NCBI GenBank assembly: GCA_001910725.1
Contig: MJGA01000006.1
Span: 806,001 to 870,000 of the forward strand
Direction of reading: 5' to 3'
Source of the DNA: Phanerodontia chrysosporium
Taxonomy: Eukaryota > Basidiomycota > Agaricomycetes > Polyporales > Phanerochaetaceae
DNA: 64,000 nt
A program made the position numbers and the translations under genes. The notes beneath the pieces were generated by a model that had not been told where the DNA came from, did not search any database, and saw nothing but the letters and a program-made list of their open reading frames with translations. Below are positions 1 to 64,000 of this stretch, piece after piece (the first letter of the stretch is position 1; each line of letters begins with the position of its first letter).

Positions 1-167
1 GACCTCGAAAGCGAAGCTCCGCAACAGGGCCATCACTCTCGCCAGTGGAACAGGGCGTTCCACCGACACTTCTACTCTGCCCAAGTTTTGCCTTCAAAGA
101 GTCGCACAAATTTAACCATGCGCCCGCCGCTTAGCCCGTCTCTCTGTCTGCAGCCACCACCTGCGCG

Positions 168-1963
168 ATGGCCACCGCGCGCACGCCGTACGAAGCCCAG
201 TGGACGCCCGACACGCCGACCTTCCCGCCCGACGTGCAGACGCTGCGCGGCGGTGGCGTGAGCCTCGGCGAGGCCGAGATCGCCCTGGGTGCGGTGCATG
301 GTGAGTCGAGGTGGACGCGTCTCTGGCGCGGCTTCGTCGAGGAGGCGAGGGAGATTGTCGACGAGAACCGGGGGATGCTGCTCGTCGCCGCCTCCGAGGT
401 GCGTCCCCTCGCGCTCTGACTCGCTAGCAAGCCAGCTCACGGTAGGGCAAACAGCTCTTCTACGCGGGGATGAGCCTCGCGGTCAAAGCGATGGGCGACA
501 TGGACCCCCCGATGAGCAGCCTCGAACTCATCTGGATCTACATGGTGCGTCGCGCCTTCATTTGGCATCCAAGCAGCCCTGAATCAGGCCTTCTGCGCAG
601 CTCGTCACTTGGCTCTGCTCTGTATGCTACATGCACTTTGCGAAGATCCCGGACCCGTTGCTTGGGCCTCCGGGCGTCCGGCTGCTCCTGGCGTTTCGCG
701 GCTTCTGCGGGTATGGTCCCTGACGTGCTTGATGACGTCTCGAGCTTATGTCGTTATCTGGACAGATTCATCGCGTTCTGGGGCATCTACTACTCAGTCC
801 AGGCCCTTTCGCTTGCAGACGCGACAGTTTTGTCCTTCCTCGCCCCTGTTCTCACGACCTTTACCGGGGTCATCTTCCTGGGAGAAAGATTCTCGTGGAA
901 GCAGGTTGCTGCAGGATGTACGTCCGTGAATCGCGCAATTCACACATTCGCTGACGCTTGTTCAGTTTTCAGTCTGATAGGCGTCGTCCTGATTGCGCGC
1001 CCGCCGTTTCTGTTCGGTCATGCGCCAGAGGCAGAGGCCGCGACTCAGGAGGTCGAGGGCAGTGTGAACTCCACAGACCCTTCTCTTGCATCGCAGGTGA
1101 CGTCGGCTGAGCGATTGGTCGCTGTCGGGTTTGTGAAATAGCAAATGCGTCACATACACTTTACTCACCTTCTCCTAGCGTCGCGTTACTGGGCGCAATC
1201 GGCTCGACAGGAGTGTGTGAGTTCTGTGCCCCTTGTTGTCGTGTTTTGCATCTGACGACGCTGTTTCAGACACTGCCATTCGTGCCATTGGGACGCGCGC
1301 ACATTCGTTGCACAACATCAACTCCGTCTCGCTGCAATGCGTCATCGCTTCGACTATCGCGTATGCCTAATCTTTTGTTGTTTCTCATTCGAGGCGTACT
1401 GACCTCAGCACCCAGAATGATCTTCTGGCAGGTGAAGATCGTTATCCCGACGTCGCCCGTCTGGATAGCGCTGCTCTTTGTGCTAGGTTTCAGTAGCTTC
1501 TTCGCACAGGCAAGCGTGTTACTTCAGGTGTCCAGGTTGTCCGTACTCACGCTGGCGCTAGGTTTTGATGACAATGGGTCTACGAAGCCACTCGGTCGGG
1601 CGTGCGACTATGGCAGTATATGTCGAGGTGTGCCGTCTTCATCAGCTTCAGGAGCGCATCGATGCTGAACGGTTTTCAGATTGTTTATGCCATCGTGTTC
1701 GATGTTGTATTCTTCCATGAATCGCCATCGATGCTTTCCATCGTTGGCACCACCATCATTGTGCTCTCCGCTGTCTGGATTGCAGTACGTTTGTGTTCCT
1801 CTGCCTCCATGGACGAGATACTGACCTGAGTTTCCAGATAAACAAGGAGGTCAAATCGGGTGGCAAGGCCGAACTGCCTGAGGATGTTGACCTTCGAGAA
1901 GGCCTCCTTTCCGCTCAAGAGCGTGATATGGTTTCTCTCAAGACTGGTGATGAAAGTGCATAG
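168..1963 (+). CDS. EamA/DMT-family membrane transporter, copy 1 (DMT-1)
   Basis: Predicted 421-aa multi-pass membrane transporter of the drug/metabolite transporter superfamily (EamA, SLC35G-like). The substrate cannot be read from sequence. Exons: 168-398, 455-544, 601-710, 766-917, 966-1128, 1179-1216, 1270-1360, 1416-1509, 1562-1627, 1680-1784, 1838-1963; they sum to 1266 nt and close without a stop. Family-like stretches are LADATVLSFLAPVLTTFTG and FLGERFSWKQVAAG in the first EamA half and the repeated half ending in a cytosolic acidic tail (EDVDLREGLLSAQE). The ATG at 168 is the first in-frame start before the conserved N-terminal exon. All introns are GT-AG except 1510-1561, which has a GC donor. 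Eight of the eleven exon lengths match DMT-2 exactly, so the two are recent paralogs. Family assignment is confident; substrate and location (plasma membrane or organelle) are unknown. Confidence 0.85.
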
Positions 1964-2379
1964 ACATGGCGCGCATAACGCACGCATTGCAAGGACAGCG
2001 CATGCCCAAAACTATATCGAGTTTCCTTCATTGTACAACGAAAAGTAGTGAAAAGGTGGCTTATCGTTCTCACGTTCTCCTAGATTGTGTTACGTGCTTA
2101 TTTCAACTGGGATAGATGCTTGTATTCGACTATGACGTAAATCGAGGGCGTGCTTTCATAAGAATTGTGCCTCACTTTGGATGGCCGGTGGCTAGCCTAA
2201 GCAGCGATCATCCCATCTACAGCGAAAGGCGTGCACACAGGTGCACGGTGAGTTGTCTTAACCCCTCTTCATGGTTTCTCTCTTCAGTCACACTGCATAA
2301 AATTTTCTACAACGCAGAGTTGGTATTGTGGACGCACCATGCTTGCTGACTGTACATCTATACAACATCCAAACGTGCA
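1964..2379. other. Intergenic, tail-to-tail region between DMT-1 and HYP-1
   Basis: Separates the 3' end of the plus-strand transporter from the 3' end of the minus-strand HYP-1 remnant. Short open frames exist but none has splice sites, composition or similarity that I can support as a gene. Confidence 0.5.
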
Positions 2380-3442
2380 TCACTTCCATAGCCCATACTT
2401 CCGTCCTCTTCCCTCACCAAACTGCCTCGCCCTCTTCCTTATCTCTTTCTCTATGAATTTTTCGCGAAACTTTATGCCGCCAGTCTGAACAAGCGGGTCA
2501 GAATCTACACAAAGCAATGCAGCAAACGCGCCGTACGATGAAATCGTCATCATCCAACATGCTGTCGTCGATCCTTTTGTCGATGTAACCTCTGATATCG
2601 ATGCTGGCGATAGAGGTGGCGACGACCTCACGGTAGGTAGCGCAGACCACCGCCGGGTCGGTCATCTCCCCGTGCGCACCGACGATTGCCCGAAGCGACG
2701 CGATGACCGTCTCCGGGGTGGTGCAAACACCTGCTCGTGCGCCGCCTCGTACAGGATTACAAGCTTTGTGGAGACGTCATAAAGGACATCTTCGATGCGT
2801 TGCGAGCCATCAGGCTTCACCAGGATGGTGATGAGGCTGTCCGCATACGAATCCGAGCGAAGGCGGTCCACGAGCATGTCATAACACCGCGCGGGATTGT
2901 TGTGCATGTACTGCGCCATCTCTGGAGCTGCGGTGATGAACGCGAGGCGACGACATGCGAGGTACAGCTCTTTGCACTCGGCCTGCATTATGTAGATCAC
3001 GTCCATGTCGCGAAAGCGGTCCCAGCCATACTGCACGACGGGGTCTTTGGCATGCGGGGAGCGTGGAGGATCGGGTGTCGTACAGGCGGAGAAGAAGACT
3101 GCGGCTCTCTCGGCGTCGATGCGTTTGCGCTCGTTCTCCGGGACGTTTTGCTCCTGCGCGAGGTACTGCATGACAATGTCGATCGCGCCCGCCTCAGCGA
3201 ACCGCGAGTATCGCTCGAGGATGGGCTTCTCCCCGTGCATAAGCTGGGCGCCGGGAAAGAAGAGCTCGCTTTCGGATGGGTCGAGCGAGCCGCTTAGGAC
3301 CTATTCGAGCAGAGTGAGATAGGCTGTGGCGGGAGGACATTGTAGATGTATGACGTACCCTCCAGATGCTCTCTCGGGCTAGTCGAGCCCAATGGGGCCC
3401 TGCTTCGATGTTTAGCAGATGTTCGAGGGATCCTTGGGACAT
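2380..3442 (-). pseudogene. Decaying paralog of the HYP-2 family (HYP-1)
   Basis: Homologous along most of its length to HYP-2. Exon 1 (3359-3442) encodes MSQGSLEHLLNIEAGPHW and aligns with the HYP-2 N-terminus. Exon 2 starts at 3300 and runs through LERYSRFAEAGAIDIVMQYL and EAAHEQV, matching HYP-2 almost residue for residue. After EAAHEQVFAPP (about 2725) the reading frame must shift by one base to continue the homology (ETVIASLRAIVG against HEVIVSLCTDVG). The equivalent of HYP-2 exon 3 is not found. The last exon (REKFIEKEIRKRARQFGEG, stop at 2380) is present, but no AG acceptor sits where HYP-2 has one. I infer a pseudogene; an unusual gene model or an assembly error at 2725 are alternatives. 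The function of the family is unknown. Confidence 0.6.
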
Positions 3443-4194
3443 TTTCGGGGTGCCAGTGTGGTGTCGTGAAGCAAGCTCCGGGGTACTTTATATCCTGGTC
3501 AGACGGACTCACCCTGGGCTGGCCCTCTGAACTCCAGGGTCTCTTCCACTTGGCTCCGCCGTCAAGGCATGCATGCTGCAAACCTCTTGGCGGAGGCTCG
3601 GAGAGGAACGAACGCCGAAAGGAAGACATAGCCGTTCGGCCTTTACGTGGCCAGGGGTTACTGGGGACAGTTGTCAATCTCTGAGGCACCAGGGCAAACT
3701 AGGCACCAGGTCCACGGCCCTCTGTACTTACCGACGTACCATCCGCGTCATCCACATAGTGCTCAGACTTTGCAGATGCTCGTATCATCGGTTGAATGCA
3801 ACGGCGACCGCCACCGGCTTTCGAGTGGTTGAGTCCTACCTGATATACACGCTGGCTTGCAGCGTTTTCATTGGTACTACTAATGCATACCAGCGGGGGG
3901 AAGGCTCAAAGCGTGTCTTGCGATGACCGCTTGGTTGTAGCACCGGACGCCTGAAGCAAAATAAGTGATCATTCACTGTTGCCCAGCGCTCTGCCATGCA
4001 CGCGTATCGCTTCGATTCCATGACCATCATTCTACGGGGAAGCACTTAGCATTAGTTGTCCTTCCGCCAGGAGTGTCAGCTCTGAGGCAGGTGTACATCC
4101 TTGGCATTCCTCAAGTAGAAGGTGCGCGACTCCAATATTCTCATCTTGTACATGCCTTTACACGCATGCCGCATAGACATGCCACTGTGGGGGA
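3443..4194. other. Intergenic region upstream of HYP-1 and downstream of HYP-2
   Basis: Contains the presumed promoter of HYP-1 (minus strand). I see no supported gene. The short frames in it overlap on both strands and lack coherent splice structure. Confidence 0.4.
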
Positions 4195-5390
4195 TCATTG
4201 CCACAGCTCGTGCCGTCGCCCTGTGCTCTCGCCGAACATCCTGACCCTCTTCGCCATCTCAGTCTCTATAAGCTTCTCGCGAAGCATAGGAATGATCTGC
4301 ACGAGCTGTTCAGCACCCACGCGAGGCATCGCAACGGACGACACGCACCCAGCCGCCAAAGGGCACTGTAAATTTGATATATCTCTCCAGTGAGCCGAGT
4401 AAGTCGACGCTCCCGAGCAAGCTGGGACCGATCCCCAGGAGCGTGACACGGATCGCGGTCCTCATCATGTCCTGCAGGTTGATCTGGAACTGGAATTGCG
4501 GATCGTGGGTCGAGAGTTCGCGGACGGTGTTGAAGAGCTGGGGGCGCTACAGGTCATAATCGAGCATGGATAGAATGGGCATGCCACTCACATTGCGGAT
4601 CTCGTCCGCAGCTTGCCCATCGAGCTCGTGATCTTTTAATGCAGGAAGCCCGACGTCCGTGCAGAGCGATACAATGACCTCGTGCGGCTTTGGTGCTGAT
4701 ACTTGCTCGTGCGCCGCCTCGTGCAGGATCGTGAGCTTGGTGAAGAGGTCTGCGAGGAGGTCTCGGAGCCCCTGTACGCCCGCCTTCATCTTCGCGACGA
4801 AGATGAGCGAGTACAGCGGGGAGAGGAGGTAGTTCGCGAGCTCGTTGTATGACTTTGCGGGGTCGTTTCGGGCGTACTGCTGCATCTCTGGTGTCGTGGC
4901 GACGAACGCGAGGCGATCGCACGCGAGGTACATGTACGCGCACTGGTCCTGCAAGCCTGTGATCGTCTCTTTCTGCTTCTCGCGGTCCCAGCCGCACAGC
5001 GCTACAGGGTCCGGCATCGGCGGGGGCGGGGGCAGCCGCTGCGCACATGCGGGGAAGAAATTGGTGGCCTTGGTCACGTTGATGCGCTTGCGCTCGGCCT
5101 CCGGGACCTTCTGCTCCTGCGCGAGGAATTGCATCACGAGGTGTACGGCCCCCGCCTCTGCGAAGACCGAACAGCGTTCGAGGATCCGCTCCTCCTCAGG
5201 CAAGATCTCGGCCTTGGGAAAGAACATATCGCGGTCGTACGGTGCGAGAGCGTAGATCAGAACCTGGCGATGGCGTCTGTATAGAATTGCGAAGGGAAGT
5301 GAGAAGGAGACATACCCTCTGAATGCTCTCACGCGTGAAGCGAGCACGATCAGGTCCTGCTGCGAGGTTGAGGATCTGTTCGACGGTCAT
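4195..5390 (-). CDS. Protein of unknown function, intact tandem paralog (HYP-2)
   Basis: Four exons on the minus strand: 5316-5390, 4592-5263, 4349-4537 and 4195-4305, giving 348 aa with all junctions in phase. I do not recognise the family. The protein is soluble-looking (no signal peptide or membrane segment), mostly alpha-helical in composition, with a proline run (PPPPP) near residue 100 and a basic C-terminal helix (KRVRMFGESTGRRHELWQ). The start at 5390 is chosen because the first exon encodes TVEQILNLAAGPDRARF, conserved in HYP-1. It is transcribed divergently from DMT-2; the original intergenic promoter is now split by copia-1. The conserved two-copy arrangement beside duplicated transporters suggests a segmental duplication. 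Confidence 0.7.
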
Positions 5391-5803
5391 TGTTGTTGCT
5401 GAGGAGCCTCCTGGTCCGGAGAACATTTTATGCTCCTCCCAACGGGGTCCTGTCAATGGCCAAGCTCCTGATGGTCAGCATGTCCCGGGTGGTCCTGCCC
5501 CACGGTTGACAGGTGCAATTGACGGAGAAGCGCAGGGCCCGACAGGGCGACAGGCCGGTCGATTGTACCGGGACGTGATGGGCGCAGCCGCTTTTAGACA
5601 AGGTGAGGCACCAGGGCAGCTGCACAGGAACGCCCTTCCCACACGCGGCCTTTCGCGCGTACCGACGTCTCCTGTTGTGATCCAGTTCAAGTCCTACCGG
5701 TGCAGCGGAAATTTGATGTAGCATGTCGAAGGAGCCTAGGCTTTCACCTTCAAAAGCTTCAAGCTTCAAGCTTCAAGCTCAAGTGTCGGATTATAGTAAC
5801 TAG
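5391..5803. promoter_or_regulatory. Left half of the divergent HYP-2/DMT-2 promoter
   Basis: Lies between the HYP-2 start codon and the copia-1 insertion. It holds a short AAGCTTC/AAGCTC microsatellite at about 5752-5783 and ends with the 5-bp target-site duplication ACTAG at 5799-5803. Together with 10485-10793 it once formed an intergenic space of roughly 0.7 kb. No TATA box could be assigned with confidence. Confidence 0.45.
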
Positions 5804-6070
5804 TCTTGAAGAATCGAGCGGGGGTGAGATGCGGTGAACGAACGATAACATTCGGCGAGATGTAACTAGGATTTTATACATTTTCTTGTAACTACCAGAA
5901 AGGAAATGAAATGTGGGTTTTGAGTTATTACAAAGGCGGAAGACTCAGATAAGATAAAGTGGATCGGAATGAAGATAAGGAAATGGAGATTACTACCGAC
6001 GGGTGCCTTTTATGGCATGCCGCCCTGCGTCTAAGGTGGGTCACCTCGGCGGCGCCTCGGGATGACAACA
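5804..6070 (-). repeat. copia-1 3' LTR
   Basis: 267-bp direct repeat, identical by eye to 10218-10484. It is preceded on the plus strand by the target-site duplication ACTAG. Confidence 0.93.
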
Positions 6071-6077
6071 CTCCCCC

Positions 6078-9000
6078 TCAGCGAGCGACGAGCTGAGCGA
6101 GTTCGAGCTGCTTGAGATGCGTCGGCTTGGCGAGTGCTTTGGTGAGCATGTCGGCGCAATTGTCGGCGGAGGCGCAATGCGTGATGTCGATGTCGCCGTC
6201 CTTGACGCGTTCGCGAATGAAATGATGGCGAATATCGATGTGCTTGGAGCGCGCGTGAAATTGACTGTCGTGCGCGAAAGTGATGGCGGCTTGATTGTCG
6301 GTGAGGATCGTGGTAGCGGTGTCGCCGAGGATACCGAGTTCGGAGAGGAGGCGGCGTAGCCAGATGGCCTCCTTGGCTGCGTGTGAAAGGGCGATGTACT
6401 CCGCTTCCATCGTGGAGAGGGCGACCGTAGCTTGCTTCTTCGAGGACCAGCTGATGATGCCGCCGGCAAGCTTGAAGGCGTAGCCGGACACGGACCGGCG
6501 GTCGACCAGGGACTGTGCCCAGTCTGCGTCCGAGTATCCGATCAGATCTTGATCGTCGGGACCGTAGGTGATGCCGAGGTCGAGTGTGCCCTTGAGATAG
6601 CGAAAGACGTGCTTGACCGCCGTCCAGTGAGTGTTGGACGGTCGAGAGGTGAACTGGGAAAGTGCTTGAACAGCGAAGGCGATGTCGGGGCGTGTACCGA
6701 CAGCGGCGTACATGAGGGAACCGATGGCGGCGGCGTAGGGCGCATCAACGGGCGTCTCGTCTTCGGAGATCGGCCCAAGCTTGATGTTCGGGTCAAGCGG
6801 CGTCGAGACCGGATTGCAGTCTTGCATGCCGAAACGCTCGAGAATGAGCTTGATGTAGTGCGACTGCTTGATGGTGAGCGTGCGAGCGGTGCGGTCGCGA
6901 ATGGCCTGAATGCCGACGAAGGTGGTGAGCGCGCCTGAGGTCGTGATGGCGAAGTGAGCGGCGATATCGGCCTTGAAGTCGTTTAAGGCAGCGCGCTTCC
7001 CAAAAAGGGTAGTGTCGTCGACATGAAGGAGTGCGAGCGTTAGAGCGTCGGAGCGTTTGAAGTAAACGCACGGATCGGCCTCGGAGCGAGTGAATCCCAT
7101 CAGATTGACGAGAACGTGGTTGAGGAGGTTGTTCCACGCGCGTCCGGCCTGCTTGAGACCGTACAGGGCCTTGCGCAGGACGTAGACTTGGCCAGAGTTG
7201 TCGTCGTAGCCGGGTGCCTGACGCATGTAGATGGTCTCCTCGAGGGGGCCGTAGAGATACGCGCCGGTGATGTCGAGACCGTCGTCGTCGAGGTCGTAAC
7301 GGGCGGCGATGGCGCATGCGGCGCGCCAGGATTCGAGGCGGACGACGGGGGCGAAGGTTTGAAGGTAATCTTGCCCGGGGATCTGGGAGAAACCTTGTGC
7401 GACAAGACGTGCCTTGTACTTGTCGATCGAGCCGTCGGGGTGGCGTTTGATGGCGAAGACCCAGCGTGAGCCGATGGCCTTCCGGTCGTCCGGAAGGTCG
7501 CCCATCTCCCAAGTTCCCCTCCCCCTGAGCTGTGACATTTCAGCGTCCATGGCGGCCTGCCATTGCGGCCAGTCGTCCCGTGCCTTACACTCCTCAATAG
7601 AGGACGGGTGGTCCCAATCTCCGCGTACTGCGAAGCAGATGTGGGCGTGAGCGCTAGCGTCGTGATCCGTCGACTTCGGAGCGATGGTTCCGGTCTGGTG
7701 AAGACGTTTGTAGTCGACGCGAGGCGTGTTGCGCTCGGACTTGCGCGTAGACTCGGGGGGAACGCTAGAGGATGTCGAGCGAGGAAGGGCGACTGAGGGG
7801 GAACGCGATTTGGTCGTCGTAGCAGACGGTTCAGCCTTGGATGCCTTCGAAGAGTCGGGCGCTTGAGGCGCTGATGCCGGTGGTGGCGTCGTGGTAACTG
7901 AAGGCGGCGATTTGGCTCGAGAAGGTGTCGGACTCTCCCCCTCAAGGGTGAAGGGGATGCTACGAGGTGGTTCAGCCTTACGCTCGAAGATGACATCGCG
8001 AGAAACTAGGATCTGGCGCATGCCAGGGACGAAGTACCTCCAGCCGGCACTGTTGTCCGAGATCCCGGTGAAGATGTAGCGCTCGGACTTCGGCTCGAGC
8101 TTCGAGCGACGTTTTTCGGGCACGAGGACCCAGCAGGGCGTGCCGAACTCTTGCACGTCCTTGATATCAGGGCGGCGGCCCCAGAATAATTCGTAGGGCG
8201 TGAGATCGCGAGTGCGCGTAGGCGTGCGGTTCTTGAGATAGGTGGCGTATGCCCAGGCCTCCTGCCAAAGGAATTTCGGCAAGTCGCGCGCGATCAGCAT
8301 GGCGCGCGCGCGCTCCGCGAGAGTGCGGTTGAGGCGTTCAGCGATGCCGTTCTGCGAAGGGGAATATGGTGCCGTGGTGCGGACGAGAATGCCGCGAGAG
8401 GCGGCGTAGTCGCGAAACTGGCCTTGAGTATATTCCTTCGCGTTGTCGACGTGAACCGTCTTGATCTTCGCGTTGAGATGACGCTCGAGGAGCGCTTCAT
8501 ACTTCTTGAAGCGGTCGAGGGCGGCGTCGCGTGATTTCATGAAGAAAATAACGACGTAGCGCGAAGCGGCATTGGTGAATGTGATGACGTACGTATTGCC
8601 CTGCAGAGAGGCGATGCGCGCCGGGCCCCAGATGTCTGAGAAGACGAGATCGCCGACGGCTAGAGCGCGATCGGCGGCGGTATCGGGGAATGGCGCTCGA
8701 GAGTGCTTGGCCTGGATGCAGGCGTCGCAGTCGAAGTCGATATCCGACGAGGTGTCGACTTCCATGCCTTCTACGAGGTCTTTGCGATGGATTTCCTGCA
8801 GCTGCTGGCGATTAATGTGTCCCAGAGCGCAGTGCCATTCATACCAAGTGCGCGCAGTGCGCACGGCGAGCGCTCGAGATCGCGCCGGATACCGAAGTCT
8901 CATATCCATGTGATAGAGATGTCCGACGCGTCGACCGTGGCAGATCGTACGATCGCGGTCTTTGATGAACAAGTCCGGACCAGTGCCGACGAAGGTCATG

Positions 9001-10076
9001 CCTGCGCTAGCGAGGCGACCGAGGGACAGGAGATTGAACTCCATGTCCGGCGCGTGTAGAACGTCGGTGAGCTTGACTGAGACTTCCCCCTGCTTCGTAT
9101 TGAAGGTAACTTGCACGTCACCGCGGCCTAAGGCCTTGCAGACACCTGCGCCGGTGACCGTGTGGTTGGGGGTCTCGATGTAGTTGCTGAACGCGTTGCG
9201 GTCGCGTACAATGTGGCGCTCGGTGGCGGAATCGCCGAGCCAAACTTCCCCCTTGACCAGGAGGGCGCGCACGTCTTGGGGGACTTCTTCTATTGTGGCG
9301 AACATGTAGGAGTCGCCGTCGGTCTCCGCGGCTACAGCGACGTGCGCGCGCGAAGATTTGCCTCCGGAGCCAGACTTCTGGTTGCCGCCGGATCGGCATT
9401 CGGGTTTGATGTGACCTTCCTTTCCGCATCCGTGGCAGTAGACGCCCTTGCGGAATTTGGACTTCTTTGGGCGCTGGCGAGCAACGAGTGCCGTGGAGGA
9501 CGTGTCGCGCTCCTTGCGGCGGCGTTCTTCGGTCAGAATTCGACCGGTGAGGTCTGACGAGGTTGTGATGCTCTGACAAGACGTAATGAACGCGTCCCAG
9601 GAAGGGGGAAGAGCAGAAAGGATTTGATAGGTGAAATCTGAATCGGTAATCGTACCGCCAGAAAGGGTAATCTCTTCCATCAACTGCCTCATCTTCTTTA
9701 ATTCCCCTTCCATGTCTGCTCCCTCCTCCATCTGGTACTTCTGGAGCTTTCTGCTCGCTGTGACCTTAGCCATAGTGCCTTGCGCGGCGTAGATAGACTT
9801 GAGCGTGTCCCACGCTGACTTGGACGAAGTGCTTGACGCGATGTGCGTGACTACTGAGGGCGCGCAGCGGAGGCGGATCGCGCTAAGCGCTTTCCGGTCT
9901 GCGCGGTCGAATGTCGCTTGCTCTGCGGCGTCGGTCGCATGGCGCGTCTTGTTGCCAAGGACGTAGTCGATATAACCGAGGTCGGTCAAGATGTCTTGTT
10001 CTTGCACCTGCCACGAGAAGTAATTCTCGGGCCCCTTCAAAGGTTCGATGCGTACACTGGACGTGTCTGATGTCAT
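6078..10076 (-). CDS. copia-1 Gag-Pol polyprotein
   Basis: Single 1332-aa ORF in the Ty1/copia order Gag, protease, integrase, RT, RNase H. Gag has a CCHC zinc knuckle (CHGCGKEGHIKPEC, about residues 214-227). The protease motif is WLGDSATERH (about 279-288), with DSA where DSG/DTG is usual. Integrase shows the HHCC finger (H in WHCALGH and GHINRQ, then CDAC), the catalytic region VFSDIWG...VHVDNAKEY and the third carboxylate in SQNGIAERLNRTL. RT has KYKARLVAQGFSQIPGQDY, DITGAYLYG and an active site reading HVDD rather than YVDD (nt 7014-7025). RNase H includes STMEAEYIALS and the tail ADMLTKALAKPTH. No frameshift or internal stop is present. All steps of the cycle appear to be encoded, so it could be autonomous. 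Confidence 0.95.
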   Translation of the reverse strand: MTSDTSSVRIEPLKGPENYFSWQVQEQDILTDLGYIDYVLGNKTRHATDAAEQATFDRADRKALSAIRLRCAPSVVTHIASSTSSKSAWDTLKSIYAAQGTMAKVTASRKLQKYQMEEGADMEGELKKMRQLMEEITLSGGTITDSDFTYQILSALPPSWDAFITSCQSITTSSDLTGRILTEERRRKERDTSSTALVARQRPKKSKFRKGVYCHGCGKEGHIKPECRSGGNQKSGSGGKSSRAHVAVAAETDGDSYMFATIEEVPQDVRALLVKGEVWLGDSATERHIVRDRNAFSNYIETPNHTVTGAGVCKALGRGDVQVTFNTKQGEVSVKLTDVLHAPDMEFNLLSLGRLASAGMTFVGTGPDLFIKDRDRTICHGRRVGHLYHMDMRLRYPARSRALAVRTARTWYEWHCALGHINRQQLQEIHRKDLVEGMEVDTSSDIDFDCDACIQAKHSRAPFPDTAADRALAVGDLVFSDIWGPARIASLQGNTYVITFTNAASRYVVIFFMKSRDAALDRFKKYEALLERHLNAKIKTVHVDNAKEYTQGQFRDYAASRGILVRTTAPYSPSQNGIAERLNRTLAERARAMLIARDLPKFLWQEAWAYATYLKNRTPTRTRDLTPYELFWGRRPDIKDVQEFGTPCWVLVPEKRRSKLEPKSERYIFTGISDNSAGWRYFVPGMRQILVSRDVIFERKAEPPRSIPFTLEGESPTPSRAKSPPSVTTTPPPASAPQAPDSSKASKAEPSATTTKSRSPSVALPRSTSSSVPPESTRKSERNTPRVDYKRLHQTGTIAPKSTDHDASAHAHICFAVRGDWDHPSSIEECKARDDWPQWQAAMDAEMSQLRGRGTWEMGDLPDDRKAIGSRWVFAIKRHPDGSIDKYKARLVAQGFSQIPGQDYLQTFAPVVRLESWRAACAIAARYDLDDDGLDITGAYLYGPLEETIYMRQAPGYDDNSGQVYVLRKALYGLKQAGRAWNNLLNHVLVNLMGFTRSEADPCVYFKRSDALTLALLHVDDTTLFGKRAALNDFKADIAAHFAITTSGALTTFVGIQAIRDRTARTLTIKQSHYIKLILERFGMQDCNPVSTPLDPNIKLGPISEDETPVDAPYAAAIGSLMYAAVGTRPDIAFAVQALSQFTSRPSNTHWTAVKHVFRYLKGTLDLGITYGPDDQDLIGYSDADWAQSLVDRRSVSGYAFKLAGGIISWSSKKQATVALSTMEAEYIALSHAAKEAIWLRRLLSELGILGDTATTILTDNQAAITFAHDSQFHARSKHIDIRHHFIRERVKDGDIDITHCASADNCADMLTKALAKPTHLKQLELAQLVAR

Positions 10077-10204
10077 ACTGACAGGGCGATAATCGCGAGA
10101 TGTGGGCGCCTAGATTTGATCCGCAATGGATCGACAGGGACGAGAGTTTGATCCGCACTGGATCTGCAGAGAGTGGTGATCGTCGTGTGCGCTCTTTACA
10201 GCGC

Positions 10205-10217
10205 GGGGCTCATAACC
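10205..10217 (-). promoter_or_regulatory. copia-1 primer-binding site (half-tRNA-iMet type)
   Basis: Directly next to the 5' LTR, the coding strand reads GGTTATGAGCCCC. Its first 12 bases complement the conserved anticodon stem-loop of initiator tRNA-Met (GGGCUCAUAACC), not the tRNA 3' end. This is the arrangement used by Drosophila copia and yeast Ty5, where a cleaved half-tRNA primes minus-strand DNA synthesis. Confidence 0.8.
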
Positions 10218-10484
10218 TCTTGAAGAATCGAGCGGGGGTGAGATGCGGTGAACGAACGATAACATTCGGCGAGATGTAACTAGGATTTTATACATTTTCT
10301 TGTAACTACCAGAAAGGAAATGAAATGTGGGTTTTGAGTTATTACAAAGGCGGAAGACTCAGATAAGATAAAGTGGATCGGAATGAAGATAAGGAAATGG
10401 AGATTACTACCGACGGGTGCCTTTTATGGCATGCCGCCCTGCGTCTAAGGTGGGTCACCTCGGCGGCGCCTCGGGATGACAACA
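10218..10484 (-). repeat. copia-1 5' LTR
   Basis: 267 bp, identical by eye to the 3' LTR, followed by the target-site duplication ACTAG (10485-10489). As the 5' LTR of a minus-strand element it should contain the element promoter, firing toward HYP-2. Confidence 0.93.
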
Positions 10485-10489
10485 ACTAG

Positions 10490-10793
10490 CAGCCTTGGGC
10501 TGGACATGCCCTTGGTGAGTTCACTAGCTTCGTCAGTGTATGTGCATATGAAAGTGGTTAGGGTTACGCACGAGCGAAATCGACGTGTCCAGGTGAGCCG
10601 TGTTTACCCGGAGACTTTGTGGCGCCGTGGCCGTCACTGCAGGCGCTCTCAGACCGACTCGCGAACCGGTACCATCATGTATCATCTCCCACGGCATACC
10701 CAGCGCTCATCGAGTCATGGACCTCGATAACAGCTGGGCTACGTATGTTTCTCGCCAACGACAACTTCAGCAATGGCAAGCTCTGCTAGTAGG
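10490..10793. promoter_or_regulatory. Proximal promoter and 5' UTR of the disrupted DMT-2 gene
   Basis: Unique sequence between the copia-1 right flank and the inferred DMT-2 start codon at 10794. No transposon sequence or supported ORF was found. Confidence 0.45.
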
Positions 10794-10810
10794 ATGCCAT
10801 ACGACGCTGC

Positions 10811-11100
10811 TGTCGGATCTTGGGCGTTTACCGTCCTGATATGGTAGGGCGCATCAGCGCCACCAAGCCCCAGCGTTCCGCATATAGACACCTCTCTCGT
10901 AGCACTGTAGTACATGCGTCAGCACCTCGAATATATGGCCATTATGCTCACTAATATGCAGTAGAATTATTCATCATCTTGTAAAGACGATGACTGTGTA
11001 TTCTGGTCCAGTAAACCCGCTTACATACAGTAGTCCTAGACATGTATATATACCGGCTCTGTAGCACCAGAATAAATCAGTTCAGAGTACATTCTTCACA
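10811..11100 (+). repeat. copia-2 5' LTR
   Basis: 290 bp, starts TGTCGGATC and ends TTCTTCACA. TATATATA at about 11045 is a plausible TATA box near the 3' part of the LTR. Confidence 0.9.
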
Positions 11101-11113
11101 GGTTATGAGCCCC
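11101..11113 (+). promoter_or_regulatory. copia-2 primer-binding site (half-tRNA-iMet type)
   Basis: Reads GGTTATGAGCCCC immediately after the LTR, the same site as in copia-1. It complements the anticodon arm of initiator tRNA-Met, so priming by a cleaved tRNA half is predicted. Confidence 0.8.
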
Positions 11114-12015
11114 GCCCTCTAAGGGCACTCTACCTCACTCGACTCCAACTCCTTTCCATCTGCACACCCAACCTCTAGCGTAATTTCTCGAGGTTATCTC
11201 CTGTATTAGTGTAGCTGCTCAACACAGCGATCAGCACTAACACACGTCGTTTACAGCAGCCCCGACATAGGGCAAACGCGTCAGACAGTCCCTCGTAAGG
11301 ACAGGCGCGGTAGTACACGGGCACATCACTTTACGATCTGGTTCGACGCTGCACTTCAGTGGGCGCGTCGTAGGGGCCTACTCCCCTTGGTAGCAGAAGA
11401 TAGTCGTCGAGCTCTTAAACTCGATCTAGACGTCCTACCAAACTTGCGCAATAGTGGTGTTTCTTGGCCCCCGTATATCTAGCTGTAGATTGTAGCGTGT
11501 ACCTAGTACAGGCTTGTCACATCCCACCCAACTCTATCCGCCTCTCGGCTATTTCGGCTAGCTGGGATCAGCGGCGCACTGAACAGTGTACACCCGTGCA
11601 GACTGGATCGAATCATCGCACCACATCTCTGGACTCCCACCGATCAGCTCGCAGGCGAATCACCTCGTGCTCGTACAGCGATCACACGCTATAGAAATAC
11701 TGCACCCGCACCTCCTTCATCCGTCCTCCAATTCCGAACCAAACCCCGAGTCGTTCCCGTCTATCCACTCTCGTCAAAACTTGACGATCACCCATACGTC
11801 TATTACTACGACCTATCCGAACTCAACGAATTCGTCACCTTCGACCCGACATATTCCATCGGTGATCACGAGAAACCGGGCAAATACGACTTCTTTGAGG
11901 ACTTCTCCAAATCCTTCTATCTCCTTTTCGGTGCAGCAGATTCCTACGAGTACAACGAGCTCTACGTTTATCTTCGCCTCATTTACCATCACGAGCTTCC
12001 ATACTTCTTCTAGTC

Positions 12016-15000
12016 ATGTCATCATCATCCTCAGACCCCTTCAAGGCCTCGGCCTCCTCGATTCCCATGCTCGACGGCACCAACTATAAAAAGTGGGCCG
12101 CGGCGATCCGCGCTTTTCTCCGGTACTCCGGCTGCTGGGCCCTCATTGAGGGTTACACGGCTCCCACGGCTGACACGCCCGCACCGGGTGTAAGCCGTCC
12201 CGCTGACTCGGATGCCACCGGTCAGGCAGCCTGGGACGAAAAGAATCAGAAAGCGATGGGTGTAATCGAGATGTATACCAAAGAGAACCTAAAGCACCTC
12301 ATCGAAGACAAGCGCACTGCCCTCGACATGTGGAACACGCTCAAGTCTGAGTACGAGAAGCCAGGTGCCGTCGGCGCATTCGTCGCCTTCCAGGCCCTGT
12401 TTAACGCTCAGCTTGTTGATACGTCTCCACTCGGGCCGCAGCTTGACGCTCTTCACGAGGCCGCTAGTCAGGTTACCCTCGCCGGTATCGAGATCAAGGA
12501 CCAGCTCCTCGCTCTCCTCATGGTCAATTGCCTGCCGAAGTCTTATCAGACGCTCGCCTCTACCATTCTTGCGGTACACAAGGACGTCAAGGATCTCAAG
12601 CCTAGCGACGTCAAGCCCAAGATCGTCGAGGAAGAGTCTCGCCGAATTGCCAATCGTACCCAGATCTCACGCGTCTCATCGGCTCCAAAGAAGCAAACCA
12701 AGCCGTGTGAGAAGTGCGGTCGGAACAATCACACGACCGAGCAGCATTGGGACAAGAAGCCTTCTACAGGCACTGGCAATTCCGGCAACGGCAACGGCAA
12801 CAACCAGCAGGGGCAGCAGCAGGGTCAAGGGGGGAAAAGACGTGGGAAAGGCAAAGGAAATAGTAACGGACAGAATACCGCTCAGATCACAGTCGCACCG
12901 CTCGAAATTGTAAATGTACCGGATATGGCTAAGAGTTCCGAGGAATCCATCTCTGTTTCTCTTTATGCCAACGGTGTGATCGGCGCGTCGACTGACTGGA
13001 TGGTTGATTCAGGCTGTACCGCACATGTCACCAATCAGAAATCGGATTTCATATCGTACACAGAGTTCCGTACTCCTGGCGCGGCACACACTGCCGGCAA
13101 ACGCCAAACGATTCCGATTCTGGGTGCAGGCACGGTCATACTTCACCACCGGACCGATGACGGTCATAAGCGGTATCTTCTTCTCACAGAAGTTCTGTAC
13201 GTTCCTGACGCAAATATGCGCTTCTTTGCTCCACGCATTCCCGTTCTGAGGGGCCATCATTGGGTGATCAAAGGGTCACGCATGACATTGATGGGAGATA
13301 ACGGTGGAAAAGAGACAGTCCTCGCTTCTGCGCATCTGCGCGAGCTTGAGGGTCTCTATTTCATACGCGCGAATATATTGCACTCTCCACCACTACCACG
13401 GAAAGACACTCCGTTTGTTGTGGCAGCTATCGAGCCTTTTGATCTCTGGCATGAACGCTTTGGCCACGCCGGCAAGAAAGCTATTGAGCACCTGCCCGGC
13501 AATGTGAAAGGTGTGCCTAAACAGCTCAAAGCACCAGCCGACTCGTCTCCGTGCGAGGGCTGTGAACTCGGCAAATCTCGCCGAGATCCCTTTCCGCCAT
13601 CTGACTCGCGCACCGAGCATCCTCTGGACTTGGTGCACATGGACCTTGTCGAGTATCCGTCACTCTCAATTGATGGGTACAAGTACGCGATGACTACCCT
13701 CGACGATCATTCCTCTTTCGGTGTCGCCTGGTACCTTAAACGGAAATCAGACGCCCTCTCGTGCCTTAAGCGGTACAAAGCTTGGGCCGAGACTCAGACC
13801 GAACGGAAGCTCAAATGCATCCGATCGGACCGAGGGGGGAGTTCTTCGGCCGCGACTTCGACGAATTCCTTGCAGAGCATGGCATCGAGCGCCAACAAAG
13901 CGTCGCCAGATCACCACAACAAAACGGACGAGCGGAACGATGGCAGCAGACAATTGCCAATAAGGCTGAGGCTATGCGACATCATGCCGGACTCTCATCA
14001 GGGTTCTGGAAGCTTGCCTCCGAAGCCGCCGTTCACATCTACAATCGGCAACCGCTCCGACGTCTCAAGTGGAAGCCGCCCATTACCGCATGGGATGGCA
14101 CAGTGCCGGACGTTTCATATTTCCGCGTATTTGGCTGTAAAGCCTACGTACACATACACAAGGACGCACGCCAGAATAAGCTGCAGCCTAAGGCTAAAGT
14201 AATGGTGTTTGTCGGCTACGAACCTGGTTCAAAGGGTTACAGGTTCTGGGATAAAAGTAGCCGTTCCATCGTCGTGTCCCGCGATGTGACCTTCGATGAG
14301 AAGTCCTTCCCTAATAAGGAACCACAGGCTAGTCAAGCAGACGAACCTGATGATGCCGCACCTCCTTTCCGGAACCCAACGCCGGAACCGGACATTGATC
14401 CGGAACAAGACCTCCCTGACGTCTTACCCGATAAGGCACCGCATCCGCGCCCTGACAATGCGCTAAGTGATAGCGATAGTGACCTCGAAGATCTGTACCA
14501 AGATCCACCACCTAAGCCACAACCTCAACAGCACCCACCAGAACCAGTCCCACGGGCAGAGCCACAGCCGCCGCCCGTACAACCTCGTTATCCTCGATAT
14601 CCTTCACCTCCCCGCATGGCACGTAGACGACAGCGCTCTTCTCCTTCACCAGAGAGAGCACAGCAACGTCGCGGACATTCATCCCCACGTCGCGAGTTAC
14701 GTCGCCCTGATACTCCAGAGAACCGCGAAGAGCACAGACGTGCCCGCGAGTGGCTCAGAGATCACGGCCCGTTCCAGCCGCAAGCGCCCGCTCCACCGCC
14801 TCCGGAACCCGTTCCCGATCATCCATACCAAAGACCACGGCGCCAGAACGCCGGTCAGCGGAGAGTTCCGGATAATTCATATGGCGATGTTCCACCTACG
14901 GAAGCATGGCGGCAGCAGGAACGAGACATCAGACGTGATCAACGCGAAGCTAGACAGCGCGCCGAGGAGTACCAACAATGGCGTGAGTCTATTCCCATCC

Positions 15001-16673
15001 CCAGCGATGACTCTTCATCGTCGCATGGTGGATCGGATGCAGATGTAGAGACAGATCCCGATCACCCCATGAGCGGCACGCTCTCGGGTTCTTATCGCGA
15101 ACTGCTCATGCATGCCACGCAAGTTGACCCTCAGACCTACAAGGAAGCGATGTCTAGACCTGATGCGAAGCAGTGGGAGATTGCAATGCTTGAGGAATTG
15201 AAATCTCACGAGGAAAACAAGACTTGGATTCTGGTTACACGACCGCGTAATCGACGGATCGTGAAATGCAAATGGGTGTTTGTCATCAAGGCTGACGGCC
15301 GCTACAAAGCACGCCTCGTGGCCAAAGGATTCACTCAGGTACAGGGTATAGACTTTCAGGAAACCTTCTCTCCCGTCGCACGATATGAAGCTATACGCTT
15401 CTTGCTCGCACATGCCGCACTCGAAAATTGGGAAATCGAGGCAATGGATATAAAAACGGCCTTCCTGTATGGCGAGCTCGACGAGGAGATCTACATGGAA
15501 CAACCAGAAGGTTTCGTGGAGAAGGGAAAGGAGCACATGGTGTGCAAGCTGCAGAAGGCAATCTACGGCCTGAAGCAAGCCTCTCGCACCTGGAATCAGA
15601 AGTTACACCAAACTCTGATAGGCATTGGTTTCGAACGTACCCGGTCAGATGCCGGGGTATACGTCTACGAGCAGAAGAAGGGCCACATGATCCTTATCGT
15701 CTACGTCGACGATCTGCTCCCAATGGGTCCGAGCAAATCTGAGATTGATCGCGTCAAGAAGGTTCTCGCAGACAAATTCCAAATGCGGGACCTCGGCCCG
15801 GCGGACACCTTCCTGGGCATGCGCATCACTCGTGATCGCTCGAAGCGGCAACTGGAACTGGATCAGCAGAACTACATCGAGCAGGTCCTCACACGCTTCC
15901 AGATGCACAATGCAAAGCCGCAAAAAACCCCACTGCCTGAAGGGTTACACCTCGAGAAGGCAGAAGATGGCTACAAGGCCAACGCGACGCTACTACATCA
16001 GTACCAGACCATGATCGGTAGCTTGATCTATTGCATGATTGGGTCACGGCCCGACATAGCATACGCCGTCACTCGTCTCTCCCAGTACATGTCCAATCCC
16101 ACACCCACGCACGTTGAGCATGCGAAACATGTCTTGCGATACCTCCGTGCGACAAATGACTTCCGCATCCGTTTCCAGGGTTCCGGTCAATCGGGCCTGA
16201 TTGGTTATTCGGATGCAGACTGGGGTGAGAATCGAGATAACCGACGATCGACTACTGGCTACACGTTCCTCATGGCTGATGCCGCTGTCACATGGGTTTC
16301 CCGGATGCAGCGGACCGTAGCACGCTCCTCGACTGAAGCCGAATACATGGCGCTTTCTGACGCATGTTCGGAGGTTGCCTGGCTGACGTCACTCCAGCGC
16401 GAGATCGGATTCCCACAGAAGGGTCCGGTGCCCATGGTTTCAGACAACCAAGGCGGAATTTTCCTCGCTATCAATCCCGCGCATGATCGTCGCCTCAAGC
16501 ATGTGGACATTCGATATCACTTCATCCGCGAGTTCGTAGAGGACAAACGCGTCGAGATAGTGTACATCTCCACCGACGACATGATCGCCGACATTCTCAC
16601 CAAGCCGCTAGGTGCGAAGAAGCACGAGAAGTTCCGAAAGGCTCTCGGCCTCGTATCTTCCAAGGACTTGTAA
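12016..16673 (+). pseudogene. copia-2 Gag-Pol, frameshifted in integrase
   Basis: Gag starts at 12016. The retroviral-type finger is CEKCGRNNHTTEQH, in which the last ligand is His instead of Cys. The protease motif is WMVDSGCTAHVT. The integrase finger (DLWHERFGHAGKKAI...CEGCELGK) and first catalytic region (DLVHMDLVEY) are in the first frame, which continues to 14202. At the run of six G at 13834-13839 the frame must change to reach EFFGRDFDEFLAEHG and the rest of integrase, RT and RNase H, which read to 16673. A proline-rich spacer precedes RT, whose active site is the canonical YVDD (LIVYVDDLL). RNase H shows SSTEAEYMALS and IADILTKPLG. A one-base loss from the homopolymer, or an assembly error there, explains the break. 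Confidence 0.88.
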
Positions 16674-16684
16674 ACGAGTGGGAG

Positions 16685-16974
16685 TGTCAGATCTTGGGCG
16701 TTTACCGTCCTGATATGGTAGGGCGCATCAGCGCCACCAAGCCCCAGCGTTCCGCATATAGACACCTCTCTCGTAGCACTGTAGTACATGCGTCAGCACC
16801 TCGAATATATGGCCATTATGCTCACTAATATGCAGTAGAATTATTCATCATCTTGTAAAGACGATGACTGTGTATTCTGGTCCAGTAAACCCGCTTACAT
16901 ACAGTAGTCCTAGACATGTATATATACCGGCTCTGTAGCACCAGAATAAATCAGTTCAGAGTACATTCTTCACA
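16685..16974 (+). repeat. copia-2 3' LTR
   Basis: 290 bp, matching the 5' LTR except the fifth base. It abuts the target-site duplication GCTGC and the remainder of DMT-2 exon 1, so it could drive a 5'-truncated transporter transcript. Confidence 0.9.
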
Positions 16975-18720
16975 GCTGCCACGCCCGACGTGCAGTCATT
17001 CCCTCCGGACGCCTGGACGCCTGAAACGTTGACAAATGCATCGGACGCAGCACCTGGCAAACTAAGATATGAGCATGCGCGCCGTATATGGAGTAACTTC
17101 ATGTCTCAAGCTAGAGAAGTCATTCAGGAGAACACTGGAATGCTGCTCGTTGCTCTCGCGGAGGTGTGTGCCATAGCCTGCTGCCGTGTATCGCAACTCA
17201 TTGGTGATATCATCAGGCGTTTTACGCGTCGATGAACCTCGCGGTGAAGGAGCTGAGTGGGATTGACCCTCCAGTGAGCACAATGCAGCTCATCTGGATA
17301 AGGATGGTGCGTATTGCCTAACTTCCTATACGTAGGCTGACCCCTGGCAGCACAGACTATCACCTGGCTCTGCTCCGTATGCTACATGTACATCGCGAAG
17401 ATACCCGAGCCCCTGCTGGGACCTAAAGGCGTGCGCCTGCTCCTTGCATTCCGCGGTTTCTGCGGGTGCGTTCTGTACCCAAGGCAATATGACCGGATCG
17501 TTGACTATATGCGCAGGTTTTTTGGTCTCTTCGGCGTATACTACTCTCTGCAGTACCTCTCTCTCGCCGACGCGACCGTGCTCACATTTCTCGCCCCGAT
17601 TCTCACGACCTTCACTGGTGCTATGTTCCTCGGCGAGAAATTCTCTTGGAAGCAGGTTGCCGCGGGCTGTACGTTCTTGGCATCTACATCCAGGCCTCTC
17701 CACTGACCTCGCATAGTCTGCAGTCTGCTCGGCGTTGTGTTGATCGCGCGGCCTCCCTTCCTCTTCGGCACTGTCGTCACTGTACCGCCTGCAGCTGCGG
17801 ACGCTGATGCAGTGCCGACGGAAAGCTTCTCATCACCCGGAGTCACAGCAGCGGAGCGTCTGAGCGCCGTAGGGTGAGTATCCGTGTCTCACACAGGCGC
17901 TCCTTACTCAAGTTGCATGCCCAGCGTCTCGATTCTTGGTGCCCTCGGCGCGACAGGTGTCTGTCAGTAGGTTTTTCAAACACGTGGGCAACGCTGCTCA
18001 CCCGCCTTTTGCAGACACCATCATCCGCGCCATCGGCACGCGTGCGCACGCCCTGCACAATATCGTCGCGTTCTCGTCGCAGTGTGTCATCGTGTCGACT
18101 GTCGCGTGAGTCCCTCCGCCCCTGAGCGCCATCTTCGTGAGTGCTGACGCAGGCTCATGCAGCATGATCGCAATGCAGACGCCAATCGTCGTTCCAACGA
18201 AGATCGAATGGCTTGCGCTGCTGCTTATGATAGGTTTCAATGGATTCTTTGCTCAGGTAAGGCGCGATCCTTGTAGTTACAGGCACCTGCACATCATCTG
18301 AGTCAATCACGTCTAGCTGTTTATGACCATGGGCCTACAACGCCAGGCTGTCGGTCGCTCAACCATGGCGGTGTACATACAGGTACGCCTGTCGATGACA
18401 TACTGTGCCTTTCCCCTGCCAACCGCACTCCGTAGATTGTGTACGCCATTATCTTCGACCAAGTGTTTTTCCATGCCGCACCGTCGCTGCTGTCCGTCTT
18501 TGGCACGCTCATCATCGTGCTTTCGGCCGTCTATGTGGCGGTGGGTGTACCTCCTGGCAAGATGAGTATGCCACTGACGTTCTGCACGTAGCTGACGAAG
18601 GAGGAGGGTGCGAGCCGTAAAGAGCAGTCGCCCGAGGACGTGGCGCTACAGGAAGGCCTCCTCGCCGCTCAAGAGGACGACGTACAACACGCTCCTGCGA
18701 AGGAACACTCGAGGCCCTAG

Positions 18721-19181
18721 AGGACCACTTCAAACTTCGAGGCCTGTTGCAAGCTCCCATGAATATGCTGAGACGCTAACCGATGTACCGATGTAAATTC
18801 CATGTAGAGATTGATGTGCGCCAGATTGTTAAGAACTTGACTTTAAATCGTGGGCGGGATTGAAAAGGTGTGGAGGGCAGATTTCGCGTGGAGACTGCGA
18901 ACGGCCTGCGCCTGGGATTGCAGTTAGCGCCGACGGTACCGGCGCGCCGCGCAGGTTCCACTGCGCAAAACGGAAGATGATGCGCGCGTGTCACCTGGGC
19001 GTCACCTTCGAAATACACGCAAATTCTACGGAAGTGATGTGTAGAATACCCCTCTTGGGCATCTGACAGGAATACGAAGGATGCTCGTCTGTGATGCATA
19101 GGTGACCCGCCGATTTTCCCTCGATGACGAGGTTGTGTCATCTCCACTTGACGGCGCAAGGGTTATCGAGGCCAGAGGATT
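18721..19181. other. Intergenic region between DMT-2 and gypsy-A
   Basis: No gene can be supported here. It ends in the gypsy-A target-site duplication GGATT (19177-19181). The left boundary of the Tnp2-type DNA transposon may lie in this stretch, but I found no terminal inverted repeat. Confidence 0.4.
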
Positions 19182-19354
19182 TGTTACAGTTGGGATATGG
19201 CTGTGCAAGGCTATACTGATTTATTTGATCCTCTCTTTTCTCTTACATGTTTCACCCCTCTTTCATCATGTTTCATCCCTTGATTCATTATGACTCATAC
19301 TGACTGGTAGCCTATGCCTCGTTGTTCCCTCCTGGTAGCAGGCCTGGGTTAGAG

Positions 19355-19361
19355 TATATAA
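19355..19361 (+). promoter_or_regulatory. gypsy-A LTR TATA box
   Basis: TATATAA, 34 nt upstream of the AGCTTCTCCT element that pairs with the PBS. The same spacing recurs in gypsy-C. Confidence 0.7.
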
Positions 19362-19429
19362 GGACTACCTCTCTGTACTCTTTTCTTCAGCTTCTCCTCT
19401 TGTACTCTCGTCTAGTTATCTATTGCTAC

Positions 19430-19489
19430 ACTTGGAGCCTGAGTCCAAGTCTTCTGTACTCGCGCTACACTTGAGGCCTGCGCTCAAGT
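19430..19489 (+). promoter_or_regulatory. Tandem leader hairpins in gypsy-A R/U5
   Basis: Two inverted repeats of 21 nt at a 39-nt period: ACTTGGA/TCCAAGT and ACTTGAG/CTCAAGT, each with a 7-nt loop (GCCTGAG, GCCTGCG). The stems differ between the two copies but stay perfectly paired, which points to an RNA structure in the leader. The role (packaging, dimerisation, reverse transcription) is unknown. Confidence 0.55.
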
Positions 19490-19519
19490 CCTCTATACAC
19501 GTATTCAGACTCTTACATT

Positions 19520-19529
19520 AGGAGAAGCT
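19520..19529 (+). promoter_or_regulatory. gypsy-A self-primer-type PBS
   Basis: AGGAGAAGCT begins two bases after the LTR and is the exact reverse complement of AGCTTCTCCT at 19389-19398, the predicted first bases of the element RNA. This is the arrangement of Tf1/sushi-type elements, where the 5' end of the mRNA folds back, is cleaved and primes DNA synthesis. No match to a tRNA 3' end was recognised. Confidence 0.7.
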
Positions 19530-19896
19530 CCCACACGCATCGGCTGGCCTGCCTAAGGCCCAAGCCCAGAATATCGCAGTCACCACGGACAAGCTAGCGT
19601 GCGCCAGTTGCGCACACGTATTCCACAAGAAACAGATCAAGGACAAGCACTGGGGAAAGAACGAACGCGACAGACTTCAGTGGACCAAGTGTCAAGTACA
19701 ACCGTGCCCTTGGAGGTACCTTAACGCAGCACCCGAAGACGAAATCTCTGAAGAAGATCACGAACGACCGACAGAACAGCAAATTAGCAGATTCCCCAGC
19801 ATCGACGAATACGAGAGATACTCCGACGAACAGGAGGCAAGAGCACACGACGAAAGCGAAGAAACACAGTCGTCCACTGACTCCACACAATCCGAC
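19522..19896 (+). other. AUG-free open frame in phase with gypsy-A gag
   Basis: From the TAG at 19519 to the gag ATG the frame is open for 125 codons and contains no ATG in any frame back to the predicted transcript start. It would encode a Cys-containing segment (CASCAHVFHKK, then CQVQPC), followed by an acidic, Ser-rich stretch. It could be a plain leader, or an N-terminal Gag extension started at a near-cognate codon such as CTG at 19549. The sequence is unchanged in gypsy-B. Confidence 0.45.
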
Positions 19897-21327
19897 ATGG
19901 CCACCGAAACACAGCTGGAAACCGAAATACGCCAAGAAACAAACACGATACAGAACCTCGACGATTTACCCGTCGAACAATTACTCGCAGCAGTGGCACA
20001 ACGAGTTGGGTTTCAGGGAAACCCTAATGGCATATCCGTCGCACTATTCCAACAAGCCATAAACCAGGCCGTGAACTCGAGCGGAACATGGTTCACACAC
20101 TACGGAAACCTCGGCCAAGGAAGTGGAAGCAACCCCTCAGGAGGAGGAGGAGGTAATCCTCCAGGAGGAGGAGGCAATCCGCCAGGAGGAGGAGGAGGCA
20201 ATTCCCCAGGAGGAGGAGGCAACGGACCGCAACCTCCATCCAACCTCGACCAGAATGTCTTAGCAGCCTTCACAGCGGCAATACGGGCCCTCGTACCACA
20301 AGACGAACAGATGACACCCCCGGAAGAATTCACTGGAGAAGCCGAGAAGGCTCGCGACTTCGTCCACCAATGCGAGATGTACTTTAGAGCCAAAGCCTCC
20401 AAGTTCCCCACCGACGAATCTAAGACCCGCTACTTCGACTCAAGAATGAAGGACGAAGGAAAGAAGTACCCTAGACGATGGGCCACCATGCGAGAGCGAA
20501 TCTACTTACTCAGTGGATTCCCCACATGGGACAAGCACAAGGCAGACTTCCTCGACACATACCAATCACCAGATCCCAGAGCGGAAGCTATGAGCAGGCT
20601 CCATGCCATTACGCAAGGCGACAGATCCGTCCACGAATTCAATGTGGAATTCAATACCCTTCTCGCCGAAGCAGGTGTCATTAACCCCGACGCTGATGAA
20701 TCCATGGCGCAACAATATGTACGCGCCCTCGATCATAAACTCGTCGACAAACTCCTCCTCGTTGTACCGGATCACGCCCCTCTATCCCTTTGGCAGAATC
20801 ATGCCCTCATCATCGACAATAGAAGACGCATTGTCAAATCAATCCGGCAGCGTAAAGACCACACGCACTACTCCAATCATTCCACCACTTCCAACTCCAA
20901 CACTACGTCCACTCCTGATCCCAATGCAATGGAGATCGACGCCATCACCACCAGGAAGACTGGAGTCAAGTGCTACAATTGTAGACGAGAAGGGCACATT
21001 GCACGAGAATGCCGAGCCCCACGCCGTAACCAAGAGCAGAACGAACAAGGCAACGGGCGTGGACAAGGAAGGAACAACCCGGACGAGGCGGATTCACACG
21101 CCAATTTACGTCAAACCGGGGCAACAGTCGAACCCAGATCAGGGCAACACAAGTCGAAGGAAAGAACGAAACCAACGAAGGAACCTCTAACACGAACCAA
21201 GTTGACATCAACGCCGTCATGGCCTTGTCCATGCAACAATTCGACGAACTCGCCACTCGCTATTATTCAACGCGCTCGAAGACCAACGACAATGAGACCA
21301 CGGAGACTCAGAAGGATTTTTAACTAA
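19897..21327 (+). pseudogene. gypsy-A Gag, C-terminus frameshifted
   Basis: Capsid/nucleocapsid protein of the element. It has an N-terminal helical region, a Gly-rich linker (blocks of GGGGN-P, about residues 75-110), a Ty3-type capsid region (TPPEEFTGEAEKARDFV...) and a CCHC knuckle (CYNCRREGHIAREC). Just after the knuckle, at about 21080, one T is missing compared with gypsy-B (AACCCGG against AACCCTGG). The last roughly 80 residues are therefore out of the ancestral frame, although by chance the ORF stays open to nearly the same stop. Capsid and zinc knuckle are intact, so it might still assemble. It is annotated as damaged because gypsy-B preserves the alternative, composition-consistent tail. 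Confidence 0.8.
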
Positions 21328-21331
21328 GAGG

Positions 21332-24300
21332 ATGACGCCGGCTGTCACTCCTCAGAGATACTCGATTCATTCTGTATTGGTGGCAGATATGCAAGCGCAA
21401 TCGATAAATATTCCTGTCACCATCAGAACGAGTACAAATGCCGGAACAACCAAGGCTCTCATCGATTCGGGCGCGCAGGGCAAGTTCATCGATCGATCTC
21501 TGGTACGAAAGCTCGGGTTACAAGAACATCCAATGGAGAAACCAATAGCAGTATACAATGTCGACGGAACACCGAACAGGATAGGGAACATCAGAAACTA
21601 CGTTAACGCCGAAATGGTAATCAAGGGCAAGACCATGAAGGAACGACTTCTCGTCACCCATCTAGGGAAACAAGAATTAATCCTTGGATTTGACTGGCTG
21701 CAAAAGCATAATCCAAGGATTAATTGGAAGACAGGCTTGATCGACTTCACCCCCCGAACAATTCTCATTGACGACGAAGCCGATCCAGAAGGACGAATCA
21801 TACAAGTAGCCACAAAGGAAGAAGAGGCCCTTCTACGCACACATTTATTAGTTGAACGAGGTGGAGGAACACTTCCAACTAGAGGAAGTGACGAAGCAGC
21901 TGGATACGATATCTCCTCTGCCGAGTCAATCGTCATTCCACCATGGAGTCGCATGAAGGTCCGGACAGGACTAAAGATCACTCCTCCCACTGGCACGTAT
22001 GCTCGCATAGCTCCAAGAAGCGGGCTAGCATCAAAGGGAATCGACGTTGCCGCAGGAGTGGTAGACCGAGATTACACAGGCGAAATCATGGTCATACTGG
22101 TCAACAACACCAAGGAACCATTCCAAGTACAACCTGGGGATAGAATTGCGCAAATAATCCTAGAAAGGATTATGCAGCCAGAGGTCAAGGAAGTCACTAA
22201 CCTCACGCAAACCACCCGAGGAAGCAAGGGCTTTGGATCCACTGGTTTGGGACCGTCTTTTCAACGGCTTCTACACGTCACGATAGGTGCAATACGCATG
22301 GCGACCCATCCTGAATGCCCTCCACAATTCCAAGTCACCTCATCCGACTACGTTAACCAGGATGAAGAAGTGACAGAAGACTTCGTGCTAGCATACACAC
22401 CAGGCAAGCATGAAGTATGGGTTCGCGCCATTGAAACCACAACCGCACAAGCAATTCACGACCTGTACATCAACGCAAAGGTCAATCCGGCAATGACATT
22501 AGCACAGGAGGAAGGATCGCAGAAGAAAGCAGTCTACATTCCAGACTACCTCGATGAATTCAAGGAAGTCTTCGAGAAGAAGGCAGCTGAACGCTTCCCA
22601 GAATCAAGACCATATGATCATGCCATTGACCTCAAGCCAGATTTCGTCCCCCGAGACTGCAAAGTGTACCCATTGTCGCCGTTGGAAGAGGAGAAGATGA
22701 ATGAGTTTATCGATGAAAATCTACGCAAAGGGTATATCCGGCCAAGCAAGTCTCCAATGGCATCACCATTCTTCTTCGTAGGAAAGAAGGATGGCAGTCT
22801 GCGACCATGCCAAGATTACAGATATCTAAATGAGGGGACCGTCAAGAACGTATACCCGCTACCACTCATCTCCGAACTCCTCGACAAGATCAAAGGGTTC
22901 AAACGGTTTACAAAGATGGACCTACGATCGGGCTACAACAATGTCAGGATTAAAGATGGAGACCAGTGGAAGGCAGCCTTCAAGACAAGTAGAGGGCTGT
23001 TTGAACCCACGGTTATGTTCTTCGGGTTGTGCAACTCACCGGCTACATTCCAGGCAATGATGAACGACATCTTCAAGGACATGCTAGGCGAAGGATGGTT
23101 ACAAATCTACATGGACGACATTCTAATCTGCGGACACGACAGTCAAGACATCCAGGAAAAGACAATTCGCGTCATAAGAAGACTCCGGGAAAACGACCTC
23201 TTCGTCAAACCTGAAAAATGCGCCTTCGACGTCGAATCGGTTGAATTTTTGGGAATGATTGTATCATTCAATAATGTTTCAATGGACCCCGTCAAAGTCA
23301 AGGGGGTCCTAGAATGGCCAGTTCCCACTACCGTAAAGCAAGTGCGAGGATTCCTGGGCTTCGGAAATTTCTACCGAAGATTCATAGACCATTACTCTGA
23401 TATTGCACGCCCACTCGTGGACCTCACAAAGAAGGACGCACCGTTCAACTGGACTACGGAATGCCAACAAGCCTTCGATGAATTGAAAAGACGGTTTACC
23501 ACGGCACCCGTCCTACTCACTCCGGACACCACTAAACCCTTCGTCATCGAATGCGACGCTTCCCTTGTGGCAACCGCAGCGGTACTACGTCAGCAAGATG
23601 AAAATGGAGAATGGCACCCCGTCGCATACCTTTCCCAATCCCTATTACCAGCGGAACGGAACTACGAAATCTACGACAGAGAACTCTTGGCAATTATCCG
23701 CGCTCTAGAGGCATGGCGCCATTATCTACATGGAGCATACCACCCAATTCGCATCCTAACTGATCATAAGAATCTAACTTATTTCCGTTCGCCACGACGA
23801 CTTAACCGACGGCAAGCACGATGGCATCTATTCCTTTCGCAATTCAACTACACACTTCATCATTGCCCCGGGTCTCAACTAGTTCAAGCAGACGCCATGA
23901 CCCGCAATCGTTTCCCTACTCACACCGCGGACGACAACATCGATATTATTCTTCTCCCCGACTCAGTATTTCAAACCACTCGCATTCGATCATTGCACAT
24001 GGCAACTGACCTCCTCACAAGCACCGACCATTCAATCTCTCCTATGCACCACCCATTCGATGACAACCTCCGAAGGGATATTCGACGTCTCACAGAAGAC
24101 GACCCTTTTGCCAACACAGTCATTGCAGCACTAAACAGCACTCACCTCCCTTTCCCTGGGCGAACTACACGAGATGACTGGTCATTTGAAGATGGCCTCA
24201 TCTTCTACCGCGATAAATGTTATGTTCCATCTGACCTTCAACTCCGACGCCAAGTAACACACCTTTATCACGATTCCCCTATAACTGGCCATCCGGGAAG

Positions 24301-26554
24301 GTATAAAACAGCTGAACTCATTGACCGGGACTTTTACTGGCCAGGAATGCGCTCCTTTGTCGCTGCATACGTGCAAGGTTGCGCTACCTGCCAACAGATG
24401 AAAGTCAACACGCATCCCACGAAACCGCCGCTACAGCCGATCAAGGCCACGCACCGATCTCGCCCTTTTGCTTTCGTCACCTGTGACTTCATCACTCATC
24501 TCCCTGTGTCCCGCGGCTATTCAGCTCTGATGGTCGTGGTCGACCACGATTCTACGAAGGGGGTAATCCTTATCCCTTGCACCGAAAAAATCGATGCAAT
24601 AACGACCGCCACAAACTACCATAATCAAGTTTTTCGTCGCTTCGGGATGCCAAGTGTATTCCTATCGGATAGGGGACCACAGTTCGACTCGCAAGTCATG
24701 CGGGAATTATGGAGACTCACCGGAACAGAACAACGCCTGAGTACACCATATCACCCTCAAACGGATGGTGAAACAGAACGCGTCAACCGCGAAATCGAAT
24801 CCTACCTACGGATCTTCTGCTCCAACCACCCGCATGACTGGGCAGACTTCGTAACGAATATGGAGTTTGCCTTCAACAATAGGGAACACTCGGCGACCCA
24901 CCATTCTCCCTTCTTCCTTATGTACGGTTCTCACCCAATGGCGTTACCCACACAATTCGCCAAGTCCAAAGTCCCTTCTATTCAAGAATGGTTCAGAAGG
25001 CGACAACGGGCACAAGAAGAAGCAGGAGCCGCATTAGATTATGCCACGGCACAAATGGCTACCCGGGTCTGCCGGCATTTCCAACCTTTCAAAGAAGGTC
25101 AGAAGGTCTGGTTGGAAATGACTCATCACGACGACGGCTACCCCTTCAAGAAGCTAGCTCCCAAGAGGCACGGACCCTTCAAGATAGCCAAGGTCTTATC
25201 GCGCCTCGTGTACAAGTTGGCGCTTCCCAAAACCATGAAGATTCACCCCGTGGTACATGCTTCGCTTCTATCTCCGTATCATGAAACACCGCAGCATGGG
25301 AAAAACTTCCTGAACCCCCCTCCTGACCTTATCGATGGTCACGAGGAGTACGAAGTTGAAGCCATTTTGGCGGATCGTCCCTGGGGCAACGGAAGACGTT
25401 ACCTCATCAGGTGGAAAGACCAACCAACGGCGGAAAACTCATGGGAACCGGAATCTCATCTCGAGAACGCCAAGGAACTACTCGAAGAATATAAAAGCAG
25501 ACACCCTAGGCTTCATGGTCAGCAGCGACCTCGCTCTACAACATCAGCCACTAGTACAACTGCCTCTACAAACCCTCCGCAATGTCGACCAACTTCTCCT
25601 CCACCTACCAGCGCATCCAGGCCCTCGCTACCCTCATGGGCAGCGACACCATCCCCATCACCAACAATGACCGACTTCTCGCCCTTAGCCAACTCCTCCC
25701 AGACGACTTCACTGACCACATTTTCACCCGCAACATCGACATCACCATCAACGACTGGCTCAACAACAACCCCACTCCCAACGAGCGAAATGATCTCTGG
25801 AAGATCATCCTCGAATGGTGCACCAAATCCCAGCTCGCCTTCGACGACGAGGTCGAACGACGGATCGTCGCATGGGAGGCCCAAGAACGTATCCGAGAAC
25901 TCATCGGATCGTCCCTCCCTGAGATCCTCCGCCTGGCCGAAGAAGACAGAAGAGGAGACGTTGACGAGGAACCCGTTCGAGAAGAACCACCCTCCGAGCC
26001 AAATGCCCAAGACCCTGACGTCCAAGAGCTCCCAGGCGAAAGCCAAGAGCCCGCAACCTCTAACTCCGACACCCTCGTCGAAGACAGACCCTGGTACGTC
26101 GAAGGAGACTGGCACGAAGGGGTCACAGGACAACATGGAGAAAGGACCTGGAACGGCGTCACCGTCAGGCACTTCGCCAATCATGCCTACGAAGAACAGC
26201 TCGCCGCAGAACGCGATTGGCCCCAATTTCGAGAACGCCTCAACAACATCCAGTATCACCCTGTCACCCGAGACGCACTCCGCTCCACGGCGTTCCAAGA
26301 GGGAGCGACGACTACCTGCGCGGTATTTGCAAACTACGCTCTTGCCACCATCCACGTCCAACGCATCACCGACAACACCCGAGATGCTGTCGGTGACCTT
26401 ATCCAACAGCTCCAATCCACAGCCGCTCCACGCCTCGTCCGAATGGCCCGACGAATCCGCGATCAGCTCAACCATCTCTACGATGCTCAACGAGAGCAAG
26501 AACTTCTCGTTGCCACTCTCGCAGAACAAGACGACCACATCGTGGAAATGGTAG
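21332..26554 (+). CDS. gypsy-A Pol: protease, dUTPase, RT, RNase H, integrase, chromodomain
   Basis: 1740-aa ORF with its own ATG 8 nt after the ancestral gag stop. Protease: KALIDSGAQGKFID (about residue 45) and LILGFDW. A complete trimeric-type dUTPase follows at about residues 178-307 (nt 21863-22252), with motifs AAGYDI, PRSGLA, GVVDRDYTGEI, GDRIAQIILER and RGSKGFGSTG. RT has the YMDD box (nt 23108-23119). RNase H runs from IECDASLVATAAV to ADAMTRN. Integrase has the HHCC finger (HPGRYK...CATCQQM) and DDE core (CDFITHLP, SDRGPQFD, PHQ-like NREIE region). A GPF/Y-like segment and a chromodomain (YEVEAILADRPWGNGRRYLI, about residue 1340) come next. The tail of about 350 residues is Ser/Thr/Pro-rich and overlaps ORF3. 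The dUTPase would remove dUTP during reverse transcription. Confidence 0.93.
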   Translation: MTPAVTPQRYSIHSVLVADMQAQSINIPVTIRTSTNAGTTKALIDSGAQGKFIDRSLVRKLGLQEHPMEKPIAVYNVDGTPNRIGNIRNYVNAEMVIKGKTMKERLLVTHLGKQELILGFDWLQKHNPRINWKTGLIDFTPRTILIDDEADPEGRIIQVATKEEEALLRTHLLVERGGGTLPTRGSDEAAGYDISSAESIVIPPWSRMKVRTGLKITPPTGTYARIAPRSGLASKGIDVAAGVVDRDYTGEIMVILVNNTKEPFQVQPGDRIAQIILERIMQPEVKEVTNLTQTTRGSKGFGSTGLGPSFQRLLHVTIGAIRMATHPECPPQFQVTSSDYVNQDEEVTEDFVLAYTPGKHEVWVRAIETTTAQAIHDLYINAKVNPAMTLAQEEGSQKKAVYIPDYLDEFKEVFEKKAAERFPESRPYDHAIDLKPDFVPRDCKVYPLSPLEEEKMNEFIDENLRKGYIRPSKSPMASPFFFVGKKDGSLRPCQDYRYLNEGTVKNVYPLPLISELLDKIKGFKRFTKMDLRSGYNNVRIKDGDQWKAAFKTSRGLFEPTVMFFGLCNSPATFQAMMNDIFKDMLGEGWLQIYMDDILICGHDSQDIQEKTIRVIRRLRENDLFVKPEKCAFDVESVEFLGMIVSFNNVSMDPVKVKGVLEWPVPTTVKQVRGFLGFGNFYRRFIDHYSDIARPLVDLTKKDAPFNWTTECQQAFDELKRRFTTAPVLLTPDTTKPFVIECDASLVATAAVLRQQDENGEWHPVAYLSQSLLPAERNYEIYDRELLAIIRALEAWRHYLHGAYHPIRILTDHKNLTYFRSPRRLNRRQARWHLFLSQFNYTLHHCPGSQLVQADAMTRNRFPTHTADDNIDIILLPDSVFQTTRIRSLHMATDLLTSTDHSISPMHHPFDDNLRRDIRRLTEDDPFANTVIAALNSTHLPFPGRTTRDDWSFEDGLIFYRDKCYVPSDLQLRRQVTHLYHDSPITGHPGRYKTAELIDRDFYWPGMRSFVAAYVQGCATCQQMKVNTHPTKPPLQPIKATHRSRPFAFVTCDFITHLPVSRGYSALMVVVDHDSTKGVILIPCTEKIDAITTATNYHNQVFRRFGMPSVFLSDRGPQFDSQVMRELWRLTGTEQRLSTPYHPQTDGETERVNREIESYLRIFCSNHPHDWADFVTNMEFAFNNREHSATHHSPFFLMYGSHPMALPTQFAKSKVPSIQEWFRRRQRAQEEAGAALDYATAQMATRVCRHFQPFKEGQKVWLEMTHHDDGYPFKKLAPKRHGPFKIAKVLSRLVYKLALPKTMKIHPVVHASLLSPYHETPQHGKNFLNPPPDLIDGHEEYEVEAILADRPWGNGRRYLIRWKDQPTAENSWEPESHLENAKELLEEYKSRHPRLHGQQRPRSTTSATSTTASTNPPQCRPTSPPPTSASRPSLPSWAATPSPSPTMTDFSPLANSSQTTSLTTFSPATSTSPSTTGSTTTPLPTSEMISGRSSSNGAPNPSSPSTTRSNDGSSHGRPKNVSENSSDRPSLRSSAWPKKTEEETLTRNPFEKNHPPSQMPKTLTSKSSQAKAKSPQPLTPTPSSKTDPGTSKETGTKGSQDNMEKGPGTASPSGTSPIMPTKNSSPQNAIGPNFENASTTSSITLSPETHSAPRRSKRERRLPARYLQTTLLPPSTSNASPTTPEMLSVTLSNSSNPQPLHASSEWPDESAISSTISTMLNESKNFSLPLSQNKTTTSWKW

Positions 26555-26940
26555 ACGGAGTCTGGAACACGTACTTCGATCCAAACATCGGACACGTGCA
26601 ATACGGCGAACGACTCCACTTTCGCTCCCAGACAGCTCATCGCACCGAACCCCTTCCTCGCCGCCCTCAGTACAACCAGAGGGTCTGGGCTCCCCTCTAT
26701 CGGGAGACTCGCCCCACTCGGGGATGGTCGTTCAATGAGGTATCACCCAACAGCAACACAAATACCCCATCTCGTCGTCAACGTCGTCGCGACCGTCGTG
26801 CTCGTGTCTCCAACGACGAACCCACCATCATTCCACCTCCGTATACACCTCGAGATACGACTCCTCATAACGCGGATGCCCCCGGCAACAGCTCCACTTT
26901 GACAGACTCCGATCTGCCTCCGGAGTGTATCACGCAGTAA
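25582..26940 (+). CDS. gypsy-A ORF3, overlapping the pol tail
   Basis: 452-aa ORF starting MSTNFSSTYQRIQALATLMG in a different frame from pol. It overlaps the last 973 nt of pol and extends 386 nt further, to 40 nt before the 3' LTR. It is hydrophilic and acidic with helical segments, and has no signal peptide or membrane span, so it is not an envelope protein although it sits in the env position. It is conserved as a 452-aa ORF in gypsy-B. In the overlap I count about 9 amino-acid differences between copies in this frame and about 20 in the pol frame, so selection seems to act on ORF3. I do not recognise the family. Confidence 0.7.
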   Translation: MSTNFSSTYQRIQALATLMGSDTIPITNNDRLLALSQLLPDDFTDHIFTRNIDITINDWLNNNPTPNERNDLWKIILEWCTKSQLAFDDEVERRIVAWEAQERIRELIGSSLPEILRLAEEDRRGDVDEEPVREEPPSEPNAQDPDVQELPGESQEPATSNSDTLVEDRPWYVEGDWHEGVTGQHGERTWNGVTVRHFANHAYEEQLAAERDWPQFRERLNNIQYHPVTRDALRSTAFQEGATTTCAVFANYALATIHVQRITDNTRDAVGDLIQQLQSTAAPRLVRMARRIRDQLNHLYDAQREQELLVATLAEQDDHIVEMVDGVWNTYFDPNIGHVQYGERLHFRSQTAHRTEPLPRRPQYNQRVWAPLYRETRPTRGWSFNEVSPNSNTNTPSRRQRRRDRRARVSNDEPTIIPPPYTPRDTTPHNADAPGNSSTLTDSDLPPECITQ

Positions 26941-26979
26941 GTCGGTCTCGACGGAGCTCGACCGTGGACAGGGACGTAA

Positions 26980-27315
26980 TGTTACAGTTGGGATATGGCT
27001 GTGCAAGGCTATACTGATTTATTTGATCCTCTCTTTTCTCTTACATGTTTCACCCCTCTTTCATCATGTTTCATCCCTTGATTCATTATGACTCATACTG
27101 ACTGGTAGCCTATGCCTCGTTGTTCCCTCCTGGTAGCAGGCCTGGGTTAGAGTATATAAGGACTACCTCTCTGTACTCTTTTCTTCAGCTTCTCCTCTTG
27201 TACTCTCGTCTAGTTATCTATTGCTACACTTGGAGCCTGAGTCCAAGTCTTCTGTACTCGCGCTACACTTGAGGCCTGCGCTCAAGTCCTCTATACACGT
27301 ATTCAGACTCTTACA
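26980..27315 (+). repeat. gypsy-A 3' LTR
   Basis: 336 bp, identical by eye to the 5' LTR, followed by the target-site duplication GGATT. It reads toward the companion gene of the DNA transposon that starts 273 bp downstream. Confidence 0.93.
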
Positions 27316-27320
27316 GGATT

Positions 27321-27588
27321 ATGTAATCGTTATATCCTTATTTGGTCGTGTCTCTGCTGCCCGTCCGACTGCGCTGATCCTACCGCGTTCCTGCTCCGTA
27401 GCACGCTGCAGATCCTCCAAAGAACGCTGTATAGAGTAGAATAATCTACACCCAATACAGCCATGCCAAAAAAATAGCTCCCAGGGTCGCCGTAAGCCTC
27501 TTGTCGCCCAGGTACCCTTGCTGCTCTTCGCCATTCTGCCTGGCCTCCGACGCTTGTTGCTTGCTCTACTGTGCATTATCCAGGTACC
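27321..27588 (+). promoter_or_regulatory. Upstream region of the interrupted companion gene
   Basis: About 270 bp between the gypsy-A target-site duplication and the ATG at 27589. It is presumably promoter and 5' UTR of the DNA-transposon companion gene; no clear TATA box was seen. Confidence 0.4.
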
Positions 27589-27734
27589 ATGGATCCTCCA
27601 CCACCACCACCTCCCCCTGCTGTCACAGTTTTTCGTCTCAACCCTTAGGGTTAGGGGCAGCAGGTGACAGAAGCGATTACTCCGAACTGTGACATGCAGA
27701 AGCGCTGGAGTGACAGCCCTAGGCTCGGGGCCGG

Positions 27735-27758
27735 TCACGTGATACGGCGGTCACGTGA
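27735..27758 (+). promoter_or_regulatory. Paired TCACGTGA boxes in the gypsy-C LTR
   Basis: Two identical 8-bp palindromes 16 nt apart (start to start), followed by ACACGTG. CACGTG cores are bound by bHLH factors such as Cbf1-type proteins in fungi. A regulatory role is inferred only from motif and position. Confidence 0.4.
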
Positions 27759-28038
27759 TGCGCACACGTGCGGTATCCCAGGGTCACATGGTCGAAGGTC
27801 TAGAAGCAGGCAAGGGTCTGGAAGCGCCGAGACACTCCGGAATGGACTAAAAAGTCCTGGGGGTCTCTGGACAGGTCCGGACAGTGCTGGAACGTTCTGG
27901 AGGTTTCTGGGACATCGTAGGAACATTTAGGAACGTGTAGGAGAATGTAGGAATGCCTGTAGGGCACTAGCCAATAGCGTAGTAGGTATTAGATAGCTAG
28001 GACCCTGAACACCGGTCCCTGGGGACCTGGTGCACATG

Positions 28039-28045
28039 TATATAA
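28039..28045 (+). promoter_or_regulatory. gypsy-C LTR TATA box
   Basis: TATATAA, 33 nt upstream of AGCTTCAATCT, the sequence complementary to the PBS and therefore the likely transcript 5' end. Confidence 0.7.
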
Positions 28046-28222
28046 ACCCTGAGGGCTGGGGGTGCCTCCCCAGCTTCAATCTCATCGCATCTCACCTCTC
28101 TAGCCTCTATACCTCGTCTTCAAGCCTGGCTACACCCTTTGTAGTCCAAGTAAACCTTTGCCAGTGAGTATTGCTGGTTGGTTTGGTGTATAGGCGCTAG
28201 GGCAGCGCATTTTTGTGATAGA

Positions 28223-28233
28223 AGATTGAAGCT
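28223..28233 (+). promoter_or_regulatory. gypsy-C self-primer-type PBS
   Basis: AGATTGAAGCT starts two bases after the LTR and is the exact reverse complement of AGCTTCAATCT at 28072-28082 in R. Same geometry as gypsy-A, with 11 rather than 10 paired bases. It predicts Tf1-like self-priming. Confidence 0.72.
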
Positions 28234-28526
28234 AGCCAACCTACTCCACCTTTGGTGGCCTAGGTTATTGCTTTGGGTTCTGGGGGCTTGTTTGAACAAG
28301 TGCTTTTGCGCTTTGTTCAGTTTTCTGCCGATCCACAGGCGCAAGTGGGCACTATAGTACCTTTTTAGGTACAGACAGGGGAACGTGGTGTAACCCACCT
28401 CAGAGGGCTTTGCCTGCGGACGAGTAACCCCTGTTGTAGTGCTGGACTAAGGGTGTAATACCCTGTCCAACCAGTTTTAGCTGTGTGGCGTGGAAACCCA
28501 CAGTAATACCCCTTTCTCTTCGTTGA

Positions 28527-29342
28527 GGGTTGGCTGGCAGGAAAGCCTTGCGCTTTGCCTGTGTGGAGAAGTTTTCTGGCTTGTGTACACAGGCTGACCC
28601 GTGTTTACTAGTGCCTAAAGCTGCTAGGAACCGTTTTGTCCTTGCTAAGGACGAGAGCTCTGGCAAACCCTTGCTTGAGCGCATCAAGATCTCGAACCTC
28701 CACCGCTTCAAAGACGTTGGGAAGCCGCGCCCTGCGTACAAACCTCGCACTACACCCTACACCCCTGTCCCTGGTCGTCGTGAAAGGCTTGCTCGTGAAG
28801 CAGACTTGAACGACTTCAAGCACCAGCTTCAGCTCGAAGACTATCGCAACGAACAGCGCAAGCGCCGCCTACTCGATCGCATCGCGAACGCCCCTCCCCC
28901 TCTACCCCTCATCGAACGTATTGAACCTCCCCCTACTCCCCCTATCGAAGTCAAACCCATTCCCAAAGACCTTCGCTTTCACACCAACACTCAGGTCCAT
29001 CAGCTGCGCGACTACGGACGAAAGTTCAACGGCGCCCTTAATCACTTGGGTCCGTTCTTTCAGAAGCTAGACGAGCAGCGTTTTCGAGTTGGGTTGACTG
29101 AACACGAGCTCTACATCTTGGGCTTGTTCAAGGAGAGGTTCGATAACATTCGCAAACACCTTCAGACCATCGTCGAGACGAAGGAGTACACCACGAGGGA
29201 GTGGAAGAAGATTTCGAGGGATTTGAAGAAGGCAGGCGCACATAGCTTTGCTGAGCTTAAGCCACGCTTCGCTGAGCATTGCAGGGAGCTGATTCAGGAG
29301 TTGGGTGAAGATTGGTTGTTTTTGGAGAAGAACCTCGATTAG
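28527..29342 (+). CDS. gypsy-C ORF1, upstream of gag, without any AUG
   Basis: Open from just after the TGA at 28524 to the TAG at 29340, 271 codons, without one methionine codon. The whole leader from the predicted transcript start (28072) to the gag ATG (29372) has no ATG in any frame. The product would be basic and Pro-rich in the middle (PPPLPLIERIEPPPTPP), with a helical C-terminal half (LTEHELYILGLFKERFDNIR). A near-cognate start such as TTG at 28530 (G at -3 and G at +4) is plausible. The stop lies 29 nt before the gag ATG. Function unknown. Translation is inferred from ORF length and AUG depletion only. Confidence 0.55.
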   Translation, partial: GLAGRKALRFACVEKFSGLCTQADPCLLVPKAARNRFVLAKDESSGKPLLERIKISNLHRFKDVGKPRPAYKPRTTPYTPVPGRRERLAREADLNDFKHQLQLEDYRNEQRKRRLLDRIANAPPPLPLIERIEPPPTPPIEVKPIPKDLRFHTNTQVHQLRDYGRKFNGALNHLGPFFQKLDEQRFRVGLTEHELYILGLFKERFDNIRKHLQTIVETKEYTTREWKKISRDLKKAGAHSFAELKPRFAEHCRELIQELGEDWLFLEKNLD

Positions 29343-29371
29343 TTTTTGTATCTGCGCATTTTTGAATCAAG

Positions 29372-30952
29372 ATGTCGCTCAATTCAAATCCTGTTGACTT
29401 TGGTTTGCGTTCTGCTTCGAGTTCAAGTGGCATGGACCCTTGGGGAGCGTTAGAACTTGGCTCTATGGCTGAGGGAGGCCCTACCCCAGTTTTGGCCGCT
29501 GCGCCGCTTTCGACCTCTTACGAAGAGTACAGCCAGTCATGGGTACAAGCCGCTCAGGAAGGACTGACTCCTGGTGACTTTAAGGCCCTCGTTGACAGCC
29601 TGGGTAACTGGGTAAAGGCTGAAATAGCTCAAGTAAGGTCGGAAATGGGTTCAGAAGTCCTTCGCTTGAAGGAAGCCCTTCGCAAACGCAAAACCGAGGC
29701 CAAGACACTTCAGGAGCAGATAGACACCCTTGAGCAGACTAGACAGCACTTGTCTGCGCAGATAGCAGAGGCTCAGAACCAAAATCGCGTTTTGCAGAAC
29801 GCTATGCAGGTGCTGAAGCAGGAGAACGAGAGCTTGAAAGTGTTGGTTCAGCAAGGCACTAGTGGAGGCAACATTGGGTTGTCTCAGTCTTTGTTCCCTA
29901 CCATGAAGGAGCCTGACACCTTTAATGGTGATAAGGCTAGCAAGCTGGATGACTGGCTCGAGTCGATGGCACTCTGGTTGCGCCACCGTGGCGTAATGGA
30001 CGACGAAAAGAAGATAGAGACGGCGATGACTTACCTGCGAGGTTCAGCAAAGAAGGTCATGCAAGAGTACTTTGACAAGGTGGCAGACTCAAAGCCCCTT
30101 GGTACTTGGACCAACTTTGTGAACGAACTCCAGAAAGGATTCCAACAGACCGACAAGAAGGACAGGGCAAGGGCAGAGTTTGAGCAGCTTGTCAGCAAGA
30201 AAGGGACGAACGAGAAGACTTTCAATGAGTTTGCCGCTCGCTTCCGTTCGCTGGCTCGCCAAACTGGCTTCTCCAACGAGGAACTGTTGGTCAAAGCCTA
30301 TGCCCATACCCCTCGTGCCGCCGCCGATGTACTGGCAGCCCGTGGTCGTGCTCAGTGGGCTACGACCTGGGATGGTTGGTTGAAGGATGTTCAGGAGATT
30401 CTGCAGGATCAACGTCTCTTGACGGGCACCGTACTCTCTGGACAGCCTCAGTCGTCGAAAGACCCTGACGCTATGGATGTCGACGCCTTGAAGAAGGGCT
30501 CAGCCCAGGGTAAAGGCAAGACAGCCAAAGTTCAGAAGGTTGCCATGTCGTTCGAGGAGGCAAAGAAGAAAGGCTGCTGCGCTCAGTGTGGAGGCAAAGG
30601 CCATATCGCCAAGGAGTGTCCATCGAAGAAGAACAACTCAGGTTCTTCGACGTCGTCGAGTAAAACTACCAATGCACCGGTGGCCAGTTCATCAAAGGCT
30701 TCGTCTTTAAAGGGAAAGGAGAAGGATAAGGGCTCTCGCCACACAAAGAACAGTGTGCGCGAGGTGTACGCCAGCGACTCGGAGAGATTCCAGGAGGTAG
30801 CCTCTGACGAGGAGTCGAGCTCGGATAGCTCAGAAGAAGAAGATACCCCCAAGACCAAGCAAAAGAAGAAGTCGTCTTCGAAGGAGAAGGCGCAGAAGAT
30901 TAACCGCGTGGTGTTCTCAGACGATGAGGATTTTCTGCAGGGACTGATGTAG
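29372..30952 (+). CDS. gypsy-C Gag
   Basis: 526-aa protein beginning at the first ATG of the predicted transcript. A strong coiled coil spans about residues 85-165 (KTLQEQIDTLEQTRQHLSAQ). Then comes a Ty3-type capsid domain (PDTFNGDKASKLDDWLESMA...GTWTNFVNELQKGFQ), a CCHC zinc knuckle (CAQCGGKGHIAKEC) and a Ser/Lys/Glu-rich tail. The ORF is intact. It should form the particle that packages element RNA; with RT missing downstream, the particle would need a polymerase from another copy. Confidence 0.9.
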   Translation: MSLNSNPVDFGLRSASSSSGMDPWGALELGSMAEGGPTPVLAAAPLSTSYEEYSQSWVQAAQEGLTPGDFKALVDSLGNWVKAEIAQVRSEMGSEVLRLKEALRKRKTEAKTLQEQIDTLEQTRQHLSAQIAEAQNQNRVLQNAMQVLKQENESLKVLVQQGTSGGNIGLSQSLFPTMKEPDTFNGDKASKLDDWLESMALWLRHRGVMDDEKKIETAMTYLRGSAKKVMQEYFDKVADSKPLGTWTNFVNELQKGFQQTDKKDRARAEFEQLVSKKGTNEKTFNEFAARFRSLARQTGFSNEELLVKAYAHTPRAAADVLAARGRAQWATTWDGWLKDVQEILQDQRLLTGTVLSGQPQSSKDPDAMDVDALKKGSAQGKGKTAKVQKVAMSFEEAKKKGCCAQCGGKGHIAKECPSKKNNSGSSTSSSKTTNAPVASSSKASSLKGKEKDKGSRHTKNSVREVYASDSERFQEVASDEESSSDSSEEEDTPKTKQKKKSSSKEKAQKINRVVFSDDEDFLQGLM

Positions 30953-31006
30953 AGGTTATGACCTCTGGTCCGTTTTCGATTTCCTTTACCCACTTGACTC
31001 AATTGA

Positions 31007-31363
31007 ACATGTTTTGGAATTGAGGAAGGCCTTCATTTGAGCTTTATCATTCCAGTAACACTGAGTCAGAGTAAGGAAATCAGAGTGCAGACTACCGCGC
31101 TGGTTGATTCAGGGGCCTATGCTGTGTTCATTAGCCATCGCTTCGTCAAGAAGCATAAGCTAAAGACGAACCAGCTGGCCAGGGAGATACGCGTTTACAA
31201 CGCAGATGGCTCCAGGAACAAGTGTGGCAGTATTGAGGAGTATGCTTGGCTCGACGTAGCCGTAGGGGACCATGTCTCCAGACAAGCATACCTCATTACA
31301 GATCTGGGTGGAAAGGACATTTCCTCGGCCTTAGCTGCTCAAAGAGGTCTAGTCAAAAAATAG
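31007..31363 (+). pseudogene. gypsy-C protease remnant
   Basis: Retropepsin N-terminal half with TTALVDSGAYAVFISHRF (catalytic DSG). The frame opens at 31007 without a usable ATG and ends in a stop at 31361. Homology to gypsy-A protease stops at LITDLGGKDI, just before the expected ILG-x-DW motif. Beyond it the reading frame runs into unrelated sequence, so an active protease is unlikely. Confidence 0.75.
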
Positions 31364-32137
31364 ACTGGAATGAGCATGGGCAGCATAAGCAGAACCCGAA
31401 GAACTGATGAACTAGGACTTCGAGGAGGAAAGAGCAGAGCTTAGACTCTAACTGTCGCTTACACCACCCCAGATTGGCCACAGTTTTCGGCAGTTGAACT
31501 GCCAGAAGGGAGGAATCAAGGATTCCAGTGTTGTGCCCCTCAGTTTCGGCTATCTGACAGAACTTTGGAACCTCTCAACTGTTGAGAACCAAAGTAGGGC
31601 GAGTATTACTACTCAGAAGGCCCAGTGTTGTGCCATTTATTGGACGAGTTAGTCAGATAGTGCAGGTCCCTAGGCACCGAGGTACTGGTACCTTTGGGGA
31701 GGGCTCCACAACTTAGCTTCGAAGTACTGAAGCAGAAGTTTTCGGTTGCTTGCCGAGCAAGTGACAGGGCAGTGTCTCTCAGCCTGAAGATGTTTGCAAC
31801 ACCTAGTTGAAGTTAGCATTCAGGGCATAATCCCAGATACTTCAGGGTGTTGAGAGCGACTGCAGCAGTTGGGTCAAAAGGGCTTTTTACCTATATTGGC
31901 TATGCATAGACTCTTGGAGTCAGCCTACACACATTGGAGCTGAACGCACTAGCCTGAGAAGGGGCTGATCCTATGTCCAGGAGGCCATATCCTGAATTGG
32001 GGGTAGATTGCCATAATCGTGGAAACCACATTGAGAAGCCAGAATCTTCCACGATACGAGCCCAAGGCAATCTGGCCATTCAGTGATAAGGGACACTAGC
32101 AAGAGGCTAGCAAGAGGATCAATACAAGCCCAGTTGG
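31364..32137 (+). other. Non-coding segment replacing RT/RNase H in gypsy-C
   Basis: About 770 bp with stops in all frames, in the position of protease end, RT and RNase H. It includes a 13-mer CCAGTGTTGTGCC repeated near 31525 and 31622, GAATTGGGGGTA at 31994-32005 that duplicates the 3' polypurine tract (34077-34088), and a tandem GCTAGCAAGAG just before the integrase ORF. Its origin is unknown; template switching during reverse transcription could have introduced it. Confidence 0.65.
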
Positions 32138-34054
32138 ATGACAGAGTCATCAAGTGTTATGGACCACGAGAAAGGATCAAGAGAGTTCGGGAAGGACTTA
32201 GCGGAATGGCACCTCGAGGACGGGCTACTACTGCACCGAGGCAAGGTGTATGTGCCCAAGGACGACAAGATTAGGGCGGATCTACTCAAGTTACACCACG
32301 ACTTCCCTGGGGCTGGACACCCTGGACGATGGAAGACGTTGGAGTTGCTGTCGCGCAACTACTGGTGGCCAGGAATGTCAGTTTACGTCAAGAAGTACGT
32401 CGCAGGTTGCGAAGTCTGCCAGTCACATAAAAACGTCAACCAGAAGCCTGCTGGCCTGCTACAACCGAACGAGATTCCGTCGGAACCCTGGGAGATAATC
32501 TCATGCGATATGATCACGGACTTGCCTGAGTCGGACGGTTACAACGCTATCTTCGTAGTCGTTTGCCGCTTAACCAAGCGAGCACATTTCCTCCCCATCA
32601 CCAAGGAGTTTTCAGCCAAGGATCTGGGAAATTTGCTCTATGAGCGTATTTGGCCTTTGCACGGCCTACCCAGACAGATCATTTCGGATAGAGGAACGCA
32701 GTTCGCCGCAAAACTCTTCCAGGAATGGTGCAGACTCTTGGGAATCAAGTCAGCAATGACTACAGCGTTTCACCCTCAGGCGGACGGTCAGACGGAGCGA
32801 GTTAATCAGTCATTGGAGCAGTATCTGCGCTGCTACACAAGCTTCAGGCAGGACGACTGGGCGTACCTTTTGCCCTCTGCCGAGTTTGCGTACAATAACC
32901 AGGCGCATGAAAGCACCAAGAACTCGCCATTCTTCGTCGAATATGGCCGTCATCCACGCATGTTCCCAGAGCAGGACCGTGTTACAAGGTTGTCAGAACT
33001 GGACGACTGGACGAAGCTTAGACAGGAGGCCCAAGATCAGGCGAAAGCCGCGCTCGTGCTGGCTGCAGAGCGAATGAAGTGGTACTACGACCAGGGTAAA
33101 TCAGAACCCTTGTTCAAGGTCGGAGACCGTGTTTGGCTTGACGCAAAGGATCTGAACCTTCGGGTTCCCTCCAAGAAACTGGCACCAAAGCGAGTAGGCC
33201 CTTACGAGATCGTAGAGCAGCTGGGACCGGTCACCTTCAAGCTGAAGTTACCAGTCCATGTGAAGATTCACCCGGTCTTCCACGCAAGCAAGCTCACGAA
33301 GCACGTCGAGGATGAGGTCGCCAATCGCACGCGCAAACCCCTACCACCCATTCGTGTGGGTGATGACGAGGAGTACGAGGTCGAGCAGATCGTAGATGCA
33401 CAGCCAGACTCTAAAGGCCGTGTTATGTACCGAGTACGGTGGAGAGGCTACGATGAGCATAGCGACACATGGGAATACTTGCCCAATCTCAAGCACGCTA
33501 TGGCGAAGGTCAAACAATTCCACAAGAAATACCCAGATGCGCCAAAGGCAATTTCCCTTCTGCAACGCCACCACGACGAGGAGGATGAGTTTTTCGTGCG
33601 CGAACTCGCGCTACTCCAATCTTGGGGAGCAGACGACCAGTTCGAGGTCGAGCTCATGAACAAGGATGCAAAACTTCCCTCACGTGGCTCGCCAGAAAGC
33701 GCAGGGTTGGATCTTTTCATCACGGAAGACCTTACGCTCAAGCCCCATGATCGCAAGCTAGCGCCAACTGGCCTTCGAATGTGTACCCCACCAGGTACCT
33801 ACGCTCGAGTCGCACCACGGAGTGGCCTTAGCCTCGGAGGCATCGACATAGGAGCAGGCGTTATTGACCGAGATTATCGAGGAGAGCTCAAAATTCTACT
33901 CATCAACAACTCGCCCGACACCTTTACATTCCACAAGGGTGATCGTGTCGCTCAACTCGTGCTCGAAAGAATCTCCTACGCCGAACCAACTCCGGTTTCT
34001 CGCCTCGACTCAACCATTCGCAGCAGCGATGGTTTTGGCTCCACTGGTATTTAG
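32138..34054 (+). CDS. gypsy-C integrase-chromodomain-dUTPase protein
   Basis: 638-aa ORF with its own ATG. The integrase finger is HHDFPGAGHPGRWK...CEVCQSH. The DDE core includes SCDMITDLPESDGYNA, SDRGTQFAAKLFQE and QADGQTERVNQSLEQYL. A GPY/F-type module (KLAPKRVGPYEIVEQ) and a chromodomain (EYEVEQIVDAQPDSKGRVMY...) follow. A complete dUTPase then forms the C-terminus (nt about 33663-34052): AGLDLF, PRSGLS, GVIDRDYRGEL, GDRVAQLVLERI and SSDGFGSTG. A dUTPase after the chromodomain is an unusual place. All catalytic residues seen are intact, so the protein could act in cis for integration if cDNA is made by another copy. Confidence 0.9.
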   Translation: MTESSSVMDHEKGSREFGKDLAEWHLEDGLLLHRGKVYVPKDDKIRADLLKLHHDFPGAGHPGRWKTLELLSRNYWWPGMSVYVKKYVAGCEVCQSHKNVNQKPAGLLQPNEIPSEPWEIISCDMITDLPESDGYNAIFVVVCRLTKRAHFLPITKEFSAKDLGNLLYERIWPLHGLPRQIISDRGTQFAAKLFQEWCRLLGIKSAMTTAFHPQADGQTERVNQSLEQYLRCYTSFRQDDWAYLLPSAEFAYNNQAHESTKNSPFFVEYGRHPRMFPEQDRVTRLSELDDWTKLRQEAQDQAKAALVLAAERMKWYYDQGKSEPLFKVGDRVWLDAKDLNLRVPSKKLAPKRVGPYEIVEQLGPVTFKLKLPVHVKIHPVFHASKLTKHVEDEVANRTRKPLPPIRVGDDEEYEVEQIVDAQPDSKGRVMYRVRWRGYDEHSDTWEYLPNLKHAMAKVKQFHKKYPDAPKAISLLQRHHDEEDEFFVRELALLQSWGADDQFEVELMNKDAKLPSRGSPESAGLDLFITEDLTLKPHDRKLAPTGLRMCTPPGTYARVAPRSGLSLGGIDIGAGVIDRDYRGELKILLINNSPDTFTFHKGDRVAQLVLERISYAEPTPVSRLDSTIRSSDGFGSTGI

Positions 34055-34089
34055 GCTTCACCAGGAGGTTCAGCTAGAATTGGGGGTAA

Positions 34090-34689
34090 TGTCACAGTTT
34101 TTCGTCTCAACCCTTAGGGTTAGGGGCAGCAGGTGACAGAAGCGATTACTCCGAACTGTGACATGCAGAAGCGCTGGAGTGACAGCCCTAGGCTCGGGGC
34201 CGGTCACGTGATACGGCGGTCACGTGATGCGCACACGTGCGGTATCCCAGGGTCACATGGTCGAAGGTCTAGAAGCAGGCAAGGGTCTGGAAGCGCCGAG
34301 ACACTCCGGAATGGACTAAAAAGTCCTGGGGGTCTCTGGACAGGTCCGGACAGTGCTGGAACGTTCTGGAGGTTTCTGGGACATCGTAGGAACATTTAGG
34401 AACGTGTAGGAGAATGTAGGAATGCCTGTAGGGCACTAGCCAATAGCGTAGTAGGTATTAGATAGCTAGGACCCTGAACACCGGTCCCTGGGGACCTGGT
34501 GCACATGTATATAAACCCTGAGGGCTGGGGGTGCCTCCCCAGCTTCAATCTCATCGCATCTCACCTCTCTAGCCTCTATACCTCGTCTTCAAGCCTGGCT
34601 ACACCCTTTGTAGTCCAAGTAAACCTTTGCCAGTGAGTATTGCTGGTTGGTTTGGTGTATAGGCGCTAGGGCAGCGCATTTTTGTGATA
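34090..34689 (+). repeat. gypsy-C 3' LTR
   Basis: 600 bp, identical by eye to the 5' LTR, preceded by the purine tract GAATTGGGGGTAA and followed by the target-site duplication CCTGC. Confidence 0.93.
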
Positions 34690-36438
34690 CCTGCTGGCTC
34701 GACGAACACACTGTTGCGCGAGAAATTACACACTGCAGTCGATCAAATCGAAAGACTCACTGTTGTGGTGAGGCAGCTCACGGAAGAGCTGAGGGACGAG
34801 CGGAGCAAGAACCTGCAGCGCCTGCAGTACCTGTTGATCAAGGTCAAGGAGCTCGAGGCTCAAGACAGCAGCCTGAAGGCGCAGGTCAAAGGCATTAGCA
34901 ACTTCCTTGAACTCGATACCCTCATGGTTAACGGACCCGAGGATGGACCACACACACTGCAAACAGCCCTGCCGCCCGGGGCTCAAGACGAGACTCCCAG
35001 GGGTACCGCGACTAATGGCGCTACACCGCCATGCGCACAGGGGGATTCACGGCTGGCCGCCCCGCCGGAGATTGCTGCAGAGGCTGCGAAGTTGGAGATG
35101 AGCAGGAAAGCGGTCCGAAGCAAACCCTTTCAGGTACGCACCTCACAATACTTGTAGATGCGCCTTGTTGTATGCGCCCTCTGATCGTCATTCCATCTAG
35201 CATATGCTTTCAAAAGTGTTCGCTAAGCTGATGGGTGTCTCCGACACAACAGTGAAGCACTTACCTCTCTTTCCCGAGGACGAAGCGCAGTGGCCGACTG
35301 ACCCTCAGACCCAGAAGAAGAGGATGCGGTTTCGCTGGAGCGACCCTGATCATCTTGATAACCAGAGAAATCTCGCAGAGGTCTACACATACCTGCAAAC
35401 TCACGGTGCCATTATTCACCCCGAGGCCGCCATCTGCCTAACTCAGGTCTTGCCAGAGCATCTAGAAATCGAAGTACACGATAAGTTCGGGAAAATGGTC
35501 GAAGCAATTAAGCGTAAGGCACGGAACAAGCGAAAGGAGGAAGAGAAGAAGCAAAAGAAGGCACAGCAAGAGCGTACCCGTCGGTCACGGTCTGCCGTAG
35601 CTCAGCCAGACTCGCAACAGCAAGAAGGTGATGTAGTGGCGGACGACGAAGGCGGAGGAGGCATAGAGGAGGAGGACGAACCTGTTTCTGAAGACGATGA
35701 GGCACGCAACGTTAAGAACGCTCGTGTCAAATGGGTACGGGCCCTGATCTTGCGATGCTATCTTGCACGTATCTTACCCCTCCTGCAGCTTCTTGAACAA
35801 CGTATCCGCAAGCGGGCATTACTGCCTGAGTATCAAGATCGGAAATATGACGGAGCGTTCACACTCACCGCTATGAGCGAGGTCGAGGAGGTTCCTGCAA
35901 CTTCGACCACAGCCCGAAAGTTCCGACGTCGTGCACCTGACTATCGGAGTGACGAAGTGAGTGTGTCATCAATTGAATAGTTCGAGACTCACTCCGCTCG
36001 TAGCTTCTCAAGCTGTATGCCGATATCGATCGCATGAACGACCCGGATCCCACCAAGGCCAAGCCGCACGTTGAGCGCATTGTTGGAGATGTCAAGAAAG
36101 GCTTTGCCCCTCCCTCGACGAAGCGTGCAGCGAACCGTATCAGGCTATGGATGGTTCGTCCCGAGTTGATCGAAACGAAGTTAGCAGAATGGGGGCGAAA
36201 TCGTGTTGCGGCAAACGGCACGGCATGGGGTGACGAAGAAGATCCCGAGGTCGTTGAAGAGCGTGAGATTGCCAAAAAGGCCGTGGTGAACACCAGAAAA
36301 CAAGCCACGACCACAGCTCACCTTATAGTCGACCATAGCGAAGTTGAGAAGCAGAGGCGTCTCGGAGAGCAAGCTCTAGGTGGTATAGATGTTAACGATC
36401 TGTTCGAGATGCCGTCGTGAAGTAGCATGACGTGTACC

Positions 36439-39400
36439 TTAGTCTGCTTGCGCGTGATTCATTTCTTCTTGCAACCATTCTTCGAGAGGTTCAATACCCG
36501 TCTTGTGGCGAACATGTTCAATTAGTGTATCGGAACGAGATAATAAAATGAAACGTACGCGATCGAATGAATGTACAATCCAGAGAGGTAGCTGCGCCCC
36601 CAGGCGATGCGAAAATGTTGGGACAATTGCAACAGGGCTTGCTAGCTGCGATGTCTTGATAACTTCCAAGGCGTAGTAACGGTCTGCATAGACCGTGTAC
36701 ATCCCGAGATCGCTCGCACTTATTGCCACCGGTTAGCAGTGCTGATAAGAATAGCATATACATGACGACTTACAACAAACTCCATGGCATGGTGGGGATC
36801 TTGTCGTCCATGAGACACCGCTGGATAACGCTGCATGTGAATGGTGCTTGCCCAGGTACGGTTACCTCAAAGTGGTACAGAACCTTGCATGGCCACCGCT
36901 GATCGTCAATGTCAGCACATGCATATCGATCTGCGGTGGTTCGAGTGTCGAGCAGGGAACCGTATCGGATGCCATCCTTGTAAATAACCTGAAGGGCATG
37001 GGTGGTGCTGTCGGACATGAAGGCGGTCGAGTTGGGGATGGCAGACAAGTCATCGGTGATGGTGAGATGGGGATGGAGTGCCTGTGCGAAGGCGATGAGT
37101 AATGAGTATACCTGGGGGTGTTGTAGCGACCGCAGCTCGACACATTTCTTGAGGTCTTTCTTTGACTTGATGATGTTCCCGTCTGAGTCCGAGATTGTGT
37201 ATCAGTCAAGGGTCGCACATAACATGTGAACGCACCGGTAGAAAACTCTGCCAAATGAGTGCGAAGCGTCCCACGGTCAATCCCCTTCTGGCGTGTGGCT
37301 TTGTGTATCAGATCGCGTTCATGCTTTGTTGCGTCTTCCGGCAGGGACGTCAGCTATTGGCGGGTTTCTCAGCGTACAGATCAGAATATGAGTATGTGTG
37401 CTTACCAGCTCGAATAAGCGGTGCTTTAGCACCCAGGAACGCATGAGCGTGAGCTCCATCTCTCCGCCGCCGTGACCATTTGTATTGACTTGTTCCTGCT
37501 CGCCATTGCACCGCTCAAAAGCAAATAGCCACCATACATACGCGGGGCCAAATCGCCGAAAGATCTGGATGTAGTGCATAGCCAGGTGATGATTGATTTT
37601 GAGCCTCGCACCTATATCCAACAGCAGCTGGCAATACATCTGTATGTAGCGCTGACCTCGCTCGACGTCAGCCATACAGATGTTCTTGCAGGCCAGGATT
37701 CGTTCGGCTACGGAGAGGTAGAGCGCTGCCTTGTAGATATCAGGGAGCGCTCGCTTGAATGTCGGATGCCATTTTGCATTGGCCGGGATAGAAGGGGCGT
37801 TTTGCTTGATGTTGTCGTCTGCATCACGCCAGCAGATCCAAAGCACCGACGGCTGGATATTGATCCAGCGGCGTAATTGGTCCGCTTTCTGGAGTGACGC
37901 ATTCTCGCCAAGCTGGGCCACAGGATCAGTCATCTGCGCTCCCGCTGATAGCAACTCACATTTGTGGGTAAGCGGCCGATACCAGACGGCCAGATAATCG
38001 AGTTCATGACTTCTTGAAATAGTCGCCAACCTGCGGCATCAAGGAGATACCCGTGGGCAATAAACTGTGTGAATTCGTCACCCCCCAGGCCTTAACCAGA
38101 GGTTTGGTGTGAGCGTGGGGTATACGGCTAAGAGACCGTCACGTACCCGAGTAGAAGTTGTGCATGAAGTCAATGATGCTACGGCGCAAGTTCAACCAGC
38201 CTGGTAGATCGTTAAGCTGCGTATATCGAACACCAAATGAGTCGAGTAGCCGTTTTCGCTCAGCAGCTGTCTTGGCTTGGTGAGAGCGTTCGGCGTATTT
38301 GAGCTGCGCCCAATCATCGCGAAGAACGAAATCTGTGGGAAGTTCAGATAGAAAACAGTCAGAATGCGAGAGAAATCTCACTCTTAATGTCATAGCCTGA
38401 GGGCATATTGATCTCTCGGTGCTCGATATGACATACGTTGCATGTGTGCTTTTTGGAGCCGTGAGCAGCGGCGCCAGAGACCTTGCGCGCAGCCTGGACG
38501 TCGCAGACCTGCATCTCCACTGCAGCATGCACTTGCGCTGGGATTTGCTGCGCACAATGTGTCATTTTAACACCTGATTAAGTGTCAGATGTGCACTTAA
38601 GTGTTACTACGAAAATAATACCGTAGTATAGGATTTTAAGGCGATTGACCACGGGCTCAAGCGAATGGTTGAGCTTCTCGAGACTAGGCTCTTTCGGGCC
38701 TGGTATCATGGTGACGAGCATGATGTTGCGCTGAAGGAATCGTACGCTTCGATGGAGATTGTTCACCGACAGGTAGACTCCGCCAGCAGAGTGCGGGCGT
38801 CCATCTGTGATGCCAAACCTATCGAAGAGCACGTCAAGCCCAGAGGAATGTCAGAACGGTCAGGGCTTACCAGTCAATATTCAGTGTCAGACTCAGGCCA
38901 ACGTCGCAATCCATGAGACGCTTGCGTGAGCCTGGAGACACCTCCACGTCGTTAACGGTCCCGTCTGGATACACAACCCGCTTGAGACCGATAGGGTATG
39001 TGCCGAACTCTTCTGCATCAAAAATATCGGTCATAGGTGAATACTGGTCGAAGATACGGGACTGGACTGTCCTTCGATGTTCGCTCATATCGATAAGCTG
39101 GCTGGTGAAGTCAGGGCGAAGAAGGAGTCGGCGCAGAGAGTGGATAGGGCATGTGAATGGTTGTATTTTCATAGGATATCGTCGCATCTTCGGCGAGCCG
39201 TTGACATCGAGTTCTCTTGTGCGCTTTTCCCTTCAAATGGTCGCCGAGCAGTCAGGCTCTGTACATGTCGAATCCTCCATGGCTTGAAGGCTTTCAAGAC
39301 TGTAGTGCTTGAAACAAGACGGGCAGATTGGGAGCTGCTCGATGTAGTCGTCGGCATCTAGTCCTAGGCGCTTTCGAGCGGTCACCAGTGTCCGTGCAGG

Positions 39401-40158
39401 TCGCAGAGTATCAGGAAGTACTCCAGCGATGTCGAGAGCATTCAAGGTCGTCTCGAGCGCGTTTTGAGATGCCGCCTGCGTGACGTTGTCTAGAATATTG
39501 CCAAGCACAGCATTGAGATAGGCGTAGCGTACAGCAGGCGGCTCCTTGAAAGCAGGTACCAGAGTCTCCGAGTATAGTTCTTCAGTTGCCGGAGTAGAAA
39601 CCGAAGAGTCTGCACAAGAATCTGTGCTTCCAAGAGAGTCGCCAGAGGTATCAGCAGTGGAGCAGCCAGCAGAAGATTCTTGCATGTCATCGAGACTAGG
39701 AGGGCCAGAAGGAGACGGTGAACGAGAGGTTTCCACAGCAAAGCCTGAGTCTGAGCCAGAGTCCGAAGGCGACGATGGGGTAGGAAGCAAAGCTGCTATC
39801 TAGATCAGTGCGCAGAGATCTTCAGGCACAGAAGGATTGACCGCACCTTCTACAACCTCCAAAGAGGTATCACCATGTCCATCCAGCACGAACGTGCCCC
39901 GCTGTTGAGCAGGATCACTGATACTAGTGGACGCCGCTGCCGCTGCCGCCACTACCGCCGCCGCCGCCACCTCTGCTTCTGAAGCTAGCCGCTGAGCCTC
40001 TAGTATCGCTCTGTCCCGTTTTTCGTGTACTTTACGCATCTGCGGGGTCTGGTACGTCCAGCCCTCATAGTTGAGGCTACATTTCGAGCAATAACATTGG
40101 TCGTAGGTCTATATCACAGATGTGAGCCTGTTTTCTTGCCACAAAAGATAAACATACC
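36439..40158 (-). CDS. Tnp2/CACTA-like DNA transposase (Transposase_21 type), 5' end disrupted
   Basis: Multi-exon minus-strand gene; the first recognisable exon is at about 40158 and the stop at 36439. In order it has a Cys motif CYCSKCSLNYEG, then CPSCFKHYSLESL...CTEPDC, KIQPFTCPIHSLRRLLLRP, the hallmark MIPGPKEPSLEKLNHSLEP, a CNVCHIEH finger, IIDFMHNFYSG (usual form IIDPMHN) and NHHLAMHYIQIFRRFGPAYVWW...NGHGGGEMELTLM. These are typical of basidiomycete Tnp2 transposases. Most junctions are clean GT-AG introns (for example after NIDW, MHNFYSG and RLFEL). At about 39235 the frame changes by one without a visible intron, so the gene may be dead. The true start is unknown; gypsy-B inserted about 115 bp upstream of 40158. 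Terminal inverted repeats were not found. Confidence 0.8.
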
Positions 40159-40272
40159 ATGTTGAATGTATCAGGAGTCGTAAAGAGAGTCTGTTGAAGC
40201 ACAAGATCATGCAGCGAAGAGAGTCTCGCGAGCGAACGAGATAATTGGAGTCCAAGTCTCGACGGCGCTTAC

Positions 40273-40608
40273 TGTAAGAGTCTGAATACGTGTATTGACG
40301 ACTTGAGCTCAGGCCTCAAGTGTAGCGCGAGTACAGAAGACTTGGACTCAGGCTCCAAGTGTAGCAATAGATAACTAGACGAGAGTACAAGAGGAGAAGC
40401 TGAAGAAAAGAGTACAGAGAGGTAGTCCTTATATACTCTAACCCAGGCCTGCTACCAGGAGGGAACAACGAGGCATAGGCTACCAGTCAGTGTGAGTCAT
40501 AATGAATCAAGGGATGAAACATGATGAAAGAGAAGGTGAAACATGTAAGAGAAATGGAGGATCAAATAAATCAGCATAGCCTTGCACAGCCATATCCCAA
40601 CTGTAACA
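40273..40608 (-). repeat. gypsy-B 3' LTR
   Basis: 336 bp, nearly identical to 48074-48410; it abuts the target-site duplication CTTAC. Confidence 0.93.
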
Positions 40609-40647
40609 TTACGTCCCCGTCCACGGTCGAGCTCCGTCGAGACCGAC

Positions 40648-42006
40648 TTACTGCGTGATACACTCCGGAGGCAGATCGGAGTCTGTCGAAGTGAAGCCGT
40701 TGCCGGGGGCATCCGCGTTATGAGGAGTTGTATCTCGAGGTGTATACGGAGGTGGAACGATGGTGGGTTCGTCGTTGGAGATACGAGCACGACGGTCGCG
40801 ACGATGTTGACGACGAGATGGGGTATTTGTGTTGCTGTTGGGTGATACCTCATTGAACGACCATCCCCGAGTGGGGCGAGTCTCCCGATAGAGAGGAGCC
40901 CAGACCCTCTGGTTGTACTGAGGGCGGCGAGGAAGGGGTTCGGTGCGATGAGCTGTCTGGGAGCGAAAATGGAGTCGTTCGCCATATTGCACGTGTCCGA
41001 TGTTAGGATCGAAGTACGTGTTCCAGACTCCGTCTACCATTTCCACGATGTGGTCGTCTTGTTCTGCAAGAGTGGCGACGAGAAGTTCTTGCTCTCGTTG
41101 AGCATCGTAGAGGTGGTTGAGCTGATCGCGGATTCGTCGGGCCATTCGGACGAGGCGTGGGGCGGCTGTGGATTGGAGCTGTTGGATAAGGTCACCGACA
41201 GCATCTCGGGTGTTGTCGGTGATGCGTTGGACGTGGATGGTGGCAAGAGCGTAGTTTGCAAATACCGCGCAGGTAGTCGTCGCTCCCTCTTGGAACGCCG
41301 TGGAGCGGAGTGCGTCTCGGGTGACAGGGTGGTACTGGATGTTGTTGAGGCGTTCTCGAAACTGGGGCCAGTCGCGTTCTGCGGCGAGCTGTTCTTCGTA
41401 GGCATGATTGGCGAAGTGCCTGACGGTAACGCCATTCCAGGTCCTTTCTCCATGTTGTCCTGTGACCCTTTCGTGCCAGTCTCCTTCGACGTACCAGGGT
41501 CTGTCTTCGACGAGGGTGTCGGAGTTAGAGGTTGCGGACTTTTGGCTTTCGCCTGGGAGCTCCTGGACGTCAGGGTCTTGGGCATTTGGCTCGGAGGGTG
41601 GTTCTTCTCGGATGGGTTCCTCGTCAACGTCTCCCCTTCTGTCTTCTTCGGCCAGGCGGAGGACCTCAGGGAGGGACGATCCGATGAGTTCTCGGATGCG
41701 TTCTTGGGCCTCCCACGCGATGATCCGTCGTTCGACCTCGTCGTCGAAGGCGAGCTGGGATTTGGTGCACCATTCGAGGATGATCTTCCAGAGATCATTT
41801 CGCTCGTTGGGAGTGGGGTTATTGTTGAGCCAGTCGTTGATGGTGATGTCGATGTTGCGGGTGTAAACGTGGTCAGTGAAGTCGTCTGGGAGGAGTTGGC
41901 TGAGGGCGAGGAGTCGGTCGTCGTTGGTGATGGGGATGGTGTCGCTGCCCATGAGGGTAGCGAGGGCCTGGATGCGCTGGTAGGTGGAAGAGAAGTTGGT
42001 CGACAT
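40648..42006 (-). CDS. gypsy-B ORF3
   Basis: 452-aa ORF, same length and start as gypsy-A ORF3, overlapping the pol tail in another frame. Most differences from copy A are conservative (I/V, N/D, F/Y). No membrane segment, signal peptide or known motif was recognised. Confidence 0.7.
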   Translation of the reverse strand: MSTNFSSTYQRIQALATLMGSDTIPITNDDRLLALSQLLPDDFTDHVYTRNIDITINDWLNNNPTPNERNDLWKIILEWCTKSQLAFDDEVERRIIAWEAQERIRELIGSSLPEVLRLAEEDRRGDVDEEPIREEPPSEPNAQDPDVQELPGESQKSATSNSDTLVEDRPWYVEGDWHERVTGQHGERTWNGVTVRHFANHAYEEQLAAERDWPQFRERLNNIQYHPVTRDALRSTAFQEGATTTCAVFANYALATIHVQRITDNTRDAVGDLIQQLQSTAAPRLVRMARRIRDQLNHLYDAQREQELLVATLAEQDDHIVEMVDGVWNTYFDPNIGHVQYGERLHFRSQTAHRTEPLPRRPQYNQRVWAPLYRETRPTRGWSFNEVSPNSNTNTPSRRQHRRDRRARISNDEPTIVPPPYTPRDTTPHNADAPGNGFTSTDSDLPPECITQ

Positions 42007-45000
42007 TGTGAGGGGTTTGTAGAGGCGGTTGTACTTGTAGTTGAGGTTGTAGAGCGAGGTCGCTGCTGACCATGAAGCCTGGGGTGTCTGCTTTTATATT
42101 CTTCGAGTAGCTCCTTAGCGTTCTCGAGATGAGACTCCGGTTCCCATGAGTTTTCCGCCGTTGGTTGGTCTTTCCACCTGATGAGGTAACGTCTTCCGTT
42201 GCCCCAGGGACGATCCGCCAAAATGGCTTCAACTTCGTACTCCTCGTGACCATCGATAAGGTCAGGAGGGGGGTTCAGGAAGTTTTTTCCATGCTGCGGT
42301 GTCTCATGATACGGAGATAGAAGCGAAGCATGTACCACGGGGTGAATCTTCATGGTCTTGGGAAGCGCCAACTTGTACACGAGGCGCGATAAGACCTTGG
42401 CTATCTTGAAGGGTCCGTGCCTCTTGGGAGCCAACTTCTTGAAGGGGTAACCGTCGTCGTGATGAGTCATTTCCAACCAGACCTTCTGACCTTCTTTGAA
42501 AGGTTGGAAATGCCGGCAGACCCGGGTAGCCATTTGCGCCGTGGCATAATCTAACGCGGCTCCTGCTTCTTCTTGTGCCCTTTGTCGCCTTCTGAACCAT
42601 TCTTGAATAGAAGGGACTTTGGACTTGGCGAATTGTGTGGGTAGCGCCATTGGGTGAGAGCCGTACATAAGGAAGAAGGGAGAATGGTGGGTCGCCAAGT
42701 GTTCCCGATTGTTGAAGGCAAACTCCATATTCGTTACGAAGTCTGCCCAATCATGCGGGTGGTTGGAGCAGAAGATCCGCAGGTAGGATTCGATTTCGCG
42801 GTTGACACGTTCTGTTTCACCATCGGTTTGAGGGTGATATGGTGTACTCAGGCGTTGCTCTGTTCCCGTGAGTCTCCATAATTCCCGCATGACTTGCGAG
42901 TCAAACTGTGGTCCCCTATCCGATAGAAATACACTTGGCATCCCGAAGCGACGAAAAACTTGATTATGGTAGTTTGTGGCGGTCGTTATTGCATCGATTT
43001 TTTCGGTGCAAGGGATAAGGATTACCCCCTTCGTAGAATCGTGGTCGACCACGACCATCAGAGCTGAATAGCCGCGGGATACAGGGAGGTGAGTGATGAA
43101 GTCACAGGTGACGAAAGCAAAAGGGCGAGATCGGTGCGTGGCCTTGATCGGTTGCAGCGGCGGTTTCGTGGGATGCGTGTTGACTTTCATTTGTTGACAG
43201 GTAGCGCAACCTTGCACGTATGCAGCGACAAAGGAGCGCATCCCTGGCCAGTAAAAGTCCCGGTCAATGAGTTCAGCTGTTTTATACCTTCCCGGATGGC
43301 CAGTTATAGGGGAATCGTGATAAAGGTGTGTTACTTGGCGTCGGAGTTGAAGGTCAGATGGAACATAACATTTATCGCGGTAGAAGATGAGGCCATCTTC
43401 AAATGACCAGTCATCTCGTGTAGTTCGCCCAGGGAAAGGGAGGTGAGTGCTGTTTAGTGCTGCAATGACTGTGTTGGCAAAAGGGTCGTCTTCTGTGAGA
43501 CGTCGAATATCCCTTCGGAGGTTGTCGTCAAATGGGTGGTGCATAGGAGAGATTGAATGGTCGGTACTTGTGAGGAGGTCAGTTGCCATGTGCAAAGATC
43601 GAATGCGAGTGGTTTGAAATACTGAGTCAGGGAGAAGAATAATATTGATGTTGTCGTCCGCGGTGTGAGTAGGGAAACGATTGCGGGTCATGGCGTCTGC
43701 TTGAACTAGTTGAGACCCGGGGCAATGATGAAGTGTGTAATTGAATTGCGAAAGGAATAGATGCCATCGTGCTTGCCGTCGGTTAAGTCGTCGTGGCGAA
43801 CGGAAATAAGTTAGATTCTTATGATCAGTTAGGATGCGAATTGGGTGGTATGCTCCATGTAGATAATGGCGCCATGCCTCTAGGGCGCGGATAATTGCCA
43901 AGAGTTCTCTGTCGTAGATTTCGTAGTTCCGTTCCGCTGGTAATAGGGATTGGGAAAGGTATGCGACGGGGTGCCATTCTCCATTTTCATCTTGCTGACG
44001 TAGTACCGCTGCGGTCGCCACAAGGGAAGCGTCGCATTCGATGACGAAGGGTTTAGTGGTGTCCGGAGTGAGTAGGACGGGTGCCGTGGTAAACCGTCTT
44101 TTCAATTCATCGAAGGCTTGTTGGCATTCCGTAGTCCAGTTGAACGGTGCGTCCTTCTTTGTGAGGTCCACGAGTGGGCGTGCAATATCAGAGTAATGGT
44201 CTATGAATCTTCGGTAGAAATTTCCGAAGCCCAGGAATCCTCGCACTTGCTTTACGGTAGTGGGAACTGGCCATTCTAGGACCCCCTTGACTTTGACGGG
44301 GTCCATTGAAACATTATTGAATGATACAATCATTCCCAAAAATTCGACCGATTCGACGTCGAAGGCACATTTTTCAGGTTTGACGAAGAGGTCGTTTTCC
44401 CGGAGTCTTCTTATGACGCGAATTGTCTTTTCCTGGATGTCTTGACTGTCGTGTCCGCAGATTAGAATGTCGTCCATGTAGATTTGTAACCATCCTTCGC
44501 CTAGCATGTCCTTGAAGATGTCGTTCATCATTGCCTGGAATGTAGCCGGTGAGTTGCACAGCCCGAAGAACATAACCGTGGGTTCAAACAGCCCTCTACT
44601 TGTCTTGAAGGCTGCCTTCCACTGGTCTCCATCTTTAATCCTGACATTGTTGTAGCCTGATCGTAGGTCCATCTTTGTAAACCGTCTGAACCCTTTGATC
44701 TTGTCGAGGAGTTCGGAGATGAGTGGTAGCGGGTATACGTTCTTGATGGTCCCTCGTTTAGATATCTGTAATCTTGGCATGGTCGCAGACTGCCATCCTT
44801 CTTTCCTACGAAGAAGAATGGTGATGCCATTGGAGACTTGCTTGGCCGGATATACCCTTTGCGTAGGTTTTCATCGATAAACTCATTCATCTTCTCCTCT
44901 TCCAACGGCGATAATGGGTACACTTTGCAGTCTCGGGGGATGAAATCTGGCTTGAGGTCAATGGCATGATCGTATGGTCTTGATTCTGGGAAGCGTTCAG

Positions 45001-46255
45001 CTGCCTTTTTCTCGAAGACTTCCTTGAATTCATCAAGGTAGTCTGGAATGTAGGCTGCTTTCTTCTGCGATCCTTCCTCCTGTGCTAATGTCATTGCCGG
45101 ATTGACCTTTGCGTTGATGTACAGGTCGTGAATTGCTTGTGCGGTTGTGGTTTCAATGGCGCGAACCCATACTTCATGTTTGCCTGGTGTGTATGCTAGC
45201 ACGAAGTCTTCTGTCACTTCTTCATCCTGGTTAACGTAGTCGGATGAGGTGACTTGGAATTGTGGAGGGCATTCAGGATGGGTCGCCATGCGTATTGCAC
45301 CTATCGTGACGTGTAGAAGCCGTTGAAAAGACGGTCCCAAACCAGTGGACCCAAAGCCTTTGTTTCCTCGGGTGGTTTGCGTGAGGTTAGTGACTTCCTT
45401 GACCTCTGGTTGCATAATCCTTTCTAGGATTATTTGCGCAATTCTATCCCCAGGTTGTACTTGGAATGGTTCCTTGGTGTTGTTGACCAGTATGACCATG
45501 ATTTCGCCTGTGTAATCTCGGTCTACCACTCCCGCGGCAACGTCGATTCCCTTTGATGCTAGCCTGCTTCTTGGAGCTATGCGAGCGTATGTGCCAGCGG
45601 GAGGAGTGATCTTTAGTCCTGTCCGGACCTTCATGCGACTCCATGGTGGAATGACGATTGACTCGGCAGAGGAGATATCGTATCCAGCTGCTTCGTCACT
45701 TCCTCTAGTTGGAAGTGTTCCTCCACCTCGTTCGACTAATAAATGTGTGCGTAGAAGGGCCTCTTCTTCCTGTGTGGCTACTTGTATGATTCGTCCTTCT
45801 GGATCGGCTTCGTCGTCAATGAGAATTGTTCGGGGGGTGAAGTCGATCAAGCCTGTTTTCCAATTAATCCTTGGATTATGCTTTTGCAGCCAGTCAAATC
45901 CAAGGATTAATTCTTGTTTCCCTAGATGGGTGACGAGAAGTCGTTCCTTCATGGTCTTGCCCTTGATTACCATTTCGGCGTTAACGTAGTTTCTGATGTT
46001 CCCTATCCTGTTTGGTGTTCCGTCGACATTGTATACTGCTATTGGTTTCTCCATTGGATGTTCTTGTAACCCGAGCTTTCGTACCAGAGATCGGTCGATG
46101 AACTTGCCCTGCGCGCCCGAATCGATGAGAGCCTTCGTGGTTCTGGCATTTGTACTCGTTCTGATGGTGACAGGAATATTTATCGATTGCGCTTGCATAT
46201 CTGCCACCAATACAGAATGAATCGAGTATCTCTGAGGAGTGACAGCCGGCGTCAT
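41034..46255 (-). pseudogene. gypsy-B Pol, frameshifted at the start of RT
   Basis: Same domain order as gypsy-A Pol. The N-terminal part (46255 down to about 44755) has protease and the full dUTPase, and reads to QDYRYLNEG. There one G is missing compared with gypsy-A (GAGGGACC against GAGGGGACC, near 44751-44753), which truncates that frame at 44528. The rest of RT (YMDD intact), RNase H, integrase and chromodomain continues in the other frame from 44780 to 41034. One copy-specific change in dUTPase motif 2 is PRSRLA for PRSGLA, replacing a normally invariant Gly. The element cannot make a full Pol unless the frameshift is suppressed. Confidence 0.9.
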
Positions 46256-46263
46256 CCTCTTAG

Positions 46264-47694
46264 TTAAAAATCCTTCTGAGTCTCCGTGGTCTCATTGTCA
46301 TTGGTCTTCGAGCGCGTTGAATAATAGCGAGTGGCGAGTTCGTCGAATTGCTGCATGGACAAGGCCATGACAGCATTGATGTCAACTTGGTTCGTGTTAG
46401 AGGTTCCTTCGTTGGTTTCGTCCTTTCCTTCGACTTGTGTTGCCCTGATCTGGGTTCGGTTGTTGCCCCGGTTTGACGTAAATTGGCGTGTGAATCCGCC
46501 TCGTCCAGGGTTGTTCCTTCCTTGTCCACGCCCGTTGCCTTGTTCGTTCTGCTCTTGGTTACGGCGTGAAGCTCGGCATTCTCGTGCAATGTGCCCTTCT
46601 CGTCTACAATTGTAGCACTTGACTCCAGTCTTCCTGGTGGTGATGGCGTCGATCTCCATTGCATTGGGATCAGGAGTGGACGTAGTGTTGGAGTTGAAAG
46701 TGGTGGAATGATTGGAGTAGTGCGTGTGGTCTTTACGCTGCCGGATTGATTTGACAATGCGTCTTCTATTGTCGATGATGAGGGCGTGATTCTGCCAAAG
46801 GGATAGAGGGGCGTGATCCGGCACAACGAGGAGGAGTTTGTCGACGAGTTTATGATCGAGGGCGCGTACATATTGTTGCGCCATGGATTCATCAGCGTCG
46901 GGGTTAATGACACCTGCTTCGGCGAGAAGGGTATTGAATTCCACATTGAATTCGTGGACGGATCTGTCGCCTTGCATAATGGCATGGAGCCTGCTCATAG
47001 CTTCCGCTCTGGGATCTGGTGATTGGTATGTGTCGAGGAAGTCTACCTTGTGCTTGTCCCATGTGGGGAATCCACTGAGTAAGTAGATTCGCTCTCGCAT
47101 GGTGGCCCATCGTCTAGGGTACTTCTTTCCTTCGTCCTTCATTCTTGAGTCGAAGTAGCGGATCTTGGATTCGTCGGTGGGGAACTTGGAGGCTTTGGCT
47201 CTAAAGTACATCTCGCATTGGTGGACGAAGTCGCGAGCCTTCTCGGCTTCCCCAGTGAATTCTTCCGGAGGTGTCATCTGTTCGTCTTGTGGTACGAGGG
47301 CCCGTATTGCCGCTGTGAAGGCTGCTAAGACGTTCTGGTCGAGGTTGGATGGAGGTTGCGGTCCGTTGCCTCCTCCTCCTGGGGAATTGCCTCCTCCTCC
47401 TCCTGGCGGATTGCCTCCTCCTCCTGGAGGATTACCTCCTCCTCCTCCTCCTGAGGGGTTGCTTCCACTTCCTTGGCCGAGGTTTCCGTAGTGTGTGAAC
47501 CATGTTCCGCTCGAGTTCGCGGCCTGGTTTATGGCTTGTTGGAATAGTGCGACGGATATGCCATTAGGGTTTCCCTGAAACCCGACTCGTTGTGCCACTG
47601 CTGCGAGTAATTGTTCGACGGGTAAATCGTCGAGGTTCTGTATCGTGTTTGTCTCTTGGTGTGTTTCGGTTTCCAGCTGTGTTTCGGTGGCCAT
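46264..47694 (-). CDS. gypsy-B Gag (intact)
   Basis: 476-aa Gag with the same Gly-rich linker, capsid region and CCHC knuckle (CYNCRREGHIAREC) as gypsy-A. It keeps the ancestral C-terminus: an Arg/Gly-rich stretch (PGRGGFTRQFTSNRG) and an acidic tail ending TQKDF. The stop lies 8 nt before the pol ATG (46255), an arrangement suited to termination-reinitiation. The open, ATG-free frame upstream of gag (47695 to about 48069) matches that of gypsy-A. Confidence 0.9.
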   Translation of the reverse strand: MATETQLETETHQETNTIQNLDDLPVEQLLAAVAQRVGFQGNPNGISVALFQQAINQAANSSGTWFTHYGNLGQGSGSNPSGGGGGGNPPGGGGNPPGGGGGNSPGGGGNGPQPPSNLDQNVLAAFTAAIRALVPQDEQMTPPEEFTGEAEKARDFVHQCEMYFRAKASKFPTDESKIRYFDSRMKDEGKKYPRRWATMRERIYLLSGFPTWDKHKVDFLDTYQSPDPRAEAMSRLHAIMQGDRSVHEFNVEFNTLLAEAGVINPDADESMAQQYVRALDHKLVDKLLLVVPDHAPLSLWQNHALIIDNRRRIVKSIRQRKDHTHYSNHSTTFNSNTTSTPDPNAMEIDAITTRKTGVKCYNCRREGHIARECRASRRNQEQNEQGNGRGQGRNNPGRGGFTRQFTSNRGNNRTQIRATQVEGKDETNEGTSNTNQVDINAVMALSMQQFDELATRYYSTRSKTNDNETTETQKDF

Positions 47695-48061
47695 GTCGGA
47701 TTGTGTGGAGTCAGTGGACGACTGTGTTTCTTCGCTTTCGTCGTGTGCTCTTGCCTCCTGTTCGTCGGAGTATCTCTCGTATTCGTCGATGCTGGGGAAT
47801 CTGCTAATTTGCTGTTCTGTCGGTCGTTCGTGATCTTCTTCAGAGATTTCGTCTTCGGGTGCTGCGTTAAGGTACCTCCAAGGGCACGGTTGTACTTGAC
47901 ACTTGGTCCACTGAAGTCTGTCGCGTTCGTTCTTTCCCCAGTGCTTGTCCTTGATCTGTTTCTTGTGGAATACGTGTGCGCAACTGGCGCACGCTAGCTT
48001 GTCCGTGGTGACTGCGATATTCTGGGCTTGGGCCTTAGGCAGGCCAGCCGATGCGTGTGGG

Positions 48062-48071
48062 AGCTTCTCCT
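48062..48071 (-). promoter_or_regulatory. gypsy-B self-primer-type PBS
   Basis: Coding-strand AGGAGAAGCT two bases after the 5' LTR, complementary to AGCTTCTCCT in the LTR (plus-strand 48193-48202). Conserved with gypsy-A. Confidence 0.7.
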
Positions 48072-48073
48072 AA

Positions 48074-48410
48074 TGTAAGAGTCTGAATACGTGTATTGAC
48101 GACTTGAGCTCAGGCCTCAAGTGTAGCGCGAGTACAGAAGACTTGGACTCAGGCTCCAAGTGTAGCAATAGATAACTAGACGAGAGTACAAGAGGAGAAG
48201 CTGAAGAAAAGAGTACAGAGAGGTAGTCCTTATATACTCTAACCCAGGCCTGCTACCAGGAGGGAACAACGAGGCATAGGCTACCAGTCAGTGTGAGTCA
48301 TAATGAATCAAGGGATGAAACATGATGAAAGAGAAGGTGAAACATGTAAGAGAAACGGGAGGATCAAATAAATCAGCATAGCCTTGCACAGCCATATCCC
48401 AACTGTAACA
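48074..48410 (-). repeat. gypsy-B 5' LTR
   Basis: 337 bp; its TATA box reads TTATATA on the plus strand at 48230-48236. It is followed by the target-site duplication CTTAC at 48411-48415. Confidence 0.93.
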
Positions 48411-48652
48411 CTTACTTCTCCCCCATTCGGAAAGCGTGGGCGGAGGGTGTTTGTATTTGTTTGTCCTCAGGTCTTCACTCTTGCGCGAGGGCTTCATGCC
48501 CTCAAGACAGGGCTGAATGCAGCAAATTTCGAGTTCAGGACCACTTATGCACAACATATAACAGCCTGAGTATGGTGTATGAATGGTCAAGCTACACAAC
48601 TACTGCAGGGATCGGATCGGGGAACATGGCCAAGCAACAATAACTTCGGTAA

Positions 48653-49717
48653 TTAGGAAAATGGAGAGAGTAAGGGAGCTGCCACAGAGCTTGAGGAGCC
48701 AGAGGACGACGAGGTAACAGGAGCCATACATTCTATAGTACGGGAGCGCTTGTTAAGCGGTGACTGCGTTGGGGGACAGGATACACTGCGCTTGGTGCGA
48801 GAAGTGCTGGGCGGAGGCGATGGCAGCGAGAACATCGCAGGCAGTTCGTTCTGTGCATAAATGCGGCGCACTAGAGGTGTCGGGGAGACATGCTGGGCAA
48901 TGCAGGGGCTTGATCCATCAGTCGCAGCACACGAACTGGACGAGGGTGTCCAGCTCGAATCGTCCGGCCGCAGAATGACTTTGAGCCTTGGGGTTCGCTC
49001 CGAAAGGTCGGGTGCTGCACGATAGTCATGCAGGTACGTAGATTGAGCAACACTGGAATTAGATCAAGCATGTTAGGGACTAATGTGGTTCAATGAGACC
49101 AAGGCGTACCTTGTATGCGTTCCTGAATGCCAGTAGTCAGCAATGCCTGCTGACATAGAGTCGTCTGCCCCTTTAGACGGGGTGCTGCCAATATACACAC
49201 ATTAGCAGTGTCCGCAAGAGAGACATGGCACTCACCTAGTAAGTCCTTCCAAAAGCGCTCTATACATGTTGCGCATGTCATCGTCGATTCCTTCATCGTG
49301 CACGTAGTAAACGGCACGTGCAAGGCGGTCGGCTTTGGAAAGGGCACGTCTGGCGGCTTCGAGCTCTTCCTTGATGAGCTGTTGCGCTTGAATGTGCGTA
49401 ACCGAGAACGAGAGGTCCTCAGCCCATCGCAGGTTAATCAGGGCAGTCGTGAGGGCGCTGTCAAGTAGCTTCTCCTTCGTCCAGATATCATTGCCAGGAG
49501 CATGGAAAGACCCAGGCGGTGGGTCACAGCCGCAGCACTTGTGAAGAACAGGAGACATTGCTATGAGCATGGCGGCAGTGCGAGCGGCATCTGTAGACTC
49601 ATGGAGTCTATCCGAGAAGACGAGGTCGGGAATGGCAGCGCTGAGCACAGAGCGAAAGCGTTCCTGGGTTTCCCGATGCACGAGATATTCATCGTACGTC
49701 GGGGGTCCGGAGCACAT
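48653..49717 (-). CDS. Protein of unknown function, 318 aa
   Basis: Three exons (49236-49717, 49110-49184, 48653-49052; 957 nt, in phase). Start chosen at 49717 (MCSGPPTYDEYLVHRETQER); the same frame stays open upstream but runs through a GA/GC microsatellite, more like a 5' UTR. The N-terminal half is helical (AQQLIKEELEAARRALSKAD) with a CCGCDPPP motif; the C-terminal half is Ser/Pro-rich and low complexity (SSSSGSSSSVAAP). No known domain, signal peptide or membrane segment is recognised. It lies just outside the transposon nest and is not obviously part of it. Confidence 0.6.
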
Positions 49718-49747
49718 AGTTGCAGAGTGTAAGCTCAGAGAGACGGC

Positions 49748-49774
49748 GAGAGAGAGAGAGAGAGAGCGCGCGCG
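49748..49774. repeat. (GA)n(GC)n microsatellite
   Basis: An uninterrupted GA run followed by GC repeats about 30-55 bp upstream of the 49717 start codon, so within the promoter or 5' UTR of the unknown gene. Confidence 0.8.
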
Positions 49775-51049
49775 CAGCGGCAATCGCAAGCGTCGACGAA
49801 GGGACTTTTCGTGCGGGTTAATTATCAGGGTCTCATTTGAGGACTTATCATTACCGCGTCGAAACCCAAATCCAAATTGCAAGCTCTCGAAACGCCCGGC
49901 GGTAGCATCTGGGCATATTCTCTGTATCTTACGCAGACGATACACGGAGTACTCGAGGTGGTCATCTGCTGACATCATCTGGTGAGAATGTCTGCATCAT
50001 CGGGAGATGATCGGTGGATGACACGGGAGCATCATTTGGCGTTTTGCGCAGTGTTCGAACCGTGCCGGCAACAAGCATGACGGGGAACCGCGAATTTTAG
50101 AGTGACCATTGGGACCCGCCTAAGGACAGGTACGTGATCGTGCGAAGCGATCCGAATATTCTCTGGAATGTATACTGACGAATCGTTGAGAACTTTCTCA
50201 CAATTCGATATATGCACAGGATCGACTCACGCCCTACTTGCGGATAGCCGGGTCCTGGTTTTAGGCCACTCAGTGTATTCGAACCGGGTCAGCTTCTATA
50301 GCTCATGTGGCGTTTTAAATGATCGGTTCCAGCGGCCCGAAGATACGCCACAATGCTAAATTCCAATGCCAGGCCAGTCTCATCTCGTGTCACGTCGTGG
50401 TATGAAATCCACGATTTTCTTACCCCTCAAGCTCCCAGCACACTTCAAAGGGCTATCTGACATTGAATGGCAGTCAGCGTCTGTTTTTCACGCAGTTTGA
50501 ACATGCATGATTCGACCAAGCCTGTCATAAGGTCCGGGTGGTTCGCCGGTGCGTGGTCCTACTGCGTAGACAACTACCGGTAGCCTAGTGACGCTAAACA
50601 CCGTGCGCATGGCTGAACCTACAGTTATAGTGCACACTACTATAGAAAGATAGATGGAGTCTGGATCAACCTGTCGAAATAATTAGGATGCCTGCGCATG
50701 GCAGTGCGTCATTCCCTCCAAGCCGCTTCACCGATTGACACCGCCTGATTGTGGTGCGTCTTGGCTTCTGTTATGGCTCAGCTCAACTAAGCACTTTGTC
50801 TAGAAGCAAAGGTTGGCGTTGCTCAAGATCATGCAGCACCCGTATGACATGCAATAGCACGAAATTATCTCCCTTAGGCCAGACGAGCAGTCAACCGCAA
50901 GCTACTGGAACAGGCCTCTGCTGCAGTCGTGCTGGCCTCCCTGGTGATGTATGGGTGGGGCTGAAGTACAAAAGCTATATTGGCGATATACGTGAGCAGC
51001 CCAGTAACCCGCTTCCCGTAGCTCCTAGCTCGACACTCCAGCCCCTGCC
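49775..51049. other. Intergenic, head-to-head region upstream of the thaumatin-like gene
   Basis: Between two divergently transcribed genes, so it should hold both promoters. No coding or transposon sequence could be supported. Confidence 0.45.
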
Positions 51050-52319
51050 ATGAAACTCACCTCCACTCTCTATGCCGCCTCACTGGTGGCAGTCTGCAGC
51101 GCACGTACATTTACTGTGCACAACGGCTGCTCATTCACAATATGGTACGTGCTCTACTTCATAAGGCTCCTATGTCATTGACACTGCGCCGGTGTAGGCC
51201 CGCTGTGAGACTCTCTCGAGATGGACTTGTCAGCGCAGGACAAACACTAACGAATAATAGATTTTCACCGACCTCAACGTCGGCTCTGCCAAGCCTGACT
51301 TTGCAACCGGGTAAGCCCCTTCCATCTAGTAGTACTTCCGGGAACTGACCAGATGCTCTGCGGATCAGATGGCAGGCGGACCCGCACACGTCCGTGAACT
51401 TCACTGTTCCAGATAACTGGAAGTCAGGCCGCATCTGGGTGCGTGCGCTCAAGCAACGATCATCTTCTGGGTGTACACTGACATAGCGCCTGCACTTGTG
51501 CTCAGGGGCGTCGCGATTGCGATTTCAGCGATCCGAACCCCGCCACGCAGTGCGCCGACGGCGGCTGCAACGGCGGCCTGCTCTGCGACCCGCACTCTGG
51601 CACTGTGAGTCTTACTGCAGGAGCCACTTGCCGGCCGCTCATAATACGAGGTACAGGGCGTCCCGCCTGCCACGCTCGCCGAATTCACCCTTGGTGGTGG
51701 TCAAGACAACTACGATGGTATGCACACATATCGCATAGCGCCTGCTATGCTCTTCTGAGTGAGTCCCCTGCAGTGTCAATTGTCGACGGCTTCAATTTGC
51801 CTATGCGAATCGACAACAACAAGGGCTGCGGCGTCCCGTCCTGCCCGGTCGACCTGGTCCTGCACTGTGTGTAGTCGCTCGATCCACCTCTATCTGACGA
51901 TCTGACGAACATGCAAGGCCCTAAACCACTGAAGGGGCCGCTTAACTCGGCCGGTTCTCCCGTTGGATGCAGGAGCGCCTGCAACGCCAACCTCGACGGT
52001 CACCCGATCAACTCCTCAAACTGCTGCAGCGGCCAATATTCCACGCCAGAAACATGCCCGTCGTCCGGCGTCGCCTACTACTCGTACTTCAGTGAGTGCG
52101 CACGAATGAGTTTTGTAGAGGTACTCAACTTCATTTCAACCTGCAGAGGGGAACTGTCCGAACTCCTATGCATACGCTTACGGTACGCCGAGCCTACGCT
52201 ACTTCCTTGGAATACCGAGGCTCATGATGAGTTCAGATGAGAGCAGCGGTACAGCTCTCTTTACCTGCGACTCCGCTCTTGCCGCTGACTACACCATCAC
52301 CTTCTGCCCGTCCAAGTAA
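51050..52319 (+). CDS. Secreted thaumatin-like protein (PR-5 family)
   Basis: 254-aa protein in ten exons: 51050-51144, 51198-51204, 51261-51310, 51369-51438, 51506-51604, 51657-51717, 51774-51865, 51920-52091, 52147-52182, 52237-52319 (765 nt). The signal peptide is MKLTSTLYAASLVAVCSA. Family features are NGCSFTIWPAIFTD at the N-terminus, a GRRDCDFSDPN-CADGGC cysteine-rich segment, SIVDGFNLPMRIDNNKGCG with the acidic cleft aspartate, and about 16 cysteines expected to form eight disulfides. Closure of the frame requires a 7-nt micro-exon (51198-51204) that supplies the PA of IWPA. Fungal members can bind or hydrolyse beta-1,3-glucan and act at the cell wall; activity here is not proven. Confidence 0.85.
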
Positions 52320-52504
52320 GGAGTACCCTTGAGGACGGCCTCTACGCTAGGAACAGCAGTTACGACGGCGAATGTCACTCAGCCCCACATACGTAGAATT
52401 ATGCATTTATTCAGATGTGGGGCACACGAGGAGTTGTTACTCATGGGTCACAAAGCTCGCTAGTAACCTGCACGACATCAGATAGAGCAGCTATACCTCA
52501 ATTC

Positions 52505-53539
52505 CTAATCTTCCAATAAGGCCCAAGACCACTTGTCAGAGCCGTCGAGGTCTGCTCCGACTCTCCGGTATTTCTCACGAACCTTGTCGACACATTCTCC
52601 GCCTAGAAAGACCCTCAGTGGCAGTTCTTCGAAGGTCGACATCTCGTAAATAGCGTTCACAGCCTTGTTCACGTCCCCAAGAGGAATGGGCTTGGCAGGA
52701 TCTGCTACGAGGTCGAGTATTCCGCGAATCCTTACGACGAACTGCGCGGAAGCGTAGGCAGGGTGTATTGGCAGTGTCGGGGATTTGACCGAGATTTCGG
52801 ACCGGAAGAAGCCTGGTGCGAGGATACAAATCTGGATGTTATCTTTTGTGAGCAATTCCTCGTCAGCACATGCGGTAGATTGTTCACTTTGATTTTCCAC
52901 GCAGGGTCGACCTCCATCGCGAGCGCTTCCGTGAGACCCTCAAGGGCTAGAGGGCATCGTCAGTTCGTGTTGCTGTTAAGAGCGCGATACCCGCACCATG
53001 TTTCGCCGCACTGTAATACCCCATCGAGGGGACCCCGCAGTGCCCCGCGGCAGAGCTCATGTTGAAGAGCGTGCCGCCCATGCCCGCGGGGTTCTCCTCA
53101 CGGAAGAACCGTACGGCCTCCTTGCTGACAGCCAACGCCCCCCAGAAGTTCACCTCCATGAGGCGACGCGCCTCCGCCTCGGGCACACCCTCGACCTCGC
53201 CCGTGATGCTGAATCCCGCGTTATTGAAGACGATATCGACGCGCCCGAAGCGTTCCTTGGCAGCACGGAACGCGCCGACGACCTCCTCGGGGTGTGTTAC
53301 GTCGACTTTGACGACGAGCAGCGCGTCGGATGGGTATTGTGCGGCGAGCGCTGCGATGTCGGAGGGCTTGCGCAGCGTCGCGACGACCTTGTCGCCCTTC
53401 TCGAGGGCCAGGCTGCATACGGAGAGACCGAAGCCGGATGACGAACCAGTGACTGTAGGTGGGATGATAAACCGTGATGACTGGGAGTGCCGGAGGACGA
53501 GTTCGACTAACCTAGCCAGACTCTCGACGAGGAGCTCAT
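52505..53539 (-). CDS. Short-chain dehydrogenase/reductase
   Basis: Classical SDR of 290 aa. Exons 53512-53539, 52997-53452, 52912-52946 and 52505-52858 (873 nt). The start at 53539 gives MSSSSRVWLVTGSSSGFG, placing the Rossmann TGxxxGxG motif at the N-terminus as usual. NNAG, the catalytic Ser (NMSSAAG) and YSAAK (YxxxK) are all present, so it should be an NAD(P)H-dependent oxidoreductase in the cytosol; substrate unknown. The third intron (52859-52911) is needed for frame, but its sequence also encodes a plausible SDR segment (VDPAWKIK), so splicing there deserves a check. It faces away from the thaumatin-like gene and lies next to the intradiol dioxygenase, but no cluster is evident. Confidence 0.82.
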
Positions 53540-54372
53540 ACCGAGATGATTGGTGCATCGTCGAGAATGGCTGAGGCGACTTATATGAACGTTGCACGCC
53601 GGTTGATGAGAACCATTACGCAGGACAGGTGGACAATACCGCTCGTTCCTTGCTGGAAGCTTGAATAATGGCAGTAGATGTTCGCTTGCCTCCACGTTGC
53701 AGTACAAAAGAGCGTAGCTGCGCTCCACTTGAGACACGGTAAATTGGCGACGTACCTGAGGTGCGTTAGATAAGGCCGCACGGCCTGCAAAAGAAGAGCT
53801 GGTACCGCTAGAAGGAATATTTAATGCAAATTTCCGTGTTCGAATCGCCAGGCCAGGAACTCGAGGTGTGTAGCGCTGCGAAGCGCTGAAGAAGCTTGAG
53901 CACGGTGACTTCGGGGTTCGGGTTCGACAAAGGACGACTTACGTGTACACCGGTGATGCAGCAGGACGTGTCAGAATATCGTGTCGTTAGTTTCAGGGAC
54001 GATCCGTTAGGTAGAGATCTGGGACTAGAGAAAGCTCTGAGTCCTGTGAACAGCATAGAAGCAGGAACTAAGCGCGTTGGACCAGGCCTATGCCGGGTAG
54101 GACTAGTACTTGCAGAGGGGTCCCAAAGAGTTGCTTGACAGAGGTCGGTGGTAGCCTTAAGCTATCATCGTTGGCACATTAGCTTTTTCACAAGAGCCAT
54201 AGGGACTAAATATGCAAAAAGAGTTCATTACGTTCCACAGCATATGAGCAGCCACGGTCCGCGCATACTCAACCCGTAAGTACCATGTCTCGAACCATTT
54301 AATTGAAGGATGCAAGAGATCCACACCTAGATGTTTGAATTCAATCGAGCGCATGAACAGACGAGAGATGGG
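53540..54372. other. Intergenic region between SDR and intradiol dioxygenase
   Basis: Upstream of the SDR start and downstream of the dioxygenase stop. Nothing beyond promoter-like sequence is supported. Confidence 0.45.
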
Positions 54373-55366
54373 TCAAAAACCAAGCCAGCCGGGCTCCTCA
54401 CTGAGCTGAATCTCCGTATGCCCACCGGCAACGATCTTCAGACCCGTCTCCGGGGCCTGCATCGCCAGCTGAGCATTCCACCACTCTACGCGCTTCAATG
54501 TCTCCACGTCGTCCGTGGGCAGTTCTGGGAAGCCGAAGAATGGCACGCCGTCGTTGTTCGCAGGAATCGACCACGCATGGAGCATGTTCTGTGGACGACT
54601 CTTGCGCAGGAGGTTCAAGCTGCGGGTGCCTAGGTCAGTACAGCCATGAACAGCAGGCTTGATCAGGTACGCACAAATCCTTGTCCATGCCCCGCACGTC
54701 ATTCGCTTGGCAGACATAGACCTGCGTCGTGAGCTGCTCGCACCGCCCCTCGGCGTCGCTTAGCATCATGTGGAAGTGGCCGGTGCGCACACCGCCGGCG
54801 GGCGCGCTGTAGTCGCCGGGCGCCACCGTGAGCACCTCAACGTCGCCGTTCTCGTCCGTGGTGAACTTCCCGCGGAGCGCGTACGTGCGGTACGCGTATG
54901 CACCGGCGGTCGTCGCCTGCCAGAAGTCAACCGTCGCGTGCGGGAGGGGGTCGCCGTGCGGCGAGCGGACGGTCAGGCGCAGAAGGAAGGGCTTGTACGC
55001 TATGAAAATGCTATGGTCTCAGACTGGTTAAGGGCGGGGGTTCTTGGGTGTAGCGCACCTTTCAGCTCGTCCACCGACGCCAGCACTGCCCTCCCGGGCT
55101 CCAATGTGCGGTCGGGGGCGCCGGGAACGTAGAGGGGACCTGAGAAGGCTTGAGTACGAGAGCGCACAGATGGTGCCGGTGGCCGCACCCTCCATATCAG
55201 CTCGCGAATTCCTCCTCCCTTGCCGGCACCACCATGTCAACGGACTATCAAGGATGAGGGTGACCCAGATCAGGGATCGCAATGCAGAGAAAGCTCGCAG
55301 GGGGACCGATATCGGAACCGTTGGCGCAAAAGCAGAGAGTGTCGACGAGTGCGAGTCAGCGTCCAT
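54373..55366 (-). CDS. Intradiol ring-cleavage dioxygenase
   Basis: Four exons (55307-55366, 55059-55218, 54675-54999, 54373-54619; 792 nt, 263 aa). The order matches the catechol/protocatechuate intradiol fold: FSGPLYVPGAPDRTLEPG with the first Tyr iron ligand, LRLTVRSPHGDPLPHATVDF, then WQATTAGAYAYRTYALRG with the second Tyr region, LTVAPGDY, and GHFHMML giving the HxH ligands. Fe(III) is therefore expected to be bound by two Tyr and two His, cleaving catecholic substrates between the hydroxyls. No signal peptide is seen, so it is probably intracellular. Exon 1 (MDADSHSSTLSAFAPTVPIS) is the least certain part; it was chosen because it splices in phase to GGGIRELIW. Confidence 0.8.
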
Positions 55367-56513
55367 GGTTCTATGAAGGATAGGATGCGCAGAAGAGAGT
55401 CCTGCGAGCCCGATATATATCGCCATTGCGGTGCCTCGACTTCCTACGTGTCAGGAGGCACTCGTTGAGGTTCCGCTCGTGAATAGGCTCGTATGGGCCA
55501 AGCCGTCCGTTTGCCGTTCTGTTCCTGGACTAGGAGGTGGTCTGGAAGGAGCCGTGCGTCCTCATCGTGTGATGCAACCTGCAAAGCAGTGCCGGCGCGG
55601 ACGGAGACAGGGCGGCCAGAGGCCGATGAGTAGAAAACGCCGACGCCCAACGCAACAAGTGCTGCGGAGGGGAGGCCTATCACTTCGAAACATGCTGGCG
55701 GTGTTGGACATTGTATGACTATGCGTCGGGAGAAAGATGCAAGATGACAAGGATGTGCACGTGCAAAGCCTGAGCAACGTAGTTTTGAAGGCTGAATCCA
55801 TCGTCTAGTCCAGGGAGGGAAGCAATAGGAAGCAGTGAGTCACTATGCGGCCTACATCATGAGCTCTTGGCTTTCTGCGCCCTAGGCGATATAGCTCGTT
55901 GACGCGACCAGACTTAGGGAGGACTCCGGGGTCTTGTACCTGTGCTCGGACACCGCGTACCACTGAAGAGCGCCCGTCGTGGCGTCTGATAGCATCACCA
56001 GAAATTGCGAGTCGGAGCGTCGGGGCTCGGTTCTGCACGCGTTTCCAGATAACCCAGGACGACGAGCCCCGGAACCGTTGGATATAGGTACCAAAGTGGT
56101 AGCTTATCTGGGGTCTTGGGAGATGAGGATGCTCTGCCGCCTGCGGAGCGTTCCATGTCCGACATGCAGTGCAACGATGCTACAAGGCTACTACATTGGG
56201 CCTCGACAAGCTCTGAATACTCGCGCCGCCCCGGTCGAGGCTGAGACAGAGACAGAGCAAGCGAGGATTCTAGAGAGCGGAGGAAGGATGGGGAGTTTGG
56301 GCGTCTGTTGGGCGCGGGGGAGGTGCCGAGCGCCGGAGTGCATCGATTGGATGGAATACGCTGGAAGGTTCGTCTCTGTTCGGAGGCCTTGGGCTTTTAT
56401 CACCAGTATTTCCCCTCCAAATACCTCTTTCCTCTTCTTCCAGTCCCATTCGTCTTTCCGCATCCTCCTCACCCACTTCCCATCTTCCTTCCACTCCGTC
56501 CTTGGTGTCCGCC
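55367..56513. other. Region between intradiol dioxygenase and DnaJ genes
   Basis: Several mid-length frames occur on the minus strand (about 55444-55801 and 55805-56094, the latter ending YKTPESSLSLVASTSYIA). None has convincing splice continuity or family similarity. It should include the promoters of both flanking genes. Confidence 0.35.
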
Positions 56514-57975
56514 ATGGTAAAGGAAACGTAAGTACCTTCCCGGTCGAGGGCACCGCCCGCGCGCTTAACCCGACCGCAGGAAATATTACGATCTTCTCGA
56601 GGTTTCACCAGATGCCTCAGAGGCCGACCTGAAGAAGGCCTACCGCAAAAAGTGAGTCGCCCGTGCATTCCCCATATAGATCCAGGCTAACCTTCGTCAG
56701 GGCACTGCGGCTACATCCAGACAAGGGTGGCGACCCCGAACTCTTCAAAGAAGTTACACATGCGTAGGTACCTCAGTTCTCATATCGCTGCACGTCTATT
56801 CTGACGCTGTCCCAGCTACGAGGTTCTTTCTGATCCACAAAAAAGAAGCATCTACGATGCACGAGGAGAGGCTGGTCTGAGTGAGTCCGGTGGTATGGGC
56901 GGCATGGACCCACAAGTGCGTAATTTCGTCATAGGTCTGTGTTTCATATGATTGACTTTCGATCTTCAGGACCTCTTCTCCCAATTGTTCGGCGGCGGTG
57001 GTTTCTTCGGCGGCGGAGGCAGGCAGCAAGGGCCGCGCAAGACGAAGGACCTCGTTCACCGCGTCACTGTCTCGCTCGAGGATCTCTACAAGGGCAAGAT
57101 CACGAAGCTCGCCCTCACGCGCAACGTCATCTGTGCCAAGTGCAATGGCAAGGGCGGCAAGGAGGGCGCCGTGCGCGAGTGCGACCGCTGCGGTGGTCGT
57201 GGTATCCGCATCATGATGCGCCAGATGGGTCCCATGATCCAGCAGATCCAGCAGGCCTGCGACGAGTGCTCGGGCACGGGCGAGATCATCAACAACAAGG
57301 ACAAGTGCAAGACGTGCAATGGCAAGAAGGTCGTCTCCGAGAAGAAGATGCTCGAGGTCCACATCGACAAGGGCATGAAGGGCGGCCAGACCATCACCTT
57401 CCGCGGCGAGAGCGACCAGGCTCCCGGCGTCACCCCCGGAGACGTCGTCATTGTCATTGAGGAGAAGCCACACGAGCGCTTCAAGCGCAAGGACAACCAC
57501 TTGTTCACGACGGTCGAGGTCGATCTTCTGACTGCGCTTGCCGGTGGCAAGTTCGCGATCAAGCATCTCGACGACCGTGCGCTGATCGTCAACATCCACC
57601 CCGGCGAAGTGCTCAAGCACAGTAAGTACCAGACGCACTTGGAGTTGGTTCCCGAGGCTAACCGTCCGTTCAGACTCGCTCAAGGTCATCCCTGGCGAGG
57701 GCATGCCGTCACAGCGGCACCACGAGCCCGGCGACCTGTTCATCCGCGTGCAGGTGCGCTTCCCGGATAGCTTGCCGCTCGAGTCGATCCCGCTGCTCGA
57801 GCAGGCGCTGCCGCCACGGAACCCGATAGAAAAGTTCCCAAAGAACGTCATGCTCGAGGAGGTCGAGGCCGTCGAGGCGGACGCACGGCAGCACGAGTAC
57901 GCAGACGCGGGCGAGGCGATGGACGAGGACGAAGACGGCGAGGGCGAGCCACGCGTCCAGTGTGCGAACCAATAG
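56514..57975 (+). CDS. Type I DnaJ/Hsp40 co-chaperone (Ydj1-like)
   Basis: 400 aa in six exons (56514-56527, 56580-56651, 56701-56763, 56816-56915, 56970-57621, 57674-57975; 1203 nt). J domain with the invariant HPD (LRLHPDKGGDPELF) that stimulates Hsp70 ATPase. Then a Gly/Phe-rich linker (FGGGGFFGGGGRQQG) and four CxxCxGxG-type zinc-finger repeats (CAKCNGKG, CDRCGGRG, CDECSGTG, CKTCNGKK). The two C-terminal substrate-binding barrels follow (FRGESDQAPGVTPGDVVIVI). The protein ends CANQ, a CaaX box predicting farnesylation and membrane tethering, as in yeast Ydj1. Length and order match the family. Cytosolic or ER-surface protein folding and import is the expected role. Confidence 0.93.
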
Positions 57976-59038
57976 ACTGCTAGAGCGAACCCCCCACATC
58001 TTCCGGACTCTGCCATTTTCCCTCTTCGCCCTCTCATCGTTGACGACCACCCTGTATCGATGTGTTCTGCCATCCATCATCTTCGCTGTTCTTTCATTCG
58101 CTCGTTTGCTCTTCCCATGGATCTCGCTGTGTTGCATTAATCAAGTACAATACCTATCACCCCATTAGAAGCTTACGCGACGGCTTAATGTGCTATTTAT
58201 TTCTCATTGTACACACTAGGAAAACCACAATACGAGCTCGTTGCAAGCAGTCGTGGGGTTCTCGGTATTGGCATTTGGGCTGGGAACGCTTTGGAGCCTA
58301 AGAAGCTAGCAAGGTATACGGACCAAGATAGGTTTTGGGATATCTATATTTGGGAGTGACCGTGGGAGACTGACGTCGTGTTGAGCGTGCAGCTCTCGTG
58401 AACTGCGCGGCCAACATGTGTGCATCTTCCCTCTCAACGTACCCCACACATTGAGGTTGTCCATGCATAGACTTGAATGGTAGGATACACGGGAAAGCGA
58501 GCAACTGGCCTGTTCGGCAGAGTTGGTGAGTATCACTGTGTTCCTATTGTAGCTGCAGTGTGCTGATACACTTGCTTCCTCTAGTAGGGTTCATAGGACG
58601 ACTGTAAATGGAATCAGAGTTACTAGGACCCCATCGATACCATACGACGCCTCGCCCTCTGTGCTACAATCACAGCCTTCTTGCAATAATACGCTCCTAC
58701 TCGGATAATAAACGGATGCTTTCGCGACAATCGGAGCGCACTGCAGAGCAGCTGAAGCGGTACTCATCGATCACGTAGTGTTGGAAACACTGTGTCATCG
58801 GTCCTAGGATGTGACCGCGGAGGTGCTGGACAAGGCCTAGGACTTCGGTAAGCTGTGTGCTTATCGCGGCGGTATGGCGCCTTACATCGCATTTGAAGGC
58901 GGCCGTGACAGCCGAGGGAACTGTGCCAGCTGTGCTCTCCTCCCTCTCCGTCTAGCCTGTCTAGTTCATCCACGGCGAGGTACGCATCCCCTGCAGCTGC
59001 ATTTGTTGCCTCTGCTCATGACAGGACTGACTTGAAGC
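57976..59038. other. Intergenic region between DnaJ and F-box genes
   Basis: 3' UTR of the DnaJ gene and upstream region of the F-box gene. No ORF with supporting structure was found. Confidence 0.45.
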
Positions 59039-60352
59039 ATGGCGTCGCCCTCAAACAGCAGGTTTCAAAGCATGCCAGCGCTTTGCAGGGGCTCTTCACG
59101 CTCGGGCGATCCGCCCCGTCTGCCTAGCGAGCTCATATACGATATCCTCGACGAGCTCGCATGCGACCTGAACCGCGAGAAACGGCAGCAGAACCTGGCA
59201 AGCTGTACGCTCACCTGCCACTCCTGGCTGCACTACGCGTCGAAGCTGCTCTTGGCCACCGTTGATGTGGACAGATGGGATGTGGTCTCGCACCAATGGG
59301 TCGGCCTGCCCATGCTACTGAGCTACGCTCGCGCGTCCCCTCGCCTGCAGCGCTACGTCACCTCCGTTTCCGAGAGCCTCGAGACCCTTTGTACTGTCCC
59401 CTTGGGGAGATACAGAGGGTGCTGCCAAACGTGCGCTCCCTCACTGTCCGCGGCCAACCTCAGCCCAAGTATGCGATTCCCATCCAGCCACTCATGACGC
59501 ATATCGAGACCCTTGAACTCACAGGCATGCGAGCCGATTCCCTCTTGCCGTCCCTCATACACTTCACGTCCATCGAGCACCTGCGGCTGGTGCAGCCACA
59601 CGGATACTCATTCGGCTATACTCCCCTCATTTTTGCTACAAAAAGAATCAGCGTGCAGAAGGTGTCGTTCGACGATTTGGGTCTGGGCGCGCGAGACTCC
59701 TTCCTCGTCTTGCAAGGCTTGCTCGATCCCAACGCGCTGCGGAGCGTCTCCGTGCACCATCGAGACGACGCGTGCGCCTGGTACCATGGCGACGCGGTCC
59801 TGGAGGGGCTTGACTCCTTCCTGGGGTCCCTCGGGCAGGAGGTCAGGAGCTTGTCCCTGGACGTGGCGCACATCCGCAGAGGTGAGCGTCGGCGCTTATC
59901 CCGCCCGGTTTGGGTCTCCCTGACATCCCTTGCAACTGAAGGCGACCGTACCCTCCCCGCTCTGAAGTGCTGCACCAATTTGGAGTCGCTGACGCTGACA
60001 ATGCCTCAGACACCGGCCATCTCACCCGTGCGTCCGCGGTCCGCTGTATCTGCTCACGTGGAGTCTGACAAGCGTTTACTAGTCCGCCCTTGCCACCGTC
60101 TGCGCCTCAGTCGTGTCCGACGTGTCCACCAGTCTGCGTCGCCTCCGTCTCGTCTTTACGCCATCTACCTTTGACGACTGGCCGGCTGCCGACAAGCCGT
60201 GCGCGCTTACAGCAGCCCTGAGCAGATGCTCCAGGTTGAAGACTATCACCTTTGTGGGTACATGCGAAGGAGGAAGTGTCAAGGGAGCTCGCGTTCGTAT
60301 GCAAGAGATGGTTCCGGAGCACTTGGTTTCTAGGCTCGAGATTGTGCTTTGA
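59039..60352 (+). CDS. F-box/LRR-like protein, gene model uncertain in the middle
   Basis: The N-terminus has an F-box (LPSELIYDILDELACD...NLASCTLTCHSWLHYASK), which would bind Skp1 in an SCF ubiquitin ligase. Leucine-rich, LRR-like segments follow (LPNVRSLTV, HIETLELTGM, SIEHLRLVQ, NLESLTLTM, SLRRLRLVF), the usual target-recognition half in basidiomycete F-box proteins. An intron at 60028-60082 joins in phase to the last exon (60083-60352). Between about 59340 and 59400 the frame changes. Either a 59-nt GT-AG intron starting GTCACC and ending ATACAG is removed (closing a 399-aa ORF) or there is a one-base frameshift. The target is unknown. Confidence 0.65.
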
Positions 60353-60640
60353 TGGCGCCTTGATGGTCCGTCTTGTGCACGATAGAACCTCGGGTAATGG
60401 ATGCCGCATTTCTCGGGCTTATTGGAATTTCTCTGTGGGTAGTCTTGTAGGTGTCGTCATTCTAGGTTTCTCAATACAAGATAAGTGTACTTACATCCTC
60501 GTGATTCGTAACTGAATCGATCGAAACATGCACGCGATTTCTATGCATATCTGGCTCTTTCTAGTAAGTACGCTTGCCTGCACTTCTTGAATGCTAAGTT
60601 CTTGATCCTACACGCTATATTCGCATAGCCATAGCTCGAA

Positions 60641-61800
60641 TCACCCACGTAGATTTAGCCGTATCTCTATGCCGTCCACTACGTATTCCGCAGACGCAGC
60701 AACAAGCTCATCGAGGGATATACTCGCAGGTGACAAATTTGTTCCGGAAGACGAGAAGTCAAACGCGAGCCTGAGTTTTCGTTTCTTGCGCAGCGTCGAC
60801 AGCGGACCACTGTCCTTGTCCAGGATGTCTAACAACTCGGCGAACGCCTGCGGGTTCACCGTGCCCGTGATATTGATCCCGCCCGGCATGTCGAGCGCGA
60901 GCGTGGCGACTTCAAAGGCTTCCCAATCAAGAGTCTTGATCATGAATTCGAGCCCAGACGGGCCTCCGGCGGGGACGTTCCTTCCAAAGAACGTGACCAT
61001 CACTCCGTGAACGCGTGCAGCACTAGGTGCTCGTGGCTCGGGTGTGGCAGCGTTGGCTCCCTAGACTACACGGACGCCCCAAGGCGGTAAGCAGGGGCCC
61101 CGTGTCGTGGGCTGAACTGGACGGCCGTCATGGCAATGCCGAGGTCCTCGTGTCGAGATCCACCGCCAGAGGCAAAACAGGGCGTATCATGGCACAGTCT
61201 GTTTGGTCATGTTCAGCCTCCTAGGAGCTGTAGCGTTCTGCTGCTCTGCGAAAGTGATGCGCTGGCAAATGACTCTTCGGAGATGGCGGGTACCCTCTAG
61301 GGGGGACAGGAAGTCTTCTACCCGTCGAAGGGAAGTACTCACGAGACGCAGCTCGTGAATGCAGGCTGAGGTTAGGAGGAAGGGTACGCGCCGGAAGCCC
61401 AACAGATTACGAGCGAGGGACTTATCGCGCTGGAGACAAAGAGCTAGCAGCGGAGGTGATACAGATGTGACCGACAGAATGCAGTGTAGTTCGCGAACAC
61501 CATCATGGTAGGGTAACTCCTTCGACATGGACTGGATCCAGGAACCTGTCCACGGACCGCTGAAGTCCAGGGTGTCGACGCCTTCGGTAAAAAGGAGCTT
61601 ATGAAGCCCAGGCTGCAGAGTAAGTTTTGTGGTGCAATGGGTGTGCAATAGACATACAAACCCGCCGATCTTCTCACGGCGGGGAGAAGGTGTCTACCGA
61701 GCAGGAGGTGCGGGGCGACTCGCGACCACCGCGCAGAGTCCTCCGGGTCCGCGGTGTCAGAAGTCTGACAGGCGCGCACCCGCCCGCGCATGTCGCGCGC
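60641..61800 (-). pseudogene. Fragmentary minus-strand gene, F-box/LRR-like
   Basis: The best part is the 3' exon (60641-61022), encoding VMVTFFGRNVPAGGPSG and DKDSGPLSTLRKKRKLRLAF. It joins through a 53-nt GT-AG intron to an upstream exon ending FSPRHGAPAYRLGA. Further upstream (61187-61648), a frame with SGPWTGSWIQSMSKELPYHD and Leu-rich segments looks like the middle of an F-box/LRR protein, but it does not connect in frame to the 3' exon. I infer either a degenerate F-box gene or a model I could not finish; family assignment is tentative. Confidence 0.35.
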
Positions 61801-62211
61801 GCGTCGGCCTCATGCCCGCTCATCAACATATAGGCCGGCATGTGTCCACAAGTATGAGATATATATGTCGTGTAAGAAAGGATCAGTAATCCCGTGATAT
61901 AAACTAGGAGTTGATATCGGCGCAGCGATGTGACGGAAAACCTAATGACACGAGTGCGCTAGGATCATCAAGGCATTGAAGAAAACGATGGGACTAGGGT
62001 GTACACACTGGAGAACGCTCCGCAAATTAGCAATGGGCATGGGGGTCGCAGCACACAGAGAAGGTCCACAAAAAGAGCAAGCGAAAGAACAGAAACATCC
62101 TGCGTTGCCAAGCATGAGTGAGGTCTGGGGTTCATAATACTGGAAAGGTAGAAGGTATGGGAGAGAAGAAAGAGGAAGGAAAGGGGGAGGCTATGTCCAT
62201 GCAAAATTGGA
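61801..62211. other. Intergenic region
   Basis: Between the fragmentary gene and the small lectin-like gene. AT-richer, no supported feature. Confidence 0.4.
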
Positions 62212-62619
62212 TTAATAGGGGTTAGCAATGACGCTAGTCGTCCATTTGATATCGTCTTCCTGTTGAGTCAGTTCAACTACTTGACTGTCCGTGCCTTGAT
62301 AATAGAGCTTGACCGCATATCCAGGAACGGAGTCAACAGCAGTTATGTTCATGTTCATCCGCGGGATATTCAGGTCTTGCTGATTGAGCGTCCATGCTCG
62401 CTTAGAGACTCTCTGACATAGGCGGTTGCCTCGGCTGTCGTCGCCGATATAGAAGAGATGGGTGGTGCGGGTATTCATGACGGGTGAAACGGCCGCTATC
62501 CCTGTGCCATAGGCAGCATCTGTCCATAGAAGATCTGTATCTGTTGGCGAATATTAGCTTATAAGGTGGATATGGAGATGAAGATAAGTACCCTGACGCC
62601 AACCATGTGCGTCAGCCAT
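62212..62619 (-). CDS. Small two-exon protein, possibly a beta-propeller lectin fragment
   Basis: ATG at 62619 (MADAHGWRQ), one short intron, then an exon ending at 62212, giving roughly 117 aa. The product contains HLFYIGDDSRGNRLCQ, a central W, VKLYYQGTDSQVVEL and W near the end, a repeat-like pattern resembling blades of fungal fucose-binding (AAL-type) lectins. Full-length lectins of that kind have five or six blades, so this is short: a truncated gene, a one- or two-blade paralog, or something else. No signal peptide. Confidence 0.35.
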
Positions 62620-63312
62620 CAGCAAAATAGTGGTAGAAATGTACCTGGATGTACTCCGGTATCATAGCTGGATTACGGGATAATGCATGGATTGCGGGGA
62701 CCACAAACATATCGCGAACTACTTGTCCTACCCTATTCTTATTGCTCGATGCGCGGGAAACCGCAACAACCACGAGGCGTCAATGATACCTGACACCCGG
62801 GCTAGTTTACCGCAGCTTACCGCGAGCCGGAAAAGATACCGCGATGTACCGCGGCCTTTCCGGTCAGTGGTTGAGCCGGACGTCATCCTATTCCACGGGC
62901 CCGCCACGGCTGCACACCTGGCTCACGGATGCATATACTGCGTCGCGAATGCGTCAATTTATTACATAGAACTATAATAGGTACAGCAGGGACGTAGAGA
63001 CGAGAATGGTACCAAGTCAGAAGCCTGGAAAACGAGTCAGACAGAGGGCAGTGTCGAGGCATGCAGCAAAGAAGAACCGGAAGCTGATGGTGCAGAGCAA
63101 TAGAGGACGACGAAAGCTGGAGAGATGCAAGGGATGATCGTGGTCGGCAAGAGCAGGAAAGATGGAAGGGGCAAGACTCGGGAGAAATGCAGGATGACGG
63201 CCAAGGAAGGCCACGGTGCGGCGATCGCAGGGTTGATTTATTCACTGGCGGGTGTGGGTTCGATGTGAATGCCAAACGATGCACCAGGCCGGAATTATTT
63301 GACGCACCGGAG
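62620..63312. other. Intergenic region
   Basis: Includes the upstream region of the small lectin-like gene and the 3' flank of the last gene. Long overlapping frames on both strands appear to be chance. Confidence 0.4.
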
Positions 63313-63982
63313 CTACTCTTCACAGGCAGATGCGCGACGTCGAGCCTCTCGTTGCTGGGCAAGGAGCTCACGGCCAGTTGGTCTAGTGCGCTGTTCTGTC
63401 TCGGGAGATATGACCCTTCCCCAGATTCGTCTGCGGCTGGGATAAGCAAGGGCACATCTCGAGAGTTGGGACTCACTTCTCGTAGGTGGCTATAGTCGCC
63501 CGTGACCATTCCTCGTCGTCGAACAGGCTAAGAATGGTGTCGTATAATTCAATGTTGTCATACATTCCGTGCACGTCTGCCCATTGTTCTTGACAAGACA
63601 GGGAGAAACGGAGCTAATCTCATGTTGTAATCAGTGCAGGTTAATCAGAAAGTACATGAGCTCACCAATACAATGGCATATGCGATCTTCTGGGGGGTAA
63701 GCTTTTCCCGACCCTTCCCGATGGCGCGACCCTTTTGAGCTGTTGCTAACGCCGCGTTGACCACTTTTTGAGCCCCAGCCCACACAGCCGCACAAGCCTC
63801 GGGCAACGATTAGCTCCATTTCGAGGGGAAAGGCTAGCTGGAGACTCACCATAAAGCAGATGTCGCCACGGAGGGCACCCTCATCCTTTGCATCTGGATT
63901 GTAGCCGTCCTGGGGGTAGATGAATGCTGGAAAATCGCCTGCACACGGTACGGCCTTAACAGACGTCATCCGGGTGCAGTAC
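63313..63982 (-). CDS. Partial gene of an expanded basidiomycete family, 5' end outside the window
   Basis: At least four exons; the first visible one begins at an AG acceptor at 63982, so the start codon lies beyond the right edge. In order: FPAFIYPQDGYNPDAKDEGA, a helix with AAVWAGAQKVVNAALATAQK, then LTPQKIAYAIVLLRFSLSCQ, EQWADVHGMYDNIELYDTIL, and a basic Arg-rich tail ending at the stop at 63313. The IAY...RF-LS pattern followed by a W and a basic tail is reminiscent of the DUF6698-like proteins common in Agaricomycetes, often near transposons. I am not certain of that name and the function is unknown. Confidence 0.5.
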
Positions 63983-64000
63983 CTGCGAATGACACACTGT

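Follow-up and report, generated by a model that had tools for sequence, protein, structure and literature searches.

We found that gypsy-C, a retrotransposon lying in a stretch of 64,000 nucleotides of the Phanerodontia chrysosporium genome (contig MJGA01000006.1, positions 806,001 to 870,000; here called the window, in which all coordinates are counted), is probably a self-priming chromodomain element that expresses a protein encoded ahead of gag (ORF1) from an alternatively spliced RNA, the start codon of which would be made at the splice junction. In the mechanism that we propose on the basis of sequence comparison, the unspliced RNA, having no AUG for 1300 nt, would let scanning ribosomes reach gag and, since it keeps the primer-binding site, could act as a template for reverse transcription. 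A splice between 28163 and 28612 would join ...GCCA to TGCC..., producing an ORF1 AUG that is present in neither exon, and would remove the primer-binding site; the spliced RNA would then be a message for ORF1 alone. From these patterns we infer the splicing itself, its partial extent, and the translation of gag by scanning. The features of the element are given in Table 1, where a slash within a sequence, as in the text, marks a predicted splice boundary.

Table 1. Features of gypsy-C and its leader in the window
Feature	Position	Strand	Basis or remark
Target duplication CCTGC, 5 bp	27616-27620 and 34690-34694		Flanks gypsy-C; read from sequence
Window copy of gypsy-C	27621-34689	+	LTR element
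5' LTR, 600 bp	27621..28220	+	Limits from LTR matches
TATA-like box TATATAAA	28039..28046	+	ca. 30 nt 5' of the inferred RNA 5' end; sequence
Self-primer, first 11 nt of the RNA, AGCTTCAATCT	28072..28082	+	Perfectly complementary to 28223-28233
Predicted exon 1, AUG-free, within the LTR, ending ...TTTGCCA	28072..28163	+	Inferred 5' end; donor
Predicted splice donor A/GTGAGT (GCCA/GTGAGT)	28164..28169	+	A/GTRAGT in 66/66 aligned rows
Predicted 448-nt intron, including the primer-binding site	28164..28611	+	Donor, branch-site and acceptor consensus
Primer-binding site AGATTGAAGCT, Tf1-like, 2 nt after the LTR	28223..28233	+	Complementarity; alignment
5' part of the 271-codon ORF, most likely noncoding (intron)	28527..28610	+	No codon-position signature
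Predicted branch site GCTGAC	28593..28598	+	One of three branch-like sites in 28160-28640
Predicted splice acceptor TTACTAG, directly 5' of the start-codon TG	28605..28611	+	YAG/TG in 63/66 rows
Predicted exon 2, ORF1 coding: (A)TG CCT AAA ... TAG, 243 codons, no other Met	28612..29342	+	
gag, first AUG of the unspliced RNA	29372..30952	+	Pfam Retrotrans_gag, 4.3e-8
Protease part of broken pol	31007..31363	+	Pfam
Stretch not matching the longer copies (which have ca. 1.6 kb of pol here)	31374..31958	+	Copy comparison, Pfam
Remaining pol: integrase, chromodomain, C-terminal dUTPase	32111..34054	+	Pfam
3' LTR, 600 bp	34090..34689	+	LTR matches

Architecture and genomic copies of gypsy-C

The LTRs, domain order and chromodomain identify gypsy-C as a chromodomain Ty3/gypsy LTR retrotransposon (chromovirus). 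The window copy has gag, part of the protease, the integrase, the chromodomain and a C-terminal dUTPase and is without a reverse transcriptase as judged by Pfam. Five of six further full-length copies are of a longer form of ca. 8.1 kb, and the sixth (L080) is short like the window copy. Among the longer copies, pol is a single ORF of 1385 codons in L081, L082, and L084 and of 1274 codons in L079, and it is split in L083; the L081 ORF encodes protease, reverse transcriptase (RVT_1, 1.8e-34), RNase H, integrase, Chromo, and dUTPase domains (Pfam). All six carry the 271-codon, Met-free ORF1. Given that the form without reverse transcriptase is found in at least two places (the window, at 31374-31958, and L080), it seems to move as a nonautonomous variant. 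A search of 27600-34700 against Rfam gave no match.

Copies were compared in an alignment of 66 rows, that is, the window row and the 65 loci that were left from 78 fetched once 7 duplicates had been dropped, together with 6 loci that gave shorter matches only. The window is present twice (as W and as L013), so that the 56 rows that we call young (at least 97.5% identical) represent 55 places. The remaining 10 rows are old or diverged, the most diverged being L062 (BLAST identity of 78.5%), a dead copy that contains 7 AUGs. Further near-identical copies of gypsy-C, listed beyond the 78 fetched loci, were left out of the alignment.

A leader without AUG

An earlier note on this DNA had claimed that there is no ATG on the sense strand from the RNA 5' end to gag, and this was borne out, with none at all in 28037-29371. 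The last ATG before that of gag (29372), at 28036, lies 5' of the predicted transcript, which starts at 28072, and the resulting ATG-free run of 1336 nt is the longest of the window on either strand, the runners-up on the same strand measuring 911 and 583 nt. The number of ATGs expected in 28072-29371 is 18.9 from base composition, near the "about 20" of the earlier note, which is the looser figure, given that dinucleotides lower the expectation to 10.3. No depletion was found in gag (11 ATGs versus 9.4 expected) or in the pol gene of gypsy-B, another element of the window (54 versus 44.9 expected). When synonymous codons of the ORF1 exon were shuffled with the protein kept, 2.45 out-of-frame ATGs were expected and 4% of the shuffles had none; the total absence of Met from the ORF1 protein is the stronger signal.

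From the transcript start to gag, the leader is AUG-free in 54 of the 56 young rows versus 1 of the 10 diverged ones, which have up to 7 AUGs and some of which are also frameshifted or partly deleted. Thus, copies that moved recently have retained the lack of AUG, and decaying ones lose it. These counts, along with the Met depletion among close relatives of ORF1 (see below), support the selection against AUG that had been proposed earlier, and the AUG-free leader likewise suggests that the unspliced RNA can be scanned as far as gag. In six decayed copies (L042, L047, L050, L059, L060, and L063), new ATGs have appeared at common sites, for instance, 28420 and 28651, where the window reads ACG; they are probably C-to-T changes at CpG that were inherited within older lineages.

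ORF1 is a gene

The ATG-less ORF of 271 codons at 28527-29342 is real, and ORF1 is under purifying selection among the young copies. From 28614 to the stop codon, the distinct substitutions in the 56 young rows are distributed 26/15/61 over codon positions 1/2/3, and the dN/dS ratio, obtained by simple site counts on segregating changes with the majority base as the reference, was 0.22 in young rows and 0.39 in old rows, while the shifted frames gave 1.02 and 1.60. Among the matches listed in three protein searches, one of which scored the best 7998 candidates, ORF1 belongs to a family of 36 members including gypsy-C itself, some of them named from Obba rivulosa and Postia/Rhodonia placenta. 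The low dN/dS ratio and the at least 35 other related database proteins support the proposal, also made earlier, that a genuine protein is produced. One Rhodonia gene model (P0027) continues from ORF1 into a Ty3-type capsid domain, indicating that ORF1 is near gag there too.

With Pfam, the window ORF1 matched no family at an E value of 1e-3, nor was any curated cutoff reached, and 14 of its relatives gave scattered weak matches only (the best, in one member, to TolA_bind_tri, 2.3e-4). A sequence search of the PDB likewise returned weak matches, the best two of which were synthetic helical proteins (E values of 0.0011 and 0.0013). The AlphaFold model is mostly helical (mean pLDDT of 76 and pTM of 0.47, with most of the first 27 residues below 50), and Foldseek found no match to it at an E value of 0.001 or better in the PDB or viral sets. 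Our guess would be a helical, nonenzymatic protein that acts with Gag or RNA.

In 11 of the 66 aligned rows (L050, L051, L052, L053, L054, L055, L057, L059, L060, L061, and L078), the predicted ORF1 ends at codons 142 to 152. Eight of these are 98 to 99.7% identical to the window and AUG-free and therefore look like a recently spread group without an intact ORF1. Such loss of ORF1 in cis counts against the splice model. Among the 14 young rows that do not reach 240 ORF1 codons, 8 have the end at codons 142 to 152, suggesting that ORF1 can be supplied in trans.

A proposed start codon at a predicted splice junction

The start of the protein had been placed in the earlier note at TTG 28530, and here our results point elsewhere. 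There is no coding signature in 28527-28610, where the substitutions by codon position (3/2/4 in young and 8/12/9 in old rows, small numbers) differ from the 26/15/61 of the conserved part. The conserved protein begins at codon 28611-28613, which is GTG in the DNA. At this position, a motif count gave Met-Pro in 29 of the 36 family members, Val-Pro in 4 (gypsy-C itself, two Obba rivulosa models named "partial," and P0011) and neither motif in 3, the column match having been confirmed in the alignment for 14 of the 36. The residues upstream of the Val differ (QADPCLL-V in gypsy-C, LP-V in P0005, and MHKLTSFSL-V in P0011), and GTG 28611, with C at -3 and C at +4, is in a poor context for initiation.

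Predicted splice signals fall exactly on this codon. The predicted intron ends in GCTGAC...TTTACTAG/TG, and in a simple scan of 28050-28640 the best donor score was that of GTGAGT at 28164. The predicted junction, ...TTTGCC-A/TG-CCT-AAA, would turn GTG 28611 into ATG (MPKAARNRFVLAK, where relatives read MPPHRRPRFVLAK and MPRRSSKFVIAK), giving an in-frame AUG with G at -3 at the position of the Met of the family. A spliced upstream exon with an AUG had been named in the earlier note as something that would speak against its reading; no exon has an AUG, but the predicted splice joins A to TG.

These signals are conserved among the copies. The donor varies only to GTAAGT (L046 and L062), and the branch site is GCTGAC or ACTGAC in all aligned rows except L040, in which it is deleted. 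Among the young rows 55 of 56, and among the old ones 8 of 10, have the YAG/TG acceptor, and in the same proportions (55/56 and 8/10) no AUG precedes the junction AUG in the predicted spliced RNA. Read from this AUG, the ORF reaches 240 codons or more in 42 of the 56 young rows and in 1 of the 10 old ones. L062, for all its divergence, keeps every splice signal, with changes that stay within the consensus (GTAAGT, ACTGAC, and CCTAG). By chance figures worked out after the signals had been seen, 9 of the 2076 GTGs on both strands of the window, GTG 28611 included, lie on a YAG/TG acceptor with a branch site, and A/GTRAGT donors number 24 in 128 kb, that is, 0.10 expected per 540 nt. Two points speak against the model: an intron of 448 nt is long for a basidiomycete, and no spliced copy of gypsy-C reinserted in the genome was found, allowing up to 3 mismatches.

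Putative self-priming and the predicted fold of the leader

The 11-nt match between the self-primer and the primer-binding site is the longest complementarity found and is intact in 60 of the 66 aligned rows. It is the reason for placing the RNA 5' end at 28072, and it supports the transcript start predicted in the earlier note. Given this inferred 5' end, the beginning of the RNA is complementary to the primer-binding site as in Tf1, and in Tf1-type elements the primer comes from an RNase H cut after base 11. As the primer-binding site is inside the predicted intron, a spliced RNA would lose it and could not prime its own reverse transcription.

The leader sequence 28072-28260 folds better than 200 of 200 shuffles (z, -4.28). 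In the minimum free energy fold, the RNA 5' end pairs with the primer-binding site, and the donor is in a predicted hairpin at 28160-28178. Over the aligned rows, no pairs were changed on both sides, and pairing (98.6%) was no higher than in letter shuffles, so that the fold of the leader is to be taken as a prediction and its donor hairpin as a product of the energy calculation. A tentative extension of the model, on the doubtful side in our estimation, is that the structured leader may act as a switch, with a logic that would be common to a clade of mushroom retrotransposons and would force the pre-gag protein to be free of internal Met. In one state, the 5' end would be folded on the primer-binding site and the donor hidden in the hairpin, leaving an AUG-free RNA as genome and gag-pol message; in the other, the donor would be used, the ORF1 start codon made, and the priming site destroyed.

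Methionine avoidance among the relatives of ORF1

In the tree of the 36 proteins, the root of which serves for drawing only, a branch with a support of 100/100 separates the 12 rows nearest gypsy-C from the rest. These 12 contain 3 internal Mets in 2750 residues versus 72 in 5156 for the other 24 rows, although the group was drawn after the Met counts had been seen and internal Met is likewise absent from P0031, which lies outside it. The Met contents of the gag and remaining pol of the window copy are 2.5% and 1.7%, respectively. Avoidance of AUG thus seems to belong to a clade and not to one element.

Within this near clade, Met and Val alternate at the start position between close relatives (P0001/P0002; P0004 versus P0005 and P0007), and the rows known to be DNA (this genome and the two "partial" Obba rivulosa models) all three have Val. 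Most simply, the near-clade rows with Met would derive from RNA. The other branch includes 11 Postia/Rhodonia gene models that begin with Met and also contain internal ones; as they come from genome contigs, a genomic ATG is likely there. For the DNA of the ORF1 relatives, no match was confirmed in viral_contigs or genome_contigs, and none was found in plasmids.

Alternative explanations

The lack of AUG would be accounted for equally well by the main alternative, in which a few ribosomes initiate at a near-cognate codon (GUG 28611 or UUG 28530) of the unspliced RNA and the rest scan through to gag, since such leaky scanning also requires an AUG-free leader and a Met-free ORF1. There is a precedent in the pararetrovirus rice tungro bacilliform virus (RTBV), with its AUU start and AUG-free ORFs (PMC5902531, available part), conserved near-cognate starts have been reported in fungi, Agaricomycetes included (PMC5487733, available part), and UUG 28530 has G at both -3 and +4. 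Nevertheless, we consider this route unlikely: the codon that matches the family start, GUG 28611, has C at both of these positions, the sequence that follows UUG 28530 has no coding signature (in small numbers) and encodes residues that vary between relatives, and the splice signals lying exactly on codon 28611 would be left unexplained. Splicing is preferred because its predicted signals match the position of the start codon to the nucleotide, have been retained by all but a few copies, and provide a good initiation context versus the poor one of the unspliced RNA.

Splicing could also be real and mainly regulatory, an inefficient leader intron that removes the primer-binding site or draws host silencing, with translation of ORF1 being secondary. 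The primer-binding site does lie within the predicted intron, inefficiently spliced introns feed an RNAi pathway in Cryptococcus, and a cryptic Tf2 intron has been connected with silencing in mutants of fission yeast (both from PMC7175516, available part); however, purifying selection on ORF1 and its Met-free relatives call for a translated product, which makes this reading very improbable. We give hardly any credence to ORF1 being a decaying relic that misses ATGs by chance or composition. A number of copies do have frameshifts or stops, and the window copy is without reverse transcriptase, but a dN/dS ratio of 0.22 with a third-position excess, the appearance of ATGs as copies decay, and the Met depletion of a 12-row clade all go against it. 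Chance or composition as the cause of the AUG lack was rejected from the codon-position pattern, the shuffles, and the young-versus-old counts.

If the junction-made AUG is correct, a single retroelement RNA would be genome and capsid message when unspliced and message for an accessory protein when spliced, which would account for both the 1.3-kb AUG desert and the Met-free protein. There would then also be a reason for gene finders to overlook a conserved gene or cut it short, as in the two Obba models named "partial." ORF1 also adds an uncharacterized family of pre-gag proteins to the known parts of fungal retrotransposons.

Comparison with known systems

In retroviruses, the unspliced RNA is the genome and the gag-pol mRNA, and a spliced subgenomic mRNA makes another protein; gypsy-C differs in that the extra gene comes before gag and a predicted intron interrupts its start codon. 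Our searches of the open-licence literature showed no described case of an LTR element with a splice-made AUG or with an intron before gag. Ogre, a Ty3/gypsy element of a different (plant) lineage, is reportedly subject to partial splicing, going by the title of a cited paper. Like gypsy-C, it has an ORF between LTR and gag (550 codons, of unknown function), and according to the available part of the source (PMC1142308), as of 2005 an intron ahead of gag had yet to be reported for any LTR retroelement, including Ogre.

The statement of the earlier note that no fungal LTR element with an AUG-less pre-gag protein has been described needs trimming, given that ORF I of RTBV (Caulimoviridae) starts at AUU (PMC5902531). 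RTBV resembles gypsy-C in having an upstream ORF without an AUG start and ORFs free of AUG ahead of the one for the main polyprotein, and in its leaky scanning ribosomes pass ORFs that have no internal AUG; the corresponding feature of gypsy-C, no internal AUG before the next ORF, was found in 54 of the 56 young rows. RTBV also has a spliced RNA for a further protein, but its splice fuses a leader uORF to ORF IV, and the part of PMC5902531 available, on which all these points are based, describes no junction-made AUG.

Tf1 and Tf2 of Schizosaccharomyces are, like gypsy-C, Ty3/gypsy elements in which the first 11 nt of the RNA are complementary to the primer-binding site, and self-priming has been proposed for Tcn1 of Cryptococcus (PMC7175516, available part). 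In contrast to such elements, gypsy-C has a dUTPase, the pre-gag ORF1, and a leader intron that is predicted to span the primer-binding site. PosPlaTy3-4 of Postia placenta (Novikova et al. 2010), compared here by description, is also a polypore chromodomain gypsy element with a dUTPase at the C terminus of Pol, and related ORF1 proteins are named from Postia/Rhodonia. Its figure key includes an "add. ORF" of unknown function, for which the available part of the paper describes no start-codon mechanism (PMC2864245).

Other elements in the window

A copia-type element (ca. 10812-16977) has a second AUG-free leader, at 11106-12015, preceded by one ATG at 11105. Within it, an ATG-free ORF of 168 codons (11507-12013) ends 2 nt before the gag-pol ATG, and three diverged copies, two of them decayed, show a third-position excess, with 10/9/28, 19/15/28, and 23/22/46 substitutions over the codon positions of this ORF. 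A scan for splice signals found no clear split-AUG splice in this leader. In gypsy-B, an open stretch of 125 codons in the gag frame (19522-19896) precedes the first ATG of that frame (19897) and includes a Cys-rich segment (CASC...CQVQPC), and since an 85% copy differs by 12/13/28 substitutions over the codon positions, this extension appears to be coded without an AUG.
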